From a virus, in the IMG/VR virus record IMGVR_UViG_3300030451_003358, positions 1 through 38,627 of that record: DNA of 38,627 nucleotides; one strand, 5' to 3'. The notes under the pieces were generated by a model. The model was not told the origin of the DNA and ran no database searches. It saw only the letters and a list, made by a program, of their open reading frames with translations. Numbering within the stretch: position 1 is the stretch's first letter; the number at the start of each line of letters is the position of its first letter. Positions 1-38,627 of this stretch are shown piece after piece. The position numbers and the translations under genes are program-made.

Positions 1-348
1 TTGGCGTTTGTACGGCTGCTGATGGATGCACCTATCCCCAGGTGGTGCATTGAAAACCCCATCAGCATGATCAGCACGGCGATTCGCAAGCCCGATCAAA
101 TCATCCAGCCGTGGGAACACGGACACGGGGAAACGAAAGCCACCTGCTTTTGGCTCAAGAACCTGCCAAGGCTCAGGCCAAGCAATTGTGTTGAGGGCAG
201 AGAGTGCAACATCATCAAGATGGCGCCAAGCCCTGACCGCTGGAAAGAGCGCAGCCGTACTTACTTAGGGGTTGCTGCAGCTATAGGCGATCAATGGGGC
301 AACCGCGTGCTGCCACCGGTTGCCGAGCAATTGAGCCTCTTGGGTTGA
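1..348 (+). CDS. DNA cytosine methyltransferase-like protein, C-terminal part (5' end outside window)
   Basis: The reading frame is open from base 1, so the gene almost certainly starts upstream; the first codon here (TTG) need not be a start. The 115 visible residues match the end of a phage DNA methylase-like family. They hold WCIENP (residues 15-20), then RKPDQIIQPWEHGHGETKAT and FWLKNLPRL, and a late PSPDRWKERSRTY. An ENP tripeptide is the substrate-binding motif of C5-cytosine methyltransferases, but the N-terminal cofactor-binding motifs are off the window. The likely role is modifying phage DNA against host restriction or for regulation. It ends 76 bases before the next gene and is the only plus-strand gene here that looks enzymatic and early. 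Confidence 0.7.
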   Translation: MAFVRLLMDAPIPRWCIENPISMISTAIRKPDQIIQPWEHGHGETKATCFWLKNLPRLRPSNCVEGRECNIIKMAPSPDRWKERSRTYLGVAAAIGDQWGNRVLPPVAEQLSLLG

Positions 349-382
349 CGCCCTCCTGTTGGTATGCCATACTTATGTCATC

Positions 383-418
383 GGGAGGCGGGGACGCTTC
401 CCACACACAACACCTCAA
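383..418 (+). promoter_or_regulatory. Leader hairpin with GGGA loop followed by CAACACCTCAA
   Basis: Bases 383-390 (GGGAGGCG) pair with 395-402 (CGCTTCCC) as eight pairs with one G-T wobble, closing a GGGA loop of GNRA type. CAACACCTCAA follows at 408-418, five bases before the ATG at 424. No T-tract follows, so this does not look like an intrinsic terminator. The same layout recurs at 620-657 and in part at 1105-1147. The role is unknown: an mRNA-stabilising 5' hairpin or a translation-control element are both possible. Confidence 0.55.
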
Positions 419-423
419 AGCAA

Positions 424-609
424 ATGACCGTCGCCACCGCTTTCACCGCCCGCGTTGCCACCCTCGATTCCGAGACCCTGCGCAGCCTTTACCGTCAGAT
501 GTTCAACCAGCCCTTGGTGCCCTTCCAGGCTCTGGACATCGTTCTGAACCGTCTGATGGATCTTGATGGTGTTGAGTCTGTTGATGCCTTCATCGACACC
601 GTTGCCTGA
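424..609 (+). CDS. Small protein of unknown function (61 aa)
   Basis: I do not recognise this protein. The frame is open from 364, but the ATG at 424 is preferred because it follows the hairpin plus CAACACCTCAA leader in the same way as the next gene. The product is compact and acidic toward its end (MDLDGVESVDAFIDTVA), with no membrane segment or cysteine motif. The middle (SLYRQMFNQPLVPFQALD) looks helical. It sits between the methyltransferase and another small leadered gene, which fits the run of small accessory genes common in phage early regions. Confidence 0.6.
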   Translation: MTVATAFTARVATLDSETLRSLYRQMFNQPLVPFQALDIVLNRLMDLDGVESVDAFIDTVA

Positions 610-619
610 TCACACCCAC

Positions 620-657
620 GGCCCTGGAGACAGGGCCCTCACCCTCAACACCTCAAT
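620..657 (+). promoter_or_regulatory. Leader hairpin with GAGA loop followed by CAACACCTCAA
   Basis: Bases 620-626 (GGCCCTG) pair perfectly with 631-637 (CAGGGCC) around a GAGA tetraloop of GNRA type. The same CAACACCTCAA word as at 408-418 lies at 647-657, one base before the ATG at 659. The hairpin starts ten bases after the stop of the upstream gene. With no T-tract after the stem, a 5' leader structure is more likely than a terminator. Confidence 0.55.
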
Positions 658-658
658 C

Positions 659-901
659 ATGGATTTCCACAATTCCTGGCTTGACCTTTTCGACTCCTTC
701 GAGCGACACCAAACTGAGCTTGAAGCCCGCGACAGTCTCATGGTCCTCAGCCGTGACATCCAGCCCAAATACGAGTTTCAAGCCTTTCTGAACAACGAAC
801 TGCAGTGGGCCGACCCGGCCTATGACGAAGACGAGCTACAGAGCCTCAAGAACGCCGCCACTGAAGCTGGCTTCACATACACCGTTGCGGAGGTTCACTG
901 A
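659..901 (+). CDS. Small acidic protein of unknown function (80 aa)
   Basis: The product begins MDFHNSWLDLFDSFERHQTE and is rich in acidic and aromatic residues. It has no signal peptide, membrane segment or recognised domain. A longer frame runs back to 563, but it crosses the hairpin leader and overlaps the previous gene, so the ATG at 659 is preferred. The stop TGA overlaps the next ATG (TGATG at 899-903), which indicates translational coupling to the following small gene. The function is not known. Confidence 0.6.
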   Translation: MDFHNSWLDLFDSFERHQTELEARDSLMVLSRDIQPKYEFQAFLNNELQWADPAYDEDELQSLKNAATEAGFTYTVAEVH

Positions 902-1083
902 TGGCAAATCTCAACAACGGCACTATCGATGGTGGCTTTGGAGGTGTTCTTCACACCAAGCGCAACCCAGCAGCCGCTTCAGGAGCTGTTCAAGCAAGCA
1001 TGACGACACGGCAACTCAGGCGAATGCAAGCCAGGCTTAAAAAACAAAAGCAGCAAGCACCGCCAGCCAACGGTTTTGGCTAG
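901..1083 (+). CDS. Small basic protein of unknown function (60 aa)
   Basis: The gene starts at an ATG overlapping the previous stop and has a good ribosome-binding site (GGAGG about seven bases upstream), unlike its two upstream neighbours. The N-terminal half is glycine- and asparagine-rich; the C-terminal half is strongly basic (RQLRRMQARLKKQKQQ), suggesting nucleic-acid or acidic-partner binding. I do not recognise the family. It closes a two-gene unit with the 659-901 gene. Confidence 0.55.
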   Translation: MANLNNGTIDGGFGGVLHTKRNPAAASGAVQASMTTRQLRRMQARLKKQKQQAPPANGFG

Positions 1084-1104
1084 CCACACGTCGGGGAGCC
1101 TGAT

Positions 1105-1147
1105 GCCTGAGCTGTCCCCCGCTCAGGCTGAAAGCTATACAACACCT
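1105..1147 (+). promoter_or_regulatory. Hairpin followed by CAACACCT, third copy of the leader layout
   Basis: GCCTGAGC at 1105-1112 pairs perfectly with GCTCAGGC at 1121-1128 around an eight-base loop. CAACACCT, the first eight bases of the word at 408 and 647, lies at 1140-1147. An in-frame ATG follows at 1157, although the ATG at 1232 is the more likely start. No T-tract follows the stem. This copy differs from the first two in loop size. Confidence 0.45.
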
Positions 1148-1231
1148 GTGCAGCGCATGACACGGGAAAGGCAGGGCGGGTTGAGGTCCGATCCATACCC
1201 CGACAACAAAACCACCTTCATCATCTCCATC

Positions 1232-1768
1232 ATGACCACCACCACGGCTTCAGATTTTGTTAACTGCACTTTTGCAAGGCCAGCTGGCAAAAAAACACAT
1301 ATTGTTGTTCTTCATGTTGCTCCAGGCCACCCCCTTGAAGGGGAAACAGTCTTGGCTAATCTCGCCCCAGGTCAGCAGTGGATCATCAACCTAGATCCAG
1401 GCGACTTGGTCACTGTTCGCAATCGCCTGCGTCCTGGTGACCATGGTGACTATCTCGGAGACGCTTGCGCCAATGCTAAGCAACCGCTTTTTAACCTACG
1501 GGGCAAAGAGCAATCAAAAACCCCTATCCAAACTGTCGCTGACCTTGAAGCTGCCTACCAGAACGATGGCCGCGATCTTCCAGGCACCCTCAGAATCGAT
1601 ACGTACGTTTCAACCCAAAAGCAGATCGAATTGTTTGAAAGGTTGAATCAACATTGTTCTAAAAAAGAAGCAGGGCGTTTGCTGTTGCAATACGCAATCA
1701 AAAATCTGCCACCCTTTACTTCGCAGATGAGCCCGCCTGAGCTTTACGACTGGCTCAGCAACTTCTAA
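1232..1768 (+). CDS. Protein of unknown function (178 aa; 203 aa if started at 1157)
   Basis: From the ATG at 1232 the product starts MTTTTASDFVNCTF and continues with a beta-rich segment (KKTHIVVLHVAPGHPLEGE, PGQQWIINLDPGDLVTVRNR). The C-terminal third is helical, with a cluster of basic residues and Q/E. I do not recognise a family. Starting at 1157 adds 25 residues of low quality. No clear Shine-Dalgarno precedes 1232, as for the other leadered genes nearby. It is followed by an intrinsic terminator at 1800-1833, so it is probably the last gene of this left-end unit. Confidence 0.55.
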   Translation: MTTTTASDFVNCTFARPAGKKTHIVVLHVAPGHPLEGETVLANLAPGQQWIINLDPGDLVTVRNRLRPGDHGDYLGDACANAKQPLFNLRGKEQSKTPIQTVADLEAAYQNDGRDLPGTLRIDTYVSTQKQIELFERLNQHCSKKEAGRLLLQYAIKNLPPFTSQMSPPELYDWLSNF

Positions 1769-1799
1769 ACACTGCAGGGGCTTTCATCACAGCTTGTGT

Positions 1800-1833
1800 A
1801 GGGGCTGTGCTCTGTCGTAAGTCCCCTTTTTTT
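1800..1833 (+). terminator. Intrinsic terminator directly before the ATG at 1837
   Basis: AGGGG at 1800-1804 plus CT pairs with AG and CCCCT (1820-1821, 1823-1827) with one bulged T. The loop is 13 bases and seven T residues follow (1827-1833). The left arm AGGGGCT also occurs as a direct copy about 24 bases upstream. The following gene's ATG lies only four bases after the T-tract. Confidence 0.7.
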
Positions 1834-1836
1834 GTC

Positions 1837-2025
1837 ATGCACGTTCAAGACGATCCCCTTCGCGCTCTTCAGAGACAGAATGACCACAATGCCTGGCTCG
1901 AATATGAAAGACGCCTCACAGCGGCCTATGCCCGCAGCCAAGATCCGCACCCTGGAAAGCGATGGATGCGTTCGCATCCAGGTGGGCGAGTTCGTTGGAA
2001 CAGTGAGTTCGATGCACTTGGTTGA
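1837..2025 (+). CDS. Small protein of unknown function (62 aa), overlapping a second frame
   Basis: The ATG at 1837 follows the terminator T-tract. The first 40 residues (MHVQDDPLRALQRQNDHNAW onward) look like a helical, charged protein. The rest becomes glycine-, arginine- and tryptophan-rich and less convincing, exactly where the +1 frame (1904-2077) becomes convincing. Either two genes overlap or one gene changes frame. No domain is recognised and no strong ribosome-binding site is seen. Confidence 0.4.
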   Translation: MHVQDDPLRALQRQNDHNAWLEYERRLTAAYARSQDPHPGKRWMRSHPGGRVRWNSEFDALG

Positions 2026-2077
2026 GCCAAAAATTTTGCAGCTCCAAACCTATTGGCGCAAGGCACATCAGTCCTAA
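1904..2077 (+). CDS. Small protein of unknown function in the overlapping frame (about 57 aa)
   Basis: The frame is open from 1832, with possible ATG starts at 1880, 1904 and 1928; I list 1904. The C-terminal part (IRTLESDGCVRIQVGEFVGT and LQLQTYWRKAHQS) reads like a small beta-strand domain with a helical end and is better than the competing frame over the same bases. It ends 36 bases before the terminase small subunit gene. The start is uncertain and no function is known. Confidence 0.4.
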   Translation: MKDASQRPMPAAKIRTLESDGCVRIQVGEFVGTVSSMHLVEPKILQLQTYWRKAHQS

Positions 2078-2113
2078 GCTACCCTTGCGTCAAACCCCTG
2101 TTACCTTCAGGGC

Positions 2114-2434
2114 ATGGGAAAAAAGTCAACCAACGTAGAAATTGAAGAGCGCGTAAACACTGTCTACAAGTTGTTGCTGCAGTCACATTCGCGCTTCGAG
2201 ATCGTGCAATACGCCGCGAAAGAGTGGGGCGTGCAACCCCGCCAAGCTGATGAATATTTGGCACGCGCAAGACAGCTCATCGCTAAAGACTCTGAGATTG
2301 AGCGCCCTGAATGGCTAGCCGCTGCAATCTCGCGCCTTGTGCAATATGAAAAACGCGCAGGCCGTGAGGACAACCTGCAGACAGCAATCAAGGCTTTGGA
2401 GACTCAGGCCAAGCTGCTGCGCTTTGACATCTGA
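2114..2434 (+). CDS. terS: Terminase small subunit
   Basis: This 106-residue protein sits directly before the terminase large subunit, with a one-base overlap of stop and start. The N-terminal half (VNTVYKLLLQSHSRFEIVQYA, KEWGVQPRQADEYLARA) has the helix-turn-helix character of small terminase DNA-recognition domains. The C-terminal half is a helical, charged segment of the kind used for oligomerisation. In tailed phages this protein binds the packaging site and recruits the motor. A short stem (CCCTG 2096-2100 with CAGGG 2108-2112) ends two bases before the ATG and would cover the ribosome-binding region. Confidence 0.75.
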   Translation: MGKKSTNVEIEERVNTVYKLLLQSHSRFEIVQYAAKEWGVQPRQADEYLARARQLIAKDSEIERPEWLAAAISRLVQYEKRAGREDNLQTAIKALETQAKLLRFDI

Positions 2435-3783
2435 TGTCACTGCTGACAGGCCTGACAGACGCTGAGCCGCTTTTAGCTTTCGCTACGCCGCCAACGCAAG
2501 AATCGGCAGACGGCCTTGTTGAACGCATCAAAGCTGATCTACACCCAGGCCAGCTGGCCTTCGTTAATGATCAATCAACTCAGATCATTGGCCTTTCCGC
2601 AGGCTATGGAGCAGGCAAGACACGCAGTCTTTGCGCCAAAGCTTTGGCTCTTGCCATCGCCAACCAAGGCTTTGTCGGTTGCGTCATGGAGCCAACAGGC
2701 CCTTTGATTCGCGACATTTGGCAAAACGACTTTGAGCAGTTCCTAGAGCAGTACGACATTCCGTACACGTTGAGAGCATCTCCACTGCCTGAATACGTTT
2801 TGCACCTGCCTGGAGGGGACACCAAAATCCTTTGCCGTAGTTTTGAAAACTGGTCACGCATCATCGGCTTGAACTTGGCTTGGGTGTTGGCAGATGAAAT
2901 CGATACTGTTACGCCAGCCATTGCTGAAAAGGCGTTTCCCAAAATCCTTGGCCGTCTTCGCTCTGGCAACGTGCGCCAGTTCGGCGCAGCGTCAACGCCT
3001 GAAGGCTTCCGCTGGATGTGGAACACCTTTGGCACAGAAGAGGCACAACAGCGGCCAGACCGCAAGCTCATTAGGATGCGCACGGCAGATAATCCATTTC
3101 TGCCCCAAGACTTCATCGAACGACTGCAGGCCAACTACGACCCAAGCCTGTTGCAGGCTTACCTAGAAGGCCAATTCTGCAATCTCACAACTGGTCAGGT
3201 CTATGACCGTTTTGACCGGGCAAAGCACGTCATAACCAACATTCCAGACGTAAGCCGCGAACCTCTACGCGTCGGCTGCGACTTCAACGTTGGCAACTCA
3301 AACGCAGTCATCGGTGTTCGTCTTGGAGAAAAACTTCTCCTGATCGACGAGATCAGCGGCGCACATGACACCGATGCCATGGCCCAAGAAATACAACGCC
3401 GCGCTGATGGACGCACGGTTTACATCTACCCTGACGCATCAGGCGGAAACAGAAGCACGAACGCCTCGCGCACTGACATCCAGATCCTTGAGTCGTATGG
3501 GTTCAGCAATCAATCACCCAAGGCCAACCCTCCCATCCGTGATCGGGTGGCTTCTGTTCAAGCTTTGTTGGAGAACGGGAAAGGCCAAGTAAGGCTTCAG
3601 GTTGCTGCAAACTGCAAACGGACAATCGAATGTTTAGAGCTGCAGAGCTACACCGAGGCTGGCGATCCTGACAAGGATGCAGGCTACGATCACATGAATG
3701 ATGCCCTTGGTTATCTCGTCTATCGAGATTTCTCAATGCTCCATGCCCGCGCTGGTCGTGGTACTGGAATCAGGCTTTACTAA
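2434..3783 (+). CDS. terL: Terminase large subunit, DNA packaging ATPase and nuclease
   Basis: This 449-residue protein has both terminase domains. The ATPase part shows a Walker A variant GYGAGKT (57-63), a Walker B WVLADE (150-155) and a coupling motif AASTPEG (185-191). The nuclease part shows the RNase H-like metal residues in order: D283 in GCDFN, D334 in YPDASGGN and D423 in DHMNDALGYLVY. It docks on the portal, powers DNA entry into the prohead and cuts the concatemer. The length is normal and all key residues are present. It starts at the stop of the small subunit gene, so the pair is coupled. Confidence 0.95.
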   Translation: MSLLTGLTDAEPLLAFATPPTQESADGLVERIKADLHPGQLAFVNDQSTQIIGLSAGYGAGKTRSLCAKALALAIANQGFVGCVMEPTGPLIRDIWQNDFEQFLEQYDIPYTLRASPLPEYVLHLPGGDTKILCRSFENWSRIIGLNLAWVLADEIDTVTPAIAEKAFPKILGRLRSGNVRQFGAASTPEGFRWMWNTFGTEEAQQRPDRKLIRMRTADNPFLPQDFIERLQANYDPSLLQAYLEGQFCNLTTGQVYDRFDRAKHVITNIPDVSREPLRVGCDFNVGNSNAVIGVRLGEKLLLIDEISGAHDTDAMAQEIQRRADGRTVYIYPDASGGNRSTNASRTDIQILESYGFSNQSPKANPPIRDRVASVQALLENGKGQVRLQVAANCKRTIECLELQSYTEAGDPDKDAGYDHMNDALGYLVYRDFSMLHARAGRGTGIRLY

Positions 3784-3810
3784 ACTGCAGGCATTGGGCG
3801 GGATTTAGCT

Positions 3811-5256
3811 GTGTATTCAGGCTTTTCAGGTCGGCAACGTGTAGGCAACGTCACGACGGTGGAAAGCCCCAACACGGCTTACGTCAACATGGAGCCGCAT
3901 TGGTTGCTGATTGAGGCGCTTTTGCAGGGCACTTACGGAATCAGAAAAGGGCATAGAAAATATCTCCCACAAGAGCCAAGAGAATTAGACGAGGCCTATG
4001 ACAACAGGCTGATGCGTTCAACGCTTGCGCCGTACTATGTCAGGCTTGAGCGGATGTTGGCGGGCATGTTGACCCGCAAGCCTGTGCGGCTTGAGGATGT
4101 CAGCGATGTTGTCACTGAGCAGCTGTTTGACGTTGATCTGCAGGGCAATGATCTAAACGTTTGGACCTACGAAACCGCACGCAAGTGCATTCGATATGGG
4201 CACGTTGGTGTTTTGGTTGATGCGCCAAAGGCAGGTGAGAACGGAAGGCCGTATTACTGCACTTTTACGCCACGCGACATCTTGGGGTGGCGGTCTGAAA
4301 TTAAAGATGGCAAGCAAGTATTGACGCAGTTGCGGTTAATGGAAGAAATCACCGTGCCTGATGGTCTCTACGGCGAGAAGCAAGTGCAGCAGGTGCGGGT
4401 GCTGACGCCTGGCGCTTATGAGATTCACCAAAAGGACAAGAAAGGCGATTTTGTTTTGGTTGATGAAGGCCGCACCAGCCTTAGCGAAATCCCGTTTGCT
4501 GTTGCTTATTCCAACCGCGTTGGTGTTCTTGAGTCACGGCCACCGTTGGCTGACATCGCTGAGCTGAACCTCAAGGCTTATCAGGTGCAATCTGATCTCG
4601 ACAATCAGTTGCACATTAGTGCTGTGCCGATGCTGGCAATCTATGGATTCCCGCAGTCAGCAGAAGAGATTAGCGCAGGTCCAGGAGAGGCGCTCAGCCT
4701 TCCTGAAACCGCACGGAGTGAATACATCGAACCAGGCGGCAACAGCTATGACGCGCAGTTCCGCAGACTTGATCAAATTGCTAATCAGATAAATGAACTA
4801 GGCTTGGCCGCTGTGCTGGGACAGAAGCTGAGCGCAGAGACTGCAGAAGCCAAGCGCATCGATCGCAGCCAAGGCGACAGCACGATGATGGTCATCGCTC
4901 AGCAGATGCAAGACCTAATTGATAACTGCTTGCAGTTTCACGCGGAATTTATGCAGCAGTCGCAAGCTGGCAGCAGTTTCATCAATCGTGACTTCTTGGC
5001 TACACGCCTGGAGCCGCAGGAGATTCAAGCCTTGTTGCAGCTTTACACCGCAGGCACCATCACACAGGAAACGCTGCTCAACCAGTTGTCTGCTGGAGAG
5101 GTGCTGGGAGATGAATTCGACGTAGAGGAGGAGATTGAGGCCACTCAAAACGGGGGCCTGATCGAAATGCAGCAACCTGAGCCGACGCCACCTGCCGCAG
5201 AAGAGGCCACAATGCCAGAAGCAGCGCCGGAGGCCGAAGATGAGTTGGCTGGATAA
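3811..5256 (+). CDS. Portal protein (DUF4055-like)
   Basis: This 481-residue protein follows the terminase, where the portal is expected. It begins at GTG 3811. The segment around residues 45-90 (YLPQEPRELDEAYDNRLMRS and LERMLAGMLTRKPVRL) is characteristic of the DUF4055 portal family. The C-terminal third has the long helix expected for the portal crown (IANQINELGLAAVLGQKLSA, AETAEAKRIDRSQGDSTMMV) and ends in an acidic, proline-rich tail. Portals form the dodecameric channel at one vertex of the capsid. The gene overlaps the next one by 17 bases. Confidence 0.85.
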   Translation: MYSGFSGRQRVGNVTTVESPNTAYVNMEPHWLLIEALLQGTYGIRKGHRKYLPQEPRELDEAYDNRLMRSTLAPYYVRLERMLAGMLTRKPVRLEDVSDVVTEQLFDVDLQGNDLNVWTYETARKCIRYGHVGVLVDAPKAGENGRPYYCTFTPRDILGWRSEIKDGKQVLTQLRLMEEITVPDGLYGEKQVQQVRVLTPGAYEIHQKDKKGDFVLVDEGRTSLSEIPFAVAYSNRVGVLESRPPLADIAELNLKAYQVQSDLDNQLHISAVPMLAIYGFPQSAEEISAGPGEALSLPETARSEYIEPGGNSYDAQFRRLDQIANQINELGLAAVLGQKLSAETAEAKRIDRSQGDSTMMVIAQQMQDLIDNCLQFHAEFMQQSQAGSSFINRDFLATRLEPQEIQALLQLYTAGTITQETLLNQLSAGEVLGDEFDVEEEIEATQNGGLIEMQQPEPTPPAAEEATMPEAAPEAEDELAG

Positions 5257-5524
5257 TCTGCGCAAGCGCAAGCCGGAAGAGCCAATCAACCGGCTGCTGT
5301 TCTTTTCAAAGCAAGAGCTGACAGAGCAAACCTATGCCGTGATTAGGGTTACTTGGTTTCTTGACGGCAAAATTACTGGCGTTTCTGAAACGGCGATCGG
5401 TTTGTACGAGGAGGATGTAATCGGTGAGTTTTCTGACTTTGTAGGTAATGCCTTGCGTGCTGGCTGTGACGTATCAGTGGCTTGCATTGATGACCCGCAA
5501 TACCTTGGCATTTATGAATCATGA
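5240..5524 (+). CDS. Protein of unknown function in the head module (94 aa)
   Basis: The start overlaps the end of the portal gene and the stop overlaps the start of the head-morphogenesis gene, so it belongs to a coupled block. The product has a basic N terminus (MSWLDNLRKRKPEEP) followed by a mixed alpha/beta segment. I recognise no domain. Its position suggests a small head-assembly accessory, but that is inference only. Confidence 0.65.
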   Translation: MSWLDNLRKRKPEEPINRLLFFSKQELTEQTYAVIRVTWFLDGKITGVSETAIGLYEEDVIGEFSDFVGNALRAGCDVSVACIDDPQYLGIYES

Positions 5525-6666
5525 GCGAGCTTCGCGAGATATTCCGAAACGCGATTGATCTCAACCGCTATAGCAATAGTGTGTCGCGACGTTTGATCCG
5601 TGCATACAACGACGTTGTTTTGGATGCTGTTGATCAGCTTCGTGGGATTGATGAGCTTGCGTCGCCTGTCAAAGCTGCACGGCTTCGGTCGATCCTCGCG
5701 CAACTGAACGACTCGCTGCGCACTTGGTCTGGTGAGAGCATTGCCACGATGACTGAGGAGCTGCAGGGCCTTGCTGTTTTGCAATCGGAGTTTGCGGCTG
5801 AACAACTGCAGAAGGCGCTGCCCGCTGGTGCTGCTGCAACTGTGGGCACAGTAGAGATCAGCCCAGCTTTTGCGCAGGCGGTTGTCACAAGTCAGCCGAC
5901 GGTAGCCGGTGTGGTCAACCTCAGCGACAACTTGGCACGGATCGCCAGAAACACTGTTGCGTTCCAGTTGACCGTTGGCCAAGAAATGACACTTCCGAAT
6001 GGTCAAGTGATTGCTCAGGCCTTCAGCAACATGTCGGAAAGGCAGGCAGAGCTTTTTAGCCAAGCAATCCGAACGGGCTTGATTGAAGGCGAGTCTGTTC
6101 CGAGCATTGTCCGCAGGCTCAAAGGGCGGCTGACTAAGGAGCAGCGCGGATCGATCGACACGATCATTGCGGCAGGCGGTCAGGCAACCAGCATCCCGAA
6201 CAATCAGATCAGGGCCATCGTTCGCACAAGTGTAAATGAGGTTGCAAACGCTGCTGAGCGAATCTTTGCCGCTGAAAATCCTGAGTTGACCAAAAAATAT
6301 CGTTACACCGCAACGCTAGATAGCAGAACTACGGCAATTTGTCGGGCGCTAGACGGCAAGGTCTTCAAACATGAGCAAGGCCCATATCCGCCTCAGCACT
6401 TCAACTGCCGTTCGCGAAACATCAACATTCCAGTCGGGCTTGAGAAAGAGTTTGGGGAGGCTCGCGAAGATTACGGCGTATGGCTGAATGGTCAAAGTGA
6501 TGCGGTGAAACGTGACGCACTAGGACCAGGCCGTCTTGCAATGTGGGATGGACTGGTCAGAAAGTACGGCCCGTCTGATGCCATCCGTAAATTTGTAGCC
6601 AAGGATGGCTCAGAGCTAACCTTGAAGCAGTTACGCGAACGAGGCTATGGCACCTCTTCCCGCTAA
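5521..6666 (+). CDS. Head morphogenesis / minor capsid protein (SPP1 gp7, Mu gpF type)
   Basis: This 381-residue protein carries the C-terminal signature of the phage Mu F-like / SPP1 gp7 family: RTSVNEVANAAERIF (235-249), TLDSRTTAICRALDGK (265-280) and GPYPPQHFNCRSR (287-299). The conserved D267, R269, C274, H293 and C296 are present. The N-terminal two thirds are helical. Such proteins join the prohead with the portal and are needed for correct head assembly. The gene overlaps its upstream neighbour by four bases, and the last bases overlap a small gene in another frame. Confidence 0.85.
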   Translation: MSELREIFRNAIDLNRYSNSVSRRLIRAYNDVVLDAVDQLRGIDELASPVKAARLRSILAQLNDSLRTWSGESIATMTEELQGLAVLQSEFAAEQLQKALPAGAAATVGTVEISPAFAQAVVTSQPTVAGVVNLSDNLARIARNTVAFQLTVGQEMTLPNGQVIAQAFSNMSERQAELFSQAIRTGLIEGESVPSIVRRLKGRLTKEQRGSIDTIIAAGGQATSIPNNQIRAIVRTSVNEVANAAERIFAAENPELTKKYRYTATLDSRTTAICRALDGKVFKHEQGPYPPQHFNCRSRNINIPVGLEKEFGEAREDYGVWLNGQSDAVKRDALGPGRLAMWDGLVRKYGPSDAIRKFVAKDGSELTLKQLRERGYGTSSR

Positions 6667-6751
6667 GTACCAGTTCAAGGCTGAGGGCAAACCCAAGGCG
6701 ACGACCAAGAAGAAATCTGTTAAAAAGGAAGCACCTACGGAGGCTGACTGA
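6647..6751 (+). CDS. Tiny lysine-rich protein (34 aa)
   Basis: This short gene starts inside the end of the head-morphogenesis gene and overlaps the next gene by one base (TGATG). The product begins MAPLPAKYQFKAEG and ends in a lysine/alanine-rich tail (KATTKKKSVKKEAP). It is the first of five consecutive very small genes that are mostly strongly basic. It is supported by exact start-stop coupling on its downstream side. No function is known; binding to DNA or to acidic capsid parts is a guess. Confidence 0.55.
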   Translation: MAPLPAKYQFKAEGKPKATTKKKSVKKEAPTEAD

Positions 6752-6834
6752 TGCCTAAAGGTCCTGGCACCTACGGCTCAAAAATGGGCCGTCCCCCTAA
6801 AAAGAAAAAGAAAAAGAGCGGCAAGAAGAAGTAA
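6751..6834 (+). CDS. Tiny basic protein with an AT-hook-like GRPPKKK tail (27 aa)
   Basis: The gene is coupled on both sides, TGATG at its start and TAATG at its end. The product begins MPKGPGTYGSKMGRPPKKKK and ends in a run of lysines. I recognise this sequence type from the head modules of many phages, where it is nearly always this short and unassigned. GRPPK resembles the core of an AT-hook, so minor-groove DNA binding is possible but unproven. Confidence 0.65.
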   Translation: MPKGPGTYGSKMGRPPKKKKKKSGKKK

Positions 6835-7076
6835 TGGCACGGAAGCAGCGTCGCGTTCCGAAGGACAAGGCCACCGGCCTGCCTAAGAAGTACCTCTCAG
6901 GTGCGAAGAACCGCGCTGCCAAAGCCCGTGAGATCAAGCGAACCGCTGAGGCTTACAAGCGCGGCGAGTTCATCGACATCAAAGCTGTTTCCGCTTCGAG
7001 GACCAAGCAAGGTGGCACCAAAAAGAAAACCACTAAGCGAGGCAACAAAGGCCGCGCTCAAAAAAAAGGCCGATAA
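6834..7076 (+). CDS. Small basic protein with a VPKKYLSG-type motif (80 aa)
   Basis: The N-terminal half, with GLPKKYLSGAKNRAAKAREI and then a KRTAEAYKRGEFIDIKAV segment, resembles a short domain I recall in many marine phage genomes (DUF5824-like; the family name is from memory). The C-terminal part is almost entirely basic. The end overlaps the next gene by 65 bases in a different frame and contains a run of eight A residues close to the stop. That leaves frame-shifting into the next gene as an open question. Confidence 0.65.
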   Translation: MARKQRRVPKDKATGLPKKYLSGAKNRAAKAREIKRTAEAYKRGEFIDIKAVSASRTKQGGTKKKTTKRGNKGRAQKKGR

Positions 7077-7263
7077 GTCGCGGTTCACATATGGGCAGCT
7101 GGCTGCTGTTTATCGGCGTGGGCAAGGTGCTTATCTGTCGAGTGGATCGCGCAACGTGCCGATGGCTGCTTGGGCAATGGGCCGTGTCAACAGCTTTATC
7201 TCAGGCAAGGGCGGAGCACGAAAGGCTGACGCTGACTTGCTGAAGAAGCGCAAGAAAAAATAA
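7012..7263 (+). CDS. Small phage protein with an FTYGQLAAVYRRG motif (83 aa)
   Basis: The core FTYGQLAAVYRRGQGAYLSS and PMAAWAMGRVNSFISG is a conserved segment seen in many phage proteins (DUF6321-like from memory). The frame is open from a GTG at 6901, but the first half of that stretch is low quality. The GTG at 7012 has a good ribosome-binding site (GAGGA at 6998-7002) and gives a clean 83-residue product, so I choose it. The end is lysine-rich and the stop overlaps the next ATG. The function is unknown. Confidence 0.65.
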   Translation: MAPKRKPLSEATKAALKKKADKSRFTYGQLAAVYRRGQGAYLSSGSRNVPMAAWAMGRVNSFISGKGGARKADADLLKKRKKK

Positions 7264-7553
7264 TGGCTAAAAAAAAGGACCCGAGACTAAAGCGTTATGG
7301 CCTGAGTGGTTTCAACAAACCAAAGCGCACCCCAAGCCATCCGAAGAAAAGCCATGTTGTTTTGGCTAAAGAAGGCGAGCGCGTCAAGCTGATTCGATTC
7401 GGCCAGCAGGGTGCAAAGACCAAGCCACCACGCAAGGGCGAATCACAAGCCGACAAGGACAAGCGTGCGTCATTCAAGGCACGTCATGCCAAGAATATTG
7501 CCAAGGGCAAGATGAGTGCGGCTTTCTGGGCCAACAAAACCAAATGGAGCTGA
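7263..7553 (+). CDS. Small basic conserved phage protein (96 aa)
   Basis: The gene is coupled to the previous one by TAATG. The sequence KLIRFGQQG, then RASFKARHAKNIAKGKMSAA and a final tryptophan, is a pattern I recognise from many unrelated phages, where it is always a small stand-alone protein. Conserved basic, histidine and aromatic residues suggest a defined fold and not just a basic tail. The role is not established. It closes the block of five small genes before the scaffold. Confidence 0.7.
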   Translation: MAKKKDPRLKRYGLSGFNKPKRTPSHPKKSHVVLAKEGERVKLIRFGQQGAKTKPPRKGESQADKDKRASFKARHAKNIAKGKMSAAFWANKTKWS

Positions 7554-7588
7554 TACAGTTTGGTTGTAATTAACCTTACGGGTTATTC

Positions 7589-8269
7589 ATGTCTGAAGAG
7601 CAAAACCAGGAGATTACGTCTTCTGCACCGCAAAACAATTCTGAGATCGATGCTTTAAAAAACAGCATTGCATCTCTTGAGAAGAAAAATTATGAACTAA
7701 TCGGAAAACTCAAGAGCGCAAAAACCATTCCTGATGGCGTTGATATTCAGGAGCTACTGGACTTCAAGGCTAAGGCAGAACAAGCAGACTTGGAGAAGCA
7801 GGGCAAGTACACAGAAGCCCGACAGGCTTTGGAGCAGCAATTCCGTGAGGCGGCGGCGGAAAAGGACAAGCGCATTGCAGAGTTAGAGGCCCGAGTGCGT
7901 GAACTAGAGGTTTTGTCCCCCGCCGCAACTGCTTTGCGTGACGTTGTGCATGATCCAGACATGATCTTGAAAACACAAGTTTTAAAGGAGCAGATCGCAC
8001 GAGATGCAGACGGGCAGGTTGTAATTGTTGACGGTTACGAACGCACGCCTATCGCAGACTGGGCAAAGCAAAAACTCCCGGCATGGATGCAGAAGGCTCC
8101 TAAGCCAGTTGGCAGCGGTGCGCCTTCAGGACGCAGTACAGGCGGCGACATCCCACCGGGCACAAAGAATCCTTTTGCCAAAGAGTCCTTTAACCTCACA
8201 GAACAGTCGCGGCTGTATCGCACGGACCGGGATATGTACGAGAGGTTGAAAGCTGCTGCAAACCGTTAA
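7589..8269 (+). CDS. Capsid scaffolding protein
   Basis: This 226-residue protein lies immediately before the major capsid gene. It is acidic, has a long coiled-coil segment (about residues 18-110, with repeated E/K/Q heptads such as DKRIAELEARVRELEVL) and a glycine/proline linker near 170-190. Length, composition and position all match phage scaffolds, which shape the prohead and leave before maturation. A protease domain is not visible. The start is an ATG with only a weak ribosome-binding site. Confidence 0.75.
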   Translation: MSEEQNQEITSSAPQNNSEIDALKNSIASLEKKNYELIGKLKSAKTIPDGVDIQELLDFKAKAEQADLEKQGKYTEARQALEQQFREAAAEKDKRIAELEARVRELEVLSPAATALRDVVHDPDMILKTQVLKEQIARDADGQVVIVDGYERTPIADWAKQKLPAWMQKAPKPVGSGAPSGRSTGGDIPPGTKNPFAKESFNLTEQSRLYRTDRDMYERLKAAANR

Positions 8270-8307
8270 TATGTTTGATAAGGCAAAGCTACGCAGAGCC
8301 GCACGGG

Positions 8308-8335
8308 TTACGCCCACACCGTAAACATCTTTTTT
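8308..8335 (+). terminator. Weak hairpin and T-run in the major capsid leader
   Basis: TTACG (8308-8312) pairs with CGTAA (8320-8324) around a seven-base loop. A run of six T residues (8330-8335) follows after five bases. The stem is short, so at most it is a partial terminator or attenuator between scaffold and capsid genes, or an RNA-processing site. The 77-base leader is one of the longest gaps in the head module and ends with a strong GAGGA site (8336-8340). Confidence 0.3.
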
Positions 8336-8346
8336 GAGGATCTGTC

Positions 8347-9369
8347 ATGGCGACTCTTCGCTCTGACATCATCATTCCTGAGGTATTTACGCCTTACGTC
8401 ATTGAGCAAACCACTCAGCGTGATGCCTTTCTGGCTAGCGGTGTGGTGCAGCCCATGGCGGAGCTAAATGCTGCAGAGGGTGGTGGTGACTTCATCCAAG
8501 TGCCTTTCTACAAGGCCAACCTGTCAGGCGACTTCGAGCGTCTGACGGATAGCTCTTCTCTTACTCCCAGCAAAATCACCGCAGACAAGCAAATTGCTGC
8601 TGTGTTGCATCGCGGCAAAGCTTTTGAAAGCAGGGATCTCGCCGCACTTGCTGCCGGTTCTGACCCGATGGCCGCTATCGGCAACAAAGTTGCTGACTAC
8701 ATCGCCAACCAGCGTCAAAAGGATCTTCTGGCCTGTCTTGCTGGTGTGTTTGGTGCTGTTGGTGACACCAGCTCTGCTGCTTATGCAGGTCTAGCTGTGG
8801 ATGGCACCACTGGTGACACCCCGACTGATCTTGGCCCCCGTCAGATTGTTGTCGGCAAGTCTCTCTTGGGTGACCAAGGAGAAAAGTTGGCGGCCCTATG
8901 TGTGCACCCAAACGTTTATTATGACTTAATGGAGCGTCGTGCGATTGACTTCATCTACGACGACAACGGCATTGCTGACACCGCTGCAAGCCAGGGTTCA
9001 ACCGCACAAGCTTTTGGCGATGTGCGTGTTCCAACCTTCATGGGTATGCGTGTGATCGTGTCTGCTGATGTGCAGACCGCTGGCTCCGGTTCTTCTACCG
9101 AATACGCCAGCTACATGTTCACCCAAGGTGCCGTTGGTTCTGGCGAACAGCTGGGACTTCAGACGGAAACTGACCGTGACATCCTCGCCAAGAGTGATGC
9201 CATGTCAATCGATCTGCACTATGTGTATCACCCGATTGGCTCTAGGTTCAGCAGCGCGGTTTCAAATCCAGAGCGATCTGACCTTGAAACCGTAGGCAAC
9301 TGGACCAAGGTGTTCGAGACCAACAACATTGGTATCGTGCGCATTACTTCCACTTCTGGAATTGATTGA
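8347..9369 (+). CDS. Major capsid protein (HK97-fold type expected)
   Basis: This 340-residue protein follows the scaffold and has an excellent ribosome-binding site (GAGGA, seven bases from the ATG). It starts MATLRSDIIIPEVFTPYVIE, a start typical of a class of siphovirus coat proteins. A central N-to-C pattern (LHRGKAFESRDLAALAAGSD, ALCVHPNVYYDL, then a late IGSRFSSAVSNPE) fits the E-loop, spine and late beta segments of HK97-like shells. The protein would form the capsid lattice. The assignment rests on position, size and sequence style; no structure was computed. Confidence 0.85.
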   Translation: MATLRSDIIIPEVFTPYVIEQTTQRDAFLASGVVQPMAELNAAEGGGDFIQVPFYKANLSGDFERLTDSSSLTPSKITADKQIAAVLHRGKAFESRDLAALAAGSDPMAAIGNKVADYIANQRQKDLLACLAGVFGAVGDTSSAAYAGLAVDGTTGDTPTDLGPRQIVVGKSLLGDQGEKLAALCVHPNVYYDLMERRAIDFIYDDNGIADTAASQGSTAQAFGDVRVPTFMGMRVIVSADVQTAGSGSSTEYASYMFTQGAVGSGEQLGLQTETDRDILAKSDAMSIDLHYVYHPIGSRFSSAVSNPERSDLETVGNWTKVFETNNIGIVRITSTSGID

Positions 9370-9383
9370 GGAGGTAACTAACC

Positions 9384-9746
9384 ATGGCATCCATTTTTGA
9401 GGCAACAGCGGGCAAACTGATTGGCCCGACTACTGGCGGCACTGTGACCCAGGCCACCAACAAGACCACCGGTGTGACCCTTAACGCGGCATCCGGTCAA
9501 ATCACCATGAATGGCGCAAGCCTTGCTGGTGGTGCTGAGGCCACCTTTACGGTGACCAACAGCGAAATCGCAGCTACTGATGTTGTTGTGGTCAACCACA
9601 GCTCTGCTGGTACTGCTGGCTCTTATCTCGTTCAAGCCAACAGCATTGCTGCTGGTTCGTTCGCGATCACTGTGGCAAACGTTGGCTCTACCGCCAGCGA
9701 AGCCATTGTGCTGAGCTTTGTGGCTCTGAAGGGCGCTAGCTCCTGA
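9384..9746 (+). CDS. Putative head decoration or fibre protein (120 aa)
   Basis: The gene begins 15 bases after the major capsid gene with a GGAGG ribosome-binding site, indicating high expression. The product is glycine-, threonine- and alanine-rich, lacks cysteine and looks all-beta (TTGVTLNAASGQITMNGASL, then ATFTVTNSEI). I recognise this pattern as common next to capsid genes, where capsid-decorating proteins usually lie. The sequence alone does not prove decoration; a head-fibre part is an alternative. Confidence 0.6.
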   Translation: MASIFEATAGKLIGPTTGGTVTQATNKTTGVTLNAASGQITMNGASLAGGAEATFTVTNSEIAATDVVVVNHSSAGTAGSYLVQANSIAAGSFAITVANVGSTASEAIVLSFVALKGASS

Positions 9747-9916
9747 TGGGTCTTTTCGCCTTTAGGCGGATGAAGGAACGTGAGGCTGCGGCACAAGCGG
9801 CGGCCTCCGCTCCTGAAAAGCCGACCAAAAAGACTTCTACTGTGACGCCCGATGGCAGTAACAATCGACGCAACAGCGGGCGGCGCAAACGCCAACAGCT
9901 ACATAACGCTGACTGA
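9746..9916 (+). CDS. Small basic protein overlapping the next gene (56 aa)
   Basis: The ATG overlaps the previous stop (TGATG). The product starts MGLFAFRRMKEREAAAQAAA and becomes basic and polar. I recognise this short type from other phages at the same position. The last 65 bases overlap the start of the connector gene in another frame, so both frames would be translated there. Overlap on both sides supports translation, but the function is unknown. Confidence 0.55.
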   Translation: MGLFAFRRMKEREAAAQAAASAPEKPTKKTSTVTPDGSNNRRNSGRRKRQQLHNAD

Positions 9917-10412
9917 GGCAAACACCTTTGTCGAAGCAATGATTGAGTCCACTGATGTGGGCAAGTGGACAACCGGTAATGACGATTCACGCAATCGCGC
10001 TTTGACAGCTGCGGCTGAACGTCTTGACCGTGAAAGATTTTTAGGCGCACGCGCTACCGATACGCAAGCACGACAATGGCCGCGTACTGGCGTGCGAAAG
10101 CCCGATACTTACGTCAACACGTACGCCACTGGCTTTCCTTTTCGCATTTCTGAGGACTACTACACAGATACAGAAATCCCTGATCAGATCAAGCGGGCTC
10201 AGATTGAGCTTGCGGTTTACCTGAAGAACAACACGGACGGTATCAGCCTTAGCGGCCTGAACGACTACAAGAACGTCAAGATCGGCAATCTTGACGTGAC
10301 GCCTGACAAGTCTGGTGCTGTTGGCGCTGATCACGTTCCGCCTATGTTTGAACGGTATTTGACCGGGCTTAGAATTAGCGGACCAGGCAACATCGCAATC
10401 AAGCGAAGCTGA
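9852..10412 (+). CDS. Head-tail connector protein (DnaT-like family)
   Basis: This 186-residue protein starts MAVTIDATAGGANANSYITL and has EANTFVEAM, ALTAAAERLDRERFLGAR and RQWPRTGV. That order matches the phage connector family often labelled DnaT-like after a distant similarity. In this position it should sit under the portal as the adaptor ring of the neck. The stop overlaps the start of the next gene. The label DnaT reflects family naming only; nothing here points to primosome function. Confidence 0.75.
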   Translation: MAVTIDATAGGANANSYITLTEANTFVEAMIESTDVGKWTTGNDDSRNRALTAAAERLDRERFLGARATDTQARQWPRTGVRKPDTYVNTYATGFPFRISEDYYTDTEIPDQIKRAQIELAVYLKNNTDGISLSGLNDYKNVKIGNLDVTPDKSGAVGADHVPPMFERYLTGLRISGPGNIAIKRS

Positions 10413-10768
10413 TGGCACTAGCTGATTCACTGGCAAGGGTTGCAAGCAATGTGCTGAAGCAGTTCGGCGGTGATGTGACGATTCGTTTCGTTTCCACTGG
10501 CAGCTACAACGCTACGAGTGGCGCAATCGTTGAGACGGTTTCTGACACTGCGATTAAGGGCGTTCTTGAGGATGTCAATGTGCGCGAGGTCAATGAGCTT
10601 ATTCAAGCTGGTGACAAGCGTTTAACTGTTGCAGCTGATGATCTTGCGACAGCGCCTGAGACTAAAGATCGCGTTGTGGTTGGGGGCGTTGTTCATCAAA
10701 TCATCCGTGTGGAGACAACGGAACAGGACAACACTGCGATCACTCATGAGTTGATTTTGAGGGCGTAA
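10412..10768 (+). CDS. Head closure / neck protein (118 aa)
   Basis: Position and size match the head-completion protein that follows the connector in siphoviruses. The sequence is beta-rich (DVTIRFVSTGSYNATSGAIV, then RLTVAADDL and KDRVVVGGVVHQIIRVET), typical of small barrel-like stoppers such as SPP1 gp16. The N terminus is a short helix (LADSLARVASNVLKQFGG). The gene is coupled to both neighbours. The identification is by context more than by motif. Confidence 0.65.
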   Translation: MALADSLARVASNVLKQFGGDVTIRFVSTGSYNATSGAIVETVSDTAIKGVLEDVNVREVNELIQAGDKRLTVAADDLATAPETKDRVVVGGVVHQIIRVETTEQDNTAITHELILRA

Positions 10769-10770
10769 CA

Positions 10771-11157
10771 ATGGCACGCGGCATTCGTATCGGAGATATT
10801 GGCGACTTCTGCAGAGAAGAGGTTGAGGAGGTCGTCAAGAAAACCACGATCGCATTGCACGGCTATCTCAAGCTTTACGAAGCTGCCAGGAGAGGCGGCA
10901 TCGGCACACCTGTAAAAAGCGGCGTCCTGATAGGTGCATGGGAGCAGACGATGGACAATCCTTTGCAGGGGCGCGTTTTTAACCGCACCGAGTATGCAGA
11001 GCCCGTGATTATGGGCAAAAACCTGCCTCCGTCTTGGGGCCGTAAGTATCGGACAAGGCAAGGCACTATCCCCGGCTACCCCGAGCAGATCGCTGATGAG
11101 GTCGCCAGAAAAGACGTGCCTAAGATCGTGAATGACATCAGGCGGAGACGCAGATAA
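10771..11157 (+). CDS. Neck / tail completion protein (HK97 gp10-like, 128 aa)
   Basis: This is the third gene of the connector block. It has a helical N terminus and a middle segment TPVKSGVLIGAWEQTM followed by RVFNRTEYAEPVIMGKNL, the usual pattern of gp10-like neck proteins, in which a strand pair follows a conserved G-x-W. The end is arginine-rich. Such proteins link the head to the tail tube. The stop overlaps the next ATG. Confidence 0.7.
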   Translation: MARGIRIGDIGDFCREEVEEVVKKTTIALHGYLKLYEAARRGGIGTPVKSGVLIGAWEQTMDNPLQGRVFNRTEYAEPVIMGKNLPPSWGRKYRTRQGTIPGYPEQIADEVARKDVPKIVNDIRRRRR

Positions 11158-11582
11158 TGGCTGCTGCTGATCTCAACGCAATCCGCGCAACGATTGAAGG
11201 CAGGCTTGCCACTGAGCTTGCAAGCAGCCCTGTGCTGCCGGTTGTGTTCAACAACATGGCTTACGAGCCAACGCCGAATAGCTCTTGGGTGCAATGCTTG
11301 ACGGCGTTCGGGGCCAATGAATACTTGGGCCATGGCCTAACGACCAGTGGTTACAACCGGATTGTCGGCCTGACTCTGATCAACATTTTTACGCCCATAG
11401 GCGTAGGCCCTGGCGCGAACCTTGTGATTGGAAAACGTGTTCGGGATTTGTATAATCGGGTAATCGTGTCGGGGGTTTTCTTCGACGCTCCTTCTGGCCC
11501 AGAGGCTTTGGGTAATCCAAGTCCCGAGGGTTATTTCCAAACCCAGGTCCGTGTGGCCTTTGAATTCATCGAGGAACTCTGA
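11157..11582 (+). CDS. Tail terminator protein (DUF4128-like, 141 aa)
   Basis: A helical start (DLNAIRATIEGRLATELASS) is followed by VVFNNMAYEPTPNSSWVQCL, the pattern of tail terminator proteins of the DUF4128 group, in which a beta-strand and a conserved W-V-x-C/L segment follow the first helix. It would form the ring that stops tail-tube growth and joins it to the head. The location directly before the tail-tube gene agrees. Confidence 0.75.
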   Translation: MAAADLNAIRATIEGRLATELASSPVLPVVFNNMAYEPTPNSSWVQCLTAFGANEYLGHGLTTSGYNRIVGLTLINIFTPIGVGPGANLVIGKRVRDLYNRVIVSGVFFDAPSGPEALGNPSPEGYFQTQVRVAFEFIEEL

Positions 11583-11584
11583 CC

Positions 11585-12019
11585 ATGTCCACCATCCGCG
11601 GAGAACAAGGGCAAGTACAGTTTGAGACTGGCAGCGGCAGCCTTGCACAAGTCGTCGGAACACGTAGCTGGAGCTTTACCGCTACCAAAGAGACTTATGA
11701 CACCACTGCGCATGGTGCAACGTCGAGAACCTTCGTTGGCGGTTTGATCAGTGGGTCAGGTACTGTTGAGCTTGTCTACGATCCTGACGCCAGCAATCAG
11801 CCCGAAATAATTGAAGACGTTTTTAAAATCAAAGATGCCGTGGATGCAAACTTTGAACTGTTTACTACTGATACCTCCGGGACCTATACCACCTCAACGG
11901 ACTCGCTTAAGTTTGCAGGGATTATTACGTCGATGAATATCGTCTCAACTGTTGGCGAATTGGTTGTTGCTAGTTGCGACTTCATCACCAGCGGCGATAT
12001 TGATTCCAGTCTTGAGTGA
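11585..12019 (+). CDS. Major tail (tube) protein (144 aa)
   Basis: This protein sits between the tail terminator and the frameshifted tail chaperone, exactly where the tube protein lies. It is beta-rich and acidic, with GTRSWSFTATKETYDTTAHG, GSGTVELVYDPDASN and a final VVASCDFITSGDI. The DFITSG end is common in tube proteins that finish on the last tube strand. It would polymerise around the tape measure protein. The size is at the small end of the family. Confidence 0.8.
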   Translation: MSTIRGEQGQVQFETGSGSLAQVVGTRSWSFTATKETYDTTAHGATSRTFVGGLISGSGTVELVYDPDASNQPEIIEDVFKIKDAVDANFELFTTDTSGTYTTSTDSLKFAGIITSMNIVSTVGELVVASCDFITSGDIDSSLE

Positions 12020-12030
12020 TGAGGCTATAG

Positions 12031-12056
12031 TTTAGACGACAAATACGTTGTCTAAA
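12031..12056 (+). promoter_or_regulatory. Ten-pair hairpin whose 3' end is the A of the chaperone start codon
   Basis: TTTAGACGAC (12031-12040) pairs with GTTGTCTAAA (12047-12056) as ten pairs with one G-T wobble, around a six-base loop AAATAC. The last base of the right arm is base 1 of the tail-chaperone ATG. There is no Shine-Dalgarno outside the stem. The structure could control entry to the start codon, stop decay of the abundant upstream tail-tube message, or be a processing site. Confidence 0.55.
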
Positions 12057-12412
12057 TGCCCGCTGGAAACCGCACTGTTGACCTGTTGGTTGGGGCGTTT
12101 GACCTCAACCAACGACGCAAGTTTGAATTGAAAAACGCAGAAGGCAAAAAAATTGTCGATCTGTATTTCAAGCCGATCACGCGCGCTGACCGTAAGAAGG
12201 CTCAGCAGCTAGCTGGCACTGATGAAGCTTTGGACATCAGCACCAATATGCTTTGTCAGATTGCTGAGTTGGAAGACGGCACAAAGGCTTTTGCGCCTGC
12301 TGATGCTGTAAAGCTGCAACGTCAGCTGCCTGAGTCTGTGCTGAACGAGATCGAGCTGTTCTTGTTTGGCCTTGGTGAGAGCACTGATCCGGACGAGGCA
12401 AAAAACGACTGA
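12056..12412 (+). CDS. Tail assembly chaperone, short form (gpG-like, 118 aa)
   Basis: This is the unshifted product of the tail chaperone gene. It begins MPAGNRTVDLLVGAFDLNQR, with a later TRADRKKAQQLAG and an acidic end. It lies between tail-tube and tape-measure genes and ends in a slippery A AAA AAC at 12400-12406, six bases before its stop, as in lambda G. Gene G products bind the tape measure protein and help the tube polymerise, then leave the particle. The start is the ATG at the base of a hairpin. Confidence 0.8.
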   Translation: MPAGNRTVDLLVGAFDLNQRRKFELKNAEGKKIVDLYFKPITRADRKKAQQLAGTDEALDISTNMLCQIAELEDGTKAFAPADAVKLQRQLPESVLNEIELFLFGLGESTDPDEAKND

Positions 12413-12588
12413 GGCAGGACAACTGGACTTATTTTGAGTTCTTTTTGGCCTGCGAACTAGGGATGACAGTCAGCAGGCTCCGCACAGAGTTGACCGATGC
12501 GGAGCTTGTGCATTTTGCTGCGTTCTATGAACTGAAGGGTGAGCGTGAGGAAAAAGCAATGCAGCGCGCAAAGCAAATGCGGCGGTAG
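12056..12588 (+). CDS. Tail assembly chaperone, -1 frameshift fusion (gpGT-like, about 177 aa)
   Basis: In frame 0 the codons GCA AAA AAC give the heptamer A AAA AAC at 12400-12406. Slipping back one base enters a frame with no stop until TAG at 12586-12588. That frame encodes RQDNWTYFEFFLACELGMTV, then ELTDAELVHFAAFYELKGER, a classic T-domain sequence that has no start codon of its own in a suitable place. This matches the conserved G/GT frameshift of long-tailed phages, in which the T part recruits the tube protein. The efficiency cannot be judged from the sequence. Confidence 0.85.
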
Positions 12589-12611
12589 TATTGACTTATT
12601 GCTAGGTCGCC

Positions 12612-14549
12612 GTGGGACAGTCATCCGTCGATCTGATCGTCAATGCCGTAAAGGCGATCAACCCACTTCGCGCTGTTGCAGCAGCTAGCAAAAAGGCAGA
12701 GAAGGCGATTGATAGTTTAAAAAAAAGCGCCAAGGCAACAGGTGACACCTTGGCCGACATGGGGCGCAAGGGTAAAAAAGGAATATCTGAATTGATTGCA
12801 AGAGCGCGATCAGCAGCATCAAGTTTTGGCAAGTTAGGGAAGGCGGCTGCGTTAGCAGCAGCAGCGGCAGGCGCGGCAGCGTTTTTGAAATTTTCGTTTG
12901 GTCAGGCTGGTGAACTTGAAAGGCAAACAAAAAGCCTAGAAGTCCTGACCGGATCGCTTGAAACTGCCAAAGGCATTGTTTCTGAGTTGCAAGCGTTCGG
13001 CGCGGTTACTCCCTTCACGAGCACAGAGCTGATTGAAACCTCTAAACGCCTCAAGGCGTTTGGTTTTGAAACCGAACAGGTTGTTGACATCACAAAACGT
13101 TTAGCTGACGTCGCTGGTGCAACAGGTGCTGACCTAAGTGGTATCGCAACTGCTTTTGGTCAAATCCAAGCCAAGGGTCGCCTCCAGGGTGAAGAGCTGC
13201 TGCAGCTACAAGAACGTGGTGTTGCGCTTGCTGATGAACTCAAAGAGATGTATGGCCTTACGGGGACTGAATTCAGCAAGGCACTTGAGAAAGGCCAGAT
13301 TAGTGCCAAGGCTGCAGAAGTTGCCTTGATCCGGCTGACAGAAAAAGGCGGCAAATATGCAAACGGTGCTATCGCACAATCCGACACCCTGTTCGGCAAG
13401 CTTTCAACGTTGCAGGATGCGTTACAACGATTTGGCCAAAACATTGGCAAAGTACTTGATCCAATTTTTAAAGGAATCATTGAGTTTTTAACTACGATTA
13501 CAAATCAAATCAACAATATCTTCAGAGAGGCAGAAATTGACAGAGAAGCAAAAAGACGGCTTGGCTTAGGTACAGGCGGCGCAGGTGGAGTTAGCAGGTT
13601 TTCCCGTGCAGATATTGCAGGCAGGGCAACCGAAAGAGCCAGCCTAGAAGATATTAAAAAACAACTTAGAGAGAGTGGCTTTGCCGCAGCACCCACTATT
13701 CCTGATACAACTATTCCTGATCTGCTTACAGGGAGAACAGGCAGCGGCGAAGATCCAGCAAAGACTGCTAAGGAAATAGCAAAAGCTTCAGCAGACAGAG
13801 TGCGTTTATTGGAGCAGCAAACCTTACTTGCCGCCGCACTGACTGAAGAGGAGCGTACACAGTTTGAACGGCAGATCCAAATTTCAGAAATACTTAAAAA
13901 CAAGCAAGGTCTAACTCAGGAACAGCTGAAGACAGAGCTTCAAGCCACTGTCGCTTTGTTTGAGCAACAGGATGCCACAAAAGCAATCACAGAGGAGAAC
14001 AAGAGGCAAGCTGACGCAAAGAAAAAAGCGCAAGACGAAGAGGCAAAGCGGTTAGAGCAGATTCGCGGCATCTACCAAGGCATCGGCGATACGATTTCTG
14101 ATGGTGTTGTCAACTCACTAAAAGCTGCCATTGACGGCACTAAATCTTTTGGCGAAACGGTAACCGACGTGTTCACAGACTTGCAGAATCAACTTTTGCA
14201 GTTGATTCGTAATCAAATTTTTTACGGAAACCTGACTGGCACTCTAACCAAAGGGTCTGGTTTGTTGGGCAGCATTTTTAGTGGTTTCCTTGCGAATGGT
14301 GGCCCTGCACAAGCGGGAAGGGCTTACATGGTGGGTGAGCGTGGGCCTGAGATGTTTGTCCCACGCACCAGCGGCACTGTTATTCCTAATGGTGGTTTTG
14401 GTGGGGCTAACGTGACTGTGAATGTTGACGCTTCAGGCTCTAGCGTGCAAGGTGATGGGCAACAAGGCAAAGCACTTGGACAAGCGATCGGTGCTGCCGT
14501 ACAAGCTGAGCTGATCAAGCAAAAACGCCCTGGAGGACTTCTGAGCTGA
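12612..14549 (+). CDS. Tape measure protein (645 aa)
   Basis: The gene starts at GTG 12612. The N terminus is basic and helical; a hydrophobic alanine-rich segment follows near residues 76-98. Then comes the conserved TP901-type tape-measure core (LERQTKSLEVLTGSLETAKG, GAVTPFTSTELIETSKRLKA, IATAFGQIQAKGRLQGEELL). The second half is coiled coil. The end has a glycine-rich FLANGGPAQAGRAYMVGERG segment common in this family. The length sets tail length: about 0.15 nm per residue suggests near 100 nm. It passes through the tube and may be ejected with the DNA. Confidence 0.9.
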   Translation: MGQSSVDLIVNAVKAINPLRAVAAASKKAEKAIDSLKKSAKATGDTLADMGRKGKKGISELIARARSAASSFGKLGKAAALAAAAAGAAAFLKFSFGQAGELERQTKSLEVLTGSLETAKGIVSELQAFGAVTPFTSTELIETSKRLKAFGFETEQVVDITKRLADVAGATGADLSGIATAFGQIQAKGRLQGEELLQLQERGVALADELKEMYGLTGTEFSKALEKGQISAKAAEVALIRLTEKGGKYANGAIAQSDTLFGKLSTLQDALQRFGQNIGKVLDPIFKGIIEFLTTITNQINNIFREAEIDREAKRRLGLGTGGAGGVSRFSRADIAGRATERASLEDIKKQLRESGFAAAPTIPDTTIPDLLTGRTGSGEDPAKTAKEIAKASADRVRLLEQQTLLAAALTEEERTQFERQIQISEILKNKQGLTQEQLKTELQATVALFEQQDATKAITEENKRQADAKKKAQDEEAKRLEQIRGIYQGIGDTISDGVVNSLKAAIDGTKSFGETVTDVFTDLQNQLLQLIRNQIFYGNLTGTLTKGSGLLGSIFSGFLANGGPAQAGRAYMVGERGPEMFVPRTSGTVIPNGGFGGANVTVNVDASGSSVQGDGQQGKALGQAIGAAVQAELIKQKRPGGLLS

Positions 14550-14887
14550 TGGCTACTTTCCCTTCGATCAATCCAACCTATGGTCTTCAAAAGACCAGTG
14601 CCCCGAACGTAAGGATCGCTCAGTTTGGATCAGGCTATAGCCAGCGCAGCACGTTTGGCATCAATCAAAACCCAAAGTCCTACAGCTTGACGTTTGAGGT
14701 ATCCGAGACAGATGCGGATACCATTGAAGCGTTTTTAGACGCACGCGGTGGAGTGGAAAACTTTGACTTCACTCCGCCTGGTGAAACAAGCGCCACAAAA
14801 TACATCTGTCGCAAATGGAGCAAGTCAATACCTTTTTTAGATCGTGCGACGATCCAAGCAACGTTTGAGCAAGTGTTTGAGCCATGA
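14549..14887 (+). CDS. Minor tail protein M-like (112 aa)
   Basis: The gene follows the tape measure with overlapping stop and start. It has the gpM pattern: FPSINPTYGLQKTSAPNVRI, AQFGSGYSQRSTFGIN near the start, then FLDARGGVENFDFTPPGE and a final TIQATFEQVFE. In lambda, gpM is part of the tail-tip complex close to the tape measure. The length is close to lambda gpM. It overlaps the L-like gene by four bases. Confidence 0.85.
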   Translation: MATFPSINPTYGLQKTSAPNVRIAQFGSGYSQRSTFGINQNPKSYSLTFEVSETDADTIEAFLDARGGVENFDFTPPGETSATKYICRKWSKSIPFLDRATIQATFEQVFEP

Positions 14888-15741
14888 CGACTACGCCTAA
14901 TAAGGTTGAAAGGGAGCTTCATTCTCTTGAACCGTCAGCGATCATTGAGCTGTTTCAGCTGCACTTGACTGCTGCAGTGAATGGCGTCGATCAGGTTTTT
15001 TACTTTCACGCAGGCACAAACCAAACTCAAGACTCAATCATTTTTGATGGTCTCGCTTATGCGGCAGTTCCGATTGAAGTTGACGGATTTGAAGTGACAA
15101 CCAAGGGTACATTGCCACGCCCCAGCATGAAGATTAGCAATGTAAGCGCAATCACTACAAGTGGCACAAATCCAATCGTCAACTATGGCACCATTACTGC
15201 ATTGCTCAATGCTTACAACCCATTGCAAGCAGAGGTGAGGAGGATTCGTACTTGCAAAAAATTTCTTGATAGTGCTAACTTCCCCACCCTATTTTTTGTC
15301 ACTCAAACTGATGATCAGCTAATCACACAGTCAGGTGATTCATTGTTTTCAGGAGAGGGCCTGAATCCAACAGCAGATCCAACAGCAGTGTTCAACGGTG
15401 GCTATGAGTCGTGGTACATCGACCGCGTAGCAACTGAAAACCCGCAAGTTGTTGAGTTTGAACTGGTTGGCAAGCTTGATTTGACCAATTTGCGTTTGCC
15501 TGCAAGGCAAGTCGTTGAGCACTGCCCGTGGATTTACAAAGGCACTGAGTGCGGATATGTTCCAAAAGAAGGCAGGACGTTTGATTTAAACAATAATCCG
15601 ACAGATGTTGCAGGTGATCAATGTGCCAAGAATTTAAGAGCTTGTGAGCTTAGATTCCCAAAAGGCGACGAATGTGGAATCGGCCCAGATGGAAAGCTGT
15701 TGCCATTTGGAGGCTTCCCAGGTGCAAGACTTCAGGTCTGA
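14884..15741 (+). CDS. Minor tail protein L-like with a predicted iron-sulphur site (285 aa)
   Basis: The protein has the gpL domain with four cysteines near the end: C214, C223, C247 and C254, spaced C-x8-C-x23-C-x6-C. Lambda gpL carries a [4Fe-4S] cluster on four cysteines with nearly the same spacing, so an iron-sulphur cluster is likely. At 285 residues it is about 50 longer than lambda gpL. The extra length includes a segment with DQLITQSGDSL (144-154), also found in the small protein at 27007-27171. It belongs to the tail-tip complex. Confidence 0.85.
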   Translation: MTTTPNKVERELHSLEPSAIIELFQLHLTAAVNGVDQVFYFHAGTNQTQDSIIFDGLAYAAVPIEVDGFEVTTKGTLPRPSMKISNVSAITTSGTNPIVNYGTITALLNAYNPLQAEVRRIRTCKKFLDSANFPTLFFVTQTDDQLITQSGDSLFSGEGLNPTADPTAVFNGGYESWYIDRVATENPQVVEFELVGKLDLTNLRLPARQVVEHCPWIYKGTECGYVPKEGRTFDLNNNPTDVAGDQCAKNLRACELRFPKGDECGIGPDGKLLPFGGFPGARLQV

Positions 15742-16030
15742 CGCAGAGCGGCACGCATTACGGTGCGCTCCAAAAGAAGCTTGTGGTGTGGTCGTTGACG
15801 GTAAGTATTGGCCTTGCCGCAACATTGCAGATAATCCCTGCGCTGATTTTGCGATTGATCCGCGAGACTACGCAACGGCAGCATGTTTTGGAACGGTTGA
15901 AGCCATTGTGCATTCACACCCAAAAGGGGGTAAAGCAAGTGAAGCTGACAGACGTGCCTGCATTGGAACGAAAGTTCCGTGGCATATTTGGAGCCTTCCA
16001 AACAAACAATGGTCAACTATTGCGCCTTAA
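15722..16030 (+). CDS. Tail-tip JAMM metallopeptidase (N-terminal half of a K-like protein)
   Basis: The 102-residue product has the JAMM/Mov34 metal site: E19 in PKEACG, H64 and H66 in VHSHP, then S73 and D76, giving H-x-H-x6-S-x2-D. It starts at GTG 15722, placed eight bases after GGAGG and overlapping the L gene by 20 bases. Lambda gpK joins this domain to an NlpC/P60 domain in one chain; here the two are separate overlapping genes. The role is probably tail-tip maturation or cell-wall cutting at DNA entry. Confidence 0.85.
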   Translation: MQDFRSDAERHALRCAPKEACGVVVDGKYWPCRNIADNPCADFAIDPRDYATAACFGTVEAIVHSHPKGGKASEADRRACIGTKVPWHIWSLPNKQWSTIAP

Positions 16031-16389
16031 TCGGCAGGGACTGGGAGTATGGCAAATTCGATTGTTTCACTTTGATGCGTGACTGGTTCAAGTTGCAGGG
16101 GGTTGAGCTGCCTGACTTTGAGCGCCCTAATGACCTAGAGACGTGCAGCAGTATTTTTTTGGAGCAGATGCCAGTGCATGGTTTCCGGCGAGTTGAGTAC
16201 ACCAGTCGGAAACCAGGCGATGTGTTGATCATGCGCCTTGGAACTGCGACGCCGATGCACGCAGCGATCTTGCTGTCTGACGAACGGATCCTGCATCAAC
16301 GGCAAGACTCGCTAAGTGCGGTGGAACCATTTGGGCGATACTATGTCTCTAGAGTCGCGGCGGTCTTTCGATATGCAGCAGACCGTTAG
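16009..16389 (+). CDS. Tail-tip NlpC/P60 cysteine peptidase (C-terminal half of a K-like protein)
   Basis: This 126-residue protein has the catalytic pair of NlpC/P60 enzymes: C19 in YGKFDCFTLMRDW and H84 in TPMHAAILLSDERILH, with H96 as a possible third residue. It starts at ATG 16009 inside the end of the JAMM gene, which supports a coupled pair doing what lambda gpK does in one chain. The expected substrate is host peptidoglycan at the injection site, though tail assembly may also need it. Confidence 0.85.
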   Translation: MVNYCALIGRDWEYGKFDCFTLMRDWFKLQGVELPDFERPNDLETCSSIFLEQMPVHGFRRVEYTSRKPGDVLIMRLGTATPMHAAILLSDERILHQRQDSLSAVEPFGRYYVSRVAAVFRYAADR

Positions 16390-17722
16390 GTTGCTGGATG
16401 ATCTGGGCGAGCGTTACGGCTCAGAGCATGTTTATTTCAACCTGCGCTCTCCGGCAGAGGCGATCAAACTGCTGTGCATCAATCACCCTGCACTGCAGAA
16501 GGAATTGACAGAAGCGCACCAGCATGGCGTTGGCTATACGTTGGTGCAGGCTGGAACGTTTCTAGGGTATGACGATCTTCAGTTGCCATTAGGCAAGAAT
16601 GATCTGGTGCTTGCACCTGTTATTGCAGGTAGTGGTGGTAGCACGGGTCAGATACTTGCAGGTGTTGGTCTTATTGCGGCTTCGTTTCTTTTGCCTGGTG
16701 CTGGCATATTTGGAACAACAAGTATTTTTGGCACATTAGCCGCGGGCTCTACGGCAGCAGTGCCGTTTGTTGGAGCCATTGGTGTTGCTGGTAGTGCATT
16801 TGGCACAGCACTTGGCACAGCAATAAGTGCAATCGGCGCAAGCCTTGTTCTTGGCGGCGTTTCGCAAATGCTCGCTCCGCAACCTACAATTCCAACTCTC
16901 AACAACAGAACTGCACCAGGGCAAAACACAAACGCTTCAGGCCCACAAGGTGTTTCACGCGCCACAGCAGGGCAACAGTCATATGCTTTTGCTGGTCCTG
17001 CAAATACCGTTGGTGTTGGCGCGACAGTGCCTCTCGTTTACGGCAAGCTGTTGATCGGCAGTCACTTGCTTTCTTCTCGTGTGCAGGTGGCTGATGACAG
17101 CAACCCGACAGGTGAGTTTTTTGGTATTACCGGCGGCAGTTCGGTGAGGGTCAATGGAGAGAAGCCTGGCAACGAATTTAAATCTTTCAATGGTCTTAGG
17201 ACAAGAACTTGGAGCGATGAGCAAGTAAGACTTGCAAGCGAATCAGGGTCTGAAGCCAAAAAGAAAAAACCAGATACTTCTATTAGCTTTGGTGAGCTAA
17301 GCAAACAAAGTGTTAGTGGCTTGAAAGAGTTCGATTCTGACGAAGACAATCAGGAAAACTTTCAAATACTGCTGGAGATCAACAACGGCCTGTTCAACAT
17401 TGTTGGCGGTCAAAACGTTCCAGCTTTTGTCACCTATGAAATGACAATTCAGAAAGATAATTTTACGGGTGGAGATCAGTTGTTTGCCACTGTTCGCGGG
17501 ACGGTGCAGGGGCTGCTAAAGCAAACGGACAATTTCAAGTTTGCACACGCGATTACATATGCAGTTAGCGGCCTAGAGGACAACAATACGACTGTAAGAC
17601 TTGGTTTTAGAATCGTTGATACCGACGCCGACACTAGCGGTCAACTCGTGATCAGAGGCGTTGGCTACGAGCACTTCATCCAAGACAGCGAAAACAAAAC
17701 TCAAAACCTTTCGGATACATAG
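16343..17722 (+). CDS. Tail assembly protein I-like, long form (459 aa)
   Basis: The N terminus has the gpI-type ubiquitin-like segment (VRLLDDLGERYGSEHVYFNL, then SPAEAIKLLCINHP) followed by a hydrophobic glycine/alanine region (about residues 100-170) ending GGVSQMLAPQP, as in lambda gpI. Lambda gpI is about half this size. The extra C-terminal 290 residues begin with YAFAGPANTVGVGATVPLVY, a segment common in long I-type proteins of other phages. I take ATG 16343; ATG 16373 is also possible. It overlaps the NlpC/P60 gene by 47 bases. Confidence 0.8.
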   Translation: MSLESRRSFDMQQTVRLLDDLGERYGSEHVYFNLRSPAEAIKLLCINHPALQKELTEAHQHGVGYTLVQAGTFLGYDDLQLPLGKNDLVLAPVIAGSGGSTGQILAGVGLIAASFLLPGAGIFGTTSIFGTLAAGSTAAVPFVGAIGVAGSAFGTALGTAISAIGASLVLGGVSQMLAPQPTIPTLNNRTAPGQNTNASGPQGVSRATAGQQSYAFAGPANTVGVGATVPLVYGKLLIGSHLLSSRVQVADDSNPTGEFFGITGGSSVRVNGEKPGNEFKSFNGLRTRTWSDEQVRLASESGSEAKKKKPDTSISFGELSKQSVSGLKEFDSDEDNQENFQILLEINNGLFNIVGGQNVPAFVTYEMTIQKDNFTGGDQLFATVRGTVQGLLKQTDNFKFAHAITYAVSGLEDNNTTVRLGFRIVDTDADTSGQLVIRGVGYEHFIQDSENKTQNLSDT

Positions 17723-17724
17723 AT

Positions 17725-19851
17725 ATGGGACTTAATTCAACCTCTGTAATCAAGATTCTTGATCTCCTCTGTGAAGGGCCGATTGATGGCATTGAGGGTA
17801 GGCGTAAAGGTGTCTATCTGGACGAAACACCTCTGAAATCAGTGACAGGTGAAAACAACTACGACCCAAATAACATCAGCTACGAGTTCAATCCTGGGAC
17901 GCGAGAGCAGGCGTGGTTGCCGAACACCAAGGGAAAGACAAGCGTCACGAAAGAAGGTCCTGGTGAAGTTGGTTCAGGGTACGAGGAAAACAACAGGAAA
18001 GACAAGACTACTGGCGAAGACTTAGACATTGTTAAGTCAAGAAACTATGGCGCAGGCTCGGCAATTTATCAGGTAACAGACGCTGACGTTGACAACGTTG
18101 ATCTACTGTTTACGGTGCCAGCGTTGTTCTCTACAGCGCAAGAAGGACTCGTTAGGGGTCAGCAGTTTGATGCCGTAATTTTCTTTGATGTAAGGATTGC
18201 AGACAAAAGCGGCGTGTATAAGAACATCAAAAAGGCCGACGTTACAAAGATCAGCGAAGACTTTAAAACAGATGGCAAAGGCAACCTTTTCTACATTGAG
18301 GGTATCAGCACAACTGGTTACCAGTACAAGATAAGCGGCATTGAACTAGAAGGCGAGGCGCCTTGGACGATTCAAGTTCGCAAGTATCCTGGCAAACGTT
18401 TCGAAGGCAAAATCCCGCACAGTCAGGACAATGCTGGCAACCTTGATAAGCAAATTTTTCGTGCAACGTTTGACGAGTTTGAAGAAGTCGATAAGCGTAC
18501 GCCGTTAAAAGATGGCCGCAGAAATCAACTGCTGTGGACTGCTGTCACTGAAAACCAAAGGATCCGGACAGCGTATCCCTACGCAGCAACGGTAGGCATG
18601 AACATCTCAACAGAGGAGTTCCAAAACCTGCCGACTAGAGCGTATTTGGTGCGTGGCAGAAAAGTCAAAATTCCTAAAAACGCGGTTGTAAATAACGGGG
18701 AAATTGACGGTCCAAAAGCCGTTGGAAGTTTGACTTTCCCTCAGTCTTTCAACGGTAAGCTTTCTACAAGGGAAAAATGGACAACATGCCCTGTTTGCAT
18801 ATTTTATGATTTGCTTACGAACAAAAGATTTGGGGCGGGTCATTTTATAGACGAAACAAATTTGAGCTGGGTTGATTTATATCCTCTTTGCCAGTATGCG
18901 AACGAGTTAATAACTTTGGACGATAATACTAAAGAGCCGCGCTTTGCCTGCAACGTTCAGGTGTCATCACAGGCTGAAGCGTTTACTGTGCTGCAGGACT
19001 TTGCCAGCATCTTCAGGGGCATGATGTACTGGCAGTCGAATACGATTCAGGTCACAGCAGATCACGGCAACCTTGACGGTTCCGATGTTGATCCTGTTCA
19101 CATCTTTTCTAACTCCAATGTGATCGGTGGCGTGTTCAATTACAGCGGATCATCGCTGAAGACACGGAGCACCAGCATCAGAATCCGCTACAGCGACCCA
19201 GACAATCTCTACAAACCAAACGTCATCTGCATTGAAGATGCAGACCTGATTTCAAAATACGGCTACCAAGTCAAAGAGGTTCTGGCTTTTGGCTGCACAT
19301 CCAAAACGCAAGCGCAACGCATGGGGCGTTGGATGATGAAATCTGAAGAGCTGGACGCCAACACCGTTACGTTTGCAGTTGGCCTTGATGGAGCGTTGGT
19401 GTTCCCAGGACAGGTCTTTGCGATTCAAGATGAGCTGCGTGCTGCAACGCGGTTGTCTGGACGTATCAGCAGTTCTACGACAACAACGATTGTTGCGGAT
19501 CAGTCCATCACTTTGCCAAGTGGCACCAACCCAACGCTGACGTGCGTTCTGCGTGATGGAACGGTTGAAAGCAAAGCGATTGACACGGGCAATACCAGCG
19601 GCACCACAATCACAGTTAGCACCGCATTCAGCTCGCAACCGCTAGATCATGCGGTGTATTCAATCAGCACAGATGATGCAAAAGAACAGAAGTTCCGCTG
19701 TCTTTCTGTTGCAGACAGTGGTGATGGAACGTTTGCTGTTGTTGCTGTGCAGTTCAACGACAGCATTTATGCTGCTGCAGACTTAGACCAGCCGCTAGAG
19801 CTTGATGACATTACTACTGTGGATGAAAGGCCACCTATCCCAATAATCTGA
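17725..19851 (+). CDS. Tail tip / host specificity protein J-like, first part (708 aa)
   Basis: The protein starts MGLNSTSVIKILDLLCEGPI, the hallmark start of gpJ proteins (lambda J has a related D-L-x-S-E-G-x-I-x-G segment). It contains the central hub region (PWTIQVRKYPGKRFEG, TRAYLVRGRKVKIP, then FYDLLTNKRFGAGHF) and a later QMGRWMMKSEELDANTVTF. It would form the hub of the tail tip and contact the host receptor. Lambda J is 1132 residues in one chain. Here the C-terminal FN3 part is in the next gene. Bases near 18780-18900 are richer in A/T than the flanks. Confidence 0.85.
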   Translation: MGLNSTSVIKILDLLCEGPIDGIEGRRKGVYLDETPLKSVTGENNYDPNNISYEFNPGTREQAWLPNTKGKTSVTKEGPGEVGSGYEENNRKDKTTGEDLDIVKSRNYGAGSAIYQVTDADVDNVDLLFTVPALFSTAQEGLVRGQQFDAVIFFDVRIADKSGVYKNIKKADVTKISEDFKTDGKGNLFYIEGISTTGYQYKISGIELEGEAPWTIQVRKYPGKRFEGKIPHSQDNAGNLDKQIFRATFDEFEEVDKRTPLKDGRRNQLLWTAVTENQRIRTAYPYAATVGMNISTEEFQNLPTRAYLVRGRKVKIPKNAVVNNGEIDGPKAVGSLTFPQSFNGKLSTREKWTTCPVCIFYDLLTNKRFGAGHFIDETNLSWVDLYPLCQYANELITLDDNTKEPRFACNVQVSSQAEAFTVLQDFASIFRGMMYWQSNTIQVTADHGNLDGSDVDPVHIFSNSNVIGGVFNYSGSSLKTRSTSIRIRYSDPDNLYKPNVICIEDADLISKYGYQVKEVLAFGCTSKTQAQRMGRWMMKSEELDANTVTFAVGLDGALVFPGQVFAIQDELRAATRLSGRISSSTTTTIVADQSITLPSGTNPTLTCVLRDGTVESKAIDTGNTSGTTITVSTAFSSQPLDHAVYSISTDDAKEQKFRCLSVADSGDGTFAVVAVQFNDSIYAAADLDQPLELDDITTVDERPPIPII

Positions 19852-21311
19852 TGCCGATTGAATTCCAGCGAATCGACAAGGATGGTGGCGTTACTAATCG
19901 CGCAGTAGCCTCGTGGTCAAGAGGTGAGGGTGGTTTTACTGCATCTTTTGAAGGCCGCTACCGCATCGACGGCGGAACTTTTAAGAAGTTTGAAACGACA
20001 GCAACTACTTTTGAGATTGAAGGGCTGAAGCCTGGCAGGACGCTTGAGGTTCAAGTTAGAGCTGTTGGAATAAGAATTGGAGATGCAGAGTCTAAAAAGT
20101 CTCGCCGCGCAAAAGTCACAGCGATAGTTCCAGACCTTTCGGATCCTGTTCCTAACATCTCTGATCTTACAGTCAGCCCTATTGATGACAAGCAGGCCGT
20201 CCTTAAATGGACTCCTCCAGTTGCTCAAAGGTTAAACAATCTCGTTGCTCTTGTTAGGCACTCAAGAAAGACAGATGGCACTGGAACGTTTGCCGGTTCG
20301 GTCAAGCTTGCTGAAGTGCCAGTTGCAGTAAGTGCAGTCACCGTACCGCTTTTGAATGGTGAATACATCATCAAGCTCAAGGACGATGTAAGCAGAAGGA
20401 GAAGCAGCACTGCAGTCACTGCGCTTGTCAACATTCCCGACGCTACGCCAAGGCGCACGGTGATTGACATCCGTGAAGATACAACTACCTCGCCGTTCAG
20501 CAGTGGCAGCTTTACTCGCGGTGTTTTTTATAGCGACGTTTATAACGGTTTGGTTTTAGATGGAGATGCGTTGTGGGAAAGTGAAGTTACAGGCAACATT
20601 GACGACCTGACTGAGATCGATTTTATTGGCACGCGCGGACGTTCCGGCGAATATGAGTTCAGCACGATTGTTGACCTTGGTGGCAAATTTGAAGTAACGC
20701 TGAGTGAGATTCTGGGAAACCTAAGCTTGGCTCCGAATGATTTAATCGACAGCCGTGTTGAGTTAATTGATACTTGGCCTGATTTTGGTTCTTACTTAGC
20801 AGAAGACACCAACGCTGCTGTCTATTTTCGGGCTAGCGATGAAGCGCGAGCGATAGGCACAGTTCAGCTAGAAGACTCTGATTTTTTGTTGCTAGAAGAT
20901 GGCAACAAGCTGCGGCAAGAGCTGCCCGTCACGTTTGGCAATTGGAGGGTTTTAAATCGCAACTCGTTTGTCGCTAGAACATTTCAGTTCAAAGCAGTGC
21001 TTGAGTCGGACAGCGATTCCCAAACCCCTTTGATTGACGAGCTGGGTGTTTCGTTGTCAATCCCTGCTCGCACTGAGAACAGTCTGTTGATGGTGTCTGG
21101 AGCGGCAGCGAAGGCAGTGACTTTCACAAACGCGTTCTATGAAGCGCCTACCGTTGGCATCACGGCTTTCAATCTACGCAGTGGGGACTATTATGAAGTG
21201 ACATCCGTGACCCGCACTGGATTTACGGTTCACTTCAAGGATTCCAGTAATTCTTCGGTGGATCGCAATTTTCAGTATGTGGCAGCGGGCTTTGGTTCTG
21301 AGCAAACCTAA
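19851..21311 (+). CDS. Fibronectin-III tail-tip protein with lectin-like end, second part of J (486 aa)
   Basis: The gene starts in the stop codon of the J-like gene (TGATG). Residues about 10-90 and 95-195 look like fibronectin type III domains (TTFEIEGLKPGRTLEVQVRA, QAVLKWTPPVAQRLNNLVAL). The last 75 residues (SGAAAKAVTFTNAFYEAPTV, then a final NFQYVAAGFG) resemble an H-type lectin-like beta domain seen at the ends of J proteins. The two genes together make 1194 residues, close to lambda J, so this is the receptor-facing half of a split J protein. Confidence 0.75.
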   Translation: MPIEFQRIDKDGGVTNRAVASWSRGEGGFTASFEGRYRIDGGTFKKFETTATTFEIEGLKPGRTLEVQVRAVGIRIGDAESKKSRRAKVTAIVPDLSDPVPNISDLTVSPIDDKQAVLKWTPPVAQRLNNLVALVRHSRKTDGTGTFAGSVKLAEVPVAVSAVTVPLLNGEYIIKLKDDVSRRRSSTAVTALVNIPDATPRRTVIDIREDTTTSPFSSGSFTRGVFYSDVYNGLVLDGDALWESEVTGNIDDLTEIDFIGTRGRSGEYEFSTIVDLGGKFEVTLSEILGNLSLAPNDLIDSRVELIDTWPDFGSYLAEDTNAAVYFRASDEARAIGTVQLEDSDFLLLEDGNKLRQELPVTFGNWRVLNRNSFVARTFQFKAVLESDSDSQTPLIDELGVSLSIPARTENSLLMVSGAAAKAVTFTNAFYEAPTVGITAFNLRSGDYYEVTSVTRTGFTVHFKDSSNSSVDRNFQYVAAGFGSEQT

Positions 21312-21313
21312 CG

Positions 21314-22291
21314 ATGGCAACGCACGACTACAATCTTGCCAATCAAAGCGGTAGCAGCTTTAGGGCAGACCTCAACAATGCTCTAGCGGCAATTGTCAGT
21401 CAGAACAGCAGCCCAAGCGAGCCTAGTACGACATTTGCGTATCAGTATTGGATAGACAGTGACAACAGCCCAAGGCCACTGCTAAAGCAACGGAATACAG
21501 CAAATAATAACTGGATTGATATACGGGAAATCAACGGTCCAACATACATCCAACCTGGAAACTCAGCAACTCCTGGCCTTGCATTTGACTCCGACAAAGA
21601 CACTGGGATTCAGCTTGCTGATTTCGACAAGATAGCCATCGTTACCAACGCCACAAATCGTTTGGTTATTGATGAAACTGGCAAGGTAGGAATCAATCAA
21701 AACACACCGGCCGAGTCCTTGGACGTTGTTGGTAACATTAAAACGACTGGCAATTTAGACATTGCAAGCGGCAATATTGTCAACGGTTCGCCTGCAATCG
21801 GCACCAGTGGTTTTGATTTGCAAGACGATGGAGTTCATAAACTTGGCAGAAACACTGCAGATGGCAACAACGCTTTGGTTGTGTATGGCGGCAGCGGCGA
21901 AGCAAGGGTAAAAGGCGATGGCGACCTGCAAAACACCAACAACAACTACGGAGCAATCTCAGACAGCAAGTTAAAAGAAAACATTGTTGACGCTGGTTCG
22001 CAGTGGGATGACATCAAAGAAGTTCGGGTTAGAAACTACAACTTCAAATCAAGCACTGGCTACGGAACTCACACGCAGATTGGTGTAATCGCGCAAGAGC
22101 TTGAAGCTGTATCGCCAGGGCTTGTCAAAGAATCAAACGATGAAGATGCTGATGGAAACAGCCTCGGTACAACGACAAAAACAGTGTCTTACTCTGTTTT
22201 ATATATGAAAGCCGTCAAAGCCTTGCAAGAGGCCATGGATCGCATCGAAACTCTTGAAACTAAAGTCGCTGCACTGGAGGCTGGCAACTGA
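21314..22291 (+). CDS. Tail fibre with S74 self-cleaving chaperone domain (325 aa)
   Basis: Residues 1-75 form a tail-fibre N-terminal module common in marine phages (QSGSSFRADLNNALAAI, then NTANNNWIDI). The middle is beta-repeat shaft. From about 210 the sequence is the S74 endosialidase-type intramolecular chaperone: ISDSKLKENI with the expected catalytic S216 and K221, and a final coiled coil (MDRIETLETKVAALEAGN). Such domains drive trimer folding and then cut themselves off. The chaperone end is closely related to that of the fibre at 23503. Confidence 0.85.
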   Translation: MATHDYNLANQSGSSFRADLNNALAAIVSQNSSPSEPSTTFAYQYWIDSDNSPRPLLKQRNTANNNWIDIREINGPTYIQPGNSATPGLAFDSDKDTGIQLADFDKIAIVTNATNRLVIDETGKVGINQNTPAESLDVVGNIKTTGNLDIASGNIVNGSPAIGTSGFDLQDDGVHKLGRNTADGNNALVVYGGSGEARVKGDGDLQNTNNNYGAISDSKLKENIVDAGSQWDDIKEVRVRNYNFKSSTGYGTHTQIGVIAQELEAVSPGLVKESNDEDADGNSLGTTTKTVSYSVLYMKAVKALQEAMDRIETLETKVAALEAGN

Positions 22292-23457
22292 TGGCTGATC
22301 GTAAATTATCTGTTCTTACTGAGCTGACAGCGCCTGCATCAGATGATGAGTTTTTGGTGCTTGACACTTCAGAATCTAACAGTGCCGACAAGAACAAAAA
22401 AATCAGGTATGACACGCTGCTGACCGAAATTCCGGCTGGCACTGTTACTGCTCCATCGCTTGGTTTTGCTACTGACAGTGACGCCACTGGATTTTTCCGC
22501 AGTGCTGAGGATGAAATCGCAATCAGCACAGGCGATACGCTGAACTCAAAGTTCACAACCACAGGCTTCCAAGTTGGCAGTGGGACGGCAACTGCACAAC
22601 TGCATACGTTTAAATCTACGACTGGTGATGATGTAATTATTGAAAACAGCAATGCTGGGGCACTTGAAGGGCCTAACGTTGTTTTCTATCGCAACTCTGC
22701 ATCACCTGCTGACGATGATGTCCTCGGAACGCTTGAGTTTCGGGGTGAAGATGATGCTGGTAACGCGCAGTCTTATGCAGAAATTACCGCCAGCATTGCC
22801 GACGCAAGCAGCGGCAGCGAAGATGGCCGACTTGATCTTGTAGTCACGAAGGCAGGCACTGCATCAACTGTTTTACGTCTGCAAGAGAGCAAGGTTGGCA
22901 TCAATGAGATTGCGCCTGAATCACCGCTTCACATTACGGATGCAAGCACTGAAGCTGTTCGGCTTGAATGCGCGAACAACGACGCGGCATCTGGTGCGGA
23001 CATCAGGCTGTATCGCCATCGCAATAACGCTGTCGGTCAAGACAACGATGTACTGAGCACTCTGTTTTTTAGAGGCAACAACGATGATGGCACGCAGTCA
23101 CAGCGCCCGATTGATTACGCAGCAATCCAAGCTGTCATCGCTGATGCGAGTGATGCGACTGAAGACGGCAAGCTCAAGCTTCAGGTTCAAACCGCTGGAA
23201 CGCTGACGACGCAGGTTGAGGTCAGTGCCAACACGATTGGATTTTTTGGCGCGACTCCTGCCACACAAGCAACGGCAATCACAGACATCAATACGACTGC
23301 AACGACTGGAACGTTGCCAACGGCTGCTGATGCAAACAGCATTGCTAACGCTGCATCACCGACAAATGCTGAGTTGCTGCAGTATTGCGTAACGCTTGAA
23401 TCAAAGGTAGAGGCATTGATTGACGCATTGCAGCGTCATGGCCTAATGGGCACTTGA
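22291..23457 (+). CDS. Tail fibre-like protein without S74 domain (388 aa)
   Basis: The gene is coupled to the previous fibre (TGATG) and has a GGAGG site. The start (LSVLTELTAPASDDEFLVLD) is the same N-terminal module as in the next fibre (ITELTALTNPASSDVLPIVD). The shaft has repeated units with DDDVLGTLEFRGEDDAG and DNDVLSTLFFRGNNDDG plus ASIADASSGSEDGRL and AVIADASDATEDGKL, an internal duplication. It ends with a short helix and no S74 domain, so it may fold with help from a neighbour or be a different fibre segment. Confidence 0.75.
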   Translation: MADRKLSVLTELTAPASDDEFLVLDTSESNSADKNKKIRYDTLLTEIPAGTVTAPSLGFATDSDATGFFRSAEDEIAISTGDTLNSKFTTTGFQVGSGTATAQLHTFKSTTGDDVIIENSNAGALEGPNVVFYRNSASPADDDVLGTLEFRGEDDAGNAQSYAEITASIADASSGSEDGRLDLVVTKAGTASTVLRLQESKVGINEIAPESPLHITDASTEAVRLECANNDAASGADIRLYRHRNNAVGQDNDVLSTLFFRGNNDDGTQSQRPIDYAAIQAVIADASDATEDGKLKLQVQTAGTLTTQVEVSANTIGFFGATPATQATAITDINTTATTGTLPTAADANSIANAASPTNAELLQYCVTLESKVEALIDALQRHGLMGT

Positions 23458-23470
23458 CGATTCAAGCGGT

Positions 23471-23490
23471 AGACTGTAGGCACGCAGTCT
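23471..23490 (+). promoter_or_regulatory. Six-pair hairpin between two fibre genes
   Basis: AGACTG (23471-23476) pairs with CAGTCT (23485-23490) around an eight-base loop, in the 45-base gap between fibre genes. No T-tract follows. The stem is modest, so it could be a processing or leader structure or chance. Confidence 0.3.
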
Positions 23491-23502
23491 TCAGTGTTTA
23501 CC

Positions 23503-26235
23503 GTGGCAAACGTCAAAATTACCGAACTGACGGCACTGACCAATCCCGCCAGCTCTGACGTATTGCCGATTGTTGATGTCGGTGCTGATACGACAAAGAA
23601 AGTAACGATTGCGGACTTGCTTGAAAATGCAGGTGACGGTAGTGCTGCCAACCCTGCTTTTTCGTTTGATAGCGACAAAAATACCGGCATTTACCGCCCT
23701 GGGGCAGACCAGTTAGCCATCAGCACTGGTGGAACGGGCAGGTTGTTTATCGACAGCTCGGGTCGCTTGGGCGTGGGGACCAGTTCGCCTCAAGTACAAC
23801 TTCATTGCACTGATGACATTCGATTTGGAAATGCAGTTACATTGTCCAGGAGTCTTAGCACAGGGCTTGTAACTATTACTGATGCGACTGCCGAGCCTTT
23901 TACGCAAGGCTTCGCGTTTAGGACTAATGAGACTGCTGAAGCCTATCGTTTCCAAAACGGTGATGGAACGACTACCTACATGACTATCCGAGGCGGGGGT
24001 CGCGTAGGGATTGGCACCCAGAATCCTGCTGGTGCTTTACACTGTGACGCTGCTTCCGGCGTTGACGGACCTGTGTTCGACAGTGGCGGCACGGGCAATA
24101 GCAATCACGCTTTGCTCATACGAGATAGCAGCAACAATCAACTGCTTCGCGTTAATAACGACGGAAAAACTGGGATTGACCTTATACCCAGCGGCAATTC
24201 AAAGCTGCAAGTAAACGGAAGTATGCGTTTTGCAGGCAGTGGTTCTGCAACTGATAGCTCTAATCCAGTTATTTATAGAGTATCTGGAGAAGACACCCTT
24301 GCATTCGCCAATGGGAATAGCGAGCGACTGCGCCTGGACTCATCGGGCAACCTGAAACTCGGCGGCACACTTCCTTTGTCTCCGAACATTAGTTTGAATT
24401 CGAATGGTTCTGCCACGTTTGCTGGAAGCCTGGATCTAACTGATACCACTATTGACCTCTACTCCCAGACCACCAACTCTGCTTCCAGAACTTTCCAACT
24501 GTTCTCGGACATCGGTGGGACGAAGACTGAGAAGGCAGCTATTCTGGCTGACGGCTCTGCCTCGTTCGCTAACAACGTAGGAATTGGCACGACGAGTCCT
24601 GGTAACACCTTGCACTTGAGTGGTACAAACGGCGTTGGGATGCGCATAGAAAATACAAGTAATTCGATTAGTGCATACTCAACTCTTGAATCTAGCGGTG
24701 CTCTTCAGGCGAATATAAGCGGCGCTGGTGTTTTTAGTTGGGTCACCGGAGGTGGTGAAAAAGTCCGCATCGACAACTCGGGCAGGCTGTTGGTTGGTAC
24801 GACTAGTGCGCGTAGTAATTTCTTTAATACAACTACAGTTACGGCAGGTATTCAGGCAGAAGATACAGGAGAAGGTAGCATAATTTCTGCAATCCGTAAT
24901 GTAAATGATGCAAACAGTGTTCCAGTGTTCCTGCTTGCCAAATCCCGTGGAACTGCGGTTGGAAGCAATACGATTGTACAAGCTAATGATCAACTCGGAT
25001 ACTTATCATTCCAAGGCTCTGACGGAGGACAATTTGTTGAAGCTGCACAAATCAAAGGAGAAGTAGACGGCACACCTAGCGCAAACGACATGCCAGGTCG
25101 CTTAGTGTTCTCCACAACTGCGGATGGTGCGTCAAGTCCGACGGAGCGACTGCGTATTGATAACTCGGGGGCGGCTTCGTTCAAAGGCGGCACTGTACTT
25201 GTAGAAGCGACTTCTAACACCGCTAATGCACAACTGAGCCTTGGTCGCCCTAATTCAACAAGTGCTGGTTACATCAGGTATATCAATAACGAAAATGCAA
25301 TGGCTTTCCGCACCAATGGAAGCGGAGAAGACATGCGCCTGGACTCATCGGGCAGGCTGTTGGTTGGTGCGTCTAGTACTTCTGGCGTTGACGCAACGCT
25401 ACAAGTCGTTGGAGATACTGCGGCTCAGTTCCATAGAGGCATCAATGCCGCTAGTGGTGCAAGCATTGCGATTTCAAAGTCTAGGAATACTGTTTATGGC
25501 TCAAATACTATTGTTCAAGATGACGATCTCATCGGAACTGTCGCGTTCCGCGCTGATGACGGCACTGATTATCACACCACTGCGGCTTTTATTGGCTGCC
25601 ATGTAGACGGCACCCCTGGCGCTAATGACATGCCGGGACGCCTCGTGTTCGCCACTACAGCAGATGGCGCAAACAGCTCGACGGAGCGGTTGATAATTTC
25701 AAGTTCTGGCGTATCAAACTTTTTCGGGGCAACTGGGGTTGTATACGCAAAAAGTGCAACATCGGCAGGTACGGCTGAAAGATTGTTTATTGGATACCAC
25801 AGCGCAACAAGCGCAGCATCTGGCGGCACCATTGCTTTTAATGTTTTCACAAATGGTAATGTCACCAACACCAACAACTCTTACGGTGCAATTTCAGACG
25901 CCAAATTAAAAGAAAACATTGTTGACGCTTCTGCTCAGTGGGACGACATCAAAAATCTTCGCGTTCGCAACTACAACTTCATTGGAGGGCAAACACACAC
26001 TCAAATCGGTGTTGTCGCTCAAGAAGTTGAAACTGTATCGCCTGGTCTTGTCAGTGAATCTCCTGACCGCGACGAAGAAGGTAACGACCTTGGCACCACA
26101 ACCAAGAGCGTCAACTACTCCGTGCTTTACATGAAAGCTGTCAAAGCACTTCAGGAAGCGATGGAACGCATCGAAACCCTTGAAGCAAGCAACACCGATC
26201 TGCTAGCACGAGTTGCTGCACTTGAAGCTAACTAA
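23503..26235 (+). CDS. Large tail fibre with S74 self-cleaving chaperone domain (910 aa)
   Basis: I choose GTG 23503, giving MANVKITELTALTNPASSDV, the usual start of this fibre class; GTG 23494 is also open. The shaft holds many copies of an S-G-R-L-x-V-G unit after E-R-L-R-x-D-S, the marine phage fibre repeat. It also has two longer copies of a segment with SNTIVQ, VDGTPxANDMPGRLVF and TTADGA (about residues 480-560 and 655-735). The end is an S74 chaperone with ISDAKLKENI and a terminal coiled coil. It probably determines the host range. Confidence 0.85.
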   Translation: MANVKITELTALTNPASSDVLPIVDVGADTTKKVTIADLLENAGDGSAANPAFSFDSDKNTGIYRPGADQLAISTGGTGRLFIDSSGRLGVGTSSPQVQLHCTDDIRFGNAVTLSRSLSTGLVTITDATAEPFTQGFAFRTNETAEAYRFQNGDGTTTYMTIRGGGRVGIGTQNPAGALHCDAASGVDGPVFDSGGTGNSNHALLIRDSSNNQLLRVNNDGKTGIDLIPSGNSKLQVNGSMRFAGSGSATDSSNPVIYRVSGEDTLAFANGNSERLRLDSSGNLKLGGTLPLSPNISLNSNGSATFAGSLDLTDTTIDLYSQTTNSASRTFQLFSDIGGTKTEKAAILADGSASFANNVGIGTTSPGNTLHLSGTNGVGMRIENTSNSISAYSTLESSGALQANISGAGVFSWVTGGGEKVRIDNSGRLLVGTTSARSNFFNTTTVTAGIQAEDTGEGSIISAIRNVNDANSVPVFLLAKSRGTAVGSNTIVQANDQLGYLSFQGSDGGQFVEAAQIKGEVDGTPSANDMPGRLVFSTTADGASSPTERLRIDNSGAASFKGGTVLVEATSNTANAQLSLGRPNSTSAGYIRYINNENAMAFRTNGSGEDMRLDSSGRLLVGASSTSGVDATLQVVGDTAAQFHRGINAASGASIAISKSRNTVYGSNTIVQDDDLIGTVAFRADDGTDYHTTAAFIGCHVDGTPGANDMPGRLVFATTADGANSSTERLIISSSGVSNFFGATGVVYAKSATSAGTAERLFIGYHSATSAASGGTIAFNVFTNGNVTNTNNSYGAISDAKLKENIVDASAQWDDIKNLRVRNYNFIGGQTHTQIGVVAQEVETVSPGLVSESPDRDEEGNDLGTTTKSVNYSVLYMKAVKALQEAMERIETLEASNTDLLARVAALEAN

Positions 26236-26256
26236 AGTAGTCTTTGACCCTACTTT
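26234..26256 (+). terminator. Seven-pair hairpin after the large tail fibre gene
   Basis: AAAGTAG (26234-26240) pairs perfectly with CTACTTT (26250-26256) around a nine-base loop. The stem begins inside the stop codon of the fibre gene. The run after the stem is only TTT followed by GCG, so it is at best a partial terminator or a 3' end stabiliser. Confidence 0.35.
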
Positions 26257-26288
26257 GCGTCTAAACTTGTTCCATCACGACACTTCCC

Positions 26289-26633
26289 ATGTCTACCCCA
26301 ACCACCACGTTCACTTGGACCATCAACACGCTGGAAGGTGACGCATCTGACGGCTTCGCCAATGTGGCGCATTACGGGATTACGGCAGTCAGCAGTGAAA
26401 CTGCTGCGGATGGCATTGCTTACAGCGACGGTGCTTATGGCTCTATCGGCCTTGAACGTCCTGAGACGCTCGTGCCTTTTAATGATTTGCCTAAAGCCGA
26501 CGTTATTGCTGCTGTTAAGGCATTGCTAGGTGCTGAAAAAGTGGCCGAAATCGAACAAGCCCTTGAAGCAAGGATTTCTGAAAAAATCGCGCCAACCCGT
26601 TTCAACGCTGTGCCTTCTAGCTGGTCTGAATAA
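26289..26633 (+). CDS. Conserved phage protein, DUF7936-like (114 aa)
   Basis: The start TTTFTWTINTLEGDASDGF with an early T-W, a middle with AYSDGAYGSIGLERP and a helical PKADVIAAVKALLGAEKVAE segment match a small family common in marine T4-like and other phages (DUF7936, from memory). Members often lie next to tail-fibre or virion genes. The function is unknown. The gene stands alone between two gaps of about 50 bases, each with hairpin potential. Confidence 0.6.
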   Translation: MSTPTTTFTWTINTLEGDASDGFANVAHYGITAVSSETAADGIAYSDGAYGSIGLERPETLVPFNDLPKADVIAAVKALLGAEKVAEIEQALEARISEKIAPTRFNAVPSSWSE

Positions 26634-26679
26634 GGCTTGCTAAACTGAAAACACAGATTTCGCCTGCTCAGTTGCTGTC

Positions 26680-27003
26680 ATGGCCCTAACACCGTTTACG
26701 ACTGCAGCTCTGAACAGCCTGACATCAGTCGGCACGACTCAGTCTGTCAAAGTCCTTGCTTCGGCTATTACGTTTGCAGTCACGGTGAGCAGCATTGGCA
26801 CGAATGTGCAGGTGCGCTTCGAGGGCAGTCTTGACAATACTAATTTCTTTAACTTAGATGACGAAGCTCAAGACACCACGATTTCTGCTGATGGAACCAC
26901 TGGGTATTCGTTAAGTGGAACTCCTGTTGAGTATGTACGGTTGCGCTTGGTAAGCATCACTGGTGGAACGCCTACCGTTGCAACAGTGGTTGGAGCCATT
27001 TAA
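26680..27003 (+). CDS. Beta-rich protein of unknown function (107 aa)
   Basis: The product is threonine-, serine- and valine-rich, with alternating hydrophobic residues (QSVKVLASAITFAVTVSSIG, then VQVRFEGSLDNTNFFNLDDE), as in small beta-sandwich virion proteins. It lacks charged clusters and membrane segments. The leader contains AACTGA pairing with TCAGTT, but the loop is long. It resembles the 28509 protein in style, though not clearly in sequence. It is probably a minor virion part. Confidence 0.5.
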   Translation: MALTPFTTAALNSLTSVGTTQSVKVLASAITFAVTVSSIGTNVQVRFEGSLDNTNFFNLDDEAQDTTISADGTTGYSLSGTPVEYVRLRLVSITGGTPTVATVVGAI

Positions 27004-27006
27004 GGC

Positions 27007-27171
27007 ATGGCGGGAAGATTACGCACCAGCATCAATACCGGCCTTAACAACGGGCTACGCCAAAGCATTTCAGGTGGCGTTGCCGTGGTCCTTGTTCTTA
27101 AGAACTTGATCACGCAAGGCAGTGACCAGCTGATCACGCAGTCTGGCGATAGTCTCACAGGTAATGTCTGA
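27007..27171 (+). CDS. Small protein with tandem LITQ motif (54 aa)
   Basis: This short gene starts four bases after the previous stop and is coupled to the next by TGATG. The N-terminal half (MAGRLRTSINTGLNNGLRQS) is followed by a hydrophobic valine/leucine stretch, then NLITQGSD and QLITQSGDSL, two copies of an eight-residue unit. The DNA shows TGATCACGCA at 27107-27116 and 27131-27140. DQLITQSGDSL is also present in the L-like tail protein. The function is unknown. Confidence 0.6.
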   Translation: MAGRLRTSINTGLNNGLRQSISGGVAVVLVLKNLITQGSDQLITQSGDSLTGNV

Positions 27172-27350
27172 TGAAACGTCCCGATCCAATGATTCCGAAT
27201 AAGCCTGGTGCGGAAGACGTGGAAGCGATGAGCAACCGCCAAAAGTGGTTAGAAGAGCTGTATTTTTACGATGGCCGCGACAAGCGTGACCATGAAAAGC
27301 ACGGTCTTTTTACGGGTCTTGCCCAAAAGTACCAGCAATTTACGGACTAA
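27171..27350 (+). CDS. Small charged protein of unknown function (59 aa)
   Basis: The gene is coupled at both ends (TGATG at 27169, TAATG at 27348). The product starts MKRPDPMIPNKPGAEDVEAM and continues with a helical acidic and aromatic part (RQKWLEELYFYDGRDKRDHE). No domain is recognised. Position within a run of accessory virion genes suggests a small structural or assembly part. The double coupling makes translation likely despite its size. Confidence 0.6.
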   Translation: MKRPDPMIPNKPGAEDVEAMSNRQKWLEELYFYDGRDKRDHEKHGLFTGLAQKYQQFTD

Positions 27351-27691
27351 TGGCTGTATCACCGGGCGTCTATAACGTTGAAATTCAGCGTCGCGCAGAC
27401 TGGAGCGTCATGCTGCAATTTAAAGACAGCACAAACAGCCCCATCAACTTGACGGGTTTTACCGTATATGCACAGGCTTGGGACGAATCTCGTTCTACCA
27501 AGCACGCAGACTTCGGGGTTGTTTATACAAACCGAGCCGACGGAAAAGTCACCATTAGTTTGACTGATACACAAACTGCAGCGTTTCCAAACGAGCTGCG
27601 GTACGACGTTTTGCTTGAAGATGGCAGTGGCATTCGGGAGTATTACTTGGAAGGTATAATTTTTGTAAGTCAGGGGTACACTGCGCCATGA
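27350..27691 (+). CDS. Conserved beta-sandwich phage protein (113 aa)
   Basis: The product starts [20 protein letters not shown] and has [20 protein letters not shown] and a late [16 protein letters not shown] recognise this pattern as a conserved protein in many marine phages, usually placed next to collagen-like or receptor-binding genes; an immunoglobulin-like or baseplate-type fold is plausible. It overlaps the collagen-like gene by four bases, which suggests the two products are made together and may interact. Confidence 0.6.
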
Positions 27692-28497
27692 CAACTGTTG
27701 TCGTTACCCAGACTGACACTACTGTCGTTGAGGTTACAACTGCTGGTCCGCAAGGCGCTGCAGGTGCTCAAGGTGCAACTGGACCTCAAGGACCACAAGG
27801 CGAGGGTAGCGCAACTGTTTCTATTGGAACAACAACGACAGGATCTGCAGGCAGTAGCGCGTCTGTTACGAATACAGGTTCAGCTACTGCAGCAGTTTTA
27901 AATTTCACTATCCCGGCTGGTGCAACTGGACCTGCAGGTGCAACCGGAGCAACTGGTCCTGCAGGAGCAACTGGTGCAACTGGTGCTCAAGGCCCTGCAG
28001 GAGCAACAGGCGCACAAGGTCCCGCTGGTCCAACTGGTGCTCAAGGACCGCAAGGGCCTGCAGGAGCAGATGGTAATGATGGCGCAACTGGAGCAACTGG
28101 AGCAACTGGAGCGACAGGTGCTACAGGACCTCAAGGTCCAGCAGGTGCAGATGGTGGAACGAATATTGTTGTAGACACCACACCTCAACTTGGCGGTGAT
28201 CTAGACATGAACTCCAAGTTCATCTCTAGCGGTGTTCTTGGCGTTAAGAACCAAGGCTCCCAGTCAGAGTTGCAGCTGTTTTGTGAATCCAGCAACGCAC
28301 ACTATGCAGCAATCAAAGCGCCTGCTCACTCTGACTTCAGCGGCAACATCACGTTTACGATGCCTGCCAACTACGGATCAGCAAACCAAGTGCTGACAAC
28401 CGATGGCTCTGGTGGAACGTCTTGGGCGGATGCTAGTGGTGGTGGTGGTGGTTTGAGTAGAGCGCAAACAACCGGAATCGCGCTAATCTTTAGCTAA
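27688..28497 (+). CDS. Collagen-like virion protein (269 aa)
   Basis: Residues 20-40 contain seven G-x-y triplets. After a beta segment ([20 protein letters not shown], then [11 protein letters not shown]) comes an uninterrupted run of 26 G-x-y triplets at about 78-156, mostly GAT, GPA, GAQ and GPQ. The C-terminal 110 residues ([20 protein letters not shown], then [12 protein letters not shown]) look like a trimerising head common after such stalks. It should form a trimeric fibre on the virion. Threonine in the y position is typical of bacterial and phage collagens, which lack hydroxyproline. Confidence 0.85.
27919..28155 (+). repeat. Nine-base-unit tandem repeats of the collagen stalk
   Basis: The DNA encodes 26 consecutive G-x-y triplets, with units such as GGAGCAACT and GGTGCAACT repeated in tandem. 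Unit number is likely to change by slippage, giving stalk-length variation. Apparent open frames on both strands here are by-products of the repeat. Confidence 0.8.
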
Positions 28498-28508
28498 GAG
28501 GCAACGCC

Positions 28509-28871
28509 ATGACCGCTCCAAACATTGCAGGGCTGACAACCGTTACCGGCAAGAGTGTCGGTGTTGCTGTTGGTACGTCAGCAACTGATCTCGTTGCCAA
28601 TGCTGCGTCAAGCAACAAAGTTTTTAAGATCAACTCAGTTGTCATCTCAAACGTTGACGGAACTAACACTGCGTCTATTGAAGTAATTTTGCAAAAAGCT
28701 GGATCAAATGATTTTTATCTAGCAAAGAACATTGACGTTCCAGCCGAAACCACTTTGGTTGTGGTGTCCAAAGAAACTCAGCTGTATTTAGAGGAAAACG
28801 ACAAGATTCGTGTTATTGCTAGTGCTGCAAGTGATTTGCAAGCAATTTGTTCATACGAGGAGATTAGCTAG
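28509..28871 (+). CDS. Beta-rich virion-type protein (120 aa)
   Basis: The product has a repeated alternation of hydrophobic and polar residues (KSVGVAVGTSATDLVANAAS, KVFKINSVVISNVDGTNTAS, then TTLVVVSKETQLYLEENDKI), the pattern of a jelly-roll-like sandwich. The segment LYLEENDKIRVIASAASDLQ is typical of small phage tail or capsid-associated proteins. No active site is visible. It has a possible GAGGCAACG ribosome-binding region and overlaps the GTG start of the lectin-like gene by one base. Confidence 0.55.
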   Translation: MTAPNIAGLTTVTGKSVGVAVGTSATDLVANAASSNKVFKINSVVISNVDGTNTASIEVILQKAGSNDFYLAKNIDVPAETTLVVVSKETQLYLEENDKIRVIASAASDLQAICSYEEIS

Positions 28872-29701
28872 TGGTCTATTGGAACCGCAACCTAATTTCA
28901 AGCCAAGAACATCTACCGTCTGCTAGCGGGACCAGTGGCGTTTATGACTTAACAAGTCAGCAAATTTACACCAGTGAATCTCAGTGGCCTGGATCTGCTT
29001 CTTCTAGTGGTGGTGGCTCATCAAGTGGAATTGTATCTAGTGGATTACTTATGCATTTAGATGCTGGTAACTCTAGTTCTTACTCAGGTACTGGTACTAC
29101 ATGGTCTGATTTGAGTGGTAATGGAAACCATGCAACATTGATAAACGGTCCTACATATAGCAGTGCAGATGGTGGTGCGCTTGATTTTGATGGTTCTAAT
29201 GATTATGCCACAGCAAGTTTGCTGATGCCGAGTAGACCATACACTGCTTCTGTATGGATTAACCACGATTTTATGAGTGACTTTTTTCAATACTATCTTA
29301 ATCAACTATATAGTTCGTCGTCCACCAATTACGGTTTCAGCTTATTCAGGTCAATTCCTTTCGGCAGTTCACCTTATAGAGTAGAATTTAGGGACCGAGT
29401 TTTGAATTCTGGTCTAGTAACAACATATAGTACCACTGCTATGAGTGTCGGTAATTGGTTCAATCTTTGCGGCGTAGCGTCAACAACAGATTTTAAGATA
29501 TATGTAAATGGAACGCTTGAAGGTACGTCTACGAATTCAACGTCTAGGGCAGGATCTTATGGGTCTTTATTTATAGGATCTACCGGTACTAACCGACATT
29601 TTAACGGCAAAATCTCGAGCGTTCTTGTATACAATCAAGCACTTTCTGCAACTGAAGTCACCCAAAACTTTAATGCAATTAAATCGAGGTACGGACTATG
29701 A
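28871..29701 (+). CDS. LamG / concanavalin A-like lectin domain protein (276 aa)
   Basis: The gene starts at GTG 28871. Residues 1-42 form an adaptor module (YWNRNLIS, then SGVYDLTSQQIY and a W-P) that is copied in the next gene. After a serine/glycine linker, residues 55-276 are a LamG-type domain: LMHLDAGNSSSYSGTGTTWS, DLSGNGNHATLING, DGSNDYA, and late FKIYVNGTLEG, GSLFIGSTG and FNGKISSVLVYNQALSATEV. This fits glycan binding on the host surface. The gene is clearly richer in A/T than its neighbours, suggesting acquisition from another source. Confidence 0.85.
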   Translation: MVYWNRNLISSQEHLPSASGTSGVYDLTSQQIYTSESQWPGSASSSGGGSSSGIVSSGLLMHLDAGNSSSYSGTGTTWSDLSGNGNHATLINGPTYSSADGGALDFDGSNDYATASLLMPSRPYTASVWINHDFMSDFFQYYLNQLYSSSSTNYGFSLFRSIPFGSSPYRVEFRDRVLNSGLVTTYSTTAMSVGNWFNLCGVASTTDFKIYVNGTLEGTSTNSTSRAGSYGSLFIGSTGTNRHFNGKISSVLVYNQALSATEVTQNFNAIKSRYGL

Positions 29702-29826
29702 GGTATTGGAACGGCAACTTTATCAGTGCATCTAGGCAAGCAACAACCAGCAGCTCTGCTAATGGTATTTTCAACCTACGAGCACAACAAGTATATAAAA
29801 CCGCCAACAAATGGCCTTCTTCGTGA
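29698..29826 (+). CDS. Stand-alone copy of the lectin adaptor module (42 aa)
   Basis: The start overlaps the stop of the lectin gene (ATGA) and the stop overlaps the next ATG. The whole product matches the first 42 residues of the lectin-like protein: M-x-Y-W-N-x-N-x-I-S, then S-x-x-G-(V/I)-(Y/F)-x-L-x-x-Q-Q-(I/V)-Y and a final W-P-x-S. The two copies share the pattern but differ in most other positions, so the duplication is not recent. It may be an attachment module or the remnant of a second receptor protein. Confidence 0.65.
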   Translation: MRYWNGNFISASRQATTSSSANGIFNLRAQQVYKTANKWPSS

Positions 29827-30080
29827 TGACACGTACTTATCTTATTATTAAAACTTCAGAGCTTGATTCGGTTGACTTTGATCAAGTCTGCGAAACTTCT
29901 GCTGAAACTGTTCGTCGTAGTATTGACGACACCAAGACCTTCATTAAGTGGGATGGTGATCAGCCTGGTTTTGTTCCCAGCTTGACTGGAACGGAAGGTC
30001 CTTACACTAATGAAGAAATCTTGGAAATTTTGGCAACTGACGCCTGGATAGATCCTGACGACTCTGAATCTACAGACTGA
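29826..30080 (+). CDS. Small acidic protein of unknown function (84 aa)
   Basis: I choose ATG 29826, which overlaps the previous stop; ATG 29811 is also open. The product (MTRTYLIIKTSELDSVDFDQ, then AETVRRSIDDTKTFIKWDGD) is compact and acidic, with an end DAWIDPDDSESTD. The pattern of a short strand, helix and strand suggests a small soluble fold. I do not recognise a family with certainty. The stop overlaps the start of the next gene, so it belongs to the same coupled string. Confidence 0.6.
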   Translation: MTRTYLIIKTSELDSVDFDQVCETSAETVRRSIDDTKTFIKWDGDQPGFVPSLTGTEGPYTNEEILEILATDAWIDPDDSESTD

Positions 30081-30205
30081 TGGCTAAGTCATTGAGCGGA
30101 CAAAATTTTGTCCCTAGCAAACCTAAAAAGACTCGTCAAGGCAATGGATCACATTCACGACCGTCACACAATAAGAAGAAGTATCGTGGCCAAGGAAAAC
30201 GTTAG
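30080..30205 (+). CDS. Tiny basic conserved phage protein (41 aa)
   Basis: The gene starts in the previous stop (TGATG). The product MAKSLSGQNFVPSKPKKTRQ followed by GNGSHSRPSHNKKKYRGQG is a sequence type I recognise from many cyanophage genomes, almost always about 40 residues and basic throughout. Strong conservation despite small size argues for a real role, perhaps RNA or DNA binding, but none is established. It ends 11 bases before the exported protein gene. Confidence 0.7.
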   Translation: MAKSLSGQNFVPSKPKKTRQGNGSHSRPSHNKKKYRGQGKR

Positions 30206-30216
30206 TTCTCTTCCTC

Positions 30217-30564
30217 ATGCTCAAATCTTTTGTGACTGGTGCCGCCGCCATTGCGGTCAGTGCATTGGCCCCCCTGTCTGCAATCAGTGGTCCGTTGTAC
30301 TTCAACCCAGAAGTGAATGTCGGGGCTGACATCGATGACGGCGTTGGCGGCTCCACTGCAGAACTGCATTTCGGTGCAAAAGGAGATGGCCTGTACGGTC
30401 AGATCGGCCCAATGCTGGTAATTCCTGATACAGGCGAAACCGAGCTAGGCGTCAGCGGAAAGGCTGGTTATGCCTTCGGCCCTGGCTACACTGAGCTGTC
30501 TTTCAGCAGCGTTGACTCAGACACCACATTCAACCTGAAGGTTGGCGGATCGTTTGATCTATGA
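30217..30564 (+). CDS. Exported beta-rich protein (115 aa)
   Basis: The N terminus (MLKSFVTGAAAIAVSALAPL, then SAISGP) looks like a signal peptide with cleavage near residue 24. The mature part is glycine-rich with alternating residues (ELHFGAKGDGLYGQIGPMLV, GVSGKAGYAFGPGYTELSFS, then FNLKVGGSFDL), as in small outer-membrane beta-barrels or porin fragments. It could act in the host envelope during lysis or exclusion of other phages; this is inference. It is the last gene before the strong terminator at 30593. Confidence 0.65.
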   Translation: MLKSFVTGAAAIAVSALAPLSAISGPLYFNPEVNVGADIDDGVGGSTAELHFGAKGDGLYGQIGPMLVIPDTGETELGVSGKAGYAFGPGYTELSFSSVDSDTTFNLKVGGSFDL

Positions 30565-30592
30565 GCTAGCTTAAGTTTGCAGAGAGGCTCAC

Positions 30593-30630
30593 GCCCCTTC
30601 CTGACCTCACACAGGGAGGGGCTTTTCTTT
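30593..30630 (+). terminator. Strong intrinsic terminator ending the late region
   Basis: GCCCCTTCCTG (30593-30603) pairs with CAGGGAGGGGC (30612-30622) as eleven pairs with one T-G wobble, around an eight-base loop. TTTTCTTT follows (30623-30630). This is the strongest intrinsic terminator I see in the window and closes the plus-strand structural genes. The next gene's ATG (30641) is only ten bases further. Confidence 0.85.
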
Positions 30631-30640
30631 GGTGATCACC

Positions 30641-30880
30641 ATGCAAAAGGTTTTTAACGTCCTTGGTTTGCTCGGCTTTCTGATGAGTGGAACGCTTGTT
30701 GGTCTGAGTATTGCTGCTTTTGCCCGCATCCCAGGATGGATTGATGATTACGCAGCGACCATCACTGATGACATCACTGGCACGGTGACTGAGATGATTC
30801 CAGGTCAAGTTGATGAGCTGATGCCTGAGATGCCAACGCTCCCAACAGAAACTGGCCCAGCAATCAAGTCACCATTTTAG
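30641..30880 (+). CDS. Small single-pass membrane protein (79 aa)
   Basis: The product starts MQKVFNVLGLLGFLMSGTLV, with one hydrophobic segment (about residues 5-28), then an acidic and proline-rich tail with repeated V/T/E-M-P patterns (QVDELMPEMPTLPTETGPAI). I recall similar cyanophage proteins of unknown role. A holin-like or virion-anchor role is possible but has no direct support. I take ATG 30641 over upstream GTG and TTG codons. The end overlaps the minus-strand gene by 17 bases, tail to tail. Confidence 0.6.
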   Translation: MQKVFNVLGLLGFLMSGTLVGLSIAAFARIPGWIDDYAATITDDITGTVTEMIPGQVDELMPEMPTLPTETGPAIKSPF

Positions 30881-31109
30881 TTTCAGCCTGCGGCTCTACT
30901 TGTGGAGCGTCCCAGTGCTTGAGCCATTCACGCAACGCTTGGCCTGTTGGCGTTGACTTAGGCCAGCGCACAAACTTGAGCAGCTTTTCTGGATCGGTAA
31001 ACAGCATCGAAGACTTGCCAGATCTGCAGACGTAAACGAGCGGCGGTCCTTCTCTGTGCTTGGTAGCTTCAATCCAAAGCTGACCTGCTGTAAACCGTTC
31101 TGACTTCAT
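30864..31109 (-). CDS. Conserved small protein of unknown function (81 aa)
   Basis: The product starts MKSERFTAGQLWIEATKHRE and has PPLVYVCRSGKSSMLFTDPE, KLLKFVRWPKSTPTGQALRE and WLKHWDAPQ. It reads as a well-folded small protein and recalls short cyanophage proteins that have the same F-x-x-P-E-x-L-L-x-F-x-R-W-P pattern. The frame is open further upstream to 31400, but that part is a low-complexity shadow of the plus-strand gene. Its ATG shares two bases with the ATG of that gene (CATG at 31107-31110). Confidence 0.6.
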   Translation of the reverse strand: MKSERFTAGQLWIEATKHREGPPLVYVCRSGKSSMLFTDPEKLLKFVRWPKSTPTGQALREWLKHWDAPQVEPQAETKMVT

Positions 31110-31632
31110 GGAGATCCGGGAAATTATTGTGCCTGAGATTAACGCCTTTATAGATCTGCCACAGGTAGCAATACCGCAAGCTCCTCCTGTCACGTTAGAG
31201 ATTGGCGTGCCAGTGATTGAGCTGCCGCACTTCAATCCAATGGATATGGAGCCTGAGGTGCAGCCGCCTGAAATAGTGTTGCCAAGACAAAAGCCTGCTG
31301 ATCCTCCAGCCCCAGAGCCAATACAAATCAGGCTTCCTAAGAAGAAACCACCAAAACAAGAAGCACCGCCAGCAATTCCAGAACCAACGGTTGAAGTCAA
31401 GACATTGCCTCAACGCATTATTGAAGCGGTCCCAACGATCCCGCAAGCGGTCAACACTGCAGGGACGTCAGCCATTGCCGTCTCAGCAGCCTTGGCAACT
31501 CCACTGCTGCTCAAGGCGATTAAGCCGACGATTAAGAAGTTGGCAAAAAAACTTCAACAGGCAATCGGTAAAAAAGTCAAAGTAGAGAGTGTCAGCGAGC
31601 GTCGGAAGTTTCAGAGGTCTTTACGGAAATAG
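31108..31632 (+). CDS. Proline-rich protein with a C-terminal membrane and basic segment (174 aa)
   Basis: The first 110 residues are acidic and proline-rich with repeated I-x-L-P-x / V-x-x-P patterns (PVTLEIGVPVIELPHFNPMD, EIVLPRQKPADPPAPEPIQI, then RLPKKKPPKQEAPPAIPEPT). A hydrophobic stretch (about 125-145, AGTSAIAVSAALATPLLLKA) and a basic tail follow. This looks like an extended rod with a membrane or virion anchor. The ATG at 31108 overlaps the opposing gene's start; GTG 31129 is an in-frame alternative. The end overlaps the minus-strand gene by 41 bases. Confidence 0.6.
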   Translation: MEIREIIVPEINAFIDLPQVAIPQAPPVTLEIGVPVIELPHFNPMDMEPEVQPPEIVLPRQKPADPPAPEPIQIRLPKKKPPKQEAPPAIPEPTVEVKTLPQRIIEAVPTIPQAVNTAGTSAIAVSAALATPLLLKAIKPTIKKLAKKLQQAIGKKVKVESVSERRKFQRSLRK

Positions 31633-32389
31633 AATGGGTGTGGGGGATTGGGTAGTGTGCCCGCACATCGCGGCACACCTTTTCATAAGGGCTGCCCTTA
31701 GCGAAGCGAATGCCCTTCATCATTAGCTCCCCACAGTGCTTAAGCCTGCTGATCTCAAAGTCCAACCTTTTGTTGGCCAGCAGCTGTTGTTGTAGTGCAA
31801 GCTGAGTGTCAACTGCCTCTTTGCATCTGCGCTGCAGGCCCTGGTCTAAGGGGATGGTTGCTTGTATAGACAAGCCCACATTCCAGTTGTGGTTGTCTTT
31901 TTGCCCGGTTCTTGTGTCTTTGTAAAATAATACGTCCCCCGGATTGTCTAAAATATTGTCTTCGTTCAAATCACTTAAATCATACACAGGGTCTGGGTAG
32001 CTGTATTCATACGGCAAGCCCCAGGACTTAGTGCGGTTGAGATATGGCGTAACAGTCAGCGTGGGACCTTGGCACTGAATGTTCCCGCCATAGGTGTTGG
32101 TGATTGCTGAGCCTTGCAATATCTGCACGGCGCTATTGCTCACTGACCCAGACGACGTGGCTGTAGGCGCAGCAGTTGCAGAAATGCCGCCTATGCCCTC
32201 AGCGTTTACAGGCGCAGTTGCAATTATTCCGAGAAGGAAGAAACCGTATCCGTAACGCTTGTTATGTCGGTCGTTCTTGTTATCGTCGTGACGTTTTGCA
32301 AGCCTGGTCCTTTCAGGCTTTCGACGAACTGAAACGTCTTGCCGGGTTTTACGATTGACCAGTTGGGTCGCTCTCCTAAAGAGGTCCAT
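31592..32389 (-). CDS. Exported protein of unknown function, fourth gene of the minus-strand cassette; start unclear
   Basis: From about 32254 the sequence reads as a secretion signal (GFFLLGIIATAPVNA) followed by GIGGISATAAPTATSSGSVS, NTYGGNIQCQGPTLTVTPYL, NEDNILDNPGDVLFYKDTRT, then a helical cysteine-containing end (RLDFEISRLKHCGELMMKGI). I recall this order from cyanophage proteins of unknown role. No ATG, GTG or TTG lies in frame between 32389 and the signal. ATG 32389 adds a long basic extension and overlaps the upstream gene by 166 bases. An ATT sits exactly where the coupled start should be (TAATT at 32222-32226). Confidence 0.65.
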   Translation of the reverse strand: MDLFRRATQLVNRKTRQDVSVRRKPERTRLAKRHDDNKNDRHNKRYGYGFFLLGIIATAPVNAEGIGGISATAAPTATSSGSVSNSAVQILQGSAITNTYGGNIQCQGPTLTVTPYLNRTKSWGLPYEYSYPDPVYDLSDLNEDNILDNPGDVLFYKDTRTGQKDNHNWNVGLSIQATIPLDQGLQRRCKEAVDTQLALQQQLLANKRLDFEISRLKHCGELMMKGIRFAKGSPYEKVCRDVRAHYPIPHTHSISVKTSETSDAR

Positions 32390-32613
32390 CCGTTGATCGT
32401 TGAGATTGAGACAGGGTTAATTGCAGAGTCTGGGGCAATATTTTGACCGCTAGCAGTATATTCAAAGCCTGTTGAATAATTTTCGCTGACAATCACCTCA
32501 GATACTCTGCTGGTGGTTTCTGTGTGGGATGTCATTGTGCCTTGCTTGAAGGCAGGTACGACAGGTGCAGCTGCAGCTGGGGCGGTCAATAGCAGCAGCA
32601 AAAACCAACGCAT
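32224..32613 (-). CDS. Exported protein of unknown function, third gene of the minus-strand cassette (129 aa)
   Basis: The product starts with a clear signal peptide (MRWFLLLLLTAPAAAA). The mature part begins PVVPAFKQGTMTSHTETTSR and continues VIVSENYSTGFEYTASGQNI, then FVESLKGPGLQNVTTITRTT and a final DTVSSFSE. I recognise this order from cyanophages, always unassigned. The threonine- and serine-rich beta pattern fits a secreted or envelope beta protein. It starts in the stop of the previous gene (TAATG) and overlaps the following gene's open frame. Confidence 0.7.
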   Translation of the reverse strand: MRWFLLLLLTAPAAAAPVVPAFKQGTMTSHTETTSRVSEVIVSENYSTGFEYTASGQNIAPDSAINPVSISTINGWTSLGERPNWSIVKPGKTFQFVESLKGPGLQNVTTITRTTDITSVTDTVSSFSE

Positions 32614-33110
32614 TAATCTCCGATCGTGATTGATGTGACCACCTGCCCCAGGGCCGTGGTGCCTGCCCCTCCTGCCGTTACACTTACAGCACCGCCTGAA
32701 TCTATGCTCCCTGCCAGACTGCCAGACACTCCGCCCGAAGTTGTCGTCACTTTCCCGAATGTCGGCAACGCTGGGACGACACCCGAAGTAACTGTTGTAG
32801 AAAGTACGCTGGGAGTGTTGTCGCCGCCTAAATACGCTTCACTGTACGAAAAGCTATCACCGGCAGTTGTGATAGAGAAAGCGCCGGGCGTGTAGCCAAG
32901 AGCAGTCCCAGGTGTAAGTGCTCCTAAAGCGGGGGTGGTGTCCAGGGTCACATTGGTGCCTGAAACTGTGAGTGTGCTTGGGACTCGCTCTGCGACTGAT
33001 CCTGCGCCGTCAACGGTCAGTGAAATGCTGGTTTGCACCTTATGGATGAGGTCCGCTTGAGCGGGCAGGCCTGCAAGTGTCGCAGCCAACACCAGAAGTG
33101 TGCGCTTCAT
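32613..33110 (-). CDS. Exported protein of unknown function, second gene of the minus-strand cassette (165 aa)
   Basis: The product has a signal peptide (MKRTLLVLAATLAGLPAQAD with likely cleavage after A-Q-A) followed by LIHKVQTSISLTVDGAGSV and a long glycine/serine/threonine beta region (GDSFSYSEAYLGGDNTPSVL, then SVTAGGAGTTALGQVVTSIT). The LIHKV start after the signal is a recurring feature I recall in cyanophages. Its ATG overlaps the stop of the membrane-protein gene (ATGA) and its stop overlaps the next ATG, so the cassette is translationally coupled. Confidence 0.7.
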   Translation of the reverse strand: MKRTLLVLAATLAGLPAQADLIHKVQTSISLTVDGAGSVAERVPSTLTVSGTNVTLDTTPALGALTPGTALGYTPGAFSITTAGDSFSYSEAYLGGDNTPSVLSTTVTSGVVPALPTFGKVTTTSGGVSGSLAGSIDSGGAVSVTAGGAGTTALGQVVTSITIGD

Positions 33111-33388
33111 TTGATGCCAGCCTTGGAATCCTTGTTATCAATACTAACGCCGTTCTCCTCCTTCTTTTTCTTGTTGAGCTTGCCTAGAGCTGGCGTGTAA
33201 GTGGCTGCAGTCCCAGTAAGCAGGCTGGCCGGGAAAGTGGGATCGACAGCTTGCGAGAAGATGCCAAGGTAGTTGGCAGTCAGAATCCCCATCGACCACA
33301 ACAGGATTGTGACGCGGACAACATCGCCTAACCAAGAATGGGATTGATCGTCCTGTTCCTCTGCCTTGGACTGCGGTGTTTCTGCCAT
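33107..33388 (-). CDS. Small membrane protein, first gene of the minus-strand cassette (93 aa)
   Basis: The product has an acidic N terminus (MAETPQSKAEEQDDQSHSWL), one clear membrane segment (VVRVTILLWSMGILTANYLG, about 24-44) and a second weakly hydrophobic part (FPASLLTGTAATYTPALG), then a basic tail. Size and layout suit a holin-like or envelope protein. It is encoded opposite the peptidase gene from a shared 42-base divergent region. The conserved SHSWLGDVVR segment is something I recall in other cyanophage proteins of this kind. Confidence 0.65.
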   Translation of the reverse strand: MAETPQSKAEEQDDQSHSWLGDVVRVTILLWSMGILTANYLGIFSQAVDPTFPASLLTGTAATYTPALGKLNKKKKEENGVSIDNKDSKAGIK

Positions 33389-33430
33389 GGCGCAACAGAG
33401 CTACCGTTACAGGGTAACTAGGCCAGGCCA
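33389..33430. promoter_or_regulatory. Divergent intergenic region with inverted repeat GTTAC-AGG-GTAAC
   Basis: Only 42 bases separate the divergent starts at 33388 (-) and 33431 (+). In the centre GTTAC (33406-33410) and GTAAC (33414-33418) form a perfect inverted repeat with a three-base gap. A shared operator controlling both directions would fit. I see no convincing -35/-10 pair for either direction. Confidence 0.4.
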
Positions 33431-33604
33431 ATGCTTCTAATCCTCAAGCCCATCTTGATGAGCGCCGCCAAATCACGGGCGTTCAAGGAATTGATTGTGG
33501 CGATGCTAGAACGCATCGTCGCTGAAACTGACAACGACCTAGATGACTTGGCGATCAGCCATCTCAAGGATTTGCTGTTGCCTGACACAAGGATTGAAAA
33601 GTAA
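33431..33604 (+). CDS. Small conserved cyanophage-type protein (57 aa)
   Basis: The product MLLILKPILMSAAKSRAFKE, LIVAMLERIVAETDNDLDDL, then AISHLKDLLLP is a helical protein with a hydrophobic N terminus and a D-N-D-L-D-D-L motif that I recall in cyanophage genomes. It starts a rightward pair with the cysteine peptidase gene three bases after it. A minus-strand frame over the same bases is less convincing. The function is unknown; small size and position suggest helping the peptidase or lysis. Confidence 0.6.
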   Translation: MLLILKPILMSAAKSRAFKELIVAMLERIVAETDNDLDDLAISHLKDLLLPDTRIEK

Positions 33605-33607
33605 GCG

Positions 33608-34354
33608 GTGTCTGGCATCATCCAGCTGACCTTACTGCTTCTCGCCATGGCACTTGGGTTGCTGCCCTTTTTTCAATTTTTCCGTGGTACGCCCCATCAG
33701 CTGGCTGCAATTAAACAGCTTGAGGAGTCAATGCCAGCGGAACTATTGGAGGAACACGAAGCTGATTGGTTTCAAGCGTGGAAGGAGAGTGGATATGACC
33801 AGCAGATCTACATGCCTTACTTCAGACAACTCGACAACAAGACTGGAACGGGATACCGCGAGTGTTTCAGTTCAGCAGCTGCGATGGTGGCAGCGTATTA
33901 CAAGAAGGTCAAAACAGATGATGAGTACAACGAGATCCGCGCTCAGTTCGGTGATACGACATCCGTAGAGGCTCAACTGGCAGCGTTACGCAGTCTGGGT
34001 TTACAGGCTGAGTTTCGAAAAGATGGTGACGCTGACATGGTGGAGCTGGAAATCGAAAATGGTCGTCCGGTTTTGGCTGGATATTTGTCTGCAGGCAACA
34101 TGCTTCGTGGTGAACCACCGATGTGCAACGGCTTGGGTTGCGGACACTGGCTGGTCATCAGTGGTTTTGCAGGAAAGAACAGTAACGACCCGGAATGGAT
34201 CGTCCAAGACCCTCGTGGCTACCCAGAGATGGAAAAGGGTGGGCACAGCAATCCGCACCTGGGACGTAACGTTCGAGTGAGACAAGCTGCGTTTTATCAA
34301 CGTTGGCAAGCCGAAGGCCCAGGTACGGGTTGGGTGATTTTGGTGAATGACTGA
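33608..34354 (+). CDS. Membrane-anchored C39-type cysteine peptidase, lysis candidate (248 aa)
   Basis: The gene starts at GTG 33608. Residues 3-25 are a hydrophobic anchor, a possible signal-arrest helix. The rest has the peptidase C39-like (papain-fold) triad: C86 in GTGYRECFSSAAAMVAAYYK, H180 in CGHWLVISGF and D201 in IVQDPRGYP. Related enzymes in phages act as peptidoglycan or peptide-cutting proteins. As the only soluble-domain hydrolase outside the tail tip, it is the best endolysin candidate. A processing protease for the opposite exported proteins is an alternative. Confidence 0.8.
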   Translation: MSGIIQLTLLLLAMALGLLPFFQFFRGTPHQLAAIKQLEESMPAELLEEHEADWFQAWKESGYDQQIYMPYFRQLDNKTGTGYRECFSSAAAMVAAYYKKVKTDDEYNEIRAQFGDTTSVEAQLAALRSLGLQAEFRKDGDADMVELEIENGRPVLAGYLSAGNMLRGEPPMCNGLGCGHWLVISGFAGKNSNDPEWIVQDPRGYPEMEKGGHSNPHLGRNVRVRQAAFYQRWQAEGPGTGWVILVND

Positions 34355-34388
34355 TACCCATGGACATGCACAAAAGCGGTGCTTACTA

Positions 34389-34409
34389 TTCAGAACGAAA
34401 GGTTCTGAA
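34389..34409 (+). promoter_or_regulatory. Eight-pair hairpin just before the ATG at 34418
   Basis: TTCAGAAC (34389-34396) pairs perfectly with GTTCTGAA (34402-34409) around GAAAG, or as a GAAA tetraloop with one bulged G. It ends eight bases before the ATG at 34418, so it would lie on the ribosome-landing side. No T-tract follows. It may be a leader structure like those at the left end. Confidence 0.45.
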
Positions 34410-34417
34410 ACAATCCG

Positions 34418-34633
34418 ATGGGCTGGGCAGACTGGATGCAGGTATCGCCCACGCTGCACGAGGAGCTAGAGATTGAGCGTAGCGTTAGGGAAGTTCAGAA
34501 CTGCCAAGACGAAGAAGTTTTGAAAACGCTTTGCGTTGCGTTAGTCAGACAGCAATTCCACCAATCGCGACTTCTAAGCCAAGCTGTAGGCAGGATCGGG
34601 GAACTCGACGCAAAGATTGCCACTTGGGATTAG
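34418..34633 (+). CDS. Small helical conserved protein (71 aa)
   Basis: The product MGWADWMQVSPTLHEELEIE, then LVRQQFHQSRLLSQAVGRIG is a helical, charged protein. Similar small proteins with a W-x-x-x-M-Q-V-S-P start and an L-V-R-Q-x-x-H-Q segment occur in cyanophages as far as I recall. No enzyme motif is seen. The stop overlaps the opposing leftward operon's last stop by four bases, so it ends where the early operon ends. Confidence 0.6.
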   Translation: MGWADWMQVSPTLHEELEIERSVREVQNCQDEEVLKTLCVALVRQQFHQSRLLSQAVGRIGELDAKIATWD

Positions 34634-34830
34634 CCGTGCTTTCCTGTCAGCCTTGACCTGTAGAGCCTGACGCAACTTTCGTAATGATGCTTAGCCTGCC
34701 AGTCGAACTTGAATTCACGCACCATCCCTGCGTGACTCACCTCCCACAGCAGCAGCCCGTCTTTCTCGACCTGCTTAATGGTTGGCTTCATAAAAAAGGA
34801 GCGCGGATGCGCCCCTAGTTTCTCGTTCAT
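34630..34830 (-). CDS. Small protein of unknown function at the end of the leftward operon (66 aa)
   Basis: I choose the ATG at 34830, seven bases after the upstream stop and with AAGGTGG as ribosome-binding site overlapping that stop. ATG 34791 lacks one. The product (MNEKLGAHPRSFFMKPTIKQ, then VSHAGMVREFKFDWQAKHHY) is basic with a beta-like centre. No family is recognised. It is the last gene of the leftward early string. Confidence 0.6.
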   Translation of the reverse strand: MNEKLGAHPRSFFMKPTIKQVEKDGLLLWEVSHAGMVREFKFDWQAKHHYESCVRLYRSRLTGKHG

Positions 34831-34837
34831 TGCCACC

Positions 34838-35125
34838 TTAAAAGTCAAGGCTAGATTTGTCAGCTGAGCGAGGCTTGGCATCGCTCAAAGCCATCAGCAG
34901 ATAATCGTTGCCAGCTTGGCTTTGACGCGGCAACAGGTTGGCGCGCAGTTTGACGCATTCCTCGCCTTTTTGGTTTTCGCAGCGGTCTGCGGTCTTGATC
35001 CATTCGACCATCTTGCGCAGTTCAGCCACAGGAACTTCCATGGCTGCCCAATAGTGGCCGTCTTTTTTTTGGTCCTTGTTGAAGTTGCCCCAGATGTTGA
35101 AGGCGTCGGGTGCGAAGTCAGCCAT
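34838..35125 (-). CDS. Early protein of unknown function (95 aa)
   Basis: The product starts MADFAPDAFNIWGNFNKDQK and has HYWAAMEVPVAELRKMVEWI, then VKLRANLLPRQSQAGNDYLL and MALSDAKPRSA. The pattern of strand, helix and beta end with a polar tail suggests a small, soluble early protein, and I recall similar short proteins in marine phages. A role in DNA metabolism is suggested only by context with annealing and resolvase genes. It overlaps the next gene upstream by eight bases. Confidence 0.55.
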   Translation of the reverse strand: MADFAPDAFNIWGNFNKDQKKDGHYWAAMEVPVAELRKMVEWIKTADRCENQKGEECVKLRANLLPRQSQAGNDYLLMALSDAKPRSADKSSLDF

Positions 35126-35378
35126 TTTTTCCGTTGAAGAACTTGGAGAGGATCATTTTGAGAGCAGCATTTTTGACGCCATGGTGATGAGCGTCTGCAT
35201 AGTGCTGCAACTGGTCGGCTAGCTCTTTGCCAAGCCGTACCTGAAAGTGTTGAGCACGCCGTCTGTCGTCTTGCTTGGCTTGCTCTGTTTTTTTGCCAGT
35301 CTCTGGCTTTTGCACATTTGAGGCGTAACCCTCGTGCATCCGTTGTTGGATTGAAGCTTTGTCATCAGGCATACTCAT
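35118..35378 (-). CDS. Putative ribbon-helix-helix-type protein (86 aa)
   Basis: After a disordered, charged N terminus (about 40 residues), the segment HFQVRLGKELADQLQHYADA, then KNAALKMILSKFF reads as a strand followed by two helices, the layout of ribbon-helix-helix DNA-binding proteins. If so it could repress or tune the early operon. The match is by pattern only. The gene overlaps the annealing-protein gene by 14 bases, so it is coupled to it. Confidence 0.5.
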   Translation of the reverse strand: MSMPDDKASIQQRMHEGYASNVQKPETGKKTEQAKQDDRRRAQHFQVRLGKELADQLQHYADAHHHGVKNAALKMILSKFFNGKNG

Positions 35379-36057
35379 TCATGACCGCCTGTATCCAGGC
35401 TTCGTGTTTTTTGCTGGTGATTGCCGGTGCAACTTTAGCTGTGGCATCCAACTTGAATTTAGACCGGAACGCATCACAGAAGGCATTGCGGTTTGCTGCA
35501 GGCATGTCGGTGATCCATTGCAGCAGTAGATCGCGCTCATCGTCTGACAAGGGCTGATCTTGCTTGGATACACCTGCAACGGCTGGGGCAGCCGCAGGCT
35601 TTGCCTTCTTCTCTTCGCGGTGAGGATTTTCAACCTCTTCGCGTGCCCATAGCTGCCAGGCCAGCCCAAAGTGCGCAGCTGCTGCAGTGCAAAGGCAGCG
35701 ACGGTGACTGTCTGTCAAATCGCGTGCGCTTACTTTGTCAAAGGCTATTGCGTTGTTTCGATTGTCCATGACAGCCTGAGGGAAGTCAGGAGTGCGTTGA
35801 CCGTTAGGCCCGCTGAAATAACCGACAACGTATGCGGTGCCGTTAGGAGCTTTCCAAACGTGCCCGCTATCGACGTAGTGAGCCAGGTGAAACTGAAAGC
35901 CAGGGGCGTGAACATGCAGAAGGTGCATCGTGCGGCACCAATTCACATAATCAGCCTTGTAACTGCCCGTTCCTTTTTGGCTGACATCATCGGTGGTGAT
36001 GACATCGCCAAGATTAGGGAAGGGCGGTGACGGTAATGATGGCTCCGAGGAAGTCAT
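35365..36057 (-). CDS. Single-strand annealing protein, DUF1071/Sak-like (230 aa)
   Basis: I choose ATG 36057, which has GAGG ten bases upstream; the longer frame to 36132 lies inside the resolvase gene. Residues 30-145 show the annealing-protein pattern: ADYVNWCRTMHLLH, then YVVGYFSGPNGQRTPDFPQA, AVMDNRNNAIAFDKVSARDL, TDSHRRCLCTAAAAHFGLAW. The V-M-D-N-x-N-x-A-I segment and R-R-C-L-x-x-A-x-A-x-x-G-L end are the family hallmarks. The C-terminal 90 residues are a linker and a helical tail. It would anneal single strands during recombination-dependent replication. Confidence 0.7.
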   Translation of the reverse strand: MTSSEPSLPSPPFPNLGDVITTDDVSQKGTGSYKADYVNWCRTMHLLHVHAPGFQFHLAHYVDSGHVWKAPNGTAYVVGYFSGPNGQRTPDFPQAVMDNRNNAIAFDKVSARDLTDSHRRCLCTAAAAHFGLAWQLWAREEVENPHREEKKAKPAAAPAVAGVSKQDQPLSDDERDLLLQWITDMPAANRNAFCDAFRSKFKLDATAKVAPAITSKKHEAWIQAVMNEYA

Positions 36058-36487
36058 CTGTTTGATACCTCTTGGTTGCGTGGATAGAGACGATTTGACT
36101 GTCATTGCGCAGCAAGACACTGGCAACGGCATCTCCTATGGAGTCGGCTACACCCCTAACAGCTTTGTCCAGATCAGGGGTTTTGACGTGATGCACTGGA
36201 GCAGAAAATTTCAGCTTGCCAGCGTTTTTGCCTGTGCCGTAATGGGACAAAGGACGCTTGAAAACAAACTCACATTCAAGTGAGACTGCGGCATCAATGT
36301 CCCATCCTTCGGGCTTGTGACGGTGTGCAGCGGCAGCAACGTCACTGCGCCAACTAGCAAGAGCTTCTGCATTGCTGGCAATCACTCTGCTCTTAAAGGC
36401 ACGCATAGAACCTTGCGGGACTGGCGTGCCTAAAACAGCAAAGGTAACGCTATTGGGGCAGTTGGCTGAAGGCTCGGTCAATGGCAC
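36014..36487 (-). CDS. rusA: RusA-type Holliday junction resolvase (157 aa)
   Basis: The product has the RusA pattern: VLGTPVPQGSMRAF near the start, TPDLDKAVRGVADSIGDAV (103-121) and LLRNDSQIVSIHATKRY (125-141). Candidates for the metal-binding acidic residues are D105, D107, D115 and D129. RusA enzymes cut Holliday junctions in DNA left by recombination and replication, clearing branches before packaging. The length is normal. It overlaps the annealing protein gene by 44 bases, linking both functions. Confidence 0.85.
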   Translation of the reverse strand: MPLTEPSANCPNSVTFAVLGTPVPQGSMRAFKSRVIASNAEALASWRSDVAAAAHRHKPEGWDIDAAVSLECEFVFKRPLSHYGTGKNAGKLKFSAPVHHVKTPDLDKAVRGVADSIGDAVASVLLRNDSQIVSIHATKRYQTDDFLGAIITVTALP

Positions 36488-36653
36488 TGTTGAGAAGGGC
36501 TGCGGCGAGTCTTGATGCGCTCAGTTTGGGCTGCTCAAACTCGATGTGCTCACCGGCAATTGACACGTTAGTCATGTTGCCTTTGGTGGCTTCAGACAGC
36601 TTGTGCAGCTTTTCGGCCCTGGCTTGGTCAAGAACGATTTGGACGTTTTTCAT
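36450..36653 (-). CDS. Small early protein of unknown function (67 aa)
   Basis: The product starts MKNVQIVLDQARAEKLHKLS and ends SASRLAAALLNSAIDRAFSQ. The pattern of a strand, then two helices with alternating hydrophobic residues, resembles small DNA-binding or adaptor proteins (a ribbon-helix-helix fold is possible but weak). It overlaps the resolvase gene by 38 bases and the membrane gene by four. I do not recognise a family. Confidence 0.55.
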   Translation of the reverse strand: MKNVQIVLDQARAEKLHKLSEATKGNMTNVSIAGEHIEFEQPKLSASRLAAALLNSAIDRAFSQLPQ

Positions 36654-36853
36654 TTGAGTGAGTTACAGGCTGCTTGGATGCCAGCGTTGCAATCACGCTG
36701 GGTCATGTCAGTGAGGGTTGTGTTGAGCGAGTACCAAAAGGCACCGCCCATCAAGAAACAAAAGACTGCAATGACAATGGCATTGGTCTTGAGGCTGCGG
36801 CGCTCAGGGTCATAAAAACCTGGGCTGCGGTAGTTGATGTTTCTGGAGGTCAT
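36650..36853 (-). CDS. Small single-pass membrane protein in the early operon (67 aa)
   Basis: I choose ATG 36853. The product has a polar N terminus (MTSRNINYRSPGFYDPERRS), one membrane segment (about 24-42, TNAIVIAVFCFLMGGAFWYS) and a C-terminal part with two cysteines (RDCNAGIQAACNSL) that could form a disulphide outside the membrane. A membrane protein among early DNA genes suggests host takeover or superinfection exclusion, but this is inference. Confidence 0.6.
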   Translation of the reverse strand: MTSRNINYRSPGFYDPERRSLKTNAIVIAVFCFLMGGAFWYSLNTTLTDMTQRDCNAGIQAACNSLK

Positions 36854-36886
36854 GAGCGAACGAGAGAAAGGGCTCACAAACGCAGT

Positions 36887-36907
36887 ATGGCATCAGTGGT
36901 ATGCCAT
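36887..36907. promoter_or_regulatory. Seven-base perfect inverted repeat next to the ribbon-helix-helix gene
   Basis: ATGGCAT (36887-36893) and ATGCCAT (36901-36907) form a perfect inverted repeat with a seven-base gap, one base beyond the stop of the ribbon-helix-helix gene at 36909. It is one of the two longest non-coding gaps inside the leftward operon. It may be an operator, a hairpin limiting read-through, or a processing site. No T-tract follows on the minus strand. Confidence 0.5.
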
Positions 36908-36908
36908 G

Positions 36909-37058
36909 TCAAGCAAGATTGGCAAGCTTTTCAAGAATTGCTCTCCTTGCCCAAGCCGTCACAGGAATGTCCTCCTTGAGTGCTTGAGCCTTAACCTGCT
37001 CATACAGGTCCTGCTTAAGAGTCACAGACAAGAGATGTCGTTTTCTCTGTTCAGTCAT
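36909..37058 (-). CDS. Small ribbon-helix-helix (Arc/CopG-type) protein (49 aa)
   Basis: The product MTEQRKRHLLSVTLKQDLYE, QVKAQALKEDIPVTAWARRA, then ILEKLANLA has the classic layout: a basic N terminus, a strand with alternating residues (LLSVTLK), a first helix, a short turn and a second helix with W-A-R-R-A-I-L. Such dimers bind short operators. Its ATG lies inside the end of the P63C-like gene (eight-base overlap), so the two are coupled. It probably regulates the operon, and the adjacent inverted repeat is a candidate site. Confidence 0.75.
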   Translation of the reverse strand: MTEQRKRHLLSVTLKQDLYEQVKAQALKEDIPVTAWARRAILEKLANLA

Positions 37059-38001
37059 TATTGTTCTCAGAACTCCGGGTGTAGTTGTATTCCTTCAACT
37101 GTGGCGGCTGCACGCCAGGCTTGCTGCCGCGCTTGTTATGGCGCGGCAGTGTTTTGTCCAGTCGCCCCAACAGTTTTCGATAAGCCGATGAATCATCTGC
37201 TTTGGCAGGCGTGTTAGCAAGTTGATTTGTGACGGTCATGACGATTTCACGCGTGTATTGGCGCAGGTCATCTGTCATTAACTGAGAATGCGTGAATTCT
37301 CGCCAGCCTTTTTCATCTGTTGGATTCAAATCTTTGAGTGTTTCATAAACAGCTTTTGGCAGACGTTGGTAAACAAGTTCACCAAGACAGAGCGCTGCGT
37401 AAGGATGTCCAAATGCTACGCCAGTGACTCGTGCAAAATGTTTGTGAAATTGACCTCCAAACATTGGAAAATGTTTACCAGTATCTAGACGAATGGCCCA
37501 GTCGAGCAAACGATCTTCAGTCGAGCGGCTGTCTTTGACGCCAAAGGCTTCTTGGTACGTTCGCTCAAGTGAGTGAACGGCAGAAAGCCCTAGCAGCTCA
37601 AATGCACACTTAGAGTATTTGCTGTCACTCATGGCGACCTGCTTCCAAATTTCAACCACCATTGGCAGGTTGATGGTGTAGGCAAGTTTGCCGCCATAAC
37701 CATCCACGCCAGGGCATTTCACTGGAACAATGACAGGGTCGGCCGTGTTTTCGCCCGTTTTCAGCTCAGAACCGCTGGCATCACTAGGATTTGCCATGGC
37801 CGTCCCAGCGATCCGAGCTGTTGTGTTTTGAATCTGTGCATTAGACAGCATTCCCATCACGCGTCCAGTCGATCTAATGGACTGGCGAAACTCGCCGGTT
37901 TCAAGCATGAAGCCCTCAAGCTCAATCGGGCCAAATTGAATGTTCTTGGGATAGGCGACCACTGGCTTTTGGTCGCCTGCAAGGTCTTTGAGTGAGGCCA
38001 A
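37051..38001 (-). CDS. P63C domain-like protein (316 aa)
   Basis: The first 60 residues (YPKNIQFGPIELEGFMLETG, then RQSIRSTGRVMGML) form an N-terminal domain of unknown type. Residues about 160-265 match the P63C pattern: RLLDWAIRLDTGKHFPMFGG, then QFHKHFARVTG, LCLGELVYQRLPKAVYETLK and DLNP. P63C is found in bacterial and phage proteins of unclear function, some near regulators. The end is basic. No ATG precedes the domain well; the frame starts at TTG 38001, so the start is uncertain. A leader of 49 bases holds an inverted repeat. Confidence 0.65.
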   Translation of the reverse strand: MASLKDLAGDQKPVVAYPKNIQFGPIELEGFMLETGEFRQSIRSTGRVMGMLSNAQIQNTTARIAGTAMANPSDASGSELKTGENTADPVIVPVKCPGVDGYGGKLAYTINLPMVVEIWKQVAMSDSKYSKCAFELLGLSAVHSLERTYQEAFGVKDSRSTEDRLLDWAIRLDTGKHFPMFGGQFHKHFARVTGVAFGHPYAALCLGELVYQRLPKAVYETLKDLNPTDEKGWREFTHSQLMTDDLRQYTREIVMTVTNQLANTPAKADDSSAYRKLLGRLDKTLPRHNKRGSKPGVQPPQLKEYNYTRSSENNND

Positions 38002-38031
38002 AACAAAATGGCATACAACGCTTGAAGCTTT

Positions 38032-38051
38032 ACAGCATGGCTAGATGCTGT
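38032..38051. promoter_or_regulatory. Seven-base perfect inverted repeat in the P63C-like gene leader
   Basis: ACAGCAT (38032-38038) and ATGCTGT (38045-38051) form a perfect inverted repeat with a six-base gap, in the leader upstream of the P63C-like gene and touching the stop of the small basic gene. The word ATGGCAT from the repeat at 36887 also occurs once at 38008-38014. It is a candidate operator or leader hairpin. Confidence 0.5.
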
Positions 38052-38179
38052 CAAGCCTTTTTCTTGGCTTTGCCTTTTTTCTTTTGCCTTTTAGGCCTGG
38101 CCTTTACCTTGGCAACTGTCTGGACGTAGCCGGGGGGCTCAGGCACGCCCCCCTTGCGCAAGATCTCAGACCAGTTCAC
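38051..38179 (-). CDS. Tiny basic protein (42 aa), GTG start coupled to the zinc-ribbon gene
   Basis: The GTG at 38179 overlaps the stop of the upstream gene (GTGA), the usual sign of coupled translation. The product (MNWSEILRKGGVPEPPGYVQ, then TVAKVKARPKRQKKKGKAKK) has a short folded start and a strongly basic end. A small DNA- or RNA-binding role is plausible. It is too short to assign and the evidence is mainly the exact overlap. Confidence 0.55.
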   Translation of the reverse strand: MNWSEILRKGGVPEPPGYVQTVAKVKARPKRQKKKGKAKKKA

Positions 38180-38412
38180 GCGGAAGCCAAGCGTTCAAGC
38201 ATTCCGCGATGCACTCCAAACTCAGGCTTGGATTTGCCGTTGAATCGCTCAACAGGCTTGTAGCCCCATTCGCCATCAGGTACAGGCACCTCAGCAGTGG
38301 CCCAAATGTGATCGCATCCTTTGCATTGGCGTCGTCTGCTGATGGCCTTGTCATTGGTGTGACGTGATTCAAGGACGCTGATCCAAGAGCATCCGCATTC
38401 AGGGCACTTCAT
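38176..38412 (-). CDS. Zinc-ribbon protein, NrdR-like N terminus (78 aa)
   Basis: The first 45 residues (MKCPECGCSWISVLESRHTN, then RRRQCKGCDHIWATAE) have two C-x2-C pairs and the S-R / R-R-R pattern of NrdR-type zinc ribbons, which bind DNA. The ATP-cone domain of NrdR is absent; the rest is a short polar tail ending in MLERLASA. In phages such proteins are probable transcription or replication helpers. I choose ATG 38412 over TTG 38415. Confidence 0.7.
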   Translation of the reverse strand: MKCPECGCSWISVLESRHTNDKAISRRRQCKGCDHIWATAEVPVPDGEWGYKPVERFNGKSKPEFGVHRGMLERLASA

Positions 38413-38418
38413 CAAAAA

Positions 38419-38627
38419 TCAGAAATCAGGGATGGTGGCGTTGAAACGTCCCCATGCGTCTTCCCACTCCTGCCACCCTTCAGGATCTGTGTTGATGATC
38501 CGCGTCCGCTCAGGGCCGCACACCACCGTGACCAGATCTGTCACCACCAACGAGGGGTGATGCACCGCAAGGAAGCTCCTGTAAGCCTGGAGCTGGGCAG
38601 TTGCTGGGCGTCTGCTGGAGACTCCCT
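38419..38627 (-). CDS. PD-(D/E)XK-like nuclease, C-terminal end (5' part outside window)
   Basis: The gene runs off the right edge. The visible residues (about 69) include QLQAYRSFLAVHHPSLVV, a Q-L-x-A-Y-R motif that in RecB/Cas4-like nucleases lies in the last helix next to the active site, followed by a strand (VTVVCGPERTRIINTD) and an acidic-aromatic tail. The catalytic D-E-x-K residues would be upstream. It heads the leftward operon with an annealing protein and a resolvase. The identification depends on this short end. Confidence 0.55.
   Translation of the reverse strand, partial: GVSSRRPATAQLQAYRSFLAVHHPSLVVTDLVTVVCGPERTRIINTDPEGWQEWEDAWGRFNATIPDF

Follow-up and report, generated by a model that had tools for sequence, protein, structure and literature searches.

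Phages of marine picocyanobacteria kill abundant ocean photosynthesisers, and for the step in which they break the host envelope we know of no gene. Spanins were not found by Kongari et al. (PMC6139136) in many Prochlorococcus and Synechococcus phages, an open question on which the gene cassette described here bears. Most of its families have been listed together before. Sullivan et al. 2010 (PMC3037559) named T4-GC 218, 219, 234, 235 and 237 as a cluster of hypothetical genes with a 'plasmid stability' protein; that paper treated T4-like phages alone, assigned no function and left T4-GC 236 off its list. Notes in GenBank records map the families as g1 = 218, phrog_605 = 219, phrog_570 = 234, g4 = 235, g3 = 236, g2 = 237 and phrog_568 = 414. 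These are the same genes as in the cluster of that paper, so the cassette as such is not new, and the term 'undescribed', given to it in an earlier sequence-only reading, has to be dropped. In the literature searched, no function was found reported for any of these families, nor were the spread of the cassette to other morphotypes, its late motifs, its lysis-slot position, the C39 exclusion and the g4 overlap found described. New here are the late-promoter motifs of the myoviral form, the position of the T7-like form in the lysis slot, the near-exclusion with C39 endolysins and the start of g4 inside g3.

Gene content and layouts of the cassette

The window, i.e. the whole stretch of DNA analysed (38,627 nucleotides), is a virus record of IMG/VR whose structural module is of a lambda-like siphoviral type, comprising TerL, portal, major head protein, tape measure and J-like tail protein; a collagen-like Gly-X-Y repeat protein is encoded after the tail genes at 27688-28497. 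On the minus strand four open reading frames were confirmed, g1 (33388-33107), g2 (33110-32613), g3 (32613-32224) and g4 (32389-31592), which form a tight operon of one membrane protein and three exported proteins, as the sequence-only reading had proposed. Its junctions of ATGA for g1/g2 and TAATG for g2/g3 were found as claimed, and its fourth frame is revised to g4 starting at 32389, the third junction being a 166-nt out-of-frame overlap with g3. When each protein was searched against viral protein databases, all four matched phage families without assigned function, namely phrog_721/DUF6450 (g1), phrog_564 (g2), phrog_650/DUF6322 (g3) and phrog_848 (g4).

What had been taken for a four-gene unit is a convergent module of six to nine genes. 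On the plus strand the Pro-rich phrog_570 (31108-31632) converges tail-to-tail on g4 with a 41-bp 3' overlap; the same strand also carries phrog_568 (30641-30880, alternative start TTG at 30629) and a cyanophage OMP-like protein (PF24653, 30217-30564), an accessory gene present in many siphovirus-type and some other loci. No match to phrog_605 was found in the window. On the other side, a membrane-anchored peptidase had been placed directly across a 42-base divergent gap; the gene at that place is a 57-aa open reading frame, sm (33431-33604, plus strand, phrog_2738), a family that also follows g4 in T7-like podophages. The C39-like peptidase begins at 33608 and runs to 34354 on the plus strand, and like sm it diverges from g1. 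It has an N-terminal hydrophobic segment, is a homologue of annotated cyanophage endolysins/lysozymes, and matches phrog_10051 (E 2.6e-56) as well as Peptidase_C39_2 above cutoff.

Signal-peptide-like N-termini, scored with our own heuristic and not with SignalP, are present family-wide in unique relatives of g2 (145/145), g3 (216/226) and g4 (165/166), in line with the secretion signals proposed earlier for these three proteins. Lipobox-like motifs, sought by pattern and not with a lipoprotein predictor, occur in only 6/145, 5/226 and 1/166 of the same relatives and are conserved in none of the families. At family level g1 (about 90 aa) shows two hydrophobic segments and charged ends by hydropathy, and may be holin-like in size and topology; it matched no holin family in PHROGs, Pfam or NCBIfam. 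Ser, Thr and Gly are abundant in g2, and g4 carries a basic N-terminal extension of 50-odd residues ahead of its signal peptide and four invariant cysteines in its mature part. In phrog_570 a single hydrophobic segment near the C-terminus is followed by a basic tail, and only from this tail would a membrane orientation follow. An N-terminal hydrophobic segment is seen in each of phrog_568 and phrog_605, from hydropathy and not from a dedicated topology tool. The label 'plasmid stability' on the phrog_568 family (75-90 aa, one hydrophobic segment) has been built upon by papers, e.g. PMC9602691, and has no visible basis here. No enzyme motif and no enzyme family match were found for the cassette core.

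AlphaFold2 models g3 as a beta protein with strands of 24 and 25 residues (pLDDT 79, pTM 0.40) and g4 as a beta region plus a 43-residue helix (pLDDT 65, pTM 0.37). Foldseek searches of PDB gave nothing at E <= 0.001 (E values all exceeding 0.03 for g3 and 0.5 for g4), and PDB sequence searches with g3 and g4 profiles gave nothing significant; against viral models, g3 matched only four at E <= 0.001, cyanophage proteins where the organism is named. Many ring and pore proteins stand in the PDB lists of both proteins, all of them non-significant and at most suggestive, since long beta hairpins readily match pore stems. Membership of g3 or g4 among beta-pore-forming or outer-membrane ring proteins is thus not supported, there being no significant similarity in fold or sequence.

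A tblastn search of annotated phage genomes with g4 returned 427-436 records, every one from a cyanophage or a marine environmental phage. All of g1, g2, g3, g4, 570 and 568 are present in 171 of 242 loci, nearly always in the order g2 g3 g4 > < 570 568, g1 standing ahead of g2 or on the far side of 568. Loci were collected with g4 queries, so g4 is in all of them by construction; the co-occurrence and order of the other families are not so determined, and the order is far beyond chance. It recurs in nearly every siphovirus- or myovirus-type locus that is long enough, in agreement with the sequence-only reading, which gave the same order for cyanophages, and homologues stay with shared neighbours across loci and are not scattered singly.

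With more families and 80 T7-like loci added, the layouts can be grouped generally into three. The siphoviral layout has the endolysin gene and sm diverging from g1 g2 g3 g4 > < 570 568 omp. The myoviral layout is g2 g3 g4 > < 570 (605) 568 g1, with phrog_605 present in many myoviruses but lacking in some myovirus-type loci. The T7-like layout, 570 g1 g3 g4 sm, has all genes in the same direction and is without g2. The core common to the sipho-, myo- and podovirus forms, all from viruses of marine picocyanobacteria, is 570, g1, g3 and g4, to which g2, 568, 605, sm, a C39 endolysin or the OMP-like protein are added according to phage type. The cassette is thus common to three unrelated kinds of cyanobacterial virus with three tail morphotypes. 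A genome scan with the g4 alignment gave 16 loci whose titles and scattered taxonomy read as phage contigs in MAGs or single-cell assemblies.

Within the window clade (L004-L083), g1 and g2 fall into two allele groups (identities of about 44% vs 62-90% for g1 and 46% vs 65% for g2) beside uniformly similar g3 and g4, which suggests allele exchange inside the cassette. Single genomes depart from the layouts in other ways. A plastocyanin gene (petE, 8337-8669) is inserted between g1 and phrog_568 in Sf-CH3, g4 and sm form one continuous open reading frame in P-GSP1 (4440-5156), and in S-RIP1 sm is placed ahead of 570, while g4 is followed by a 77-aa protein (6449-6682) of phrog_12220 with an N-terminal hydrophobic segment and a weak match to phrog_462 'lipoprotein'.

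Genome position and candidate roles

In T7 the holin gene lies between the tail fibre gene and TerS. The core follows the tail-fibre region and precedes TerL in NATL1A-7, P-SSP2, S-RIP1 and P-GSP1, the gene directly downstream of it in NATL1A-7 being TerS (phrog_891), and in the podophages S-CBP2, S-CBP1 and DSL-LC07 the tail-fibre/TerS slot is filled by a lysozyme/C39 endolysin. After nrdA-nrdB-RusA, the myovirus Sf-CH3 has the cassette, and at this place S-PM2 and S-CREM2 have C39 plus lysin or lysozyme genes. Many myoviruses have the cassette among replication genes, between regA and hsp20/gp43, and in the window clade it adjoins the C39 endolysin gene.

The distribution of the two was compared in about 30 chosen isolate genomes. 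No C39 endolysin match was found in 13 genomes with the cassette (including P-SSP7), and 15 with C39 are without an intact cassette; S-ShM2 has the cassette and a C39 domain inside a very large protein. Fisher's test gives a p-value of 1.8e-6, rising to 4.4e-5 when cassette and C39 are both credited to the window clade and S-ShM2; these values overstate the evidence, since the genomes are related and were chosen among search hits. Weak DUF6450-like matches are present in the C39 carriers S-CREM2 and S-N03; as S-CREM2 is without the cassette, its virion proteome says nothing on cassette proteins. In S-CAM7, one of the 15 genomes with C39, a weak g4-like stretch with two in-frame stops (KU686212.1, 31560-31802) is perhaps what is left of a former cassette.

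When the 120 nt ahead of each gene were scanned in myovirus-like loci, the T4-type late motif NATAAATA was present before g2 in 38/87 and before g1 in 52/88, shuffles giving expectations of 4.7 and 2.6. Before the internal genes it is at or below expectation (570 0/104, 605 0/58, 568 2/99 and g3 0/103, against a background of 0.7% per 46-nt stretch). Both outer ends of the myoviral convergent pair therefore look like late promoters, and the myoviral cassette would be expressed late. The motif is not used by the window clade or by T7-like phages, as expected for other phage types.

We favour, at a probability of roughly one half, the reading that the cassette is a late envelope-breaching (lysis) module of marine cyanophages standing in for spanins. 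This reading draws on the synteny across three morphotypes, the myoviral late motifs, the slots in which relatives carry endolysins, the near mutual exclusion of cassette and free C39 endolysin in the chosen isolates, the single reading frame of g4 and sm in P-GSP1 and the place of the window clade cassette beside a C39 endolysin. Five cassette carriers, Syn9, S-SSM5, P-SSM2, S-ShM2 and P-SSP7, are on the spanin-less list of PMC6139136. In such a module g1 would act holin-like in the inner membrane, 570 and 568 would put Pro-rich or helical segments into the periplasm, and the exported g3 and g4 (with g2) would assemble at the outer layers, probably disulfide-stabilised, and open them, the proteins together doing the job of spanins. 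The replication-gene location in many myoviruses may speak against lysis, and late promoters would also fit virion proteins. Neither a g3 or g4 match nor a convincing C39 match was found in Syn5 and P60, and S-PM2 is spanin-less and without the cassette, hence cyanophage lysis in general does not depend on the module. Tentatively, and as a possibility rather than an expectation, the module could be a third route of outer-membrane disruption in all three tail types, in which, in place of spanins, the exported, beta-stranded g3 and g4 (with g2) would form a conduit or pore stabilised by disulfides and coupled to a two-segment, holin-like g1 and to 570, a Pro-rich membrane protein anchored by its C-terminus, all made late as one exchangeable module. 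A conserved, apparently late and exchangeable module at lysis loci would be a concrete candidate, and the lysis reading offers a working hypothesis for six or more large families whose present label is unknown or 'plasmid stability'.

The sequence-only reading had named lysis, exclusion and virion surface as forms of a joint envelope role; an envelope role fits and lysis is the best supported of the three, none of which is proven. It is unlikely that the cassette serves host-envelope remodelling or superinfection exclusion, with exported g2-g4 coating or altering the envelope to block further adsorption and having no part in lysis. All products are predicted to be exported or membrane-bound, the divergent g1 and g2 alleles beside well conserved g3 and g4 look as if under diversifying pressure, and the module is found at different genome places, all of which would suit exclusion; however, the late-promoter motifs are late for such a role, which also leaves the lysis-locus position and the near-exclusion with the C39 endolysin unexplained. 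Quite improbable is a set of virion surface or tail-associated proteins that carry chance-like export signals and serve, at entry, to adsorb or to penetrate the envelope. The late motifs, the place of the core after the tail-fibre genes in T7-like phages and the best (non-significant) fold match of g3, a phage tail protein, agree with it, but the signal-peptide-like N-termini of g2-g4 would take these proteins away from the compartment where virions assemble; 570, 568, 605 and g1, being membrane proteins, would by analogy have no virion role; and a tail part would not be expected to recur as the same module in three unrelated tail types.

The start of g4 within g3

The g4 gene starts within g3, in the -1 frame and about 165 nt from the end of g3. 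In the window the dual-coding overlap spans 32224-32389 on the minus strand (166 nt, the end of g3 and the start of g4), and the ATG at 32389-32387 is the only one ahead of the g4 signal peptide. Among 234 loci with g3 and g4, 213 have a g4 ATG at 163, 166 or 169 nt before the stop codon of g3, and 190 of these 213 have no other ATG, GTG or TTG near that stop. In 164 unique sequences chosen for having this ATG, the codon before a conserved Trp is GGA, GCA, TCA, ACA, AAA, CAA, AGA or TTA; its last base is always A though the amino acid varies, i.e. ATGG is kept. Third-base diversity at the ATG is zero in two clades, and only about 10% of synonymous reshuffles would leave the g4 frame open across the overlap. 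The Shine-Dalgarno-like signal ahead of the ATG is weak.

The g4 extension is basic, with a mean net charge of +8, and its sequence is weakly constrained. Third-base diversity of g3 in the overlap is 0.45 vs 0.50 in the window clade (p 0.16) and 0.45 vs 0.55 in the myovirus-like set (p 0.005), a weak drop, from which it appears that conservation favours the ATG and the open frame over the peptide; the idea that the g4 N-extension is under strong purifying selection was rejected on the same ground. An ordinary g4 start at the g3 stop is found in S37-C6-type podophages, and T7-like relatives have their nearest upstream g4 starts elsewhere (-64, -109, -190, -346). In one podophage group of T7-like loci (L290-L325) the open g4 frame reaches back to 346 nt before the g3 stop, so that most of g3 could be dual-coding. 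The GenBank records of Sf-CH3 and S-PRM1 leave g4 unannotated, apparently because it overlaps both g3 and the converging gene.

A -1 ribosomal frameshift from g3, giving a g3-g4 fusion with no internal ATG used, would suit both the lack of a start codon beside the g4 signal peptide in most loci and the varied nearest upstream starts of T7-like relatives (-64 to -346). It is very hard to credit beside an ATG at -163 to -169 in 213/234 loci, which eight different upstream codons, each with A as its last base before TGG, bring about and which has zero third-base diversity in two clades, and it was rejected as the origin of g4 because no slippery heptamer is conserved (at most 9/164 sequences).

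Comparison with known systems

Spanins (lambda Rz/Rz1; T1 gp11) share with the cassette exported or membrane proteins thought to act late on the outer envelope, overlapping reading frames and a protein with an N-terminal hydrophobic segment (568 in the cassette). They differ in that the cassette has more proteins and its core membrane protein, 570, has its hydrophobic segment on the C-terminal side; as no lipobox or lipoprotein is conserved in g2-g4, no o-spanin or u-spanin is present and the module is not a spanin by definition. Class II-like phage holins with two transmembrane domains resemble g1 in size, in its two segments and charged ends, and in the T7-like lysis slot, whereas g1 matches no holin family. 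C39-type endolysin loci, e.g. in S-CBP2, S-CBS1 and S-PM2, occupy the same genome slots as the cassette does in relatives; they represent an enzyme family, the cassette core is without enzyme motif, and the window has both side by side. In gene content the cassette agrees with the T4-GC 218-237 cluster of Sullivan et al., in which, as in the window, homologues of 234, 235, 237 and 218 are clustered with a 'plasmid stability' protein. The window carries a siphoviral form of that cluster, which differs from it in having g1 before g2, in being without 605, and in being flanked by an endolysin gene and an OMP-like gene.
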